From a virus, in IMG/VR virus record IMGVR_UViG_3300037246_000359, positions 1 to 42,582 of that record: 42,582 bases of DNA. One strand, 5' to 3'. Positions 1 to 42,582 of the stretch are shown here, piece after piece (the stretch's first letter is position 1; each line of letters opens with the position of its first letter). The position numbers and the translations under genes are program-made. The notes under the pieces were generated by a model. That model worked only from the letters and a program-made list of their open reading frames with translations, searched no databases and had not been told where the DNA came from.

Positions 1-1
1 C

Positions 2-61
2 AATGGCTGCGAGAACTGCATGGGTACGACTTTTACCCCGTGCCCGATGAGTGAGCTATGA
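2..61 (+). CDS. Cys-rich zinc-knuckle mini-protein, copy 1 (C-terminal end only)
   Basis: Only the last 19 codons are inside the window; the start lies to the left. The visible residues read CENCMGTTFTPCPMSEL at the end, a CxxCxGT(x4)CP motif like half of a DnaJ-type zinc finger. The same ending recurs in the next three genes (CEHCLGTNVEPCPMGEL in the next one), so this is the first visible member of a tandem family. Its stop codon overlaps the next start in an ATGA junction, which suggests translational coupling. Zinc binding is inferred from Cys spacing; the function is unknown. Confidence 0.6.
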   Translation, partial: NGCENCMGTTFTPCPMSEL

Positions 62-246
62 GCAGCAACCCGCTCTGGACTACTCTTGACTTCCCTCGCT
101 CGATCAGGCGCAGGGTGTTCTGTACTCGCTGTACAACCACAGGGAAGAATTACTCTATGAAGATAAACACAAAGAAGTCTATAAGTCAGAACTGTGAGCA
201 CTGCCTGGGCACCAACGTAGAGCCTTGTCCCATGGGTGAACTATGA
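58..246 (+). CDS. Cys-rich zinc-knuckle mini-protein, copy 2
   Basis: This is a 62-residue protein of unknown function. It has an N-proximal CTRC pair near residue 22, a basic Lys/Ser-rich linker, and a C-terminal CEHCLGTNVEPCP block ending in GEL. The two Cys pairs could form one zinc site, like a minimal DnaJ-type finger. The C-terminal block matches copy 1 almost residue for residue. It starts in an ATGA overlap with copy 1 and ends in an ATGA overlap with copy 3. No strong Shine-Dalgarno sequence precedes the start, so coupled re-initiation is likely. A role as adaptor or host-takeover protein is possible but unsupported. Confidence 0.6.
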   Translation: MSSNPLWTTLDFPRSIRRRVFCTRCTTTGKNYSMKINTKKSISQNCEHCLGTNVEPCPMGEL

Positions 247-443
247 AGACCTTTACTGGACACACTCATAATCCCCGGATGATGGAGAAGACATACGCAA
301 TCGGAAGCTCAACCCAAATGCACTACAACACCCACCAAATACCGAGGGATGCGATCTGCAAGAAATGTCGAGGGTGGCATCAGATGTGCGCCCGTTGCCA
401 TGATACGAGGCTGACTGAATGCCCGTACAGGGAGTTCAAATGA
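243..443 (+). CDS. Cys-rich mini-protein, copy 3, with a detached GHTH metallophosphoesterase end
   Basis: This 66-residue protein has two parts. Residues 4-24 contain TGHTH, then YAIGSST eight residues further on. The same arrangement with the same spacing (TGHTH, P, YAVGTST) forms the C-terminal metal-binding segment of the large metallophosphoesterase encoded at 13313-14848. Residues 39-63 (CKKC, then CARCHDTRLTECP) match the family signature of copies 1, 2 and 4. The protein therefore looks like a fusion of a phosphoesterase end fragment to the mini-protein family. Alone, the fragment lacks the DxH, HDxxD and NHHD motifs and cannot be a complete enzyme. The gene sits between two ATGA junctions. 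Confidence 0.62.
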   Translation: MKTFTGHTHNPRMMEKTYAIGSSTQMHYNTHQIPRDAICKKCRGWHQMCARCHDTRLTECPYREFK

Positions 444-577
444 TAGGCACAGACTGGTCAGTGATATGCGCCGACTGTAATGGCTCTGGCCTCCAGCTAG
501 GCCCTGTCGCCGACACGGAGTGTCACAACTGCCACCGCACCGGCTTGACCCCTTGTCCTCCTGTGGAGATCCAATGA
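440..577 (+). CDS. Cys-rich zinc-knuckle mini-protein, copy 4
   Basis: This 45-residue protein starts at the ATG overlapping the stop of copy 3 and ends in an ATGA overlap with the primase start. It carries CADCNGSG near residue 10 and CHNCHRTGLTPCP near residue 28, ending EIQ. CxxCxGxG followed by a second CxxC is the classic DnaJ-type zinc-finger half-site, and this is the copy that resembles it most. The spacing and ending match the other members of the array. The function is unknown. The overlap with the primase gene suggests the array is co-translated with replication genes. Confidence 0.6.
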   Translation: MIGTDWSVICADCNGSGLQLGPVADTECHNCHRTGLTPCPPVEIQ

Positions 578-1524
578 TCAAGTATAGTGCAGGCGCAACT
601 CTTGACTGGTTCCACCGATCCCTCGGGGTCAATAACCAGCCTCACGAGGATGAAGTTCAAACTAACTGTCCCATGTGTGGGAGCAAGAAGCTCTACTTCA
701 ACGTGCGGAAGGGTGTGGGCGTATGCCATAGCGCATCCTGTGAGTGGCATGAGAAAGTGTTTCTCAAGGATCTCATCGAGCTAGTTGGGTTCGCTCCCGA
801 TCAAGGCGGTGAGTGGGAGGCCCCTGAGGTACGCGGTGAGGTACGACCCGAGAAACTACCGGGCAGGCCGCTGCTGTGGAATACGTTCGCTGGGCCGATG
901 ACCTACCACATAGAGGGGCTGAACTACCTGCGAAGCCGGGGTATTACCTGTGATGAGGAGAGAATCTATGTTCCGATTCGAGACGTTAGCGGTGTTTTGG
1001 TTAATTACAATAGCCGTGTTCTTCCTGGCTTTGAATACTTTGACGCTACACCAAAGTATCTCTACTACCCCGGAGCAAAGACCGGCAATTATATCCTTGG
1101 ATGGCAAGAGTCCCGCGACTGGGAAGATCTTGCTCTGGTTGAAAACACCTTCGTCTCCCTTGCTTATCGAAATCGAATGCACTGTTCAACCACATTCGGA
1201 TCGAACATTTCTAATGTGCAAGCAGACCTCATCGCCGAATCAGGAATCCGACGAGTCTCAATTCTCTGGGATGAGAACGCTGAGATGGGAGCTGACCGAG
1301 CACTCAAGAAGCTGACCGAGCGTGGCGTCAAGTGTGCCTACTGGTGCATCCTCGGCCAGCCTGATGACTACCCTACTGACTGGGTAGCTGAGAAGCTGGA
1401 AGAGGTGAAGATGGTCGCGGACGATGGAGACTACTACCTTGACCTGAGGAGTGAGTGCCAGACTATGCGCGATTGCTGTGAACTGAAGAATGATATTGCC
1501 AAGAACCCGCCGGAAACGGTATAA
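574..1524 (+). CDS. DNA primase (DnaG-like, zinc finger plus TOPRIM)
   Basis: This 316-residue protein makes RNA primers for lagging-strand synthesis. The N-terminus has a CHC2-type zinc-binding element: CPMC near residue 30, then a beta hairpin and GVCHSASC near residue 50. The second half has TOPRIM-like features: a glutamate strand (ALVENTF, in place of the usual VEG.fD) and a later acidic strand (VSILWDENAEMGADRA, like the LDxDxAG block). No RecA-type helicase domain follows, so it is a stand-alone primase. The ATG at 574 is chosen over an in-frame start 54 nt upstream because a GGAG lies at 565-568 and the upstream part overlaps mini-protein copy 4. The usual VEG glycine is changed to Asn, a divergence worth noting. 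Confidence 0.75.
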   Translation: MIKYSAGATLDWFHRSLGVNNQPHEDEVQTNCPMCGSKKLYFNVRKGVGVCHSASCEWHEKVFLKDLIELVGFAPDQGGEWEAPEVRGEVRPEKLPGRPLLWNTFAGPMTYHIEGLNYLRSRGITCDEERIYVPIRDVSGVLVNYNSRVLPGFEYFDATPKYLYYPGAKTGNYILGWQESRDWEDLALVENTFVSLAYRNRMHCSTTFGSNISNVQADLIAESGIRRVSILWDENAEMGADRALKKLTERGVKCAYWCILGQPDDYPTDWVAEKLEEVKMVADDGDYYLDLRSECQTMRDCCELKNDIAKNPPETV

Positions 1525-1535
1525 TTAGGAAGAGG
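1516..1535 (+). promoter_or_regulatory. Phage promoter motif, copy A
   Basis: The sequence ACGGTATAATTAGGAAGAGG lies just upstream of the gene at 1547 and is identical to the copy at 19991. It contains TATAAT (1520-1525). A TTGCCA at 1496-1501, 18 nt upstream, matches the sigma70 -35 consensus at 5 of 6 positions. Conservation continues past the -10 into TAGGAAGAGG, which also resembles the start region of T7-type promoters. It may serve host RNA polymerase or a phage polymerase. Confidence 0.7.
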
Positions 1536-1546
1536 AGGATCACACT

Positions 1547-1747
1547 ATGCTTCAATCTGATAACGCGAGAGACGGTGCCGTCAACCAGCCCGGAACCACG
1601 GACCCGATTCTTACGGCAATCCCCACGGAGACTGACTTCTACAAGGCGATCGTGAGCGGGGTTAACGCCATGGTGAGCATTGCCGCCTCCCTCTCGATCA
1701 TGGCTGAGAATTCCGGCGAGACGAAGACCGGCATTGTAACGCGATGA
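1547..1747 (+). CDS. Small phage protein of unknown function downstream of promoter A
   Basis: This 66-residue protein was not recognised. The first 25 residues are polar and probably disordered (Asp, Asn, Thr, Pro). Residues 30-55 form a mildly hydrophobic, Ala/Ser/Met-rich helix (AMVSIAASLSIMAE) that could be amphipathic or membrane-associating. A strong GGAGG ribosome-binding site sits at 1534-1538, inside the 3' part of the promoter motif. The stop codon overlaps the ATG of the next gene (ATGA), so the two are probably translated together. It is the first gene of the transcript from promoter A. Confidence 0.55.
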   Translation: MLQSDNARDGAVNQPGTTDPILTAIPTETDFYKAIVSGVNAMVSIAASLSIMAENSGETKTGIVTR

Positions 1748-2280
1748 GCGAGGTCTACCTGATGGCTTCTCTGCGAAATGAGAAGACCCCCGCAGTAGCG
1801 AACAAGATCGAAGTTATGACTGGCATCACAGTGTTTGATAGCTGGTTCAGCCCCGGTCCTGAGGCCGACGACTTCTGGCGCAACTACGAGAAGGCTCGTG
1901 GTCGCAGCTATGAGCAGGCGCTGGATGGGTATGCGGCGACTCACATCTATGAGTTCGACAAGTACCACATCGACCGCTGTGACATTGGAGTCCTCCTCCA
2001 ACCCGCCGGTAAGTCCTGCCACCTTGAGCTTGGCTATATGCTGGGTCAGGGTAAGCTGGGCTACATTGTGTTCGAAGAGGAGCCTGAGCGCTGGGACGTA
2101 ATGTACCAGTTTGCCACTGGGATCTTCTTCAGCCTAGATGAGCTGGTTAAGGAGCTGAATGAGACGAAGATCATCGCTCCGCCGCCGCCTATCGTAAATA
2201 TCGGCTGTCCGTGCAAGTGCTCAGATCACATAGAATGCCCTCACTGTTGTCCGCTTGCAGGGAGACTGACTAATGGCTGA
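1744..2280 (+). CDS. Nucleoside 2-deoxyribosyltransferase-like protein with C-terminal Cys cluster
   Basis: This 178-residue protein has the signature of the nucleoside 2-deoxyribosyltransferase-like fold, whose members cleave or transfer the deoxyribosyl group of nucleosides. The N-terminus reads VYLMASLRNE, a middle FDSWF segment follows, then DRCDIGVLL, and HLELGY with Glu95 in the position of the catalytic nucleophile (family motif ELGY). It could act in nucleotide salvage or host-DNA nucleotide recycling, alongside the deaminase, NrdJ and ThyX nearby. Residues 155-169 add six cysteines (CPCKC then CPHCC), a probable zinc site that is not part of the usual domain. The assignment is by motif only, so the substrate is unknown. 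Confidence 0.6.
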   Translation: MSEVYLMASLRNEKTPAVANKIEVMTGITVFDSWFSPGPEADDFWRNYEKARGRSYEQALDGYAATHIYEFDKYHIDRCDIGVLLQPAGKSCHLELGYMLGQGKLGYIVFEEEPERWDVMYQFATGIFFSLDELVKELNETKIIAPPPPIVNIGCPCKCSDHIECPHCCPLAGRLTNG

Positions 2281-2473
2281 CATGAAACATTCTAACAAGC
2301 TCCGGATGATAATGCAGGCTCATCAGGCTCGCCGTATGATGGACGAGCCTGAGCCCGTGGACAAGGGTGAGCGTCTAGCCAAGATCGTCGTGGGCCTAGC
2401 CTGTGTGCTGATCCTTGGGGGCAGCGCCGTCATGATCTATGTACTATCCATAAACCCGCTGATGGTGAAGTAA
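2273..2473 (+). CDS. Small single-pass membrane protein
   Basis: This 66-residue protein has a basic, Met/Gln/Arg-rich N-terminal half (residues 1-38) and one strongly hydrophobic helix at about residues 39-59 (KIVVGLACVLILGG...IYVL), with a short tail. The positive-inside rule predicts the N-terminus in the cytoplasm. A GGAG at 2261-2264 supports the start at 2273, which overlaps the previous gene by 8 nt. Phage inner-membrane proteins of this size include host-takeover, superinfection-exclusion and lysis accessory proteins, and nothing here distinguishes these. Confidence 0.55.
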   Translation: MADMKHSNKLRMIMQAHQARRMMDEPEPVDKGERLAKIVVGLACVLILGGSAVMIYVLSINPLMVK

Positions 2474-2475
2474 CC

Positions 2476-2682
2476 ATGCCTAACTACGACTACGAATGCA
2501 CTGAGTGTGGCCGGGAGATTGAGATCTCTCACCCCATCACGGAAGCCGAGCGCGAGCACGAGAAGCACATCAAGAAGGGTGGCAACGGTGAGCCTTGCGA
2601 GGGTAAGCTGAAGCGCAACATCAGTAAGGGTGGCACGTTCGCCCTCAGTGGCTCTGGCTGGACTCCCAAGAACTATGCCTGA
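2476..2682 (+). CDS. FmdB-like zinc-ribbon protein
   Basis: This 68-residue protein begins MPNYDYECTECGREIEI, the typical start of FmdB-type zinc ribbons (MPxYxYxCxxCG). A second Cys near residue 41 (EPCEGKLKR) replaces the usual CxxC second half, so the zinc site may be incomplete or completed by a His (His20, or one of the two near residue 30). The rest is charged and ends with a Gly/Ser-rich tail. Such proteins occur in bacteria and phages with no settled function. The stop codon overlaps the start of the DNA polymerase gene by 8 nt, suggesting coupled translation. Confidence 0.6.
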   Translation: MPNYDYECTECGREIEISHPITEAEREHEKHIKKGGNGEPCEGKLKRNISKGGTFALSGSGWTPKNYA

Positions 2683-5401
2683 TTCCCCTCTCATTCCCGT
2701 CGTGGACATGAGCACGCTGAGTTGTCGTGAAGGCAACTTCAAGTGCCCCTTGGGCGCTATGGGCTGCTCCTCACCTCAGATAAGCGGGCTGCCCGCTTCT
2801 GTTGTGGCGGAGAGCCACGAGGATGAGCGGAAGTCCGACCGACAAGTGCCCGCGCTTGGCCCCGGTCAGTACGACCTGATGATCATTGGCGACCAGCCGG
2901 GCCTTGACGACGACAAGATGGATGCTGTTTGGATCGACACCGCAGGCCATACCGTTATCGACTTCCTGAACCGAGCCAAGATCGACCTTGAGCGGGTGTG
3001 GCTGACCAAGATCACTAAGTGCCGCCCTGCTGTACGTGGCCGTAAGCCCACCGTGGGTGAGATCGGGAAGTGCCGGGACGAGCATCTTCGCAAGGAGATC
3101 GAGCTTATCATGCCCCAGGTGGTCATGGTGGTAGGTGCCCCTGCCCTGCGTGCGTTCAACCTGTTGGGGCATGGCTCCCTCAACGCCATCCACGGACGTG
3201 TGTTCGAAGCCCAGTTCGCCGACTGGGACGATGGCCCTGAGTTCAAGGTCATCCCCTCTGTCTCTCCCGGTACCTTCTACTACCGGCCTGACCCCAAGTT
3301 CCGTAACCGCGTGGGCAACGACTATGTTGTCGCCCGGGACCTGATCGCGGGTAAGGAGCCCTCCCCCCACTTCTATCCTGACCACCACGTCATCGACACG
3401 GCTGAGAAGCTGGAGTGGCTCAAGGGAGAGATACTCAGTTCAACTCTACTGGGCTGGGATACTGAGTCCTGTGGGCTGGGCTTCCGCAAGTCCCCTGTCA
3501 TCTCCTACCAGTTTGCTTGGGGTTGGAACCCGGACCAGTGTGCCGTCCTCCCCATCATGGAGCATGACCCCGATGCCCCTGAGGAGCAGCAGTTCCACCT
3601 CAAGGAGTCCTTTGGCTCCCTGAACGATGATCTGGTGACTCAGTTCATGCGGGACGTGTTCCTCACCCCCCATATCTCCAAGGCCGCGCACAACCACAAG
3701 TACGACGTTAACATCCTGCGGTGGGGCTACGGTATCGAGATTGAAGGGTTCCTCTACGATACGTGGACGATGAAGCACCAGCAGGATGAGAACCCGCCGT
3801 CTGATCTGGAGTTCCTCTGTGACCTTGAGTTTGCTTGGGGTGACTATGGGGCCGAGAAGCGTAAGATCACTGGCTCTGGTAAGAAGCTCAAGAACACCTA
3901 CGACAAGGTGCCGAACGACATCCTCTACCCCTATGGCGCTACAGATGCTCTGGGAACCTACAGGCTGGCGTGCCTCCACGTCCAACGACTCAAGGCCAAG
4001 CCTAACCTCTGGAAGTTCCACATCGAGGAGTCTGAGCCCCTTCAGCGCAGCCTCGCACGGGCTGAGTTCCGGGGTGCTTGCGTGCATTCTAAGGCGCTTG
4101 AGATCCTTGGCGACCAGTTCGAAGCTGAGCAGAAGAAGCTGCTAACCCACCTTCGCGGTACCATCTCCAAGCCCGACTTCAACCCCGGCTCCAACCCTCA
4201 GGTGCTTGAGGCGTTCCTCGCTATGGGCGTCTCCTCACTTGATCTGGAGGAGCGCAAGGCCGCGTCAGGTTACACGACCAACAAGCAGAAGCTCCTTGAC
4301 ATAGTTGAATCAGGTAAACAGCCCCAGGCCAAGTTCGCACAGGATCTAATGACCTACCGCAACAAGACTAAGATGGTCAGCACCTACATTGAGAACTGCC
4401 GCAACGACCTCGATAAAGACGGGCGGGTTCGGTACTCATGGGTGATCGCTGGTCCCGTAACTGGGCGTCTGTCTTGCAGGTTCTTCCATCAGATCCCCAA
4501 GATTGATGAGCGCATCGTCATGTACGGACCTAAGGACAAGGACGGCAAGGCCGCCTACGTTCCCTTCGCCCAGCGACTTAAGGATGAGAAGTTGGTCATG
4601 CGAGATATGTTCCTCGCGCCTGAAGGATCCAAGTACGTCTATGGTGACTACTCGCAGGTTGAACTGCGGATCCTTGCCATCCTAGCTAACGACATCGAGA
4701 TGCTCAAGATCATGGCTGATCCGAATGGAGACCTCCATGCGGTAACCGCATTCGAGTTCCTCAAGACTGTCTACCCGGACCTCACCGAAGCTCTGGTCAG
4801 TAAGTTCAATCGTACTGAAGTGGGCAAGCGAGTCAACTTCGGTCTGGCTTACGGGTCGGAAGGACACGCACTGGTCAAAACAGGTAAGTGGCAGGATGCC
4901 GCTGGAAACGAGCGTGCCTTCACTTGGGCCATGCTGGAGTCGGGCATGGCCGCGTGGAAGGGCCGCTTTACTGGCGTAGGTGACTTTATCGACACCACCC
5001 CGGATCTGGTGCGTAACTGCGGTGGCACGGCAACGAACGTGTTCGGCCGTGAGCGTCACTTCGGTACCGTGCTGACCTCGGCTAACGACTACGAGCGTGC
5101 GGCTGCTGAGCGCGAAGCAGTCAACTTCTTCATTCAGTCTGTGGCTGCGTCCATCACCAACCGGACGATCATTGCCATCGACAAGATGCTGGCTGACAAC
5201 GGTATTGGTGAGGACACCGTGTGCCTCGTCAACACCGTCCATGACTCCGTGGCCTACGAGGTTAAGGATACTCACGTTGACTGGTTCCTGAAGGCTATGG
5301 CTATTGTGTCCGAGGCCCCGTTCCAAGAGCTGGGCGGGGCTACCTTTAAGATCGACTGTGGCGTCGGCCAGAACTGGACCGATGCGGAGATGGCAGCATG
5401 A
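2675..5401 (+). CDS. Family A DNA polymerase with N-terminal uracil-DNA-glycosylase-like domain
   Basis: This 908-residue replicative polymerase has three parts. Residues 55-225 resemble type 4 (Fe-S) uracil-DNA glycosylases: IIGDQPGLDDD at 70-80, KCRP with Cys116, Cys133 17 residues later, and Cys17, Cys24 and Cys31 as candidate further ligands. The third motif, normally HP, reads SVSPGTFYYRP at about 195-205, so the active-site His is replaced by Ser. Residues 255-430 are a proofreading exonuclease: Asp262/Glu264 (WDTES), HNHKYD with Asp344, and YGATD with Asp424. The polymerase domain has motif A DYSQVELR (658-665), motif B RTEVGKRVNFGLAYG (about 713-726) and motif C HDS (856-858). The start at 2675 overlaps the previous gene; the ATG at 2708 is the alternative. 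UDG-polymerase fusions are known in some phages (SPO1-type); glycosylase activity here is uncertain. Confidence 0.92.
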   Translation: MPDSPLIPVVDMSTLSCREGNFKCPLGAMGCSSPQISGLPASVVAESHEDERKSDRQVPALGPGQYDLMIIGDQPGLDDDKMDAVWIDTAGHTVIDFLNRAKIDLERVWLTKITKCRPAVRGRKPTVGEIGKCRDEHLRKEIELIMPQVVMVVGAPALRAFNLLGHGSLNAIHGRVFEAQFADWDDGPEFKVIPSVSPGTFYYRPDPKFRNRVGNDYVVARDLIAGKEPSPHFYPDHHVIDTAEKLEWLKGEILSSTLLGWDTESCGLGFRKSPVISYQFAWGWNPDQCAVLPIMEHDPDAPEEQQFHLKESFGSLNDDLVTQFMRDVFLTPHISKAAHNHKYDVNILRWGYGIEIEGFLYDTWTMKHQQDENPPSDLEFLCDLEFAWGDYGAEKRKITGSGKKLKNTYDKVPNDILYPYGATDALGTYRLACLHVQRLKAKPNLWKFHIEESEPLQRSLARAEFRGACVHSKALEILGDQFEAEQKKLLTHLRGTISKPDFNPGSNPQVLEAFLAMGVSSLDLEERKAASGYTTNKQKLLDIVESGKQPQAKFAQDLMTYRNKTKMVSTYIENCRNDLDKDGRVRYSWVIAGPVTGRLSCRFFHQIPKIDERIVMYGPKDKDGKAAYVPFAQRLKDEKLVMRDMFLAPEGSKYVYGDYSQVELRILAILANDIEMLKIMADPNGDLHAVTAFEFLKTVYPDLTEALVSKFNRTEVGKRVNFGLAYGSEGHALVKTGKWQDAAGNERAFTWAMLESGMAAWKGRFTGVGDFIDTTPDLVRNCGGTATNVFGRERHFGTVLTSANDYERAAAEREAVNFFIQSVAASITNRTIIAIDKMLADNGIGEDTVCLVNTVHDSVAYEVKDTHVDWFLKAMAIVSEAPFQELGGATFKIDCGVGQNWTDAEMAA

Positions 5402-5431
5402 AACCGATATTTCCTCTGGGGAGAATTAAAG

Positions 5432-5965
5432 ATGGACAAGTGGGATGTACGATTTATGACTCTAGCCCGTCACGTTGCGATGTGGTCGAAAGACCCGTCA
5501 ACGAAGTGCGGAGCAGTTATCGTGGACGACTTGCGAAGAGTTGTAAGCATGGGCTTCAACGGATTCGCAAGGGGTACCGACGATTCAGAGGAATTCTACA
5601 CCGATCGTGAGTACAAGCTGGCTAACGTGATCCACTCTGAGGAGAACGCTATCCTGCTCGCTGGTGAGCCCGTGAGAGGGCATACGATCTACTGTTCAGG
5701 GATGATCTGCTCAGCCTGTTGTGCTAGGGCGATTCAATCCGGCATCTCAAAGGTAGTCGTCCCCACCGGTCGGGAGGACGCCTTCTGGTTTCGTGAGTGC
5801 TCTGACTGGAATGACTCGCACGACATGGCCGATCTACAGCTCAGAGCAGCTATGGTGAGCCTTCAGAGTATGGATTACACAGAGTTTGATGCACGAAAAC
5901 TGATGGGTCCGTTGCATCCGTATTGGAGCGGGCCGCCGCACGTCCACTTTCAGAAGGAGAACTAG
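5432..5965 (+). CDS. Deoxycytidylate (dCMP) deaminase
   Basis: This 177-residue zinc enzyme converts dCMP to dUMP, the substrate of thymidylate synthase (ThyX at 19059). The family start is clear: SKDPSTKCGAVIVD at 19-32. The zinc and catalytic motifs are HSEENA (His68, Glu70) and CSACCAR (Cys93, Cys96). It lacks an obvious SSSRN-like allosteric extension but has a C-terminal tail of about 50 residues rich in His, Pro and Trp. A GGGGAG at 5417-5422 supports the ATG at 5432. Pairing with NrdJ and ThyX suggests the phage makes its own dTTP from CDP/CTP-derived pools. The overlapping frame starting at 5398 is rejected. Confidence 0.9.
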   Translation: MDKWDVRFMTLARHVAMWSKDPSTKCGAVIVDDLRRVVSMGFNGFARGTDDSEEFYTDREYKLANVIHSEENAILLAGEPVRGHTIYCSGMICSACCARAIQSGISKVVVPTGREDAFWFRECSDWNDSHDMADLQLRAAMVSLQSMDYTEFDARKLMGPLHPYWSGPPHVHFQKEN

Positions 5966-6430
5966 ATGGAACCGATGTGGATTGAAAGACTAACTCAAGT
6001 AGACGGTCAGTGGGTATGGAAGGCTTTCGAAGAGAACTTCGATCTTCAGGCTGACTTTGCCATGTCTGAGACTGAACTGAACAGTGAGATCTGCCGTATG
6101 GGTCAGCTTCTCGTTCGGTACGGTAGTGTGGCCGGCGATCAGGACGCTAACCTCAAGCGCAAGGAGGAGCACGCTAAGCTGGTGCAGGCTCAGGTGGCTG
6201 GAGCCCTGCGCTCGCAGGCTGAGGCTTCCGGTACTAAGATGACCGAGAACAAGCTCATGGAGCAGGTTACAGCTCACCCTCTCTATCAGGAGGCGCTGAA
6301 CGAAATGCACATTCTACGCGCCGATGCCATCAAGGCTACGAACTGGTGGAAGTCCATTCTGAAAAAGGCTGACTTGCTTAACGCGCTGGCATACAGGCAG
6401 ACAGCCGAATTGAAAAGAATGCCCGGATAG
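5966..6430 (+). CDS. Helical protein, UvsY-like recombination mediator candidate
   Basis: This 154-residue protein starts immediately after the deaminase stop, preceded by AAGGAG. It is almost wholly alpha-helical and charged from residue 30 on. Its pattern (a helix with paired Lys/Glu, then KMTENKLMEQV, a short HPLYQEAL helix, and a final W..IL.KA..LNALAYRQ helix) is what small phage UvsY-type mediators look like. The position next to a gp32-like protein and upstream of a UvsX-like recombinase fits a loader that places UvsX on coated ssDNA. The identification rests on pattern and context, with no diagnostic catalytic motif. A structure-based comparison would decide it. Confidence 0.45.
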   Translation: MEPMWIERLTQVDGQWVWKAFEENFDLQADFAMSETELNSEICRMGQLLVRYGSVAGDQDANLKRKEEHAKLVQAQVAGALRSQAEASGTKMTENKLMEQVTAHPLYQEALNEMHILRADAIKATNWWKSILKKADLLNALAYRQTAELKRMPG

Positions 6431-6451
6431 CTGGCGCGAACATTGGAGGAA

Positions 6452-6471
6452 ATGGTATAATTAGGAAGAGG
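6452..6471 (+). promoter_or_regulatory. Phage promoter motif, copy B
   Basis: The sequence ATGGTATAATTAGGAAGAGG differs from copies A and C at one position (T for C). TATAAT is at 6456-6461. The -35 region is poor (TGGCGC, 3 of 6, at 18 nt spacing), so the conserved block itself probably carries the recognition. It is followed by a 55-nt leader to the ATG of the ssDNA-binding protein gene, so the GGAAGAGG part cannot be a ribosome-binding site here. Confidence 0.68.
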
Positions 6472-6526
6472 GCAAGCAAGGCAGAATGCGCCATACGCCC
6501 TATAAATCAAATAAAGGATAAACAAA

Positions 6527-7540
6527 ATGCAGTTCTACGAACGAAATGAAGCGTCTATCACTAGCGAGAGTGACGCACTCGACAAGAAGGCTCAGGAATG
6601 GGGCAACGATGCGCCCATGCTGTACCTCTTCGCTGGATCCACTATGGTCCGTATTCTCCCCCCGTACAACGAGACTGGCGTGTTCTTCCGTCAGGTCGTG
6701 AAGCATCGCGTCCGTGTGGGTAACCGCACGGAGATCCTCGCCTGCCCGGCGGCTGAGGCCAACCTACCCTGCGCTATCTGTGAAAAGGGCCAGGAGCTGA
6801 TGGACAGCAGGGACGAGATGAAGATGAAGTTCGCTCGTGAGAACCTTCGTCCCCGCACCCAGTATCTCTACAACGTGATCGTCCATTCGGGTCCTGCCAA
6901 CAAGAAGGGCGAGACTCCCGAGTTTGGCAAAGTGTACGTTCTTGAGGCTGGCGTCATGGTTCACCGTCAGGTGATCTCCCTTGATCAAGACCCCGGCGCT
7001 GGCTGGGCAGACATCACGAACCCGGCTGCGGGCGTGAACCTGATCATCAAGCGGACGGGCCAGGGGCTCGACACCAAGTACGAAGTGAACCCGCACGGCG
7101 CAGGCCGCACGGACTTCTTCGCTGACTGTACTGCCCATGGAGTCGATCCGAACAGCCTTGAGCTGATCAATTTGGACGAGGTGTACTCCCTTCCGCCCGC
7201 TGAGAAGCTGGCTGAAGTAGCCTCGACCATCAACGTCGGCGGTGCCTTCCCGGGCGCTGGTACGGCCCAGACCGCGCATCCTGCGCTTCCGACCGCGAGC
7301 GCTGCTCCGGCCCCGGTTGCGCCGGTCGCTGCGGTCGCTCCTGTCGCCCCGGTTGCTCCGGTTGCGGCTGTTGCTCCGGTGGCACCCGTGTCTGCCCCCG
7401 TGGCTGTTACTCCCCCGGTCGCTGCGCCCGTGGCACCTGTAGCCGTTGCCCCAGTGGCTCCGGTTGCGGTCCCGGTTGCCGCCCCTGAGGCACCGGCTGT
7501 ACCGCAGCCGCCTGCGGTGCCCGAGCCCCCGAAGGAGTAA
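6527..7540 (+). CDS. ssDNA-binding protein, T4 gp32-like core
   Basis: This 337-residue protein probably coats ssDNA during replication and recombination. The core (residues 1-225) follows the phage gp32-like pattern: RILPPYNETGVFFRQVVKH near 43, a Cys cluster (ACPAAEANLPCAICEK, with an upstream His available) typical of a zinc site, then NVIVHSG and a DITNPAAGVNL...TGQGLDTKYEV block in the second half. Residues from about 258 to the end are a Pro/Ala/Val low-complexity tail ending in PEPPKE, which is only weakly acidic compared with usual SSB tails. It has its own promoter (6452) and is followed by a terminator (7545), consistent with high expression of one gene. RBS is AAAGGAT before 6527. 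Confidence 0.75.
   Translation: MQFYERNEASITSESDALDKKAQEWGNDAPMLYLFAGSTMVRILPPYNETGVFFRQVVKHRVRVGNRTEILACPAAEANLPCAICEKGQELMDSRDEMKMKFARENLRPRTQYLYNVIVHSGPANKKGETPEFGKVYVLEAGVMVHRQVISLDQDPGAGWADITNPAAGVNLIIKRTGQGLDTKYEVNPHGAGRTDFFADCTAHGVDPNSLELINLDEVYSLPPAEKLAEVASTINVGGAFPGAGTAQTAHPALPTASAAPAPVAPVAAVAPVAPVAPVAAVAPVAPVSAPVAVTPPVAAPVAPVAVAPVAPVAVPVAAPEAPAVPQPPAVPEPPKE
7301..7531 (+). repeat. Imperfect tandem coding repeat (Pro-Val-Ala units) in the ssDNA-binding protein tail
   Basis: This stretch encodes about 75 residues made almost only of Val, Ala and Pro, in repeats of the type APVAPVAAV. At DNA level it is a run of imperfect GTTGC(T/G)CCGGT-like units, GC-rich and prone to slippage. The tail is probably extended and disordered. 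Length variation between related phages is expected. Confidence 0.7.
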
Positions 7541-7544
7541 CCCT

Positions 7545-7590
7545 GAGCCCCCGGTGGTAGCCCAAACTACTGCCGGGGGCTCCTTTCTTC
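7545..7590 (+). terminator. Intrinsic terminator after the ssDNA-binding protein gene
   Basis: The arms 7545-7560 and 7567-7582 pair over 10 GC-rich base pairs, two mismatches, then 4 more pairs, around a 6-nt loop. CTTTCTTCCCC follows. The stem is strong but the T-tract is broken by C, so termination may be partial, which would allow some read-through into the recombinase gene at 7611. Confidence 0.65.
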
Positions 7591-7610
7591 CCCCCTACAC
7601 GGAGCACCAC

Positions 7611-8699
7611 ATGGACGAGAAATTCAAGAAACTGTTTGATCTAACTAAGAAGAACGACGCGCTGACCGTATTTGCGGGCGACGATCTTTCTATGGGCTCT
7701 GTGGCCCCCTACGGAATCAGTACCGGAATCGCAGAATTGGACCTGTATCTCGGTGCCAAGGCTGGACTACCTGCCTCTAAGGTCATCGAGTTCTTCGGAA
7801 AGCAAATGTGTGGCAAGACGACCGCCGCCCTCCAAGCTGCTGCTGAATGGCAGAAGCGTGGTGGACTGGTGATCTTCATTGACACTGAAAAGTCCTTTGA
7901 TCCGAAACGAGCCCGTGAACTGGGCTGTGTCCCGGAGGACATCTTCAAGCACGAGGCGGATACCATCGAAGAGATCTTCAAGGTCATGATCCACTACTTC
8001 GGTGACATCGACGTGGAGACTAAGAAGAAGTCCAAGAAGGGCACCCTGGACGGGGCAGACTTCCCCGTATTAGTCATCGTGGACTCCGTTACTGGTGTCC
8101 CCACCATCGCTGACGCGCAGGGTGACATCGACGCCTCAGACCGCCCTGGGTTCGAGGCCAAGCAGATCAAGCGTGGGCTCAAGAAGGTCAACCCCATCTT
8201 GTCCCAGCTAACCTGTAAGCCTACGATCATCTTTATCAATCACGCTATCGCCAAGATCGGAGCCTTCGGCAAGAAGACCGACTCCGGCGGTGGCATGGGC
8301 ATCAAGTTCTACTCCACGGTTCGTGTGGAATTCACCGCTATCTCGGCGATTAAGAACAAGACCACTGGTGAGCGCCTCGGCCAGAAGATCAAGGTGTTCA
8401 TCGAGAAGCTCAAGGGTGGGCATCTTACGGCTCCGGATATGACCCTGGACCTGACGAATGACCTTGGCTTCGACCGATACGAGAGCCTAAAGCTGGCGAT
8501 GATCTCCACTGGGTTCGCTGCGCGTCCCGCTGGAGCACAGGTGGTAACCATCCTCCCGGGCACCCCGCACGAGCTACAGTTCAAACAAACTGACTTCCGC
8601 AAGTGGGTGGAGGAAACGAGTTACGATGAGGTCTATAACAAATGGCGTAAGTGGTGCGTCAAAGAGGGCTATCTTCAGCCCTGGGGAGGTGACTCATGA
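7611..8699 (+). CDS. UvsX/RecA-like recombinase
   Basis: This 362-residue ATPase forms filaments on ssDNA and drives strand exchange. Walker A is GKQMCGKT at 63-70, with a preceding STGIAELD segment typical of RecA cores. IFIDTEKSFD follows at about 88-97 with the catalytic-glutamate region. Walker B is VLVIVDSV with Asp158. A later FINHAIAK strand and a GGG segment (SGGGMGIKFYS) match the RecA motif and L2 loop area. The ATG at 7611 with GGAG at 7601-7604 is chosen; a longer frame reading into the terminator and the upstream gene is rejected. Neighbours (ssDNA-binding protein, SbcD/SbcC) are the expected recombination partners. Confidence 0.88.
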   Translation: MDEKFKKLFDLTKKNDALTVFAGDDLSMGSVAPYGISTGIAELDLYLGAKAGLPASKVIEFFGKQMCGKTTAALQAAAEWQKRGGLVIFIDTEKSFDPKRARELGCVPEDIFKHEADTIEEIFKVMIHYFGDIDVETKKKSKKGTLDGADFPVLVIVDSVTGVPTIADAQGDIDASDRPGFEAKQIKRGLKKVNPILSQLTCKPTIIFINHAIAKIGAFGKKTDSGGGMGIKFYSTVRVEFTAISAIKNKTTGERLGQKIKVFIEKLKGGHLTAPDMTLDLTNDLGFDRYESLKLAMISTGFAARPAGAQVVTILPGTPHELQFKQTDFRKWVEETSYDEVYNKWRKWCVKEGYLQPWGGDS

Positions 8700-9016
8700 G
8701 CGAAGAAATGCAGTTCGGATTGATGCTATACGCCATCGTTGGCATGATTTGGGTGCGGCTGGAGCACAATACCTTCCAGTTTGATTTTACTGGCATGGAC
8801 ACTGTGAATTCAATGTTCACGGTGATGCAGCAGATCATCCACTACTTCCGCGTTATGGCTGTCTGGCCTCTCTACGTCGCAGAGGATCTCCTGATCTACC
8901 TCGACAACCGTCGTTTCCGTGAGGATGAAGAGGCCGAGGTTGACCCCTTCGAAGAGAAGGAAGACAAGGGACCTACGTTCAAGGGTACCGGCGAGGACAA
9001 GGAAGACGATGAGTAA
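8696..9016 (+). CDS. Small membrane-associated protein of unknown function
   Basis: This 106-residue protein was not recognised. Residues 6-20 are hydrophobic (GLMLYAIVGMIWV) and could be a short membrane helix; a second mildly hydrophobic stretch lies at 50-65. The last 35 residues are highly acidic (EDEEAEVDPFEEKED and EDKEDDE). It starts in an ATGA overlap with the recombinase gene and overlaps sbcD by 8 nt. Acidic tails in recombination clusters can contact ssDNA-binding proteins or mimic DNA, but here this is speculation. Confidence 0.5.
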   Translation: MSEEMQFGLMLYAIVGMIWVRLEHNTFQFDFTGMDTVNSMFTVMQQIIHYFRVMAVWPLYVAEDLLIYLDNRRFREDEEAEVDPFEEKEDKGPTFKGTGEDKEDDE

Positions 9017-10037
9017 GAGGCTCATATTCTCGGACATCCACTTCCATCCGTGGACCTACGGGGCTACCATTGGCGAGGACGGCATGAACAGCCGTCTCGC
9101 CATGCAGGCTGCCGCCGCGGACGAGATGATCGAGGATGCTATTGAGTCGGGCTGCAAGTATGCCTACTTCTGTGGGGACCTTTTCCACCGTCATGGCTCC
9201 ATCCCCACGCAGGCGCTTAGTGTGGCTGCCGCTATGTTCAATAAGCTGCGGAACGGTGACATCAGGATCCGGGCCATCCCGGGCAATCACGACATGGAGG
9301 ACCGCGAGGGTAGGCTCCACGGGCTCTCATTCCTCCCTGAAGGGGAGATCTTGGGTTCATGGGAAGACCGGGGCCTTAGGGTCCTCGCTTTGCCCTACAC
9401 GACGAACGAGGAGACTCTGAAGAGGTTCCTGGGGGACGCTGGGGAGGATGGACAGAGCAAGATGCTCATGCTTCATCAGGGAGTTTCTGGCGTCCCCCTC
9501 TCTTCAGGCTACGTGCTGGATGAGCGCCTGGAAGCCAGCATGATCCCTGATAACTGCCGTGCCTTCACAGGCCACTATCACTTCCACCGAGCTGTCACTC
9601 CTAACCTCACGGTGGTTGGCAACCTGACCCCTCTCAACTGGGGTGACGTTGATCAAAGCAAGGGCTGGATCATCTGGGATGACGAGACTGGTGAGATGGC
9701 TCAGAAGCACCAGTCCTCCCATCCGGGCTTCTGGAACTACGACTACGAGATGCCCATTGGCAACGTGGAAGGTCAGTACATCCGGTACACTACCCCTGTC
9801 ACGCTGAAGGAGCAAGCTGAGATCCGGGCTGACCTGATCGAATTTGGTGCCCTGACCGTGGAGTTCCCTGAGATCAAGACGACCCTGAAAGAGACTGCTA
9901 AGTTCAAGAAGGGCGAGACGCTCACGACCGAGCATCTGCTGGCTGAGTTCATGAATTCTGAGATGCCTGAGCGCCGCAAGGAAGTCGGCTTGGAAGTGAG
10001 AGAGGAAAGATATGAAGCTCCTGTCAATTCACGCTAA
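9009..10037 (+). CDS. sbcD: SbcD/Mre11-like nuclease subunit (T4 gp47-like)
   Basis: This 342-residue protein is the metallophosphoesterase nuclease of an SbcCD/gp46-47 complex that processes DNA ends. All metal-binding motifs are visible: FSDIHFH (Asp9, His11), CGDLFH (Asp57), PGNHDMED (Asn93, His94), a central MLHQG, and TGHYHFH near residue 180. A C-terminal helical region (about 240-342) is the usual SbcC-binding part. The start at 9009 is chosen because the motif must begin immediately after it; upstream in-frame residues lie within the previous gene's acidic tail. The end overlaps the start of sbcC by 26 nt. Confidence 0.88.
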   Translation: MSKRLIFSDIHFHPWTYGATIGEDGMNSRLAMQAAAADEMIEDAIESGCKYAYFCGDLFHRHGSIPTQALSVAAAMFNKLRNGDIRIRAIPGNHDMEDREGRLHGLSFLPEGEILGSWEDRGLRVLALPYTTNEETLKRFLGDAGEDGQSKMLMLHQGVSGVPLSSGYVLDERLEASMIPDNCRAFTGHYHFHRAVTPNLTVVGNLTPLNWGDVDQSKGWIIWDDETGEMAQKHQSSHPGFWNYDYEMPIGNVEGQYIRYTTPVTLKEQAEIRADLIEFGALTVEFPEIKTTLKETAKFKKGETLTTEHLLAEFMNSEMPERRKEVGLEVREERYEAPVNSR

Positions 10038-11886
10038 GAATCTCTTCTCCCTTGGAGACGTGTCCATTAGCCTAGATGGATTGGGGCTGACCCTGGTCAC
10101 TGGGTACTCTGAGGACGAGGGCTCCTCCAATGGAGCGGGCAAGTCCAGTCTAGGCAACAAGGCTATCCTCTGGACCCTCTACGGTGAGACTGCCGGTGGG
10201 CTCAAGGCTGGTGCTGTCCTGAACCGACATGGCAAGCGGAAGTGCTTCGGTCAGATCGTCTTCAAGGGGATCGACGGCAAGAAGTACACTATCCGCCGTG
10301 AGCGGCCGGCTAAGCTGACGCTCTGGGTTGATAATGCGGACGTGTCGGCTCATACGGCCAAGGACACTCAGGTGATGATTGACAAGCTCCTGGGCATCGA
10401 CTTCAAGACGTTTATCCAGACCAGCTTCTTCGGTCAGGGTCGCACGGTTCACTACCCGGCGCTGACCCCCAAGGATCAGAAGGCGGTGTTGGAGCAGATC
10501 CTCCCCATGGAAGAGGTGGACGCCTGGGCTGCCTACACGGACAAGCAGTACAAGGCGCTGAAGCCCACTGTGGCTGAGGCTGATCAAGCGTACACGACTG
10601 CACGGACTATCACCGAGCAGTTCGATGCGGCCATTAGTCGTACCATTGTAGACGGTACGGAGTACGAGTCTGAGCGCCTTGCTAAGATCGAGCAGGTTAA
10701 GACGGACATCAAAGCTGGCACCGCTTCCTTCGATGCCGCATACGCCTCTCTCGCTATCGTCAAGGAGCAGACCGAGCAGACCAGCGTTGAGTACCTGATG
10801 AGCGTGATCGAGGAAATCGGCACCAACATCGTGCTGGCTAGCGATATACAGACAGAACACTGGAAGAAGATACAGGCTACTTCGTCGGTTGGTTCCCAGT
10901 GGTCGCACCGACTGAACTTCCTTTCTAATGAGCTGGATTCCATGGATACGGACTCTAAGTGCCCCGTATGCCTCAGGGACTTCGATAGCACTACGGTAGA
11001 TGCGGTGGCGAGTAGGGTTAAGCAGCAGCAGAAGTTGATGGACGAGTGCCAAGTGAACGTCGAGGAATGCACGAAAGTTCAAGTCTTCTACAACGCAGAG
11101 CACGGCTCGGCTACCCGAAAGATCCATGACCTTCAGATGGATCTGGAGAGTAAGCGCGATCAACTCGTTAGGGTCAATCAGTACGAGGGAAACAAGGCCG
11201 CGCTGGACGCTAAGGTGGAGGCATCGCTCGCCGCTAAGCAGACCAAGCTGGAGCTTTACGAAGATGAGACCAACCCTCATATAGCGCTGCACGGTCGAGC
11301 TAATGAGCAGCATGGCGAGGCGGCGGACGCGGAGTTCGCGGCCTACGAGCACTACACCAACCTCAAAGAAGAGCTGGATCATCTGGTCTACTGGCGTGAC
11401 GTATACAGCAAGGAGTTGAAGCTCAAGTTGTTTGAGGAAGCCTGCCCGTTCCTCGATGCCCGTGTCGCCTACCACCTGGGTAGGTTGAAGAACGAGCAGA
11501 TTACCTGTGAGTTCACCACTGTCAAGCGTCTGTCTACTGGCGAGGCTAAGGAGGAGTTCAATGTCAAAGTTACCTCTACAACCGGCGGGGACGGATTTGA
11601 TTCTCTATCTGGGGGCGAACAGCAGATGGTGTCCTTCGCTGTCGGCTTGGCTCTCAGCGATCTGGCAAAGTCAGCTTCTGCTCACTCATCTAGCATTGTC
11701 ATTCTGGACGAGCCTTTCACGGAGCTAGACGAGCGCAACGGTGAAGCTGTGGTTGAGTACCTGACCTCGGAGGTTGAAAATGGGCAAGATACGGTCCTTC
11801 TCATCAGCAACGAAGAAACACTTAAGGGATTGGTTCCGAACCGGATCCACGTCGTCAAACGAAAGGGAATTACGAATGTCAACTGA
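10012..11886 (+). CDS. sbcC: SbcC/Rad50-like ATPase subunit (T4 gp46-like)
   Basis: This 624-residue ABC-type ATPase works with SbcD in DNA-end resection. Walker A is SSNGAGKSS at 38-46. Two coiled-coil arms (about 190-310 and 335-465) flank a zinc hook, CPVC at 317-320. The ABC signature LSGGEQQ is at 532-538, and Walker B VILDEP with Asp566/Glu567 follows. At 624 residues it is much shorter than E. coli SbcC but close to phage gp46. The AGAGGAAAGA before 10012 is a good ribosome-binding site. The complex with UvsX and primase suggests recombination-dependent replication or end processing. Confidence 0.9.
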   Translation: MKLLSIHAKNLFSLGDVSISLDGLGLTLVTGYSEDEGSSNGAGKSSLGNKAILWTLYGETAGGLKAGAVLNRHGKRKCFGQIVFKGIDGKKYTIRRERPAKLTLWVDNADVSAHTAKDTQVMIDKLLGIDFKTFIQTSFFGQGRTVHYPALTPKDQKAVLEQILPMEEVDAWAAYTDKQYKALKPTVAEADQAYTTARTITEQFDAAISRTIVDGTEYESERLAKIEQVKTDIKAGTASFDAAYASLAIVKEQTEQTSVEYLMSVIEEIGTNIVLASDIQTEHWKKIQATSSVGSQWSHRLNFLSNELDSMDTDSKCPVCLRDFDSTTVDAVASRVKQQQKLMDECQVNVEECTKVQVFYNAEHGSATRKIHDLQMDLESKRDQLVRVNQYEGNKAALDAKVEASLAAKQTKLELYEDETNPHIALHGRANEQHGEAADAEFAAYEHYTNLKEELDHLVYWRDVYSKELKLKLFEEACPFLDARVAYHLGRLKNEQITCEFTTVKRLSTGEAKEEFNVKVTSTTGGDGFDSLSGGEQQMVSFAVGLALSDLAKSASAHSSSIVILDEPFTELDERNGEAVVEYLTSEVENGQDTVLLISNEETLKGLVPNRIHVVKRKGITNVN

Positions 11887-12586
11887 GAAGATCGAAGACG
11901 CTAAGACGGCGATACGGAACCGCGCTCATGACATTCAAGAGTACGGCTACGACATGGATCATTTCGTGATCTACCTTCAGGGTGTCGAAGAGAACCCTGA
12001 TGAATGCAACATTGAGCCTGGGGTCGAGTACCGCATGGCGAACCGCTTCATCCGTAATCTGGACACGCTGACCGCTATTGACAGTGAGCGGCCGATCATC
12101 ATTTCGATGAAGACGAACGGCGGCGACTGGAACGAGGGCATGGCGATCTATGATGCTATCATCGCAGCGCCGAACCCCGTCACTATCGTGAACTACACTC
12201 ACGCACGGTCGATGTCCTCGATCATCATGTGTGCCGCTAACAAGCGGGTCATGATGCCTCACTCCACGTTCATGATCCACATGGGCACCTGGGGTGATGA
12301 GGGGACGTGGAAACAGTGCAAGTCAGCTTGGAATTTCGAGCAGCGCACCGAACACGAGATGCTTGACATCTACGTGGAACGCCTCAAGGGCACCCCGGGG
12401 GGCAAGTGCAACTCGTGGTCGAAGAAGCGCATCCGGGAGTGGCTGGTACAGAGTATGCACGAGACAGAGGAGGTGTACTTCACCGCAGAGCAGGCTGTCA
12501 AGGTGGGCTTCGCCGATCAGATCTTCACTGACTGGGAAACCGTCACCGACTACACTGAAGAACAAGAACAGGTTATCTTCACATGA
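11876..12586 (+). CDS. ClpP-family serine protease-like protein
   Basis: This 236-residue protein has the ClpP/crotonase fold signatures. NGGDWNEGMAIYD near 81-93 is the oxyanion loop and helix region. ARSMSSIIMCAA at 110-121 carries the nucleophile position (Ser112, ClpP ASM), and MPHSTFMIHMG at 127-137 supplies the catalytic His135. AEQAVKVGFAD near the C-terminus supplies the acidic residue position. It overlaps sbcC by 11 nt with AAAGGGA upstream. Phage ClpP-like proteins usually sit beside capsid genes as prohead proteases; here it lies at the end of the recombination operon, so host-protein turnover, or maturation at a distance, is possible. The target is unknown. Confidence 0.78.
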   Translation: MSTEKIEDAKTAIRNRAHDIQEYGYDMDHFVIYLQGVEENPDECNIEPGVEYRMANRFIRNLDTLTAIDSERPIIISMKTNGGDWNEGMAIYDAIIAAPNPVTIVNYTHARSMSSIIMCAANKRVMMPHSTFMIHMGTWGDEGTWKQCKSAWNFEQRTEHEMLDIYVERLKGTPGGKCNSWSKKRIREWLVQSMHETEEVYFTAEQAVKVGFADQIFTDWETVTDYTEEQEQVIFT

Positions 12587-12708
12587 GACCCGAACAGCGT
12601 ATCATCATTGAACAGGTAAGCGACCCCATCTGGTTGCAGATAGTCATCCCCCTTGTTGTGGCGGCGGTCATTGGATTCGTCGGCTACACGTTCCGGAGGA
12701 AGAAATGA
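12583..12708 (+). CDS. Small single-pass membrane protein (41 aa)
   Basis: This 41-residue frame starts in an ATGA overlap with the ClpP-like gene and ends in an ATGA overlap with the next. Residues 1-18 are polar. A hydrophobic helix follows at 19-36 (IVIPLVVAAVIGFVGYTF), and the end is RRKK. The cationic tail suggests the C-terminus faces the cytoplasm. The tight coupling on both sides supports a real gene despite its size. The function is unknown. Confidence 0.5.
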   Translation: MRPEQRIIIEQVSDPIWLQIVIPLVVAAVIGFVGYTFRRKK

Positions 12709-12968
12709 CCGACCTAGACTTCATAGGCCATATCGGCTATGCCTTCATCTTCATTGGGATGCTGTTCCTGGCGTCCCAGAGCATCTGGGGCTGGGCGTTC
12801 AGATTCGTAGGTGAGATCATCTGGGTGGGCCTGGGTGTCGCACTAGGGTTGACGAGCATCTGGGCATGGGGTTTCCTCTTCATGTGCATCGACTCTATGG
12901 CGTTCGTTAATTGGTGGTTCAAGCGACTACCTGAGATAGACGATGACGATAAAGACCAGCAGCGCTAA
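12705..12968 (+). CDS. Multi-pass small membrane protein
   Basis: This 87-residue protein has three closely spaced hydrophobic segments (about 8-25, 30-52 and 53-72), rich in Trp and Phe, and a very acidic tail (EIDDDDKD). GGAGGAAG lies directly upstream of the ATG. It overlaps the small membrane protein before it by 4 nt and the nuclease gene after it by 26 nt. A holin-like function is possible given the fold, but no endolysin is visible nearby. Unrecognised. Confidence 0.5.
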   Translation: MTDLDFIGHIGYAFIFIGMLFLASQSIWGWAFRFVGEIIWVGLGVALGLTSIWAWGFLFMCIDSMAFVNWWFKRLPEIDDDDKDQQR

Positions 12969-13329
12969 GGGTAAGGGCAGGAAGTTCCAGAACCATATCC
13001 GTGATCGGATTCTTGAAGAGTTTGATCTGGGTGAGGGTGACGTGGACTCCTGCTCTATGGGCTCAGGAGGAGTAGACATCCCCATGAGCCCCAAGGCCCG
13101 AGCTGCCTTCCCGGTGAGCATTGAGGCCAAGAAGACCCGCAAGACGCCCAGCCTAGCTGAGCTTAGGCAGGCGCACGCTAACGCTTATGACGATACGATC
13201 GCGGCTGTCGTCTGGAGCCCGCATGGCTCTGGCCCTGACAAGGCCGTGATCATGATGGACTTTAACGAGTTCATCGCATGGTACAAAACCCTGGGGACGA
13301 CTGAGGATAACGATGACTCTTCTGTGTGA
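12943..13329 (+). CDS. PD-(D/E)XK endonuclease, Holliday-junction-resolvase-like
   Basis: This 128-residue protein has the short core of the PD-(D/E)XK nuclease fold. After a basic N-terminus and a helix with Glu25/Glu26, the motif reads GGVDIPMSP with Asp45, then FPVSIEAKK with Glu61 and Lys63, followed by a LAELRQAHANA helix. This D...ExK arrangement is used by phage resolvases and related structure-specific nucleases. In this operon it would resolve branched recombination intermediates before packaging. It overlaps the next gene by 17 nt. The substrate is inferred from context; the fold assignment is fairly firm. Confidence 0.65.
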   Translation: MTIKTSSAKGKGRKFQNHIRDRILEEFDLGEGDVDSCSMGSGGVDIPMSPKARAAFPVSIEAKKTRKTPSLAELRQAHANAYDDTIAAVVWSPHGSGPDKAVIMMDFNEFIAWYKTLGTTEDNDDSSV

Positions 13330-14848
13330 ATTCTGTAGATCAAGCGACGTTGAGAAGCGCGGCACCCGTGAGAAGGACGGTGAGATCTATCACCGTGTCA
13401 AGTGCCGTAGCTGTAGCAAGTGGTCGCGAGGTAAGATAGAGTACGAAGAGACGAAGGAGTTCAAGCGCACTGAGGAAGAGCTGGCTAAGCTGCTGGAGGC
13501 CGATACCTACATCATCATGTGCGCCCAAAACAACACGGGCGTGGACAAGATTTTCTGGGCCGGGCTCAAGCAGTACGCGAAGTACAAGAAGGCGCAGATC
13601 ATGGTTCTGCCCATCGTGTTCCCTCGTCGTGTTAATGTGCCCGATGACTTCTGGTGGGCACCCGAGATTGAGCCGTACCTGATGAATCAGGACATCACTC
13701 TGGTCGAGGGCCTCCGTGTCGTAGGAGACTCCTTTCTGAGCCTCACGGCGGTCAACCCCCTCACAGGGTTCGACTCCCTCACACAGAGCGATAGCGCCAT
13801 CCTGGGGCACCCGCAGATTCAGATGAAGACGGTAGCCACCCCGCAGAACCGGCTCCCGAAGATCCTTCATACGACTGGGGCCGTGACCCAGAAGAACTAC
13901 AAGCCCTCCGGTGCTGGTAAGAAGGGCGACTTTCATCATAGCCTCGGAGCGGTGATAGTTGAAATAGATAAAGAGGAGGGGGTGTTCCATCTCCGTAGCC
14001 TCGTGGGCGACTCCAAGAGCGAGTTCTATGACGTAGACAAGCACATCACCAGCCGTGGCGTCAAGCAGTCCAAGGGCTGTGAGGCCATCGTCCTGGGTGA
14101 TGAGCACGTCATAACGAACTGCGAGGACGTGTATAACGCGACCTTCGTAGGGAACGACTCCATCGTGCAGACCTGTCGCCCCAAGTACATCGTGCGGCAT
14201 GACGTGATCGACTCCTACTCGATCAGCCACCATCACCGGCAAACCCCGTCTATCCGGCTGGGTAAGCACATGGCCGGTACGGACAAGCTGAGGGAGGAGC
14301 TGGAGGATACAGCGCGGTTCGTTGAGGGCTCTACGCCCGACTTCTCTCAGAGCGTAATCGTGCCCTCCAACCACCACGACCATATCAAGAAGTGGCTGGA
14401 AGAGGTGGATTGGAAGATGGAGCTGTGGAACGCCCGGATCTATCACGAGATGTGGGCTGCGTGGATTGCCGCCATCGAGCTGAACCGTGGGTTCCATCCG
14501 TTCACATGGTGGATGAAGCAGAACTGTAAGGCCAATGTCATCTACCTTGAGGACGATTACCCCTTCATCGTGAAGGACATCTACCTGGGGTACCACGGTG
14601 ACCGTGGATCTAATGGCTCGAAAGGTAGCATCAAGGCATTCGCCAAGATGGGCTGCAAGACAGTCACGGGTCACACTCACACCCCTGGTATCGAGAAGGG
14701 GGCCTACGCCGTAGGTACCAGCACCCGATTGAAGCTGGAGTACACCTCCGGGCCGAGTAGCTGGATGAACACACACTGTCTGATCCATCCCAATGGCAAG
14801 CGCCAGTTGATCAACATTCTCTGGGGTGATTGGAGATACGATGCGTAA
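13313..14848 (+). CDS. Zinc-ribbon metallophosphoesterase, possibly T5 A1-like
   Basis: This 511-residue protein combines an N-terminal zinc ribbon (CEFC at 5-8, CRSC near 31-34) with a large calcineurin-like metallophosphoesterase domain. The metal-site motifs are VLGDEHV (DxH), VRHDVIDSYS (HDxxD), SNHHDH (in place of GNHD), HGDRG, and TVTGHTHTP (GHTH). The long region between residues 60 and 255 is unlike SbcD. The architecture recalls phage proteins such as T5 A1, which acts on DNA and host DNA breakdown, but I identified this by motif order only. The end of this protein is duplicated in the mini-protein at 243-443. The 17-nt overlap with the nuclease gene places both in one operon. Confidence 0.68.
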   Translation: MTLLCEFCRSSDVEKRGTREKDGEIYHRVKCRSCSKWSRGKIEYEETKEFKRTEEELAKLLEADTYIIMCAQNNTGVDKIFWAGLKQYAKYKKAQIMVLPIVFPRRVNVPDDFWWAPEIEPYLMNQDITLVEGLRVVGDSFLSLTAVNPLTGFDSLTQSDSAILGHPQIQMKTVATPQNRLPKILHTTGAVTQKNYKPSGAGKKGDFHHSLGAVIVEIDKEEGVFHLRSLVGDSKSEFYDVDKHITSRGVKQSKGCEAIVLGDEHVITNCEDVYNATFVGNDSIVQTCRPKYIVRHDVIDSYSISHHHRQTPSIRLGKHMAGTDKLREELEDTARFVEGSTPDFSQSVIVPSNHHDHIKKWLEEVDWKMELWNARIYHEMWAAWIAAIELNRGFHPFTWWMKQNCKANVIYLEDDYPFIVKDIYLGYHGDRGSNGSKGSIKAFAKMGCKTVTGHTHTPGIEKGAYAVGTSTRLKLEYTSGPSSWMNTHCLIHPNGKRQLINILWGDWRYDA

Positions 14849-15047
14849 GATAGACTTTGAAGTGTGGATGTCCGACCAGTGCAAGAGCGAGGTCCACTTC
14901 TTTATGCTCAACGATCAATCAACGTATGTCATGGGGGCTAACCCTGAGTTCGTGAAGCTTGAGGACGTGGTGCGTATTCTAGCTAATTTGGGCTATGAGT
15001 TCCCGACAGGGGCTACTAAGGCGTGGATAAAGGAGTTTACGAAATGA
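14841..15047 (+). CDS. Small protein of unknown function
   Basis: This 68-residue protein was not recognised. It looks like a compact alpha/beta domain: a strand (KIDFEVWMS), a strand (EVHFFML), then two helices (KLEDVVRILANLG and TKAWIKEF). The ATG at 14841 is chosen because GGAG is at 14832-14835; an in-frame ATG at 14826 is too close to that site to use it. It overlaps the phosphoesterase gene by 8 nt and the next gene by 4 nt (ATGA). Confidence 0.5.
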   Translation: MRKIDFEVWMSDQCKSEVHFFMLNDQSTYVMGANPEFVKLEDVVRILANLGYEFPTGATKAWIKEFTK

Positions 15048-15211
15048 ACATCTACCAATGTGACCAGTGCGGGGCGTGGATCGCCGCGAATCTACCTTTC
15101 GAATTCCAGTCAGCCGTTCATTACAAGGGAGAAGATGCTATCATGTACAACAAGAGCTTCGACCTTGAGGACGAGCGGGTCTGCGTAGGCACGCTAAAGT
15201 ACCTGGGATAA
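15044..15211 (+). CDS. Small zinc-binding protein (single CxxC)
   Basis: This 55-residue protein begins MNIYQCDQCGAW, a CxxC knuckle, with a further Cys near the end (VCVGTL) and a His at about 25. These could bind one zinc ion. It starts in an ATGA overlap with the preceding gene, with AGGAG at 15031-15035. It belongs to the same broad class of phage zinc-ribbon mini-proteins as those at 1-577 but lacks the CxxCxGT...PCP ending. The function is unknown. Confidence 0.5.
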   Translation: MNIYQCDQCGAWIAANLPFEFQSAVHYKGEDAIMYNKSFDLEDERVCVGTLKYLG

Positions 15212-15215
15212 TAGC

Positions 15216-16184
15216 ATGAAAACCGGACTTTCCTATGACGACGTGTGCTTGATTCCGAAGTGTAACAACATCGAGTCTCGCGCGAATCCGACCACGCATA
15301 CCAAGCTCAGCAAGAACATTCTCATGGAGAACCCCATCGTGGCGGCGAACATGGATACGGTGATCGGGCCGGAGCTGGCTCAGGTGCTGGTGGATAACGG
15401 CTCAGTCCCTATCTTCCATCGCTTTGTTACCCAGCAGAACATGGCCTCTTATTCGGAGATGGTCAATTTGTTTCAGGGTGAGGCTGTGGTCTCCATTGGT
15501 GTTAAAGGCACGGAGAAGACCCTGAACTTCTGGAAAGAGGTCGGCTTCAAACCTATGGGCGTGTGCGTGGACATTGCTCACGGGCACTCCAAGGTGGTGT
15601 TCGATACCATTCAGACCATCAAGACGTACTTCCCTCATACGGACGTGATCGCTGGGAACGTCTGCACAGGCCGTGCGGTCCATGACCTTGCCAATGCTGG
15701 GGCTGACGCCGTTAAGGTGGGCATCGGGCCGGGTTCCGCCTGCACCACCCGTAACGTCACAGCGTTCGGGAGAGCCCAGTTCTCTGCGGTGCTTGAGTGT
15801 GCTGAAGTGGGGCAGGATCTACAGGTTCCCATCATCGCTGACGGCGGTATTAAGGGGTCGCGCGAAGTGATTTTGGCGTTGGCTGCTGGGGCGTCCTCGG
15901 TCATGATCGGAGGTCTGTTCGCTAAGACGTATGAGGCCGCTGGCAAGGGCACGTTCCGTGGACAAGCGAGCGAGGAGTTCCAGCAGGACTACTATGGCGG
16001 TGTTAAGGTGGGAACGGTCCCCGAGGGGGAATCGAAGGAAGTTGAATTGGAGTATACCGCTCAGGAGCTGATGGACAACCTACTGGGAGGGCTCCGATCC
16101 GGGATGACTTATGGGGGAGCTATCGATATTTTTGAGCTTCAGCGGAAGGCTGAGTTCGAGATTGTGACTCCGAGCTACTTCTAG
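15216..16184 (+). CDS. IMP dehydrogenase / GMP reductase family enzyme
   Basis: This 322-residue TIM-barrel enzyme belongs to the family that interconverts IMP, XMP and GMP. The start YDDVCLIP, the nucleotide strand AANMDTV, AGNVCTG, and the catalytic loop GIGPGSACTTR (169-179, Cys176) are all present, followed by DGGIKGS and MIGG phosphate-binding motifs and LGGLRSGMTYGGA. CBS domains are absent, as in GMP reductases, and the flap region is short. The VPEG and RSGMTYGGA segments look more like IMP dehydrogenase. The direction cannot be settled from sequence. It probably adjusts guanine nucleotide pools for phage DNA, next to NrdJ and ThyX. Confidence 0.82.
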   Translation: MKTGLSYDDVCLIPKCNNIESRANPTTHTKLSKNILMENPIVAANMDTVIGPELAQVLVDNGSVPIFHRFVTQQNMASYSEMVNLFQGEAVVSIGVKGTEKTLNFWKEVGFKPMGVCVDIAHGHSKVVFDTIQTIKTYFPHTDVIAGNVCTGRAVHDLANAGADAVKVGIGPGSACTTRNVTAFGRAQFSAVLECAEVGQDLQVPIIADGGIKGSREVILALAAGASSVMIGGLFAKTYEAAGKGTFRGQASEEFQQDYYGGVKVGTVPEGESKEVELEYTAQELMDNLLGGLRSGMTYGGAIDIFELQRKAEFEIVTPSYF

Positions 16185-16447
16185 TGTATAATCTGGAGTC
16201 CCTACAGGCTTGGCTAGCACAGCAGGACGGTGAGGACTCAGAGAAGGCTTCGATGATTATCAACGTAAAGCCAAAGCGTTGTGGGGGATGTGGGAGGTTC
16301 ATGCCGAAAGAGTTACCGATGGACATGTACGTGATTATCCGAGATGAGCCGTACCACATGACGGAAAAGTGCCTTACTAACGGCATCAAGAAGCTCCGAG
16401 ACGCCCTACCTCTATGGGACTGGCCGCAGAAAGAATACGAGATATGA
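16184..16447 (+). CDS. Small zinc-knuckle protein, start uncertain
   Basis: The longest version uses a GTG that overlaps the previous stop by one base (TAGTG) and gives 87 residues. The alternative ATG at 16253, with AGAAGG upstream, gives 64 residues. Both contain KRCGGCGRFMP (CxxCG) and a later KCL, a possible zinc site. The extra 23 residues (NLESLQAWLAQQDGEDSEKA) look like a normal amphipathic helix, which favours the GTG. It ends in an ATGA overlap with the next gene. The function is unknown. Confidence 0.5.
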   Translation: MYNLESLQAWLAQQDGEDSEKASMIINVKPKRCGGCGRFMPKELPMDMYVIIRDEPYHMTEKCLTNGIKKLRDALPLWDWPQKEYEI

Positions 16448-17079
16448 CCGGTATCTCTAACACGGAGATTATGATTACGGGGGTGCCTAGATCTGGGACC
16501 ACGTTCCTGATTCAACTCTATCACGAGCTGGGCTATTACACCGGGTTCAAGCGGGGATTCCACCATAAAATTCAAAAAAGTACGCATAAAACTCATGGCG
16601 GCATTGAATGGGCAAGGGAAGAAACCCGCAGCACCGGCAAATACGGGCGGAGAGGATCTCCTAATGCTCTACTGCGTGGTTTCCCGGAAGTGATAAAGCA
16701 CCCGTGGACTAAGGGCGAGAAGCCGCCTTGGACTCACCCTGATATACAGGACATGGAGTTTCACTCAGTGATCATCACCAAGCGCGATGAGCGCACCAGC
16801 ATCATGAGCGACCATAGGCGTAGCTCCTTTAGGCGTGATACGAAGCTGAACTACAAAATTATGTCCAGGCACATTAAATACGCTAACATTAAGCTACGAG
16901 AGCATTGGCAGGATCATATAGAGGTGGAGTATCCTCGGAGCGTTGAGGACAAGGACTATTTGTGGGGGCAGCTAGAGTCTACTTTCAAGGGCAGGGTAGA
17001 CCAAGAACAATTCAACAGTGCTTGGCAGAAACTTGCTAGGCCCGAATATCAGTCCGGTAAGACAGGAGCTAAGAGATGA
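16444..17079 (+). CDS. P-loop sulfotransferase-like protein
   Basis: This 211-residue protein begins with IMITGVPRSGTTFL, the PAPS 5'-phosphosulfate-binding loop (PRSGTT) of sulfotransferases. The remainder is basic and rich in His and Arg, with a VIITKRDERTS segment that resembles the 3'-phosphate-binding region (RDPRxxxxS). Members transfer sulfate from PAPS to carbohydrates or proteins. The start at 16444 is in an ATGA overlap and places the P-loop right at the N-terminus, as expected. A second protein with the same loop is at 36916. The acceptor is unknown; the glycosyltransferase cluster downstream makes glycan sulfation a reasonable guess. Confidence 0.55.
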   Translation: MTGISNTEIMITGVPRSGTTFLIQLYHELGYYTGFKRGFHHKIQKSTHKTHGGIEWAREETRSTGKYGRRGSPNALLRGFPEVIKHPWTKGEKPPWTHPDIQDMEFHSVIITKRDERTSIMSDHRRSSFRRDTKLNYKIMSRHIKYANIKLREHWQDHIEVEYPRSVEDKDYLWGQLESTFKGRVDQEQFNSAWQKLARPEYQSGKTGAKR

Positions 17080-19046
17080 ACAACGGGGACATTGAGTTCA
17101 GGCTCACAGACAACTTCCTGAAGAAGTACAAGCGTAAGACGGTCCAGTGGGGACCTTTGGGCTACTTCTCCTACAAGCGCACTTATGCCCGCCCTACCAC
17201 TGGTAATCGTACCGAGGAGTGGTGGCAGACTATCCAGCGGGTAGTCGAGGGTTGCTTCCTAGTACAGAAGACGCATTGCATCGACTCGGCTCTGCCGTGG
17301 AACGAGCGGCGTGCTCAGAGATCAGCCCAGGAGATGTACCGGCTGATCTTTGAAATGAAGTTCCTCCCTCCGGGGCGTGGTTTGTGGAGCATGGGCACAC
17401 AGTTCATGTGGGAGCGCGGCGGTGCCTGCCTCAACAACTGCGGGTTCATCTCGACCGATGAGATGAACCAGGACTTTGCTGCTCCGTTCACATGGCTCAT
17501 GGATATGTCCCTGCTGGGCGTGGGCGTGGGCTTCGATTGTGACGGTGCCAAGCTGGACGTGTTCCTCAAGCAGCCACGGGTTTCCAATGAGACTCTCGTG
17601 GTGCCGGATAGCCGGGAGGGCTGGGTCGAGACGTTCAAGCGGGTGCTTGACGCCTACTCGGGTAGAGACACTCTCCCTATCCAGTTCGACTACAGTGAGA
17701 TCCGCGAAGAAGGCACACCGATCAAGGGATTTGGTGGTTTGGCCCCGGGTCACGAGCCCCTAAAGAAGCTCATTGAGCGCACTATCCAGCTCTGTAAGGA
17801 TCACGTAGAGATGGACGAGCCTATCGGCGTGGAGTCCATCGTGGACATCATGAACTTCGCCGGGGCTGCTGTAGTGGCTGGCGGCATCCGTCGCACGGCT
17901 GAGATCGCGTTCGGTAGCCCGGATGACGAGGTGTTCCTTGACCTGAAGCAGCAGGAGTTCATTGACGATCCCCGCAAGGCCCGGTGGGCATCCAACAACA
18001 GCATCTTTGGTGAGGTGGGCATGGACTACACCAATATCGCTGACAGAGCTAAGGTGAACGGTGAGCCGGGGATCTTCTGGCTGGAGAACGCTAGAGCCTA
18101 CGGCCGGATGGGCGACAAGCGCAACTACTCTGATCGCCGCGTGAAGGGCTGTAACCCGTGTGGGGAGCAGAGCCTTGAGTCCTACGAGCTATGCAACCTC
18201 GTGGAGACGTTCCCGAGCCGGCATGACAGCTTGGATGAGTACGAGCGGACCCTGAAGTACGCTTATCTTTACGCGAAAACAGTAACTTTGGTGTCCACTC
18301 ACGACCGTCGTACCAACGCGGTCATGATGCGGAACCGTCGTATCGGCCTGTCCCAGAGTGGGATCGTGGAGCAGATCAACAAGGTAGGCTTCCGAGAGCA
18401 CATTAGGTGGTGCGACAATGGCTATGCCACGGTTAAGGACTGGGACGTGGTTTACTCAGATTGGCTGTGCATCCCCAGGAGTCGGAAGATCACCACGGTT
18501 AAGCCATCGGGCACAGTGTCTTTGCTGCCGGGCGTTACGCCGGGGATCCACTTCCCCCATTCCGAATACTACATCCGTAGGGCTAGGATCGCGGAGAACA
18601 GCCCCCTGGTCCCGATTATGCGCGACGCGGGCTACGAGATGGAGAAGGCGGTGCAGGAGGATCAGACCCTCGTCATCGACTTCCCGGTCCACGAGGCTAA
18701 CTTCGATCGTGGCAAGGATGACGTATCCATCTGGGAGCAGCTAGAACTGGCGGCAGCTATGCAGGCTAAGTGGAGCGATAATCAGGTCAGCGTAACCGTT
18801 ACGGTGCCACAGGAAGAGGAGAAAGACCTCGCTAAAGCGCTCTCCATGTACGAGACGCGATTGAAGGCAGTTAGCTTCCTCCCGTTAAGGGGCGATGAAG
18901 TCTACAAACAACCCCCCTACGAGAAGATCACACAGGCGCGGTTCGAGAAGATGGCCGCGAAGATCCAGAAGGTACGCTATGATGTGCTCGATGCTGAAGA
19001 CCGTATTGAGGAAAAGTTCTGCGATGGCGAGGCTTGCACTATCTAG
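17076..19046 (+). CDS. nrdJ: Class II (B12-dependent) ribonucleotide reductase, monomeric type
   Basis: This 656-residue enzyme reduces ribonucleotides using adenosylcobalamin. Its layout follows the monomeric triphosphate reductase of Lactobacillus: LNNCGF with Cys122, NPCGEQ with Asn360, Cys362 and Glu364, and Cys373 exactly 11 residues after Cys362. VKPSGTVSLLPGVTPG forms the phosphate-binding loop. The C-terminal FCDGEACTI supplies the shuttle pair Cys649/Cys654 (Cx4C). It needs no oxygen and no second subunit, but it depends on host or imported cobalamin, which hints at the host's physiology. It starts in an ATGA overlap with the sulfotransferase-like gene and is followed by thyX. Confidence 0.9.
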   Translation: MNNGDIEFRLTDNFLKKYKRKTVQWGPLGYFSYKRTYARPTTGNRTEEWWQTIQRVVEGCFLVQKTHCIDSALPWNERRAQRSAQEMYRLIFEMKFLPPGRGLWSMGTQFMWERGGACLNNCGFISTDEMNQDFAAPFTWLMDMSLLGVGVGFDCDGAKLDVFLKQPRVSNETLVVPDSREGWVETFKRVLDAYSGRDTLPIQFDYSEIREEGTPIKGFGGLAPGHEPLKKLIERTIQLCKDHVEMDEPIGVESIVDIMNFAGAAVVAGGIRRTAEIAFGSPDDEVFLDLKQQEFIDDPRKARWASNNSIFGEVGMDYTNIADRAKVNGEPGIFWLENARAYGRMGDKRNYSDRRVKGCNPCGEQSLESYELCNLVETFPSRHDSLDEYERTLKYAYLYAKTVTLVSTHDRRTNAVMMRNRRIGLSQSGIVEQINKVGFREHIRWCDNGYATVKDWDVVYSDWLCIPRSRKITTVKPSGTVSLLPGVTPGIHFPHSEYYIRRARIAENSPLVPIMRDAGYEMEKAVQEDQTLVIDFPVHEANFDRGKDDVSIWEQLELAAAMQAKWSDNQVSVTVTVPQEEEKDLAKALSMYETRLKAVSFLPLRGDEVYKQPPYEKITQARFEKMAAKIQKVRYDVLDAEDRIEEKFCDGEACTI

Positions 19047-19058
19047 GGAGGAAGTAAA

Positions 19059-19832
19059 ATGATCAGCGATTATCCCGGCAGCGGTCGAGAAGCTCTTCTC
19101 GAATCACAGATACAGGCCCTTCAGGTTGAGGTGTCCCTGCGGACGAAGGCCCCTAAGAAGGTCGAAGTCTTCAACAAGGGCTATGTCGAACTGTATGATT
19201 GGATGGGAGACGACCTTCGGATCGTCAACATGGCCCGTCAGTCGTTCGGCCAGGAGTCAACTGAGATGGGAGACTACGAGACTGGACTCGTCAACTTCCT
19301 CATGCGAGAGCGACATGGTACACCGTTCGAGGGACCTGTCTTCACATTCAACGTCAAATGCCCTATTTTCGTAGCTAGGGAGTGGTTTCGGCATCGGATT
19401 GGCTCGTTTAACGAGTATTCCGGGCGATATTCAGAAATGACGGCTGACGTGTATATCCCCGATGCGCCGCAGATTCGTACCCAGGTCGGTAAGCCGGGCA
19501 ACTATACATTCGAGACTATGGATTGTGAGCAGGCCAACGGTATCCGTCAGGATATGCAGGTTGTCGCTCGTGAGTGCTGGGACCTCTACCAGCATCTACT
19601 GAACCGGGGTGTTGCCAAGGAGGTCGCCCGTATGGTCCTGGGCGTGAACCAGTACACTCAGTTTACTTGGGTTGTCAACTTCAGGGCTCTGCTCAACTTC
19701 ATCTCCCTCCGTAGCGACGATAACGCCATGTGGGAGATCCGCCAGTACAGCCAGGAGATCGAGAAGCTCATCAAGCCTATCGTTCCCGTGGCCTACGAGA
19801 GCTTCGTTACCCATGGGAGGGTCTGTCCGTGA
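19059..19832 (+). CDS. thyX: Flavin-dependent thymidylate synthase
   Basis: This 257-residue enzyme methylates dUMP to dTMP using methylene-tetrahydrofolate and FAD/NADPH. The diagnostic motif RHRIGSFNEYS (RHRX7S) spans 111-121. FLMRERHGTPFE near 80-91 and the late VNFRALLNFISLR block are also family-typical. It takes the product of the dCMP deaminase at 5432. The first 38 residues are a non-conserved extension. GGGAGGAAG (19047-19055) supports the start. The stop overlaps the GTG of the next small gene. Confidence 0.93.
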   Translation: MISDYPGSGREALLESQIQALQVEVSLRTKAPKKVEVFNKGYVELYDWMGDDLRIVNMARQSFGQESTEMGDYETGLVNFLMRERHGTPFEGPVFTFNVKCPIFVAREWFRHRIGSFNEYSGRYSEMTADVYIPDAPQIRTQVGKPGNYTFETMDCEQANGIRQDMQVVARECWDLYQHLLNRGVAKEVARMVLGVNQYTQFTWVVNFRALLNFISLRSDDNAMWEIRQYSQEIEKLIKPIVPVAYESFVTHGRVCP

Positions 19833-19966
19833 GCATCCTTGTATACAAGATCATCATTGGGTCCATCATAGGCGTCATGATCGTGGGCGGCGTGATCGCT
19901 GTCGGGCTGGGCATCTACGGTATGTGGGTTGGACCGCCTAATGGCATCGGGCCGGGTAGACCGTAA
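19829..19966 (+). CDS. Very small single-pass membrane protein (45 aa)
   Basis: This 45-residue frame starts at a GTG that overlaps the thyX stop (GTGA), with GGGAGG at 19815-19820, an ideal distance upstream. Residues 3-32 are almost entirely hydrophobic and Gly/Ile/Val-rich (KIIIGSIIGVMIVGGVIAV), followed by a short Gly/Pro tail. It is the last gene of this transcription unit before promoter C. The function is unknown. Confidence 0.5.
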   Translation: MSILVYKIIIGSIIGVMIVGGVIAVGLGIYGMWVGPPNGIGPGRP

Positions 19967-19990
19967 AACATTTCCATGGACTCTCCCGAA

Positions 19991-20010
19991 ACGGTATAAT
20001 TAGGAAGAGG
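19991..20010 (+). promoter_or_regulatory. Phage promoter motif, copy C
   Basis: ACGGTATAATTAGGAAGAGG is identical over all 20 bases to copy A at 1516. TATAAT is at 19995-20000, and TTTCCA at 19971-19976 (4 of 6 to the -35 consensus) sits 18 nt upstream. It lies in an intergenic gap and serves the single gene at 20051, which is followed by a terminator. Confidence 0.72.
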
Positions 20011-20050
20011 ACAAGAAGTTCTCTACACACTTTCGACAGGGAGACTCACA

Positions 20051-20497
20051 ATGAACAAGTTCTACACTACGCTGCTCGTCAGTGCAGTCGCGGTGGCCTT
20101 CTCGGGCATTGCGATTGCTGACGGCGACTGCCAGGGTAACTGCCCCAGCGGTCCTACCGAATCCACCACCAACAACACCAGCGAGTCCAACTCGGGTAAC
20201 AACACCTTTGTCGTGAGCGGTGATCAGCGCGATGAGTTCCCGGCTTCTTCGGCTCCGAACCTCATTCTCGGTACCTGTCAGGCTGGCCTCACGGCTCAGA
20301 GCCAGATGGGCGGCGGCTCGATGGGTGGACCGGACGAAGTTTGTCTGCTCTTTACTCTCAGCCAGATCCAGTTGGCTATGGGCGATCGTGAAGCTGCTTA
20401 CCGTAGCCTTGACCTCGCCGAGACGACTCTGAAGTGGCGTGCGAACCCGGTTCGTCGTTTCTTCCAGGCGATCCCCCTCCTCGGGCGGATCTTCTAG
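20051..20497 (+). CDS. Exported protein of unknown function in a promoter-terminator cassette
   Basis: This 148-residue protein begins with a clear Sec signal peptide (MNKFYTTLLVSAVAVAFSG, cleavage probable after AIA near residue 23). The mature start carries CQGNC, followed by a Thr/Asn/Ser-rich linker (about 35-52). The C-terminal 60 residues are helical, with a TPR-like stretch (LAMGDREAAYRSLDLAE), and end in a cationic, hydrophobic segment (RRFFQAIPLLGRIF). Two further Cys at about 76 and 97 could form disulfides. It has its own promoter (19991), GGGAGA upstream, and a terminator 5 nt after its stop. Export plus independent strong transcription suits superinfection exclusion or envelope remodelling, but no motif proves it. 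Confidence 0.65.
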   Translation: MNKFYTTLLVSAVAVAFSGIAIADGDCQGNCPSGPTESTTNNTSESNSGNNTFVVSGDQRDEFPASSAPNLILGTCQAGLTAQSQMGGGSMGGPDEVCLLFTLSQIQLAMGDREAAYRSLDLAETTLKWRANPVRRFFQAIPLLGRIF

Positions 20498-20501
20498 TAT
20501 A

Positions 20502-20532
20502 GGGGGGCGGTGGAGGCCGTCCCCCCTTCTTT
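20502..20532 (+). terminator. Intrinsic terminator after the exported protein gene
   Basis: The arms 20502-20510 and 20517-20525 pair over 9 bp (eight G-C, one G-T wobble) around a 6-nt loop, followed by CTTCTTTCT. It lies 5 nt after the stop codon at 20497 and before the ribosome-binding site of the next gene. The T-tract is interrupted by C, as in the terminator at 7545. Confidence 0.65.
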
Positions 20533-20550
20533 CTATTGGGAGGATTCACT

Positions 20551-21141
20551 ATGTCTATTCGTCAGGGTACTAGGATCGCGCTCATCGGAGCAGGCGGCGT
20601 TGGTAAGACTACTTCAAGAGATCATATCGCTAAGGAGCTGGACATCCCCACCTTCAACAGCGTTTCCCGGATCATCTACAACGAGCGCGAACTCAGTGAG
20701 ATGACGGTTCAGAACACCTTCACTGCCCCCATGAAGCTGGAGTTGCAGACCCAGATCTTCGAGGCGAAGGTGGCTCAGGACCGTGAGTACACCTACGTCA
20801 TGGACCGCTCCATCCTTGATCATTACGCCTACTGCCTAGCATACTGTGGTTCGGAACTGGAGAACGAGCAGTACCTTGAGTTCGAAGAGAGGGTACGGTC
20901 GCTGATGCTGTCCACCTACTCCCACATCTTCTACTTCCCGTGGGGCTACTTCGACGTTGAGTCTGATGGCGTTCGCCAGGACAAGCAGGCTTGGCAGAGC
21001 ATGATCGACGCGATCATGGTGGGCTACCTCCACCGCTGGCAGGTTCCCGCCATTGAGGTTCCCCAGACCCAGGGACCGGAGTTCCGTAACCAGTTCATCA
21101 TGAACCACATCCTAGGCACTAAGCCGTTGGAACCGAGGTAA
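20551..21141 (+). CDS. P-loop NTPase, nucleotide-kinase-like
   Basis: This 196-residue protein starts at the ATG at 20551 (GGGAGG at 20538-20543). It has ALIGAGGVGKTTSRDHIAKEL near residues 10-30, a Walker A loop with the kinase-type GKTT. YTYVMDRSILDHYAY at about 80-95 resembles the D-R-S nucleoside-binding region of deoxynucleoside or NadR-type kinases. FYFPWGYF follows. It could phosphorylate a dNMP or another small molecule; the substrate is unknown. It sits between the exported-protein cassette and the glycosyltransferases, so a role in nucleotide-sugar supply is also possible. Confidence 0.6.
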   Translation: MSIRQGTRIALIGAGGVGKTTSRDHIAKELDIPTFNSVSRIIYNERELSEMTVQNTFTAPMKLELQTQIFEAKVAQDREYTYVMDRSILDHYAYCLAYCGSELENEQYLEFEERVRSLMLSTYSHIFYFPWGYFDVESDGVRQDKQAWQSMIDAIMVGYLHRWQVPAIEVPQTQGPEFRNQFIMNHILGTKPLEPR

Positions 21142-21144
21142 GCT

Positions 21145-24100
21145 ATGCCCTTTGATCGAGACGGAATCTGGACGCTACCCTCCGAAGAGAATAATGCCGA
21201 CTTTCAGCGGCAGCTCCTCAGTAAGCGAGAAGAGATCGCCCCTACCTCAGAGATGATCGAGGCCATCGCGGCCAATCAGCCCTTGGAAGCTGCCCCTGTC
21301 CGCGCCGACAACTTTGACGCCATCAGCCGGATGCAGGGTGAAGTGGACATTGTGATCCCCGTCTACGGCGGGCTCCACGTCCTAAAGCCCTGTGTCGAGA
21401 GTATCATCAAGCACACCCAGTGGGACTACAATCTGATCTTCGTAGACGACGCCTCCACCGATCCCGAGATCTCCGTTTACCTAGATGAACTAGGTGGACG
21501 GGTCACTAGCGGGTTCAAGCACCTCACCAACAAGCGGAACCGTGGGTTCGCCCCCACCGTTAACCGTGGCGTGGCGGCTGGTTCGGCTCGCTACATCTGC
21601 ATCCTCAACTCCGATACCCTCGTCACCCCGGGCTGGCTAACCCGCCAGCTTGTGGCTATGGAGAGCGACCCCAAGAACGTGATCGTGAACCCGGCTACGA
21701 ACAACACCGCCCTGGTGAATGTGGCTATGTACCCCGGGGCCTCCTACAAGGACATGGCTAACGCTGTGTCTGTCTCATCTAACGCTACCACCTACAACGA
21801 GATCATGCCCACGGGCTTCTGTTTCATGGTGCGCCGCAAGACCTGGGACGCCGTTGGCCCGTTGGATGAGGCGTATGTCTCCTACGGAGAGGAGACGGAC
21901 TTCTGGTTCAAGGCTATCAAGCAAAAGGACGCGGACGGCGTAATCATGAACAATAAGGCGGTCATCGCCGACAATGCCTACGTCTTCCACGAGCGTGGAG
22001 CCAGCTTCTCACAGCTTGACGTTGCGGAGCACATGGGCCTCCGGCGTAGCGGGAGCGAGCGATTCAACAAACTACACCCCGACTTCCGCGAGTGGGTGAA
22101 GGGACATGACTCTGGTGGGTCTGTGGCTCACCTTCGTAACGATCTGCCTCGTGAGGCTTTCAAGCGGGACTACAAGGGCAACATTGCCTTCGTGGTCAAG
22201 TCAGCCGCACCGTGTGGCGGGATGATCTTTATCGCCGACATCGTTAACCAGTTGATTGAAGACGGTTACAACGCCAAGGTCTGCGTGGTGCTGGAATCCT
22301 TCGATGAGGAGAACCCGCCCCCGATGCCGGTGGTTGGTAACCTGCGAACGGCACCCGTCCTGTTCAAGAGCCACGAGGAGTTCTCTACCAACTTCGGGGG
22401 TAGGGTCTTCATGACTGGGACCGTCTTCGCGGCTGTGACCGAGATGACCCCGGTCGTCTGGAGCCTAGATCAGCGCCTGAAGGGCATCCAGGGCTGCAAC
22501 TTTGTCCAGTCCTACGATGTGGCCCTCGCTGAGAGCGTGGGTCGCAAGGATTTGACGGACGCTATCAACGAGTCCTACAGCCGGCTCCCCAATATCGTGG
22601 CCTCTAATTGGGTGGCCGACCAGCTTCGTGACGACGGCCACGATGTCCAGACGGTCGTCACTCCGGGCATCAACTTCGATCTCTACCACCCACGGGATCG
22701 AGAGCTTGGAGATGAGCGGTTCACGGTGGCGGTACTCTACAACGAGCACTACCAGTTCAAGGGGAAGAACTGGGCGGAAGAGTTCATTTCGGCGCTGGAT
22801 CCCGCTAAGAACCCCAACCTGCGGGTACTGGTTATTGGGCCTCAGACGATCGAGCAGAGGGGCGTGACGTGCCTTGGGAGCCTCTCTCCCGCACGTATGG
22901 CTGACCTCCTGGGCACTGAGGTGGATGTACTGGTAGACCCCGCTGAGATCCACTCCTACGGCCTCCCCGCTCTGGAGGCTCTCGCCTCTGGCTGCCGGGT
23001 GGTCTGTCGAAACAACAAGGGCATCCACGAGTACGAAGACTTCTGGCACGGTCGAGTGCATGTACTTGAGGACCCCCAGGATGCGGCTGATGCTGTCGAA
23101 ACCCTGTCCTACATGGAATGCTCTCGGGAGCCCCTCATCGGGAACGCCATCAATCGGAAGCTCCAGATCGCCAAGCTCATCGACTTTGTTTATCCTCCCA
23201 AGACACTCGGTCGGCGGATAGAGGTGATTACTCCCCACATGCGTAAGCACGGTGGGCCTACCACCATCGCCGCCACGGCTCAGCAGATTAAGCTCCTGGG
23301 CCACGATACGAACATGGCGATGATCTACACAGACTGGAACCCTGAGGTCATGACGGCTGCTAGGGGTCTGAAGATGCGTGCTGGGGACCTTGTTATCCCT
23401 GAGTATGTGGAGCTGGCGATAATCAATTCCGACAACCCCTTCGCCGAGAAGCTCATGGAGTCGAACACGACTGCTAAGTACGTCATGCTGAAGCTGAGTC
23501 ACAATGCCCGCTTCCTCGCCGTCGAGGCGGGGAACCTGAATCTGCCCTGGGACCACATCATGACGAGCACGTCCTGGCTCAAGGAAGCCTGCATGACCCA
23601 GCAGGAAGGGTGGGAGCACACGGAGTGGGCCGACAATCAGGTCACGGTAGCGGGCTGGTACCACTACGGGCACGATCTGTTCGCCATGACGCCCTCCAAC
23701 CGGACGTATGGGAATTCCAAGGTAGGCTTCACCCTCGGAACGCTGGTACACCCTCACCCGCTCAAGGGTTCGCCGCAGGCTATGAACGTAATCGACGGGT
23801 TGAAGCGGAAGCACAAGGAGAAGTTCCAGGCGGTAGGTTTCGGGGAATCGAGGGTTGGCTTGCCGGAGCACATGCAGTATTGCCGGAGCCTCAGTAGGTC
23901 AGATATGGCTCACGCCTTCAAGCAGCTAGACGTATGGCTTGGTGCTAGCCACTCTGAGGGTCTGGGGCGTATGTCCCTGGAGGCCATGAGTGCAGGCTGC
24001 GCGGTGGTTACCACGGACACCGGGGCTGAGTTCCTGAAGAACGGTGAGAACTGCCTCCTCTACCCGGTCGGGAAGGCCCAGAAGGGAGCCGAGTGTGTGG

Positions 24101-24231
24101 ATAGGTTGGTGCAGGACCCGGACCTGTTCACCAAGATAGTGACTAACGGGTTTGCCACGGCCCAGGCATCAGCAGATCCGACTGTATACCGGAAGAACCT
24201 CAACACCGTGATCAAGAAGGTGCTGTCATGA
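21145..24231 (+). CDS. Three-domain glycosyltransferase (GT2-like, then two GT-B/GT4-like)
   Basis: This 1028-residue protein strings together three glycosyltransferase-like domains. Domain 1 (about 65-310) is GT2/GT-A: VDIVIPVYGG, FVDDASTD, and ILNSDT as the metal-binding DxD-like site. Domain 2 (about 340-690) is GT-B: GINFDLYHP, then EIHSYGLPALEALASGC, the donor-binding E-x7-E block. Domain 3 (about 690-1028) is a second GT-B: ITPHMRKHGGP at its start and SEGLGRMSLEAMSAGCAVV as the donor-binding block. Such a protein could build a short branched or multi-sugar chain. The acceptor might be a phage protein, host surface glycan or modified DNA base; nothing in the window decides. It is the longest enzyme in the window. 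Confidence 0.75.
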   Translation: MPFDRDGIWTLPSEENNADFQRQLLSKREEIAPTSEMIEAIAANQPLEAAPVRADNFDAISRMQGEVDIVIPVYGGLHVLKPCVESIIKHTQWDYNLIFVDDASTDPEISVYLDELGGRVTSGFKHLTNKRNRGFAPTVNRGVAAGSARYICILNSDTLVTPGWLTRQLVAMESDPKNVIVNPATNNTALVNVAMYPGASYKDMANAVSVSSNATTYNEIMPTGFCFMVRRKTWDAVGPLDEAYVSYGEETDFWFKAIKQKDADGVIMNNKAVIADNAYVFHERGASFSQLDVAEHMGLRRSGSERFNKLHPDFREWVKGHDSGGSVAHLRNDLPREAFKRDYKGNIAFVVKSAAPCGGMIFIADIVNQLIEDGYNAKVCVVLESFDEENPPPMPVVGNLRTAPVLFKSHEEFSTNFGGRVFMTGTVFAAVTEMTPVVWSLDQRLKGIQGCNFVQSYDVALAESVGRKDLTDAINESYSRLPNIVASNWVADQLRDDGHDVQTVVTPGINFDLYHPRDRELGDERFTVAVLYNEHYQFKGKNWAEEFISALDPAKNPNLRVLVIGPQTIEQRGVTCLGSLSPARMADLLGTEVDVLVDPAEIHSYGLPALEALASGCRVVCRNNKGIHEYEDFWHGRVHVLEDPQDAADAVETLSYMECSREPLIGNAINRKLQIAKLIDFVYPPKTLGRRIEVITPHMRKHGGPTTIAATAQQIKLLGHDTNMAMIYTDWNPEVMTAARGLKMRAGDLVIPEYVELAIINSDNPFAEKLMESNTTAKYVMLKLSHNARFLAVEAGNLNLPWDHIMTSTSWLKEACMTQQEGWEHTEWADNQVTVAGWYHYGHDLFAMTPSNRTYGNSKVGFTLGTLVHPHPLKGSPQAMNVIDGLKRKHKEKFQAVGFGESRVGLPEHMQYCRSLSRSDMAHAFKQLDVWLGASHSEGLGRMSLEAMSAGCAVVTTDTGAEFLKNGENCLLYPVGKAQKGAECVDRLVQDPDLFTKIVTNGFATAQASADPTVYRKNLNTVIKKVLS

Positions 24232-25010
24232 GCGAGACTAAGCGAGGCGTGGCGATATGCCACTGGAACCGGTTGGAGTACCTTGAGGAGATCGTTAAGG
24301 CGGTGAAGACCACCACCCCCGGCAACACCAGAGTCGTGATCTGCGATGACGGGAGCGAAGAGCGGGATAACGCCTCGTATGACGGCTACGGTGAGACTGT
24401 GAGCCACATCGCTGAGCGGCAGAAGGTACTGCTCCTCCAGGGCACGAATAAGGGCGTCGCGGCTAACAAGAACCGCGCCCTGTGGGCTCTTCAGGACTGT
24501 CACCTCCTCGCCATCCTAGAGGACGATCTTATCCCGCGTGAGAAGGGGTGGTTTGAAGCCTACGAGGCTGCTGCTATTCTCTCCGGAATCCACCACTTCT
24601 GTCGGATACAGGACAAGGAAGTGGAGGAGACGGTACCGGCCTTCTCGGCCTTCATGAACGAGGCAGGACTCACCCCCATCTACGCTACCAGCCCGAGAGG
24701 CGACCTGACTTTCCTCACTTCAACTGTAGTGCAGCGGGTAGGGGCGTTCAATCCTCTGTTCCGCGGTGCTGGCTACGCTCACGGGGAGTGGTCGCACCGG
24801 GTGGAGCGGGCCGGTCTCATCAACCACCCCCAGAAGTGGATCGACATCAAGGAAGCCAGAGACAAGTTCGAGCAGATTGGCGACACCCAGGGTGGCCGCT
24901 GGCAGGGTGGCGAGGACGAGAAGGTGAAGAAGCAGCTCAAGCGGAACCGTCAAGTGCTTGACGAGCTGCGACGACGGAACTACACATACCACGATCTAGT
25001 GATCGAATAA
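24228..25010 (+). CDS. Family 2-like glycosyltransferase
   Basis: This 260-residue GT-A protein has the N-terminal GVAICHWNR strand, VVICDDGSEE (the nucleotide-sugar DDGS motif, near 35-44), NKGVAANKNRAL, and LAILEDDL (the metal-binding DxD-like site near 92). A C-terminal basic helical tail follows residue 210. It starts in an ATGA overlap with the three-domain enzyme, so the two are coupled and probably work on the same product. The donor sugar and acceptor are not predictable. Confidence 0.72.
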   Translation: MSETKRGVAICHWNRLEYLEEIVKAVKTTTPGNTRVVICDDGSEERDNASYDGYGETVSHIAERQKVLLLQGTNKGVAANKNRALWALQDCHLLAILEDDLIPREKGWFEAYEAAAILSGIHHFCRIQDKEVEETVPAFSAFMNEAGLTPIYATSPRGDLTFLTSTVVQRVGAFNPLFRGAGYAHGEWSHRVERAGLINHPQKWIDIKEARDKFEQIGDTQGGRWQGGEDEKVKKQLKRNRQVLDELRRRNYTYHDLVIE

Positions 25011-25020
25011 GGAGACCGAT

Positions 25021-25197
25021 ATGATTAAACTAAAGGGTGACAGCAGAACGAAGAGTAGCCTCATGGACATGAGCGACAAGAAGATCATGACCTACGCGGT
25101 TGTCGTCTGGGCGATTGGCGGAATCATCAGCATTACCGCCAGCCTGGGTTTCCTCGCGCTCGCGGTCTACATCGTTAAGTCGATCTGGAGTGCGTAA
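25021..25197 (+). CDS. Small single-pass membrane protein (58 aa)
   Basis: This 58-residue frame has a Lys-rich N-terminus (residues 1-22) and a hydrophobic helix at about 25-52 (TYAVVVWAIGGIISITASLG then FLALAVYIV). AAGGAGA at 25010-25016 gives a good ribosome-binding site. The TAATG junction couples it to the next gene. It starts a run of tightly packed small membrane proteins (25021-26203). The function is unknown. Confidence 0.5.
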   Translation: MIKLKGDSRTKSSLMDMSDKKIMTYAVVVWAIGGIISITASLGFLALAVYIVKSIWSA

Positions 25198-25610
25198 TGA
25201 CTGACTGGGAAAAGCCTGTGTGGTGGCGTAGCGTCAAGAACTACAAGTATCAGACCACCGAAGATATGTCGATCACCCTGGAGCATGACTTCGAGGCCGA
25301 GGGTGCGGACAATTTCGTCGGGATCGCGGGCGGTAAGCTGTTCATCGAGAAGGGCTATGCCTGGGACGGGGCCAGTGGGCCGACCTGGGACGACAAGAGC
25401 ACGATGATGGCGAGCCTCGTTCACGATGCTCTCTACCAGTTGCTCCGTGCTGGGATCATCCACAAGAGCCGGCGTCTGGACGCTGATGACGAGCTTGTGC
25501 GTATTGCCATTGAGGACGGTATGTGGAAGTGGCGTGCCAAGATGTGGCGACGTGGCCTTAAATGGTTCGGTGCAAAATCCGCTCGTCGGATTCGGAAGGA
25601 GGAAGGATAA
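25197..25610 (+). CDS. DUF1353-like phage protein
   Basis: This 137-residue protein has the conserved core of the DUF1353 family: an N-terminal beta region ending in IEKGYAWDGASGPTWD near residues 50-65, then SLVHDALYQLLRAG with His76/Asp77 near 73-86, and a helical DADDELVRIAIEDGM segment. The family occurs widely in phages and has no established function. The His-Asp pair might bind metal. It lies amid small membrane proteins, a neighbourhood where lysis or envelope roles are worth testing. The last 25 residues are strongly basic. Confidence 0.65.
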   Translation: MTDWEKPVWWRSVKNYKYQTTEDMSITLEHDFEAEGADNFVGIAGGKLFIEKGYAWDGASGPTWDDKSTMMASLVHDALYQLLRAGIIHKSRRLDADDELVRIAIEDGMWKWRAKMWRRGLKWFGAKSARRIRKEEG

Positions 25611-25867
25611 TGAAACTGCATCACCTTTACTACCTGTTCGCAGCAATCTCTGTGGGTGTCGCCCTGGCGTGTGCCCCGACTGAGGAAGACTACGCTAGAC
25701 AGCAGGAGCTGAAGAAGGAGTACCTCTGGGGGTTGGCTGGCACTCAGTCTAATGGGACGCCCGGCCCCTGGACCTATGCTTCGCAGCACAAGATCGACAT
25801 GGCTGATGGCACCCAAGTGGTTTGTGTCAGCACCCACAACGCGCTGTGGTGCAAGGAAGCACAGTGA
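25610..25867 (+). CDS. Small exported protein, possible lipoprotein
   Basis: This 85-residue protein starts at an ATG in a TAATG junction, with AAGGAGGAAGG upstream. The first 22 residues are a signal sequence (KLHHLYYLFAAISVGVALAC). The cysteine sits where a lipobox Cys would be (ALAC, although the -3 position is Ala rather than Leu). The mature part is polar with two further Cys. An outer-membrane lipoprotein in a small membrane-protein cluster could be a spanin-type subunit, but it lacks the Pro-rich character of Rz1. The assignment is tentative. Confidence 0.5.
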   Translation: MKLHHLYYLFAAISVGVALACAPTEEDYARQQELKKEYLWGLAGTQSNGTPGPWTYASQHKIDMADGTQVVCVSTHNALWCKEAQ

Positions 25868-26055
25868 TCGGTAACCTGAAACGAGTAACGAACCTAGAGC
25901 AGATCTTCGTTACGTGCTGGCACTTCACACTGGCGAACGCTCTGGTGTGGTTCTTCGGTGATGCTTACGAGCCGATGCTGCCTACTGTTATGTTCGGCGT
26001 TGTCACTGTCGTACTCTATGCGTATCTGGCAGGAAAGGAGAAGGGAAATGTCTAA
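25864..26055 (+). CDS. Small two-helix membrane protein, holin-like candidate
   Basis: This 63-residue protein starts at a GTG that overlaps the previous stop (GTGA), with AAGGAAG at 25853-25859. Two hydrophobic stretches (about 15-30 and 36-55) are separated by a short DAYEP turn, and the tail is KEKGN. A two-helix protein with a charged end is the general form of class II holins. No diagnostic sequence exists for holins, so this rests on size, topology and neighbours. Confidence 0.45.
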   Translation: MIGNLKRVTNLEQIFVTCWHFTLANALVWFFGDAYEPMLPTVMFGVVTVVLYAYLAGKEKGNV

Positions 26056-26203
26056 CACTGGAAGTTTGTTTGCTATCGGTATCACTCTTACGGGTCTCGG
26101 TTTCGGAATCGAGTACGGAGTAGGAACAGGCTTTACCATGGCTGGGCTGGGGTTCTGTGTTGCTGCGTTCTGGAAAGCGTGCTTGGGGGTGTCTGATGAG
26201 TGA
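26048..26203 (+). CDS. Small two-helix membrane protein (51 aa)
   Basis: This 51-residue protein is Gly-rich and hydrophobic almost throughout (FAIGITLTGLGFGIEYGVG, then FTMAGLGFCVAAFW), with an acidic end. AAAGGAGAAGGGA lies directly upstream of the ATG. It overlaps the previous gene by 8 nt and the endonuclease gene by 8 nt. Together with the genes at 25021, 25610 and 25864 it forms a membrane-protein cluster that is the best place in the window to look for a lysis cassette. Confidence 0.45.
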   Translation: MSNTGSLFAIGITLTGLGFGIEYGVGTGFTMAGLGFCVAAFWKACLGVSDE

Positions 26204-26762
26204 CGAGAAAGAACCTATCGTCATCGAGTTGGGAGATTCGGGTCTCATTGCGTGGATCTCACCGGAAGATGAGGAGCTTACCAAATTTAGCTGGCTCCTC
26301 AAGACTGCCGGTTCGAAGGAGTTCCCCCACTACTACGCTCACCGTAGGTGGAAGATGGGCTCCCTGCGTGGCGAGTATTGGCTCCACAACTCCGTCTGGG
26401 AGCTGATGTTCAACGCTGATCTGCCTAAGGGATTCCTCGTTGACCACATCAACGGAGACAAGCTCGACAACCGCCGTGAGAACCTACGCTTAGCTACTCG
26501 AATGGATAACGAGGCCAACAAGCGTAAGCGGCGTACCCAGTCCGGTGGAGCCCCCTCGTCCCAGTACAAGGGCGTAACCGAGGTCAAGGACGGCCGGAAG
26601 AAGAAGTGGCGTGCCACGATCACGGTCGAACACAGACAAATCAAACTAGGAGCCTACTACACTGAGGTCGAGGGCGCTGAAGCCTACAACGACGCAGCCA
26701 AGCACTACTTCGGAGAGTTCGCCTTCCTGAACGAGATTGAGAAGGAGAAGAACGATGTTTGA
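26196..26762 (+). CDS. HNH endonuclease with AP2 DNA-binding domain (homing-type)
   Basis: This 188-residue protein has an HNH nuclease core: WLHNSVWE near 62, LVDHINGDKLDNRRENLRLAT at 81-101 (His84, Asn-rich second half), and a following Asn (MDNEANK). Residues 123-178 are an AP2-type domain (YKGVTEVKDG...WRATI, LGAYYTEVEGAEAYNDAAKHY, FGEFAFLN). This combination is typical of free-standing mobile HNH endonucleases that invade phage genomes. The N-terminus overlaps the gene before it and the C-terminus overlaps the one after it, so the insertion has been fitted into the operon. The start at 26196 is favoured over an upstream in-frame start inside the previous gene. Confidence 0.85.
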   Translation: MSDEKEPIVIELGDSGLIAWISPEDEELTKFSWLLKTAGSKEFPHYYAHRRWKMGSLRGEYWLHNSVWELMFNADLPKGFLVDHINGDKLDNRRENLRLATRMDNEANKRKRRTQSGGAPSSQYKGVTEVKDGRKKKWRATITVEHRQIKLGAYYTEVEGAEAYNDAAKHYFGEFAFLNEIEKEKNDV

Positions 26763-26886
26763 CCTGTCTAAACTGACTAAGCTCATGGATCGGCTGCTGA
26801 GCATCATGGATCGCCAGACGGCAGCCCTAGAGCGTCTCGCAGACGTTGGTGAGGCCCTGGTGGAAGAGAAAGACGACGGGATATGA
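26755..26886 (+). CDS. Very small helical protein (43 aa)
   Basis: This 43-residue frame follows GAAGGAGAAG, overlaps the end of the HNH gene by 8 nt, and ends in an ATGA overlap with the next mini-protein. It is one continuous amphipathic helix with a leucine heptad-like pattern (LTKLMDRLLSIMDRQ, then LERLADVGEALVEEK), so a short coiled coil is likely. The coupling on both sides supports a real gene. The function is unknown. Confidence 0.45.
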   Translation: MFDLSKLTKLMDRLLSIMDRQTAALERLADVGEALVEEKDDGI

Positions 26887-27038
26887 ACGGCCCGGACTGT
26901 GACTACTGTCTGCCTGATATGTTCTACATCACAGACGACGAGGTTTACAACACCAGTAACTGCCCGCATTGCGCCGGCACTGGCATGGAACCTACCCCTT
27001 TTGAGGAGATTAAGAATGGAATTGTCAACCTTACCTGA
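26883..27038 (+). CDS. Cys-rich zinc-knuckle mini-protein, distant fifth copy
   Basis: This 51-residue protein has CDYC near residue 6 and CPHCAGTGMEPTPFEE near 27. The second block aligns with the ending of the four mini-proteins at 1-577 (CxxCxGTxxxPCPxxE), except that the final Cys is Thr. It therefore looks like a dispersed member of that family, 26 kb away. It starts in an ATGA overlap and shares 23 nt with the start of the deformylase gene, so its last residues and the deformylase ribosome-binding site overlap. Confidence 0.55.
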   Translation: MNGPDCDYCLPDMFYITDDEVYNTSNCPHCAGTGMEPTPFEEIKNGIVNLT

Positions 27039-27681
27039 GTCTAAGAGACCCGAACTCCGTCTGGTAATCTGGCCTGACAAGTCCCTTAAGGATGCGGTTG
27101 CGCCGTTCCCGGAGGGGGACATCAGCTCCCGTCTCGTGCGGGATACCGCCGGGGCCATGATCCGGTCGATGTACAAGCACTACGGTGTGGGCCTTGCCGC
27201 CCAACAGGTCGGCATCCCGTTCCAGATGTTTGTCATGGACAGCCAGTGGACTCAGACTAACCGGAAGAAGCCTAGGGTGTTCATCAACCCCAGGGTCGTC
27301 AACATCGGAGAGGGGGCTCAGCAGCTCCCTACGCCCGGTGAGGGCTGTCTTTCCTTCCCGTACGACTACCGGCACCCGGTGTCCCGTTTGGACAAGCTAG
27401 AGCTGGAATGGCTGGATACGAACGGTAACGTGCATCACCAGTGGTTCGAAGGCTATGAGGCTATCATCATTCAGCACGAGTTCGACCACCTCATGGGCTT
27501 CTGTTTCTACGACCGGCTTTCCCGCCTCAAGAGGGACATGGCGTTCCGCAAGGCCCGCAAGATCCGGCGGAAGTACGGCAAGGGCTACAAGCGTGGCCTC
27601 AACCAGATGAAGCACTCCGGCCAGACGCCCGAGTTCGCCCGCAAGGCGCTGGCTACGATTGAGCAGGGGGACTCCAAATGA
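27016..27681 (+). CDS. def: Peptide deformylase
   Basis: This 221-residue metalloenzyme removes formyl groups from nascent N-termini. All three motifs are intact: GVGLAA at 57-62 (family GxGLAAxQ), EGCLS at 109-113 with Cys111 as metal ligand, and HEFDH at 154-158. A basic tail of about 45 residues (RKARKIRRKYGKG) is longer than in bacterial enzymes and could contact ribosomes. The start at 27016 is backed by GAGGAG at 27003-27008. Phages, especially marine ones, sometimes carry this enzyme, presumably to keep up with rapid protein synthesis. The stop overlaps the next start. Confidence 0.9.
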   Translation: MELSTLPESKRPELRLVIWPDKSLKDAVAPFPEGDISSRLVRDTAGAMIRSMYKHYGVGLAAQQVGIPFQMFVMDSQWTQTNRKKPRVFINPRVVNIGEGAQQLPTPGEGCLSFPYDYRHPVSRLDKLELEWLDTNGNVHHQWFEGYEAIIIQHEFDHLMGFCFYDRLSRLKRDMAFRKARKIRRKYGKGYKRGLNQMKHSGQTPEFARKALATIEQGDSK

Positions 27682-28571
27682 AGGTGATGGTCGCAAGGAA
27701 CTGGGTGACTCACGGTAACAAGCGAGTGTGTACCTATTCGGGTTCCATGGTGCGTGTACTGAGAGAGCGAGGCCATCAGGTGGTGGACGTTATCAAGAGC
27801 CACAACCAGAACTACGACGGGATCGATCTGGTCATCGACGTGGACTGCGGTCGCAACACCAAGGGCGAGCTGATTTGGCAAGCTGGAGAGGGACGATTAC
27901 CTGTCCCCAGCGCTGTCATGTTCATCGACTCCCATGGTTGGCCCACGGTACACAAGCGGGTGAGTAAGAACTACGACCATGTGTTCTTCGCGGTATGGTC
28001 TCGCCGGGATCTGTTCTCCAAGCATCCCAGCGCACACTGGTGCCCGAACTTCACTGACCTACGGTGGTTTAACGGCGCTACAATCGCCGAGGCGTCAGAA
28101 GAGGGTTTCGACTTTGGCTTCTTTGGCTCTAAAGGTGGACTCTCAAGGGCAAATCCACTCATCGAAGTGGCTAATAATCGGGGTTGGACGCACAATGTAC
28201 GCCAAATCTCCGCAAATGGCAAGCATCGGTGGCCTCAAACTGCCCTGGCTATGGGTGAGTGCCGGAATCTGTTCAACCACGGGCAGAAGCATGACGGTCC
28301 CAACCTACGGGTGATGGAATCCATGCTCATGATGCGCCCCCTCATCACAGATTGGGAGGCACAGTCGGGCATGGACAAGCTGTTCACTCCGGGCGAGCAC
28401 TACATCTCCTACGACTCCTACACCTACGAGGGCCTGGATCACGCTATGGAGTGGGCGATGGAAAACCCGGCTGCGGCGGCACAGATCGCCGCAAATGCCT
28501 ACCTTGAAATACGAAGGAAGCACCTCGTGGAGCACCGGATCGACCAGATACTGGAGGTTGTCAATGCCTAA
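27678..28571 (+). CDS. GT-B glycosyltransferase-like protein
   Basis: This 297-residue protein has the C-terminal pattern of group 1 GT-B enzymes: GPNLRVMESMLMMRPLIT near 210-228, then DKLFTPGEHYISY and a final LEIRRKHLVEHRIDQIL helix. The N-terminal half (VARNWVTHGNKR, VVDVIKSHNQ, DLVIDVD) is a Rossmann-like acceptor domain. It overlaps the deformylase by 4 nt and the next gene by 8 nt. It is the third of four glycosyltransferase genes on this strand. The donor and acceptor are unknown. Confidence 0.62.
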   Translation: MKVMVARNWVTHGNKRVCTYSGSMVRVLRERGHQVVDVIKSHNQNYDGIDLVIDVDCGRNTKGELIWQAGEGRLPVPSAVMFIDSHGWPTVHKRVSKNYDHVFFAVWSRRDLFSKHPSAHWCPNFTDLRWFNGATIAEASEEGFDFGFFGSKGGLSRANPLIEVANNRGWTHNVRQISANGKHRWPQTALAMGECRNLFNHGQKHDGPNLRVMESMLMMRPLITDWEAQSGMDKLFTPGEHYISYDSYTYEGLDHAMEWAMENPAAAAQIAANAYLEIRRKHLVEHRIDQILEVVNA

Positions 28572-29313
28572 GCCTAGCGCACTGATCCTCGTAAAGAACG
28601 AGGAATACTGGCTCCCCTACGTCCTGAAGCAGACCGAGGGATTCTTCGACTCCTATGTCATATATGACGTAGGGTCCACGGACAAGACTCGGGACATCAT
28701 CGACTGGTTCACGAAGCGTATGGACGGGAAGGCCGACCTCATGGTCAAATACCTCCCTCACGTACCGCCGGAAGTCCAGGGTACGTTCCGAAACTCCATG
28801 ATCGTGGAGGGTAAGAAGCCTGTCTATTTCATCTTGGATGGGGACGAGCTGTATAGGCCAGAGGATCTGGCGAAGCTCACTACTGCGGCTGAGGAGCTGG
28901 AGGACGTGAATCGCGTCAACAGCCGGATGAAGTACGGTGTGGTAAGGCGGGTGGAAGTTAGCCCTGATCTGACCCGGCAGTACGCTGAGCGCAGAGGTCA
29001 TCACCGACTCTATACTAAGGACGCCTTCTGGACGGGAACTCACCCGGGAGAGGTGGCGTACTACAGGCAATCTGAGAAGTCTGAGATCCAGTTCGATAAC
29101 ATCGTGTGCTGGCACATGCACAACACACTCCGGTCCCCCAATGAAGAAGACGCCCTCAGCCGCATCTCAAGGAAGCGAAAGAAGGCGTATCACCCCGGAG
29201 GGGACATGATCCCGCTGGAACTGTTGGAAGCGTTGCCTATTCTACGGACACCTATTGAGAACTTCGCTGTGACGCCGTCTCTAGCTAAGCTTCAGACTTC
29301 TTCGCAGATATAG
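28564..29313 (+). CDS. Family 2-like glycosyltransferase
   Basis: This 249-residue GT-A protein starts with SALILVKNEEYWL, followed by VIYDVGSTDKT (a variant of the DDGSTD nucleotide-sugar motif) and FILDGDELY near 97-105, the metal-binding site. A CWHMHNT segment near 180 may carry active-site His residues. This N-terminal pattern is common in phage and capsular GT2 enzymes. It is the last gene on the plus strand: its 3' end overlaps the end of a minus-strand gene by 22 nt, with no hairpin terminator visible between them. Confidence 0.68.
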   Translation: MPKPSALILVKNEEYWLPYVLKQTEGFFDSYVIYDVGSTDKTRDIIDWFTKRMDGKADLMVKYLPHVPPEVQGTFRNSMIVEGKKPVYFILDGDELYRPEDLAKLTTAAEELEDVNRVNSRMKYGVVRRVEVSPDLTRQYAERRGHHRLYTKDAFWTGTHPGEVAYYRQSEKSEIQFDNIVCWHMHNTLRSPNEEDALSRISRKRKKAYHPGGDMIPLELLEALPILRTPIENFAVTPSLAKLQTSSQI

Positions 29314-29594
29314 GGGTAGAGGTTCTCTAGCATCCGGAGGTCTTCTTTGAGCATCCGAACTAGGAAACCGTTCCTGCCCTTGTGCCTACCAGTCTTGCTT
29401 TCGTGCATCTTAATCTGTCGCCGGATGCTGATTATGGCCTTGTACATCTTACCGCAATCTAACTCTCTGAATTCCCATGCTCTGTCATACTGATGTCCGC
29501 GTTTGTGATGTACTATCTCAGCTTCGCTGTGCTTAGCGAACCCGAATAGCGTCATAGCTAGAATCAGGGACACTACAGCGATGAGAATTCTCAC
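29292..29594 (-). CDS. Small exported protein at the end of the virion operon
   Basis: This 100-residue protein has a signal peptide (MRILIAVVSLILAMTLFGF, cleavage probable after SEA near residue 25). The mature part is basic and His-rich, with a helical, charged second half (about 45-100) and two Cys that could pair. It starts at a GTG overlapping the stop of the 1344-residue virion protein gene (GTGA). Position at the end of a late operon would suit a lysis accessory or spanin-like factor, but no such motif is visible. Confidence 0.5.
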   Translation of the reverse strand: MRILIAVVSLILAMTLFGFAKHSEAEIVHHKRGHQYDRAWEFRELDCGKMYKAIISIRRQIKMHESKTGRHKGRNGFLVRMLKEDLRMLENLYPYICEEV

Positions 29595-32500
29595 GGCTGC
29601 TCAACAACCGTTAGCCCACCCGCTTTACGAAGCTGACGCTGCTCCAGTTCTGTTCGCAACTCTGCGAGCGTCTGACGGTTGATCTTGCTCTTCTCGGCAT
29701 TACCCGCACGGAGAGCTTGCATCTGACCCATGATACGGTCCTCACTGAGCCCTTGGTAGATCTTGAGACCTTCCATGGATTTCGAAGTGCGCTGTGCCCA
29801 CTTCATGTACTCGCTCATAGCGACTTCCGTGTTGGCGTGCTCAAGGCCGTATAGCTTGTAGATCTCACCGATGGCCGACTTAGCGCGGGACTCGCTGCCC
29901 TGAGCAATAGCGTCACGTAGGCCCTTGACCGGCACCTTACGCATTTCAGCAAACCGCTTGGACCGCAGGCTCTCGTTGTAGATGTTTTGCTCGGCGGAGG
30001 ACTTCCAAGACTTGTTCAAGCCGAACCAACTGTTCGCCATGAAGTCCAGAGTCATGTCGCCCTTCTGACCGGTACGAGTATCGGCCAGGATACCGAGGTC
30101 AGTCATGAGGCGGGTAGTGTTGATTTCAGCTCCTGCCATGGCTCCCATAGTACCCGATAGTGCAGTTGCAGCGCCTACACTGCCTTTTGCACTGAGGAGC
30201 GCCTGACCGGCTTTACCGGCCATGTGCCCCTTGGAACCCATGAACGTAAGTCCAGCCAGCGCCAGACCACCGAAGGTAGACGTGACGTACTTGGGGAGAG
30301 TCATCTGCCCGCCGTTCTTTGTGAACGCATCAGCCATGGGGACGAAAGCATTGCCATTGGGAAGCTTCATGCCGTACTTCTGCATAATCGGAGGCGCAAG
30401 GTGGCCTAGGAGTCCCAGAGCCATCTTGTTGGCGAAGGCGATTCCGCTCTTGGCCTCGATCTCCGTGCCGAACGAACCACGACCCGAGTAGAGGTCGAGG
30501 ATGGGCTGGAACACTGCGAAGGGCTCGACGGGAGTCAGATCCTTAGCTGTCTGGAGCCACTCCTTGCCCGGTGTCGGAGAACCGCCAGTCATGCCGGTCG
30601 GGAGCAGCTTCTCCCACTCATGCGGGTGAAGGCTGGCAGGGAAGAGGGCCGACTGCGGGAGGAAGTCCATCACCCACGCTCTGTTGAATTCACGTACTTC
30701 GTCAACCGGAGACTGGCCGAACTTGTTACCCATGAGCGCACCCGCGGCAGCACCAGCGGCACCGCCAATGGCTGCGCCCTTGGCTCCACCGATAGCGGCG
30801 CCTGCCATAGCGCCCATACCACCAGCACCGGCAGCGCCCAGAAACTCGGGGGCGTCGTTACCATTGAGCATGACGGTCTGGTATCTAACGGCCCACGCGG
30901 GCGCCGCGTTAATCGCGTCAGTGTAATCACTGAAGTCCGGACCCATACCCATACCACTAACCGCAGCCTGAGCAATCTGGGGAGCCTGCATCCACGCCAT
31001 CATCGGCACGGGGCGGTCCATCATGTTGTTCTTCATGATACGGGCAGCCTCGGCCGGGAAAGTAACCCACGGGAGGACGACCTTACGGGCGCTCTGCTGC
31101 AACGTACCGACCGTCCGGTACTGAGGGAGCCGACGGCCCACCTCACGCACGATGGCGTCGATACCGTAACCCTTACGGGCGAGGTGCGAGACGTACATCA
31201 TCTTCGGGATGGCGTCCTCTGCAAGATACATGTGGGACATCGTGCTCATGGTCTGCTTGATGCCACGCACGTTGCCTACGCCTGCGATAGAACGCGCTAC
31301 AGTGGCGAGAGCCTTATCACCCCAGTGGTCACTGTTAAGCTTATCGAGCTGCTCCAGCATGTAGTTGACGTTCTTCATGCCTTCCTGAGTCTCGAATGAC
31401 TGAGCCTCGATCATGTCCATGATAGCGGGGTTGGAGAAGATCTCAGAAAGATCGACTTTCTCTCCCAAGTGGTCCGTGATGTAGCGGTCTTTGCCAAGTG
31501 CCTTCGCAAGCTTCGCAGGATCACCCATGATGCTTTCAATAGACTCGCCACCCTCTTTACCAGTCGTCTTGATAATGCGCTTGAGCGCTCCACTCATGAC
31601 CTTACCGTCGTTGAGTGCCACTCGGCTGAATGGGTTCATGCCTGCCATGGCGAGGAACATCATGTTTCCCATGATATTGGACATGTGAGTCGGGACATTC
31701 AGAGAGGTACGGGCGGTCTTATGGACTGCGGTGAGTAGTTCGAAGAACTTACCGAAGGTACCGGCAGCTTCCTTGGCAGAGCCATCCTGACCGAAGAACT
31801 GCTGGAGCACTTCACGGTCGATGACCGCCATGTCCTTGAACTTCTTGGGGTCCATGCCCTTAAGGTCAGCTTCCTTGCGGACCATTCGCTCCATCCTGGC
31901 TGAGAGGCCGGGGACAACACTGTCCAATTCGTCAAAGGCGATCCAGTGCTTCTTGGCAGCATCGGGTAGCTCGTCATAGCGAGCGCGAGGCTTAACCATC
32001 TGGCTCCATTTGCTAGCCGGGTTATCGGTAGCGTCCACGATGATGTCACGGAAGTTACGGTGGAGCTGGAACAGGACGTTGTCCTTGATGAAGCCTCCGA
32101 CAGTCATCTTGTCGGGAGCGACTTCCAGCGAGTCGATCGCATCAATAACTGCTTCCTTTGTGTCGAGCTTTCCACGGTGCATAGTGGTGGGGCCAGACAT
32201 CGCCGCCGCGTCATCCACATACGGATTGCCGCCGAGCTTGCCCGCCGGGTTGGACTTAAGACCGGAAGCCGTACCGCCCAAATTTTCAAAGCCGGGAGTG
32301 CCGACCTTGACAGCGGGAACGTGGAAGCCGGAGCCTACCTTATCCGCATCACGGAACATGGCTGCTGTGGCGTCATCCACGAACCCTTCCGCAACCTGCT
32401 CGTCAAATAGCTGGGTCCACTTATCGGCGATCTCGCTCGCCCAGTCAGCGTTGTCGGCACCGATCTTCTTCCCTAGCGCGTCCTTGTTACGGCCAGGGCC

Positions 32501-33625
32501 ATCTAGCCAGAACTTGTAGATGGCCTTGTTGCTATCGTGGCTAAGTCGGGTGGGAGCCTGGGCCAAGAACCGCCCGAGCTGTGCCTTGGTGAAGAAATCA
32601 TCCATGCTCTCGATGTTAGCCTTGCTTACATCGTTGAGCTTCTCGAAATACTTGTTCCCGAACTGATTCCACATCACCCAAGACGCTTTCTGCTGAATAC
32701 CCTCTAGCTCTCCGTTCTTGGCGAGCTGTCGCAGCTCAGCGTAACGCTCCTGATGGAAGTCGCCGATGAGCATCTTGTTAAGCTCTCGGGGCGGAACGAT
32801 CTTGGCGATCTCGTCCGGACCAATGCCGGGCTGAGCGAGCCTATCAATAGTAGACTTGCTGAAGAGTCCGCGGCCACCGTTCACATCGGGGCGGGCGAGC
32901 TGCTGCACCATTGCGGCGTGATCATCGAACTTGAAGCCTAGCTTGACAGTGGTACCGAGGACTCCGGTACCCTTGGCGATTTCGGGACCAGCTCCGGCCA
33001 TGGTGGCGAGCTTGGCACCGCGCGCTGCGACACGAGCGCCCTTCTGCCATGCGAGGCCGATAGGAACCATGTAGCTGGCGAGAGTGAAAGCGGAGGAGTA
33101 GGGATGCTCAGCGAACTGCTGCTTGGCGTTCCCCAGTGCCCACGCGAAACCTTCTTGGTCCCACTTCATGCCCAGCATACCCATCTCGTCCGAGAACAGG
33201 AAGTTCACCGTGGAACGGAAAGCATTGCCAGGGTCACCGGAATCGGTATCCGAAGTGGAGAGGATGTCCTTATCAGGCTGGATCATGCCGGCTTCCGGAT
33301 CGTTGCGCAGGTAATCCTGTCGCCTCATCTCGGCCAAGTTACCCTTGGAGCCTTCGAAATCGAAGTTATCGTTGGGATTGATGGTACCGAGACCGGTAGT
33401 GCTCATGTAGTTGATGTCGCGGAGAATCTCGCGCTCTCGTGTCCCCTTCTGATGATGTATGAGCATCGTGTCAACAGTATGCTGGAAGAGGGCCTTCTCT
33501 TGGTCGGCGTCGATGCCCTTGGGCTTCTTCGGCTTGATACTGGAAGTGCCTAGCGGCGAGAGGGTGGGAGGGTGCCTCTCCTGAACCGGACCACGAGGGT
33601 TTAGCAGGGGGGTTTCGTTAGCCAT
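29591..33625 (-). CDS. Internal virion / DNA-ejection protein, large (1344 aa, T7 gp16-like position)
   Basis: This 1344-residue protein matches T7 gp16 (1318 aa) in size and in order after 355- and 738-residue proteins. It is helical, with a long glycine-zipper at about residues 925-965 (repeated GxxxG/AxxxA: GAAIGGAKGAAIGGAAG), suitable for membrane insertion or a trans-envelope channel. The T7 gp16 lytic transglycosylase motif was not found at the N-terminus. Probably it leaves the virion with the DNA to span the cell envelope. The start at 33625 follows GGTGAG. The next gene on this strand starts inside its stop codon. Confidence 0.65.
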   Translation of the reverse strand: MANETPLLNPRGPVQERHPPTLSPLGTSSIKPKKPKGIDADQEKALFQHTVDTMLIHHQKGTREREILRDINYMSTTGLGTINPNDNFDFEGSKGNLAEMRRQDYLRNDPEAGMIQPDKDILSTSDTDSGDPGNAFRSTVNFLFSDEMGMLGMKWDQEGFAWALGNAKQQFAEHPYSSAFTLASYMVPIGLAWQKGARVAARGAKLATMAGAGPEIAKGTGVLGTTVKLGFKFDDHAAMVQQLARPDVNGGRGLFSKSTIDRLAQPGIGPDEIAKIVPPRELNKMLIGDFHQERYAELRQLAKNGELEGIQQKASWVMWNQFGNKYFEKLNDVSKANIESMDDFFTKAQLGRFLAQAPTRLSHDSNKAIYKFWLDGPGRNKDALGKKIGADNADWASEIADKWTQLFDEQVAEGFVDDATAAMFRDADKVGSGFHVPAVKVGTPGFENLGGTASGLKSNPAGKLGGNPYVDDAAAMSGPTTMHRGKLDTKEAVIDAIDSLEVAPDKMTVGGFIKDNVLFQLHRNFRDIIVDATDNPASKWSQMVKPRARYDELPDAAKKHWIAFDELDSVVPGLSARMERMVRKEADLKGMDPKKFKDMAVIDREVLQQFFGQDGSAKEAAGTFGKFFELLTAVHKTARTSLNVPTHMSNIMGNMMFLAMAGMNPFSRVALNDGKVMSGALKRIIKTTGKEGGESIESIMGDPAKLAKALGKDRYITDHLGEKVDLSEIFSNPAIMDMIEAQSFETQEGMKNVNYMLEQLDKLNSDHWGDKALATVARSIAGVGNVRGIKQTMSTMSHMYLAEDAIPKMMYVSHLARKGYGIDAIVREVGRRLPQYRTVGTLQQSARKVVLPWVTFPAEAARIMKNNMMDRPVPMMAWMQAPQIAQAAVSGMGMGPDFSDYTDAINAAPAWAVRYQTVMLNGNDAPEFLGAAGAGGMGAMAGAAIGGAKGAAIGGAAGAAAGALMGNKFGQSPVDEVREFNRAWVMDFLPQSALFPASLHPHEWEKLLPTGMTGGSPTPGKEWLQTAKDLTPVEPFAVFQPILDLYSGRGSFGTEIEAKSGIAFANKMALGLLGHLAPPIMQKYGMKLPNGNAFVPMADAFTKNGGQMTLPKYVTSTFGGLALAGLTFMGSKGHMAGKAGQALLSAKGSVGAATALSGTMGAMAGAEINTTRLMTDLGILADTRTGQKGDMTLDFMANSWFGLNKSWKSSAEQNIYNESLRSKRFAEMRKVPVKGLRDAIAQGSESRAKSAIGEIYKLYGLEHANTEVAMSEYMKWAQRTSKSMEGLKIYQGLSEDRIMGQMQALRAGNAEKSKINRQTLAELRTELEQRQLRKAGGLTVVEQP

Positions 33626-33627
33626 GT

Positions 33628-35844
33628 CTACTCACCTTCGAGAGCGGTAATAGCGTCAGCGATAAGCTTGTGAGCCTGAGATTCGGGCGGTAGTGAAATG
33701 GCGAGAGACTTAAGCACAGACGGATCCATGTTGATGTAGGGGTTACTGTATTCGAGAGGCTGACCGTTAACATCGAGAGGGCGACCCTCCATGTCATAGG
33801 CGAAGCCATTTTCCTGTACAACGCCGGGCTCGCGCTGACCACGCTCGTAACCGAACAGGCTACGACCGGCCGTAGCGACTCCGGAGACGATGCCTGAGAG
33901 AAGGTCAGCAGCCGCTTCACCGGGACGCTTCGCACCAGCGCCGTACACGCGCTCCCACTCACTAGCGGAGCCAGAGGTGGAGGTCTCCAGTCCAGTGGGG
34001 AGAGCCGGAGCCGTCTGGGCTTCCGAGGGCTGGTCCGACAACAAGTTCATGTTGTAGGGCAGATTTCTAGGCTCAGCGCGGAGAGGTCCGGTCGGAGCTT
34101 CGGGCGGAGCTTCGGGTTCAGCGAGGCCGAGGCCCGGGGTTGGCCGCGCCATGCCGTCAACGTCTATATCAGCGGGGTCGCCGCCACCTCGCCAGTGCTT
34201 CACGCGAGCGCTTTCTACGGGGGGCGGGGGCGGGGGATTACGCCTCTGGAAGAGTTCCGTCGCGCGCTGCTCAGTGTGGGGATCCATGTTGAGCGGATCA
34301 CCCCATTGGTCGCGACCCTGGTCCCGGCCGAGCGTAGCTTCAACGAACGGAACGTAGCGCTGTGCGCGGATACGCTCTTCGTCAACGTCCAAGCCATTCG
34401 CCCGTGCCTCGGCGATGAAGCGGTCAAGCGTAGCATCAATCGTCGTAGCCACGTTCGGATCCTGAGCCTCCAGAGAGGGGAGGCGGCGAATATACGCCGT
34501 GTCGTTAGCCTTCTGGGATGCACCGGAAGACTCAGTAATCGACTTGAGGATGATCTGGAGGTTAGCATCCTTCCACAACTGGTTCTCAGCCTTCAGAACA
34601 TCAGTCTCGCCTCCGCCGTGGGCGCGAATCAGGGCTTCCCGGTCTGCCGGTTCCATGGCGTTGATTTCGCCGGCTTTGCTATTCGCCAAATCAGCAAACG
34701 CATTACCGAAGAAGGTCTGGTAGACAGGATCCCGCGTCATCATGTGACCCTGCCAGTTCTGAGGGATTTCAGCGAGAGCCGGCGGAATCGTGTAATAGTC
34801 CTGCTTGGCACGAGCGAGAATTTGCTTCTCCTGAAGCCCTCGTTCATGTCTTGCGGCAGCCGCCGCTTGAAACTGCTCGTTCTTGGTGAGAGGCTTACCA
34901 GTTTGGTACTTGCCGATGATCTTCGATCCAAGAGAATCGTCAAACCTCTTACTTGTTCCGATGAGACCACCAGCTTCGCGAGCACCGATTTCACGCTCGG
35001 CGGCACCCGTGTCCGCTTGGACCTTGCCCTCCGCAATCTGCTGACCCTTGATTTCCTGGTCGGCTTCGAACTCCTGACGATCCATCATATGCCTTTCAGC
35101 ATCATGAGGGTCGGTCTGACCGGTAGTAGCAATGTTCCCCTGCTTGATAACCTCTGCTATGAGATTCTCAGCCATGCTATCGGCGTAGGGGTTGCCGACG
35201 TACTCTCCGAGCGTATCCATCATAGAGGAAGTAACCCGAGAGTATTCACCCCAAAACATGGAGTCGGCGTTCTGAACTATGGACTTGCCACGAGGCCCAC
35301 CGAGGGCGACGGGGACACCAGACACGGGATCCATGAGCGCCAGCATATCCTCATGTTGGGTGACACCAATGGTTTCGCCCTGCATAGCCAGATTCGGAGC
35401 AGCCTGGGGCGCTCCTGTCGCTACAGTGGAGGCTCCAACCTGACCGTCTTTGCCCTTCTTACCAGGGACAACAGTCTGCGCGCCGGGAATATCCAACCCC
35501 AACTCGCTGCTCATTTGGGCGGATTCGCCGGGCTGCATCGTCCTCGGAACGGGCATGACAGTAGACATTAGCGTCTTCTCACGGGCGTCCTTAGCCGCCT
35601 GGAGTTGGTCTCGTAGCGGAGTGATGCGGGTAGCCTGAATCTGCTCCCACTCCTTCTTGTAATAGCGCTGACGAATCTGGTCTGCGGCGAGGGCACCCTT
35701 CTGACTGGCCGACTGCATGTATGCAGCCTTAACCGTCTCGGAAGCTCCTGCCGACCACATGCGAGCGAAGCCTCGCTCCTCCTGCATAGCACCCTGCATA
35801 GCCATGCTAGTCCATCCAGATACCGCGCCTTCTCTTTTAGCCAT
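33628..35844 (-). CDS. Internal virion / DNA-ejection protein, middle (738 aa, T7 gp15-like position)
   Basis: This 738-residue protein matches T7 gp15 (747 aa) in size and position. It is mostly helical and rich in Ala, Gln, Glu and Arg, with Pro-rich, probably disordered regions in the last quarter (NPPPPPP-type runs near residue 540, and EPEAPPEAP). No enzyme motif was found. The ATG at 35844 is chosen; a GTG at 35859 in the same frame would overlap the previous gene. The antisense frame of 458 residues opposite this gene is a shadow. Assignment is by gene order and composition. Confidence 0.58.
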   Translation of the reverse strand: MAKREGAVSGWTSMAMQGAMQEERGFARMWSAGASETVKAAYMQSASQKGALAADQIRQRYYKKEWEQIQATRITPLRDQLQAAKDAREKTLMSTVMPVPRTMQPGESAQMSSELGLDIPGAQTVVPGKKGKDGQVGASTVATGAPQAAPNLAMQGETIGVTQHEDMLALMDPVSGVPVALGGPRGKSIVQNADSMFWGEYSRVTSSMMDTLGEYVGNPYADSMAENLIAEVIKQGNIATTGQTDPHDAERHMMDRQEFEADQEIKGQQIAEGKVQADTGAAEREIGAREAGGLIGTSKRFDDSLGSKIIGKYQTGKPLTKNEQFQAAAAARHERGLQEKQILARAKQDYYTIPPALAEIPQNWQGHMMTRDPVYQTFFGNAFADLANSKAGEINAMEPADREALIRAHGGGETDVLKAENQLWKDANLQIILKSITESSGASQKANDTAYIRRLPSLEAQDPNVATTIDATLDRFIAEARANGLDVDEERIRAQRYVPFVEATLGRDQGRDQWGDPLNMDPHTEQRATELFQRRNPPPPPPVESARVKHWRGGGDPADIDVDGMARPTPGLGLAEPEAPPEAPTGPLRAEPRNLPYNMNLLSDQPSEAQTAPALPTGLETSTSGSASEWERVYGAGAKRPGEAAADLLSGIVSGVATAGRSLFGYERGQREPGVVQENGFAYDMEGRPLDVNGQPLEYSNPYINMDPSVLKSLAISLPPESQAHKLIADAITALEGE

Positions 35845-35846
35845 GA

Positions 35847-36914
35847 TTACTTGCCCCACTTATCTTCGGCGGCCAGACCAATGATCTTCGTGGCTGAGCC
35901 TGTAATACCTTCGAGTGCGCCACTGATTGCCTGACTTCTCGTATTGTTGGCGTCCTGCATGGCACCACTAGCTTGGAGGATGCCCTGCTGAGTCGCGCTG
36001 GCCGCAGCCGTAGTAGCGCCCGCAAGGGTCGGAGCCATGGTGGAGGCCCAAAAGAGCTGTAGGTTCTGTGTGGCGTTAGTGAAGGCGTCGCGGATACCGG
36101 ACGTGTTGTTGACCCACTTCTGGGCGTATTCCATGGTGTCCTTGGAGTGCGCGATACGGTACTGTTCAAGTCCCATCTTCGCCTGCCATAGCTGGCCGGT
36201 ACGCTGACGGTTGATCTTCTCCTGAACCTGAAACGCCTGAGCCATCTGTAGGCCGATCCGGCGGGTTCCGCCGCCACGGGCCAGTTGGCGGGCGACCTGC
36301 TCCATCGCCTCGCGCTGGAAGCCAGCGTTCGACTCGTAGATACCACCAACGATTGAGTTGTTAAGCTGATCCCAGAGAGGGCCAGTCCGATTCATGAGCT
36401 GCTCGGCCTCGGCCACCATCTGAGAGACCTGTCGGAAACCAGAGGTGCCTTGTACGGCAGCGGTCATCTTGTCGGGATCGAGGACTGTGCCTTGGGTATC
36501 CCAGGTTGAATCGCCGACCTGTCCCGCCTCGAAGACGGCGCCGGAGCTGGTAATAGAGTTACCATAGCTGGACATGCCACCGAGGCCGGTGGGGGTAAGA
36601 CCCTGAAACTGAATGGGGCCAGACTGGGATCCGGGGGAGGGTCCGTAGGAACCGGGCGTCCCGAGGGACGCGAAGACGTTCAGGCGGGCCTGCTCTGAGG
36701 CGCGAAGATTCCGTGAAGCGATGTTCTGATCAGCCTCTACCTGTTCGCTGACGGCTTGGTTGCCCTCCAAGCCTGCCTGGGCGGCAGCGGTTGAAGCCGC
36801 CAGCCCGCTCTTCGCGATCTTCTCCTGCTTGTTGGCAGCAATACTGGAGGACGCTACACTGCCTGCGGCGGCGGCGACTCCAACTCCAGCGGCTACCAAG
36901 GCTCCAATACCCAT
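35847..36914 (-). CDS. Internal virion / DNA-ejection protein, small (355 aa, T7 gp14-like position)
   Basis: This 355-residue protein begins with a hydrophobic, Ala/Gly/Val-rich helix (GALVAAGVGVAAAAGSVASS), typical of small podovirus ejection proteins that insert into the outer membrane. The rest is helical and rich in Gln, Ala and Ser. It precedes two larger virion proteins, as gp14 precedes gp15 and gp16 in T7, although T7 gp14 is shorter (196 aa). It could form the outer-membrane part of the ejection channel. Stop and next start are 2 nt apart. Confidence 0.58.
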   Translation of the reverse strand: MGIGALVAAGVGVAAAAGSVASSSIAANKQEKIAKSGLAASTAAAQAGLEGNQAVSEQVEADQNIASRNLRASEQARLNVFASLGTPGSYGPSPGSQSGPIQFQGLTPTGLGGMSSYGNSITSSGAVFEAGQVGDSTWDTQGTVLDPDKMTAAVQGTSGFRQVSQMVAEAEQLMNRTGPLWDQLNNSIVGGIYESNAGFQREAMEQVARQLARGGGTRRIGLQMAQAFQVQEKINRQRTGQLWQAKMGLEQYRIAHSKDTMEYAQKWVNNTSGIRDAFTNATQNLQLFWASTMAPTLAGATTAAASATQQGILQASGAMQDANNTRSQAISGALEGITGSATKIIGLAAEDKWGK

Positions 36915-36915
36915 A

Positions 36916-37458
36916 TTAACTCCTTATCAACTGCTCAAGCTTGAGCTTCACGGACTCAGGAGAGGACCATGATTCTTCGATTTCGATTACTAGATCAGCC
37001 TTGGAAGTGTCATTGAACTCCACGAGGCCGTCTTGAATTCTCTTCATCAACGCTAGGTCGGTCTGTACCTTGATGGACTTGTAGGTTTCTTCAAGGTCCC
37101 TAGTAGTCATTACTACCTTCACCTCATCGTCCACAGCTTCCTTGATCGTATCTATGTGCGGTAGTGCGAAGGGAGACTTGACGCCCCACAGTACGGGGAA
37201 CTCGCCTCCTGCTTCTCTTACTCGCCTCCGCTCGTAGGCCGAGATCTCTGACTTGAACGCACGGTAGTCCAGAAGATCCAGACCCATGATGTGGTTCAAC
37301 ATGAGATCAGTAAACTTGATGTCTTCCCAGTCGTCCTGCCCGGTCTCGCGGGCCGGAGGGAATCTCATCTCTGTTCCCATAGGTACGCCCATGAGATGCA
37401 ACTGCTTGCTAATCAGGGACGTTCCAGTTCTCATCAGGCCAGTTACGAGTACGATCAT
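36916..37458 (-). CDS. P-loop sulfotransferase-like protein in the virion operon
   Basis: This 180-residue protein starts in an ATGA overlap, giving the N-terminus MIVLVTGLMRTGTSLISKQL, a PAPS-type P-loop (LMRTGTS, compare PRSGTT). WGVKSPFALPHI and VVMTTRDLEETYKS match the acceptor and 3'-phosphate-binding regions of sulfotransferases. It is therefore a second member of the class found at 16444 but encoded between a citrate-synthase-like protein and an ejection protein. It might sulfate or otherwise modify virion or host glycans; substrate unknown. A general P-loop kinase is the alternative. Confidence 0.52.
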   Translation of the reverse strand: MIVLVTGLMRTGTSLISKQLHLMGVPMGTEMRFPPARETGQDDWEDIKFTDLMLNHIMGLDLLDYRAFKSEISAYERRRVREAGGEFPVLWGVKSPFALPHIDTIKEAVDDEVKVVMTTRDLEETYKSIKVQTDLALMKRIQDGLVEFNDTSKADLVIEIEESWSSPESVKLKLEQLIRS

Positions 37459-37985
37459 CTGATCGCCTGGGCGTACTGTTGAGTCCAAGCGGGCATCCGG
37501 CCCATCACAACAATGCTGTGCTCGGTGCCGGGAGGGAGACCGATGATCTCTGCCGTAGCCGCGGTGAAGGCACCGGGATTCGGATAGATCTTCCGGTCCT
37601 TGACTTTCTCAATCAGACCGGCCACTTCCCAAATGCGCGCATGGTGCTCGGGGAAGGAGCCTTCCATCAGCTCATTGACTTCCTCCCAGGACGGGTCGAT
37701 ACCGTCTTTGTGGAAGTCATTTCCGTAGCCCGGGAGGTAATTCCCCGCTTCCAATGCGGTGATTATCTCCTCATTCACCGCAGAGTAGAGTAGGTGTCTC
37801 GCCTGAGTCACCGGGCCATGTACGTTCCCGAGGGTGAGTATGGCAGATGCCATCGCCTCGGGGAATCCCTTTCCAACCGCCGCTGACTGCTTGAGAGCCG
37901 TGCTGCTGACGTTGGTGTCGTTGTTTATCGTTGACTGAAGATGAGCCGACAAGACCACGTTGAGTAGCCGGTCTTGATCATTCAC
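37455..37985 (-). CDS. Citrate-synthase-like (citryl-CoA fold) protein, probably altered active site
   Basis: This 176-residue protein resembles the C-terminal catalytic half of citrate synthases. Aligned landmarks in order: LGNVHGPVTQA (52-62, compare the HGGA loop, with His56), LPGYGND (84-90, compare PGFGH), a helix AGLIEKVKDRKIYPNPGAF (122-140, compare YPNVD), and MGRMPAWTQQYAQ (161-173, compare the GRxxGW.AH segment). The second catalytic His is Asn89 and the catalytic Asp region reads NPG, so ordinary citrate synthase chemistry is doubtful. It starts at a GTG overlapping the GNAT-like gene. An acyl-CoA-binding or structural role is possible. Known enzymes have over 370 residues, so this is about half length. 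Confidence 0.55.
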   Translation of the reverse strand: MNDQDRLLNVVLSAHLQSTINNDTNVSSTALKQSAAVGKGFPEAMASAILTLGNVHGPVTQARHLLYSAVNEEIITALEAGNYLPGYGNDFHKDGIDPSWEEVNELMEGSFPEHHARIWEVAGLIEKVKDRKIYPNPGAFTAATAEIIGLPPGTEHSIVVMGRMPAWTQQYAQAIR

Positions 37986-38427
37986 TGTCGATACCCCGAT
38001 ACACAAGTGCCGCGAACGGCATAAAGCCATCCGGCGGCGGCACCTGAACAGGTGTCTGGGCGATGACGCCCTCGAAGCCCTTCTCCTTAGCCCACGTCTC
38101 AGCGGCTTCTAGGAGTGCTTCGTTAATCTTTTCGTCCGAGGCTATTACGCCCCAGGCGGTTACTGTCTTACCGGGGTACTGTAAAGGTGACCCGGAGTCA
38201 CCCCACATAAGTACGCCTTTATCTGCCACGAAGAATATCACCCCCTCAAAACGCCCATCTATGTAGGCTGTATAGAGTGCTTCGTAGAAGGCCAGACTCT
38301 GGTCGCTCGCTAGAACAACTGAGCCCTCTGAGTGCTGCTTCTCAAGCAGTTCGAGCCACAGCTTCTTGAACAAACCGATGTCTCGGGCCTTCGCTTCTCG
38401 GACACGTATCTTCTTCAACTCCGGCAT
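37978..38427 (-). CDS. GNAT acetyltransferase-like protein
   Basis: This 149-residue protein follows the GNAT order: VREAKARDIGLFKKLW at the N-terminus, a central beta hairpin (VIFFVADKGVLMWGD), and a late helix (NEALLEAAETWAKEKGF) where the acetyl-CoA-binding loop and helix should be, then a final strand. The Q/R-x-x-G-x-G/A loop is poorly kept, so activity is uncertain. It is the first gene after promoter D. The ATG at 38427 is 9 nt from GGAGG; the GTG at 38433 is too close. It overlaps the citrate-synthase-like gene by 8 nt. Confidence 0.5.
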   Translation of the reverse strand: MPELKKIRVREAKARDIGLFKKLWLELLEKQHSEGSVVLASDQSLAFYEALYTAYIDGRFEGVIFFVADKGVLMWGDSGSPLQYPGKTVTAWGVIASDEKINEALLEAAETWAKEKGFEGVIAQTPVQVPPPDGFMPFAALVYRGIDSE

Positions 38428-38438
38428 AGCCACAGTCC

Positions 38439-38458
38439 TCCCTTCCTAATTATACCGT
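38439..38458 (-). promoter_or_regulatory. Phage promoter motif, copy D (minus strand)
   Basis: Read on the minus strand the sequence is ACGGTATAATTAGGAAGGGA, matching copies A and C over the first 17 bases. TATAAT lies at 38454-38449. No good -35 is present at 16-18 nt; the upstream DNA is AT-rich. It lies in the only intergenic gap of the minus-strand operon and directs transcription of the GNAT-like gene and everything to 29292. The GGAAGGGAGG part doubles as the first gene's ribosome-binding site. Confidence 0.7.
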
Positions 38459-38496
38459 TTGTTCTAATGATTCAGCAGTTTAATCAAACTAATCAA

Positions 38497-38784
38497 TTAC
38501 GCTCCCGATGCGCTGAACCATACCGTAACATCAATAGTATCATCGTCACCGGTAATTCTGAGTCCTTTATCAGCGATCCATGAATTGTCCAAAAACACAT
38601 TGGACGTAGTAGCCAGTACATAGATTACACAGTAAGGCTCTGCGGCGGCATTGGTCAATGTGATCGTATGAGAGGCTTGACCACTATGAGCAACGAGAAT
38701 AGCATCAACCCGAATAGTGTCATCAGACACAATAAACGGGCTAGAAGTCATGTTCTGGGTTGAAACTTTAGTTGATACGTGCAT
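38497..38784 (-). CDS. Small beta-rich protein next to the tail gene
   Basis: This 95-residue protein has alternating Val/Thr/Ile residues and few charged helices, suggesting a beta-sandwich (SHTITLTNAAAEPYCVIYVL, then TIDVTVWFSASGA). It starts in a TAATG overlap with the stop of the tail protein gene. Location between tail tube and ejection genes and the beta-rich character suggest a minor virion protein, such as a decoration or tail-associated protein. Unrecognised. Confidence 0.45.
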   Translation of the reverse strand: MHVSTKVSTQNMTSSPFIVSDDTIRVDAILVAHSGQASHTITLTNAAAEPYCVIYVLATTSNVFLDNSWIADKGLRITGDDDTIDVTVWFSASGA

Positions 38785-41324
38785 TAGTTCTGGCCTCCTG
38801 CGCCAGCAATTCCGCCGCCTGCGGTTCCGGTGATCGCGAACTGACCCGGGCGTACCATGTAGTACAACTTGATGCCCATGATCTGTAGATCCTTGTTCTT
38901 CTCAGAATTGACCAAACGGATCCTCATGTACTCGCCAGGAGTCAGGTCCTGAGTGGGAAGCCGCATAAGGCTCTGTCCCGCGAGAAAGTCGAAGGTAAGG
39001 TCCTGGGTAGCGCGTAGGGTCGCGTTCTCGCTAGCAGAGTCGCTTGTGTCCACTGTGACGGTCCACGTATGAGCTGCCCCTGTGTTCTCCTTGATCCGCA
39101 GCTCGATATAGCGGGGTATGATCCGGCCAGTCGCACCTGTCATATTGTATGCCTCTGGCATAGCTCCCAGGCGCAGGAAGGCCGTCTGCACGGTCATGGT
39201 GATGGCCCGGTCCCTACCGGCATCATCAAGCCAATTCAGGGAATCCGGGGAGAGCATCTCGTGAACCATGCCTCCTGTGGTAGCCGCATATATCTTGAAG
39301 TCTCCGTTGTCGTCCTCCGCCTCCCAGATGTGCTGAATATTGAACGACGCGGGGTTAGGCACGATCTGGGAGTACCAGCCGGTACGAACCTCATCAATCA
39401 TGTACTGGTAGAAGTAGATGTCCGAGAAGACCCCCTCGGCGTCTTTATTGAACCAGAAGATGCCGTTGTCCTTCCGGGAGTGGACAGTGTGCGTCTGCTC
39501 CAGAGTAGTCTTGTTGAAGGCGTCAATACGGTCACGGATCACCTCAGAGATCTTAATCGTCTCACGGAGGTCATATAGTCGAAGGCCATCACGGTCCACA
39601 GCCCAGCCGACTTCTCGACCGGTACCTACGCCTCTCGGCCCCACACCGCCAAAGCCTTCGATGACCTTATCTACGGTGTAGTCGGGATTATCACCGATGA
39701 CCCGCCAATAGGAGGTCTCGGTGGTGATCACAACGCCTAGATAGGTCTTAAACATACCGGTGATTCGCTCGTCAAACTCAATGGCGTTCTGAATGGGGAA
39801 CGCCTGAGGCAAGTCGAATCGGCTGTAAGCTAGGATGGTCGGGTTAAGCGGATCGCCCGCGACGAACGCGGTGCGCTTCCAGATGAGAGCGATGCCTCCA
39901 CTGGGGGGAGGGCTATTGTCGAAGATCAGGTCGCCGAGGATCGGCGGGGTACCTGTACCCAGACCCACATCAGAAGTGGTGTCCGAGAATGTAGTGGTCA
40001 CGTTATCGTTGAGGGTTCCGAGGAACAGGAACTCTGATCCGGACGCAACGGTGCGGTAAAGCAGGCGCTTCACGACGGAGGGGTTCTTGGAAATAGGCAT
40101 ATCGGCTAGTTCGATGGCGCCGTAGTTCGTAGAGCCAGTAGTGTTATTGGCTACGACAGACTCGGGACCAGCATTGGACTCAAAGCCGGCATCGTCTACG
40201 AACGTGATCTTGTAGCTCCAAAGCGATGAGTCTGTCCGATTGAAGATGGTGTCGCCAGGGGTCCCGAACGTAGGAACGGGGGCACCTTGATCCAACGAGA
40301 CAAACTCATCCCAGTAAACGGTGGGAGTGTCGGAGGCGTTGTCAGTGAGGATTTCGAACCGGATACTAGCGAGGTTGTCGTCATCGATGTCGTTCCCGAC
40401 AGTCGTACCGAATTCGCCATCCGGGAAAGTCGAAAAGTCGAACACAAGGGTATTCCAGCCCTCGAACAGTCGTCCGATCTGGAAGTCGTAGCGGAAGTAG
40501 TTAGAGGCGAGAGTGGAATCAGACCCGACGTACACGGAGATACACCGACCACTGGTAGCCAGTAGACGGTAGGAATCCCTGGGGATGAAGACTTGCATCT
40601 TCGCCCGGTCCTCAATGACGGTCTTGATCTGGAACGGGGTGCGATTCAGATCCTCAATGTAGGACGTGGTACCTGCCGTGCCCTTGACCACCTTTACGGA
40701 GGTGCCATTCCAAGTGATGTCAGTATCATCCGTGGCAGTCGCATCAGACGTGGTGAAGATAGAGGCGTCACTGAAATCTTCAATGGCGCCTGGGAAGGTT
40801 TCGACAGCACCGGCATCGGTGAACAAGATCTCCTGTCCACCGGGAGCAGTAACGCCCCACTGGGTGATGCGTGTGCCGTCGTACTTAGACATCTGCCCAC
40901 GCTTACCAACGTCGAACGGGTCCTGGCTCGTAAAGAACAGGAACCGGTCGAGCACACCGCTTGTGCGGTACAGCGCGTCAGGTTCACCGGTCAGCAGCTC
41001 GGTGAGCGTACCATCAGTATTGATACTTTGAATGGTGGTACCGGCGCCGATGATTACAGCCCGGTCGATGGATCCAGAGAGATCCTGAGCCTTGTAGTTG
41101 GTGCCCCAGTAGATACCAGTAGTATTTCCGCCTTCGCTGTACTGAGCGTCGAGGACGAGCTGGTTACCGCGCAACTTAGAAAGAGAACCGTACTCCCGGA
41201 AGAAGTCGGCATTCTGACATTCACGTAGCTGGGTGACCTTGAGCGTTTCAGGGTTCTGCTTGGTGTAGAGACCCTCAAAATTGATCAAGTCCACCGAGGG
41301 CATCTTTGCTCGGTCAGCAGACAT
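38784..41324 (-). CDS. Large tail protein, T7 gp12-like position, with a carbohydrate-binding-like insertion
   Basis: This 846-residue protein is beta-rich and begins LINFEGLYTKQNPETL, the usual opening of podovirus tail tube (nozzle) proteins of the gp12 class (T7 gp12 is 794 aa). Residues 180-345 look like an inserted jelly-roll module: GWNTLVFDFSTF, then LASIRFEIL, then TVYWDEFVSLDQG, a pattern shared with carbohydrate-binding modules. WSYKITFVDDAGFESNAGP at about 365-385 is an Ig/fibronectin-like strand set. The gene lies between the 59-residue mini-protein and the 95-residue protein. A glycan-binding tail nozzle is a reasonable inference; the assignment is by position and fold pattern. 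Confidence 0.6.
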   Translation of the reverse strand: MSADRAKMPSVDLINFEGLYTKQNPETLKVTQLRECQNADFFREYGSLSKLRGNQLVLDAQYSEGGNTTGIYWGTNYKAQDLSGSIDRAVIIGAGTTIQSINTDGTLTELLTGEPDALYRTSGVLDRFLFFTSQDPFDVGKRGQMSKYDGTRITQWGVTAPGGQEILFTDAGAVETFPGAIEDFSDASIFTTSDATATDDTDITWNGTSVKVVKGTAGTTSYIEDLNRTPFQIKTVIEDRAKMQVFIPRDSYRLLATSGRCISVYVGSDSTLASNYFRYDFQIGRLFEGWNTLVFDFSTFPDGEFGTTVGNDIDDDNLASIRFEILTDNASDTPTVYWDEFVSLDQGAPVPTFGTPGDTIFNRTDSSLWSYKITFVDDAGFESNAGPESVVANNTTGSTNYGAIELADMPISKNPSVVKRLLYRTVASGSEFLFLGTLNDNVTTTFSDTTSDVGLGTGTPPILGDLIFDNSPPPSGGIALIWKRTAFVAGDPLNPTILAYSRFDLPQAFPIQNAIEFDERITGMFKTYLGVVITTETSYWRVIGDNPDYTVDKVIEGFGGVGPRGVGTGREVGWAVDRDGLRLYDLRETIKISEVIRDRIDAFNKTTLEQTHTVHSRKDNGIFWFNKDAEGVFSDIYFYQYMIDEVRTGWYSQIVPNPASFNIQHIWEAEDDNGDFKIYAATTGGMVHEMLSPDSLNWLDDAGRDRAITMTVQTAFLRLGAMPEAYNMTGATGRIIPRYIELRIKENTGAAHTWTVTVDTSDSASENATLRATQDLTFDFLAGQSLMRLPTQDLTPGEYMRIRLVNSEKNKDLQIMGIKLYYMVRPGQFAITGTAGGGIAGAGGQN

Positions 41325-41503
41325 TATTTGCCTCCGATCTGATTCTTGGGAAGGCGGTACTCCTTCTTCTTATGGTCGTACCAAGCCTTGTCGGTACTGC
41401 CTAGGGTACCACGATCTATGGCCTTGTCCCGAAGAAGGTTACGTTTCCTCTTCTTCGGATACTGACGCATCAAGTTCTCACCGAGATTAGCTACGGTGAT
41501 CAT
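41324..41503 (-). CDS. Small basic protein (59 aa) before the tail gene
   Basis: This 59-residue frame starts at 41503, 2 nt after the stop of the preceding gene, and its TAA shares bases with the ATG of the 846-residue gene (TAATG). It is very basic (YPKKRKRNLLRDK and DHKKKEYRLPKN). The exact coupling on both sides argues for a real gene. No ribosome-binding site is obvious, consistent with re-initiation. A DNA- or protein-binding tail accessory role is possible. Confidence 0.5.
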   Translation of the reverse strand: MITVANLGENLMRQYPKKRKRNLLRDKAIDRGTLGSTDKAWYDHKKKEYRLPKNQIGGK

Positions 41504-41505
41504 GT

Positions 41506-42198
41506 TTAGGCGTCAGCGTAATGCGGGTTGAATGGGGTGATCTTGTTGGTACTGACCATGCGCTGATCAATATACCGTTCCCAGTCCACTTCCCAGTCAC
41601 TCCTCTGTCTCAGGGCAGTTCGCATGGAACCGGTCTCCATAAGATTCTCCGAGTCCATGCAAGCGATAACGGAATCGAGGACAACCAGCTCATCGAAACT
41701 TCGGGGGAAGTCCGAGTGCATGGAGTCACCGTCGTTCTGCATAAGCGTCGGGAGGCCGTGGTACTCAATCCGTAGGCCGTCCGGGGAATCCTCACCCGGC
41801 GCAGGCTCCAGCACGAAGCCACCGCCGATGGGGCGGTAGGTCGCAGTGTAGGAGTCCCGGCCGTTGTTCACATCAGCAAACTTCACAGCGTAGTGACGCT
41901 CTTGGCGTTGCAGGGGAACCGTGGTCCCGTCCGACCGTACCAACTCCATCTTCTCCAGCCGCTCAAGTCCCGGAGGCCAAGCGTATCGTTCCTGCTGTGA
42001 GATGAGGTCACGAGTAGCTACGTTCGTGAAGAAGCCTTCGTGAGCCATAACGAGGTTAGCACAACGACGCCGGTAGGACACATTGATCTGCTGGTCAATG
42101 AAAGTGTTACTCCAGAAGGAATTGCCGGGGGCCAGCTCGTGAAGCCAGCGCCGAGTTCTATCCCTAAGTCCCGATAGATTGTCGTCAATCGTTGACAT
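41506..42198 (-). CDS. Head-tail adaptor / tail tube A candidate (T7 gp11-like position)
   Basis: This 230-residue protein precedes the large tail gene, the position and size class of T7 gp11 (196 aa). It is mixed alpha/beta: N-terminal helices (DDNLSGLRDRTRRWLHEL, then SFWSNTFIDQQINVSYRRRC), a beta middle (ATYRPIGGGFVLEPAPGED), and C-terminal helices (RSFDELVVLDSVIACMDSE). N-terminal helices rich in Arg and Asp and a late long helix are usual in phage adaptors. AAGGAG precedes the start. It is named by position, not by motif. Confidence 0.52.
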   Translation of the reverse strand: MSTIDDNLSGLRDRTRRWLHELAPGNSFWSNTFIDQQINVSYRRRCANLVMAHEGFFTNVATRDLISQQERYAWPPGLERLEKMELVRSDGTTVPLQRQERHYAVKFADVNNGRDSYTATYRPIGGGFVLEPAPGEDSPDGLRIEYHGLPTLMQNDGDSMHSDFPRSFDELVVLDSVIACMDSENLMETGSMRTALRQRSDWEVDWERYIDQRMVSTNKITPFNPHYADA

Positions 42199-42210
42199 AT
42201 TTTCTCCTTG

Positions 42211-42582
42211 TTAGAACTTGAAGCTAATGCCGCCTCGGCCGTACTTACCCTTGCGGCGCGCGGGGCCGCGCTGGTTCTCTTGCGAGACCTTCTTGTCGAT
42301 CGGGTTGCTGATCGGGCCGATGGTAGTGCTATCGCCGACCTTGAAGCCTCCAGCTTCCTTGCTACCCTCAATCTTGCTACGGATTCGCTCGGCCACCGTG
42401 GGCGGGGTCACCTTCGACTGGTCCGTATCCATGAGGACCGTGCGCTTGGGCGGAGGAGCATCCACGGTCTGCTGCTTCTGATAGCCGCTAGTCGGTCGTG
42501 CGACACTCTGCGTCTTGTTACGTCCAGCCAGCTCCTGCATGATGGGGCTATTCTTGAAGCTCACGCTAATGTTGCCGGGGAT
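42211..42582 (-). CDS. Virion-region protein (C-terminal part, runs off the window)
   Basis: The frame is open to the right edge, so the start lies outside the window; a GTG at 42564 is also possible as a start. The 123 visible residues are polar and disordered-looking, rich in Pro, Lys, Gln and Thr, and end in a very basic Gly-rich tail (RRKGKYGRGGISFKF). A 12-nt gap separates its stop from the start of the next gene. Composition alone does not allow a family assignment; it lies directly before the tail adaptor candidate. Confidence 0.5.
   Translation of the reverse strand: MPGNISVSFKNSPIMQELAGRNKTQSVARPTSGYQKQQTVDAPPPKRTVLMDTDQSKVTPPTVAERIRSKIEGSKEAGGFKVGDSTTIGPISNPIDKKVSQENQRGPARRKGKYGRGGISFKF

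What the first reader, a model, noticed from the sequence alone, without database searches (positions are those of the whole stretch)
19971..20532. Self-contained promoter / exported protein / terminator cassette
A single 148-residue exported protein has its own strong promoter copy and a hairpin terminator 5 nt after its stop, unlike the surrounding polycistronic genes. This is the shape of a moron or an early envelope-acting effector. A secreted protein with CQGNC and a cationic hydrophobic end, transcribed independently, suggests superinfection exclusion, receptor masking or inhibition of host envelope defence.
Basis: partly seen in the sequence, partly recalled or inferred. Interest (0 to 1): 0.72.

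Follow-up and report, generated by a model that had tools for sequence, protein, structure and literature searches.

The report
Highly expressed exported phage protein cassette
An uncultured phage makes an exported protein from its own promoter and RNA hairpin, the format it also uses for its DNA-binding protein and a relative uses for its capsid; the protein family is new, conserved in three relatives, and probably acts in large amounts on the host cell envelope.

Summary
A 148-residue protein with a signal peptide (window 20051-20497) is bracketed by a copy of the phage's repeated promoter and a GC hairpin 4 nt after its stop. The reading as an early moron holds only in part. The promoter is the phage's general one (4 copies in the window, 10 in an 87-kb relative). 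The promoter-gene-hairpin format is shared with the single-strand DNA-binding protein (SSB) in the window and with the major capsid protein and one further gene in the relative, so it looks like a bulk-expression format. The gene sits at the same place in the three phages of one clade, whatever thymidylate synthase lies upstream. It is absent from that place in the sister phage, which keeps a promoter there. The 87-residue C-terminal domain is 66-70% identical to its orthologues, with four cysteines per protein, a TPR-like helical hairpin and a cationic amphipathic tail ending RRFFQAIPLxGR[IM]F. No Pfam, PHROG, named-phage or bacterial-genome relative was found. Best reading: an abundant, disulfide-bonded envelope effector, most likely superinfection exclusion or a related block; a lysis-timing or cell-wall regulator is the main rival. 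Export and mechanism are inferred, not shown.

The parts
19971..19976 (+). -35-like hexamer TTTCCA, 18 nt before the -10. In the 87-kb relative, GC is invariant 16-15 nt upstream of the core in 10 of 10 copies; here TC, GC in the other three window copies
19989..20010 (+). phage promoter repeat core AAACGGTATAATTAGGAAGAGG (-10 TATAAT at 19995-20000)
20038..20043 (+). ribosome-binding site AGGGAG
   Evidence: sequence
20051..20497 (+). 148-aa exported protein
   Evidence: orthologues L005:6007-6516 and L016:8001-8429
20051..20119 (+). predicted signal peptide MNKFYTTLLVSAVAVAFSGIAIA, signal peptidase I type (AIA before DGD), no lipobox
   Evidence: sequence; h-region mean hydropathy 2.3-2.6 in all three orthologues; no dedicated predictor available
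20120..20233 (+). variable Ser/Asn/Gly-rich linker with a Cys pair (CQGNC, residues 27 and 31)
20234..20494 (+). conserved C-terminal domain, residues 62-148, 70% and 66% identical to orthologues; invariant C76 and C98
20336..20431 (+). TPR-like helix-turn-helix (EVCLLFTLSQIQLAMGDREAAYRSLDLAETTL)
   Evidence: weak
20441..20494 (+). cationic amphipathic C-terminal tail ANPVRRFFQAIPLLGRIF
   Evidence: hydrophobic moment 0.42; 1% of shuffles reach it
20502..20525 (+). GC hairpin after the stop, terminator-like, tail CTTCTTTC
6450..6471 (+). promoter repeat upstream of the SSB gene
6527..7540 (+). single-strand DNA-binding protein gene (phrog_1192; Pfam gp32), the comparison cassette
7545..7582 (+). 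strong hairpin after the SSB gene, same format
1514..1535 (+). promoter repeat copy
38439..38460 (-). promoter repeat copy upstream of a gene in the tail and virion operon

Best explanation
The locus is a bulk-expression cassette. The phage's general promoter, probably read by host RNA polymerase with phage-adapted specificity, transcribes one gene up to a GC hairpin. The gene product is exported by Sec and signal peptidase I and is held by two disulfides. A flexible linker leads to a small helical TPR-like domain with a cationic amphipathic tail. In large amounts in the envelope, that domain and tail bind a host inner-membrane or periplasmic component and block it, most likely so that a second phage cannot infect. 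Shown in sequence: promoter repeat, hairpin, conservation, cysteines, domain and tail pattern. Inferred: export, abundance, the disulfides, the binding target and the exclusion function.
For: The signal peptide differs in sequence but keeps its form in all three orthologues, each with exactly four Cys. The format is shared with SSB in the window and with the major capsid protein and one further gene in relative G001 (capsid identity by PHROG in a scan of L018:8778-9989). The C-terminal domain is under purifying selection, dN/dS about 0.1-0.2 with dS near saturation. Its identity is at or above the typical backbone protein. The gene is retained across the whole three-phage clade but missing at that locus in the sister phage, as expected of a useful but dispensable host-interaction function. 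Small periplasmic phage proteins that jam a receptor are known: T5 Llp on FhuA (PMC9586334).
Against: No sequence or confident structural match to any exclusion protein. The domain is more conserved than expected of a protein that tracks a variable receptor. The promoter class is not specifically early. It has no lipobox, unlike T5 Llp. The host is unknown, so even a Gram-negative envelope is assumed.
Confidence: 0.35

Rival explanations
1. Lysis-timing regulator: a periplasmic protein that tunes holin, endolysin or spanin action, as in lysis inhibition.
For: Secreted, with a cationic amphipathic membrane-seeking tail conserved to the last residue. Phage proteins that fine-tune lysis exist (BSPM4 ORF52, PMC11657625; N4 and T4 lysis inhibition, PMC12642591).
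Against: It lies among nucleotide-metabolism genes, not next to a recognisable lysis module. No spanin or holin features (no lipobox, no transmembrane helix after the signal). Lysis genes of this phage were not identified.
Confidence: 0.2
2. Cell-wall or envelope-machinery modulator: a TPR-like periplasmic protein that activates or inhibits a peptidoglycan synthase or similar host complex, working like LpoP.
For: Weak TPR signals (Pfam TPR_2 E=0.034 in one of three members). Profile match to both TPRs of the peptidoglycan synthase activator LpoP, whole-sequence E=0.018 but no stretch significant alone. Same layout of flexible tether plus C-terminal TPR domain (PMC7267771).
Against: TPR-class similarity is common by chance; the best profile match is a designed repeat protein. 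Only one TPR-like hairpin, no lipobox, structure model of low confidence.
Confidence: 0.15
3. Anti-defence or stress-protection factor in the envelope, for example against an envelope-sensing abortive defence.
For: Secreted, abundant, clade-limited.
Against: Nothing specific points to it; no Pfam or PHROG family was matched at all, and the defence library was not searched.
Confidence: 0.12
4. Virion-associated or cytoplasmic protein whose N-terminus only resembles a signal peptide.
For: The cassette format is shared with the capsid gene and another gene in the virion region of G001.
Against: AxA cleavage motif, h-region and exactly four cysteines recur in all three orthologues despite little identity there. 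The gene is outside the virion operon and missing at the locus in the sister phage.
Confidence: 0.08

Closest known systems
Phage T5 Llp (superinfection-exclusion lipoprotein, PMC9586334)
   Same: Small phage-encoded protein acting in the periplasm; one proposed function
   Different: Llp is an outer-membrane lipoprotein binding FhuA; this protein has no lipobox and no detected sequence relation
LpoP peptidoglycan synthase activator (PMC7267771)
   Same: Exported; flexible tether followed by a small TPR-type C-terminal domain; weak profile match to both LpoP repeats
   Different: LpoP is a host lipoprotein with tandem TPRs; here one hairpin, two cysteine pairs, cationic tail, soluble export
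Lysis-inhibition regulators (N4, T4; BSPM4 ORF52)
   Same: Phage proteins that adjust lysis at or in the envelope
   Different: No sequence relation found; different genomic neighbourhood
The SSB cassette of the same phage (6450-7582)
   Same: Same promoter repeat, single gene, hairpin right after the stop
   Different: SSB is a cytoplasmic replication protein

Membership tests
Moron (independently transcribed accessory insert) | own promoter and terminator around one gene | tested here: met
Moron (independently transcribed accessory insert) | sporadic presence among close relatives | tested here: inconclusive
   present in all 3 members of a clade at one locus, absent at that locus in the sister phage; contigs may be incomplete
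Moron (independently transcribed accessory insert) | composition differing from the phage | tested here: not met
   GC3 0.71 against 0.69 +/- 0.05 for 29 other genes
Llp-type superinfection-exclusion lipoprotein | lipobox cysteine | tested here: not met
   AIA-DGD, AFA-SKD and AFA-GHN cleavage sites, no [LVI][AS][GA]C
Llp-type superinfection-exclusion lipoprotein | binds and closes an outer-membrane receptor | not testable with these tools
   needs experiment
TPR protein | Pfam TPR score above the gathering cut-off | tested here: not met
   best TPR_2 E=0.034 in one of three members; no Pfam hit for the window member
TPR protein | helical hairpin of TPR type | tested here: inconclusive
   AlphaFold2 domain model helices 33-48 and 52-69, pLDDT about 70-81 there but 64 overall; Foldseek E>0.5
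LpoP-type synthase activator | outer-membrane lipoprotein with tandem TPR | tested here: not met
   no lipobox, one hairpin
Spanin | lipobox (outer) or N-terminal transmembrane anchor (inner) | tested here: not met
   signal peptidase I motif, no later hydrophobic segment (read from the sequence)
Known phage protein family | match in PHROGs or Pfam | tested here: not met
   best phrog_806 E=0.24

The most novel reading that the evidence does not exclude
A new class of phage envelope effector: soluble, disulfide-bonded and TPR-like, made at the level of SSB or capsid protein, and flooding the periplasm to reprogram a host envelope machine (such as a peptidoglycan synthase) or to close the cell to other phages.
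Probability: 0.15. Interest if true: 0.65.

Novelty: new member of a known kind. Interest (0 to 1): 0.4.

Why it matters
If the shared format marks bulk products, the layout by itself points to which unknown phage genes are made in quantity. Here it singles out an exported protein, of no known family, in a lineage without an identified cultured relative. It is a small, testable candidate for how such phages act on the envelope.

Tried and rejected
Foldseek on two AlphaFold2 models gave no match better than E about 0.45 in BFVD or 1.4 in the PDB: the models are too weak. Search by the conserved C-terminal motif found only chance ORFs besides the two known orthologues. Two bacterial-genome scans found no relative. 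tblastn in named phages found none, apart from one E=2 hit in a tail protein. Phage single-subunit RNA polymerase as reader of the promoter: no match in G000 or G001 (where the control did not ring either) and none among the large G001 proteins scanned. The clear -35-like GC with 18-nt spacing in G001 fits a sigma-type promoter better. I recalled a wider class of exported phage proteins with a similar Cys...Cys-helix layout but had no test for it, so it is left as a lead only.

Full report
What is there. The window is a 42.6-kb virus record, probably a fragment of a tailed phage. Its 24-kb middle part has no nucleotide match among 50,697 named phage records. At 20051-20497 lies a 148-codon ORF with a ribosome-binding site, preceded by a promoter repeat and followed, 4 nt after the stop, by a 10-bp GC hairpin. 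The neighbours are ThyX upstream and a thymidylate-kinase-like AAA protein and a 1028-aa glycosyltransferase downstream.

The promoter is real and general. The core AAACGGTATAATTAGGAAGAGG occurs four times in the window, with small variations. A search with a 21-mer of it gives 0 matches in 100 shuffles. In the 87-kb relative G001 the version ACGGYATTATTTACTAG occurs ten times, invariant except for Y, with an additional invariant GC 16-15 nt upstream of the core, which together give a -35/-10-like layout with an 18-nt spacer. In G002 it is ACGGTATTATTA (2 copies), in the sister phage G003 AAAAGGCATAGTT (5 copies). So the motif is uniform within a genome and drifts between genomes. The genes behind it correspond between the window and G001: a small gene after the primase-like gene, SSB, the exported protein, and a gene in the tail operon. 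In G001 it also precedes the operon ending in the major capsid gene. Such a promoter is not specific for early genes.

The cassette format marks a few genes. Among 48 window genes only two have a 3' hairpin of -20 kcal/mol or better: SSB (-33.2) and the exported protein (-21.9); both lie directly behind a promoter copy. In G001 the strongest 3' hairpins follow the major capsid protein (-27.5) and an unassigned gene in the virion region directly behind a promoter copy (-24.7), and the exported protein is fourth (-19.8; the third, -20.1, overlaps the start of the next gene). SSB of G001 also has a hairpin about 36 nt past its stop (sequence printed). This suggests that the format is used for proteins needed in quantity; that is an inference from two proteins that are usually abundant, SSB and capsid.

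The orthologues. Only two were found in the viral-contig scans (also by the neighbouring gene): L005/L015 in G001 and L016 in G002, both from metagenome 3300037246. Both lie between a thymidylate synthase gene (in G001 with one small gene between) and the kinase-like gene, and both have the promoter copy and a hairpin of different sequence at the same place. The upstream synthase is not conserved: ThyX in the window and G002, a distant ThyX in G001 (28% identity), and in G003 a different thymidylate synthase that reads as ThyA (the ThyA name is from the sequence, not a family search). In the glycosyltransferase tree the three phages form a supported clade (98/93) with G003 as sister. G003 keeps a promoter copy and a strong hairpin after its thymidylate synthase, with no exported ORF between them. 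Either the gene was gained by the ancestor of the three or lost in G003. Thirteen more distant contigs that were searched lack it too, but records may be incomplete.

The protein. All three orthologues have a short n-region, a hydrophobic h-region (mean hydropathy 2.3-2.6) and AxA before the mature part; none has a lipobox. No signal-peptide predictor was on hand, so export is a strong inference. Each has exactly four cysteines: a near pair in the mature N-terminal part and two in the conserved domain. The linker varies in length and sequence. The last 87 residues are 70% and 66% identical to the orthologues, at or above most backbone proteins, with dN/dS about 0.1-0.2, dS being near saturation. 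The stretch QMGGGS[ML]GGPDEVCLLFTL and the tail VRRFFQAIPLxGR[IM]F are nearly invariant. The tail is amphipathic and carries charge +3. The helical hairpin between them has a TPR-like pattern: the Pfam families weakly matched at domain level are all TPRs (best E=0.034, one member), and a profile of the domain aligns with both TPRs of LpoP. None of this reaches significance for membership.

Mechanism. A secreted, probably abundant, dispensable but well-conserved protein outside the virion operon is best read as an envelope effector. I give superinfection exclusion the largest share (0.35) because it is a well-known role for small exported phage proteins (own knowledge, and T5 Llp in PMC9586334) and fits abundance and dispensability. 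Lysis timing (0.20) and action on a cell-wall machine (0.15) are serious rivals; the high conservation of the domain is more natural for a conserved host target than for a variable receptor. No step beyond sequence anatomy is shown.

Novelty. The protein belongs to no family in Pfam or PHROGs and is a new family, but secreted phage accessory proteins are a known kind. The useful new point is the bulk-cassette format. Interest is moderate.

Noticed in passing
window 1514, 6450, 19989 (+), 38460 (-); G001 ten copies: A bipartite promoter family, uniform within each genome but drifting between related phages, at corresponding genes; no phage RNA polymerase was found, so a phage-specific sigma-like factor is possible.
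   Followed up: partly
L024:6315-6390 (G003): Orphan promoter plus strong hairpin (-35.6 kcal/mol) after a thymidylate synthase gene with no ORF between them, at the locus of the exported gene; an empty cassette or a small RNA.
   Followed up: partly
window 19059-19832; L005:4993-5691; L024:5486-6292: Thymidylate synthase swaps at one locus: two distant ThyX types and a ThyA-like gene in related phages.
   Followed up: partly
window 21145-24231: 1028-aa multidomain glycosyltransferase found in 46 IMG/VR contigs, a good marker of this lineage.
   Followed up: partly
window 25610-25867: Small protein with a lipobox-like ALAC after a hydrophobic N-terminus (phrog_3641, E=1.7e-4, unknown function): a second exported candidate.
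   Followed up: no
window 19829-19966: 45-aa ORF with one hydrophobic segment just upstream of the cassette, not seen in the relatives at that place.
   Followed up: no
L018:15141-15524 (G001): 127-aa protein of no PHROG family in the same promoter-gene-hairpin format, in the virion gene region.
   Followed up: partly
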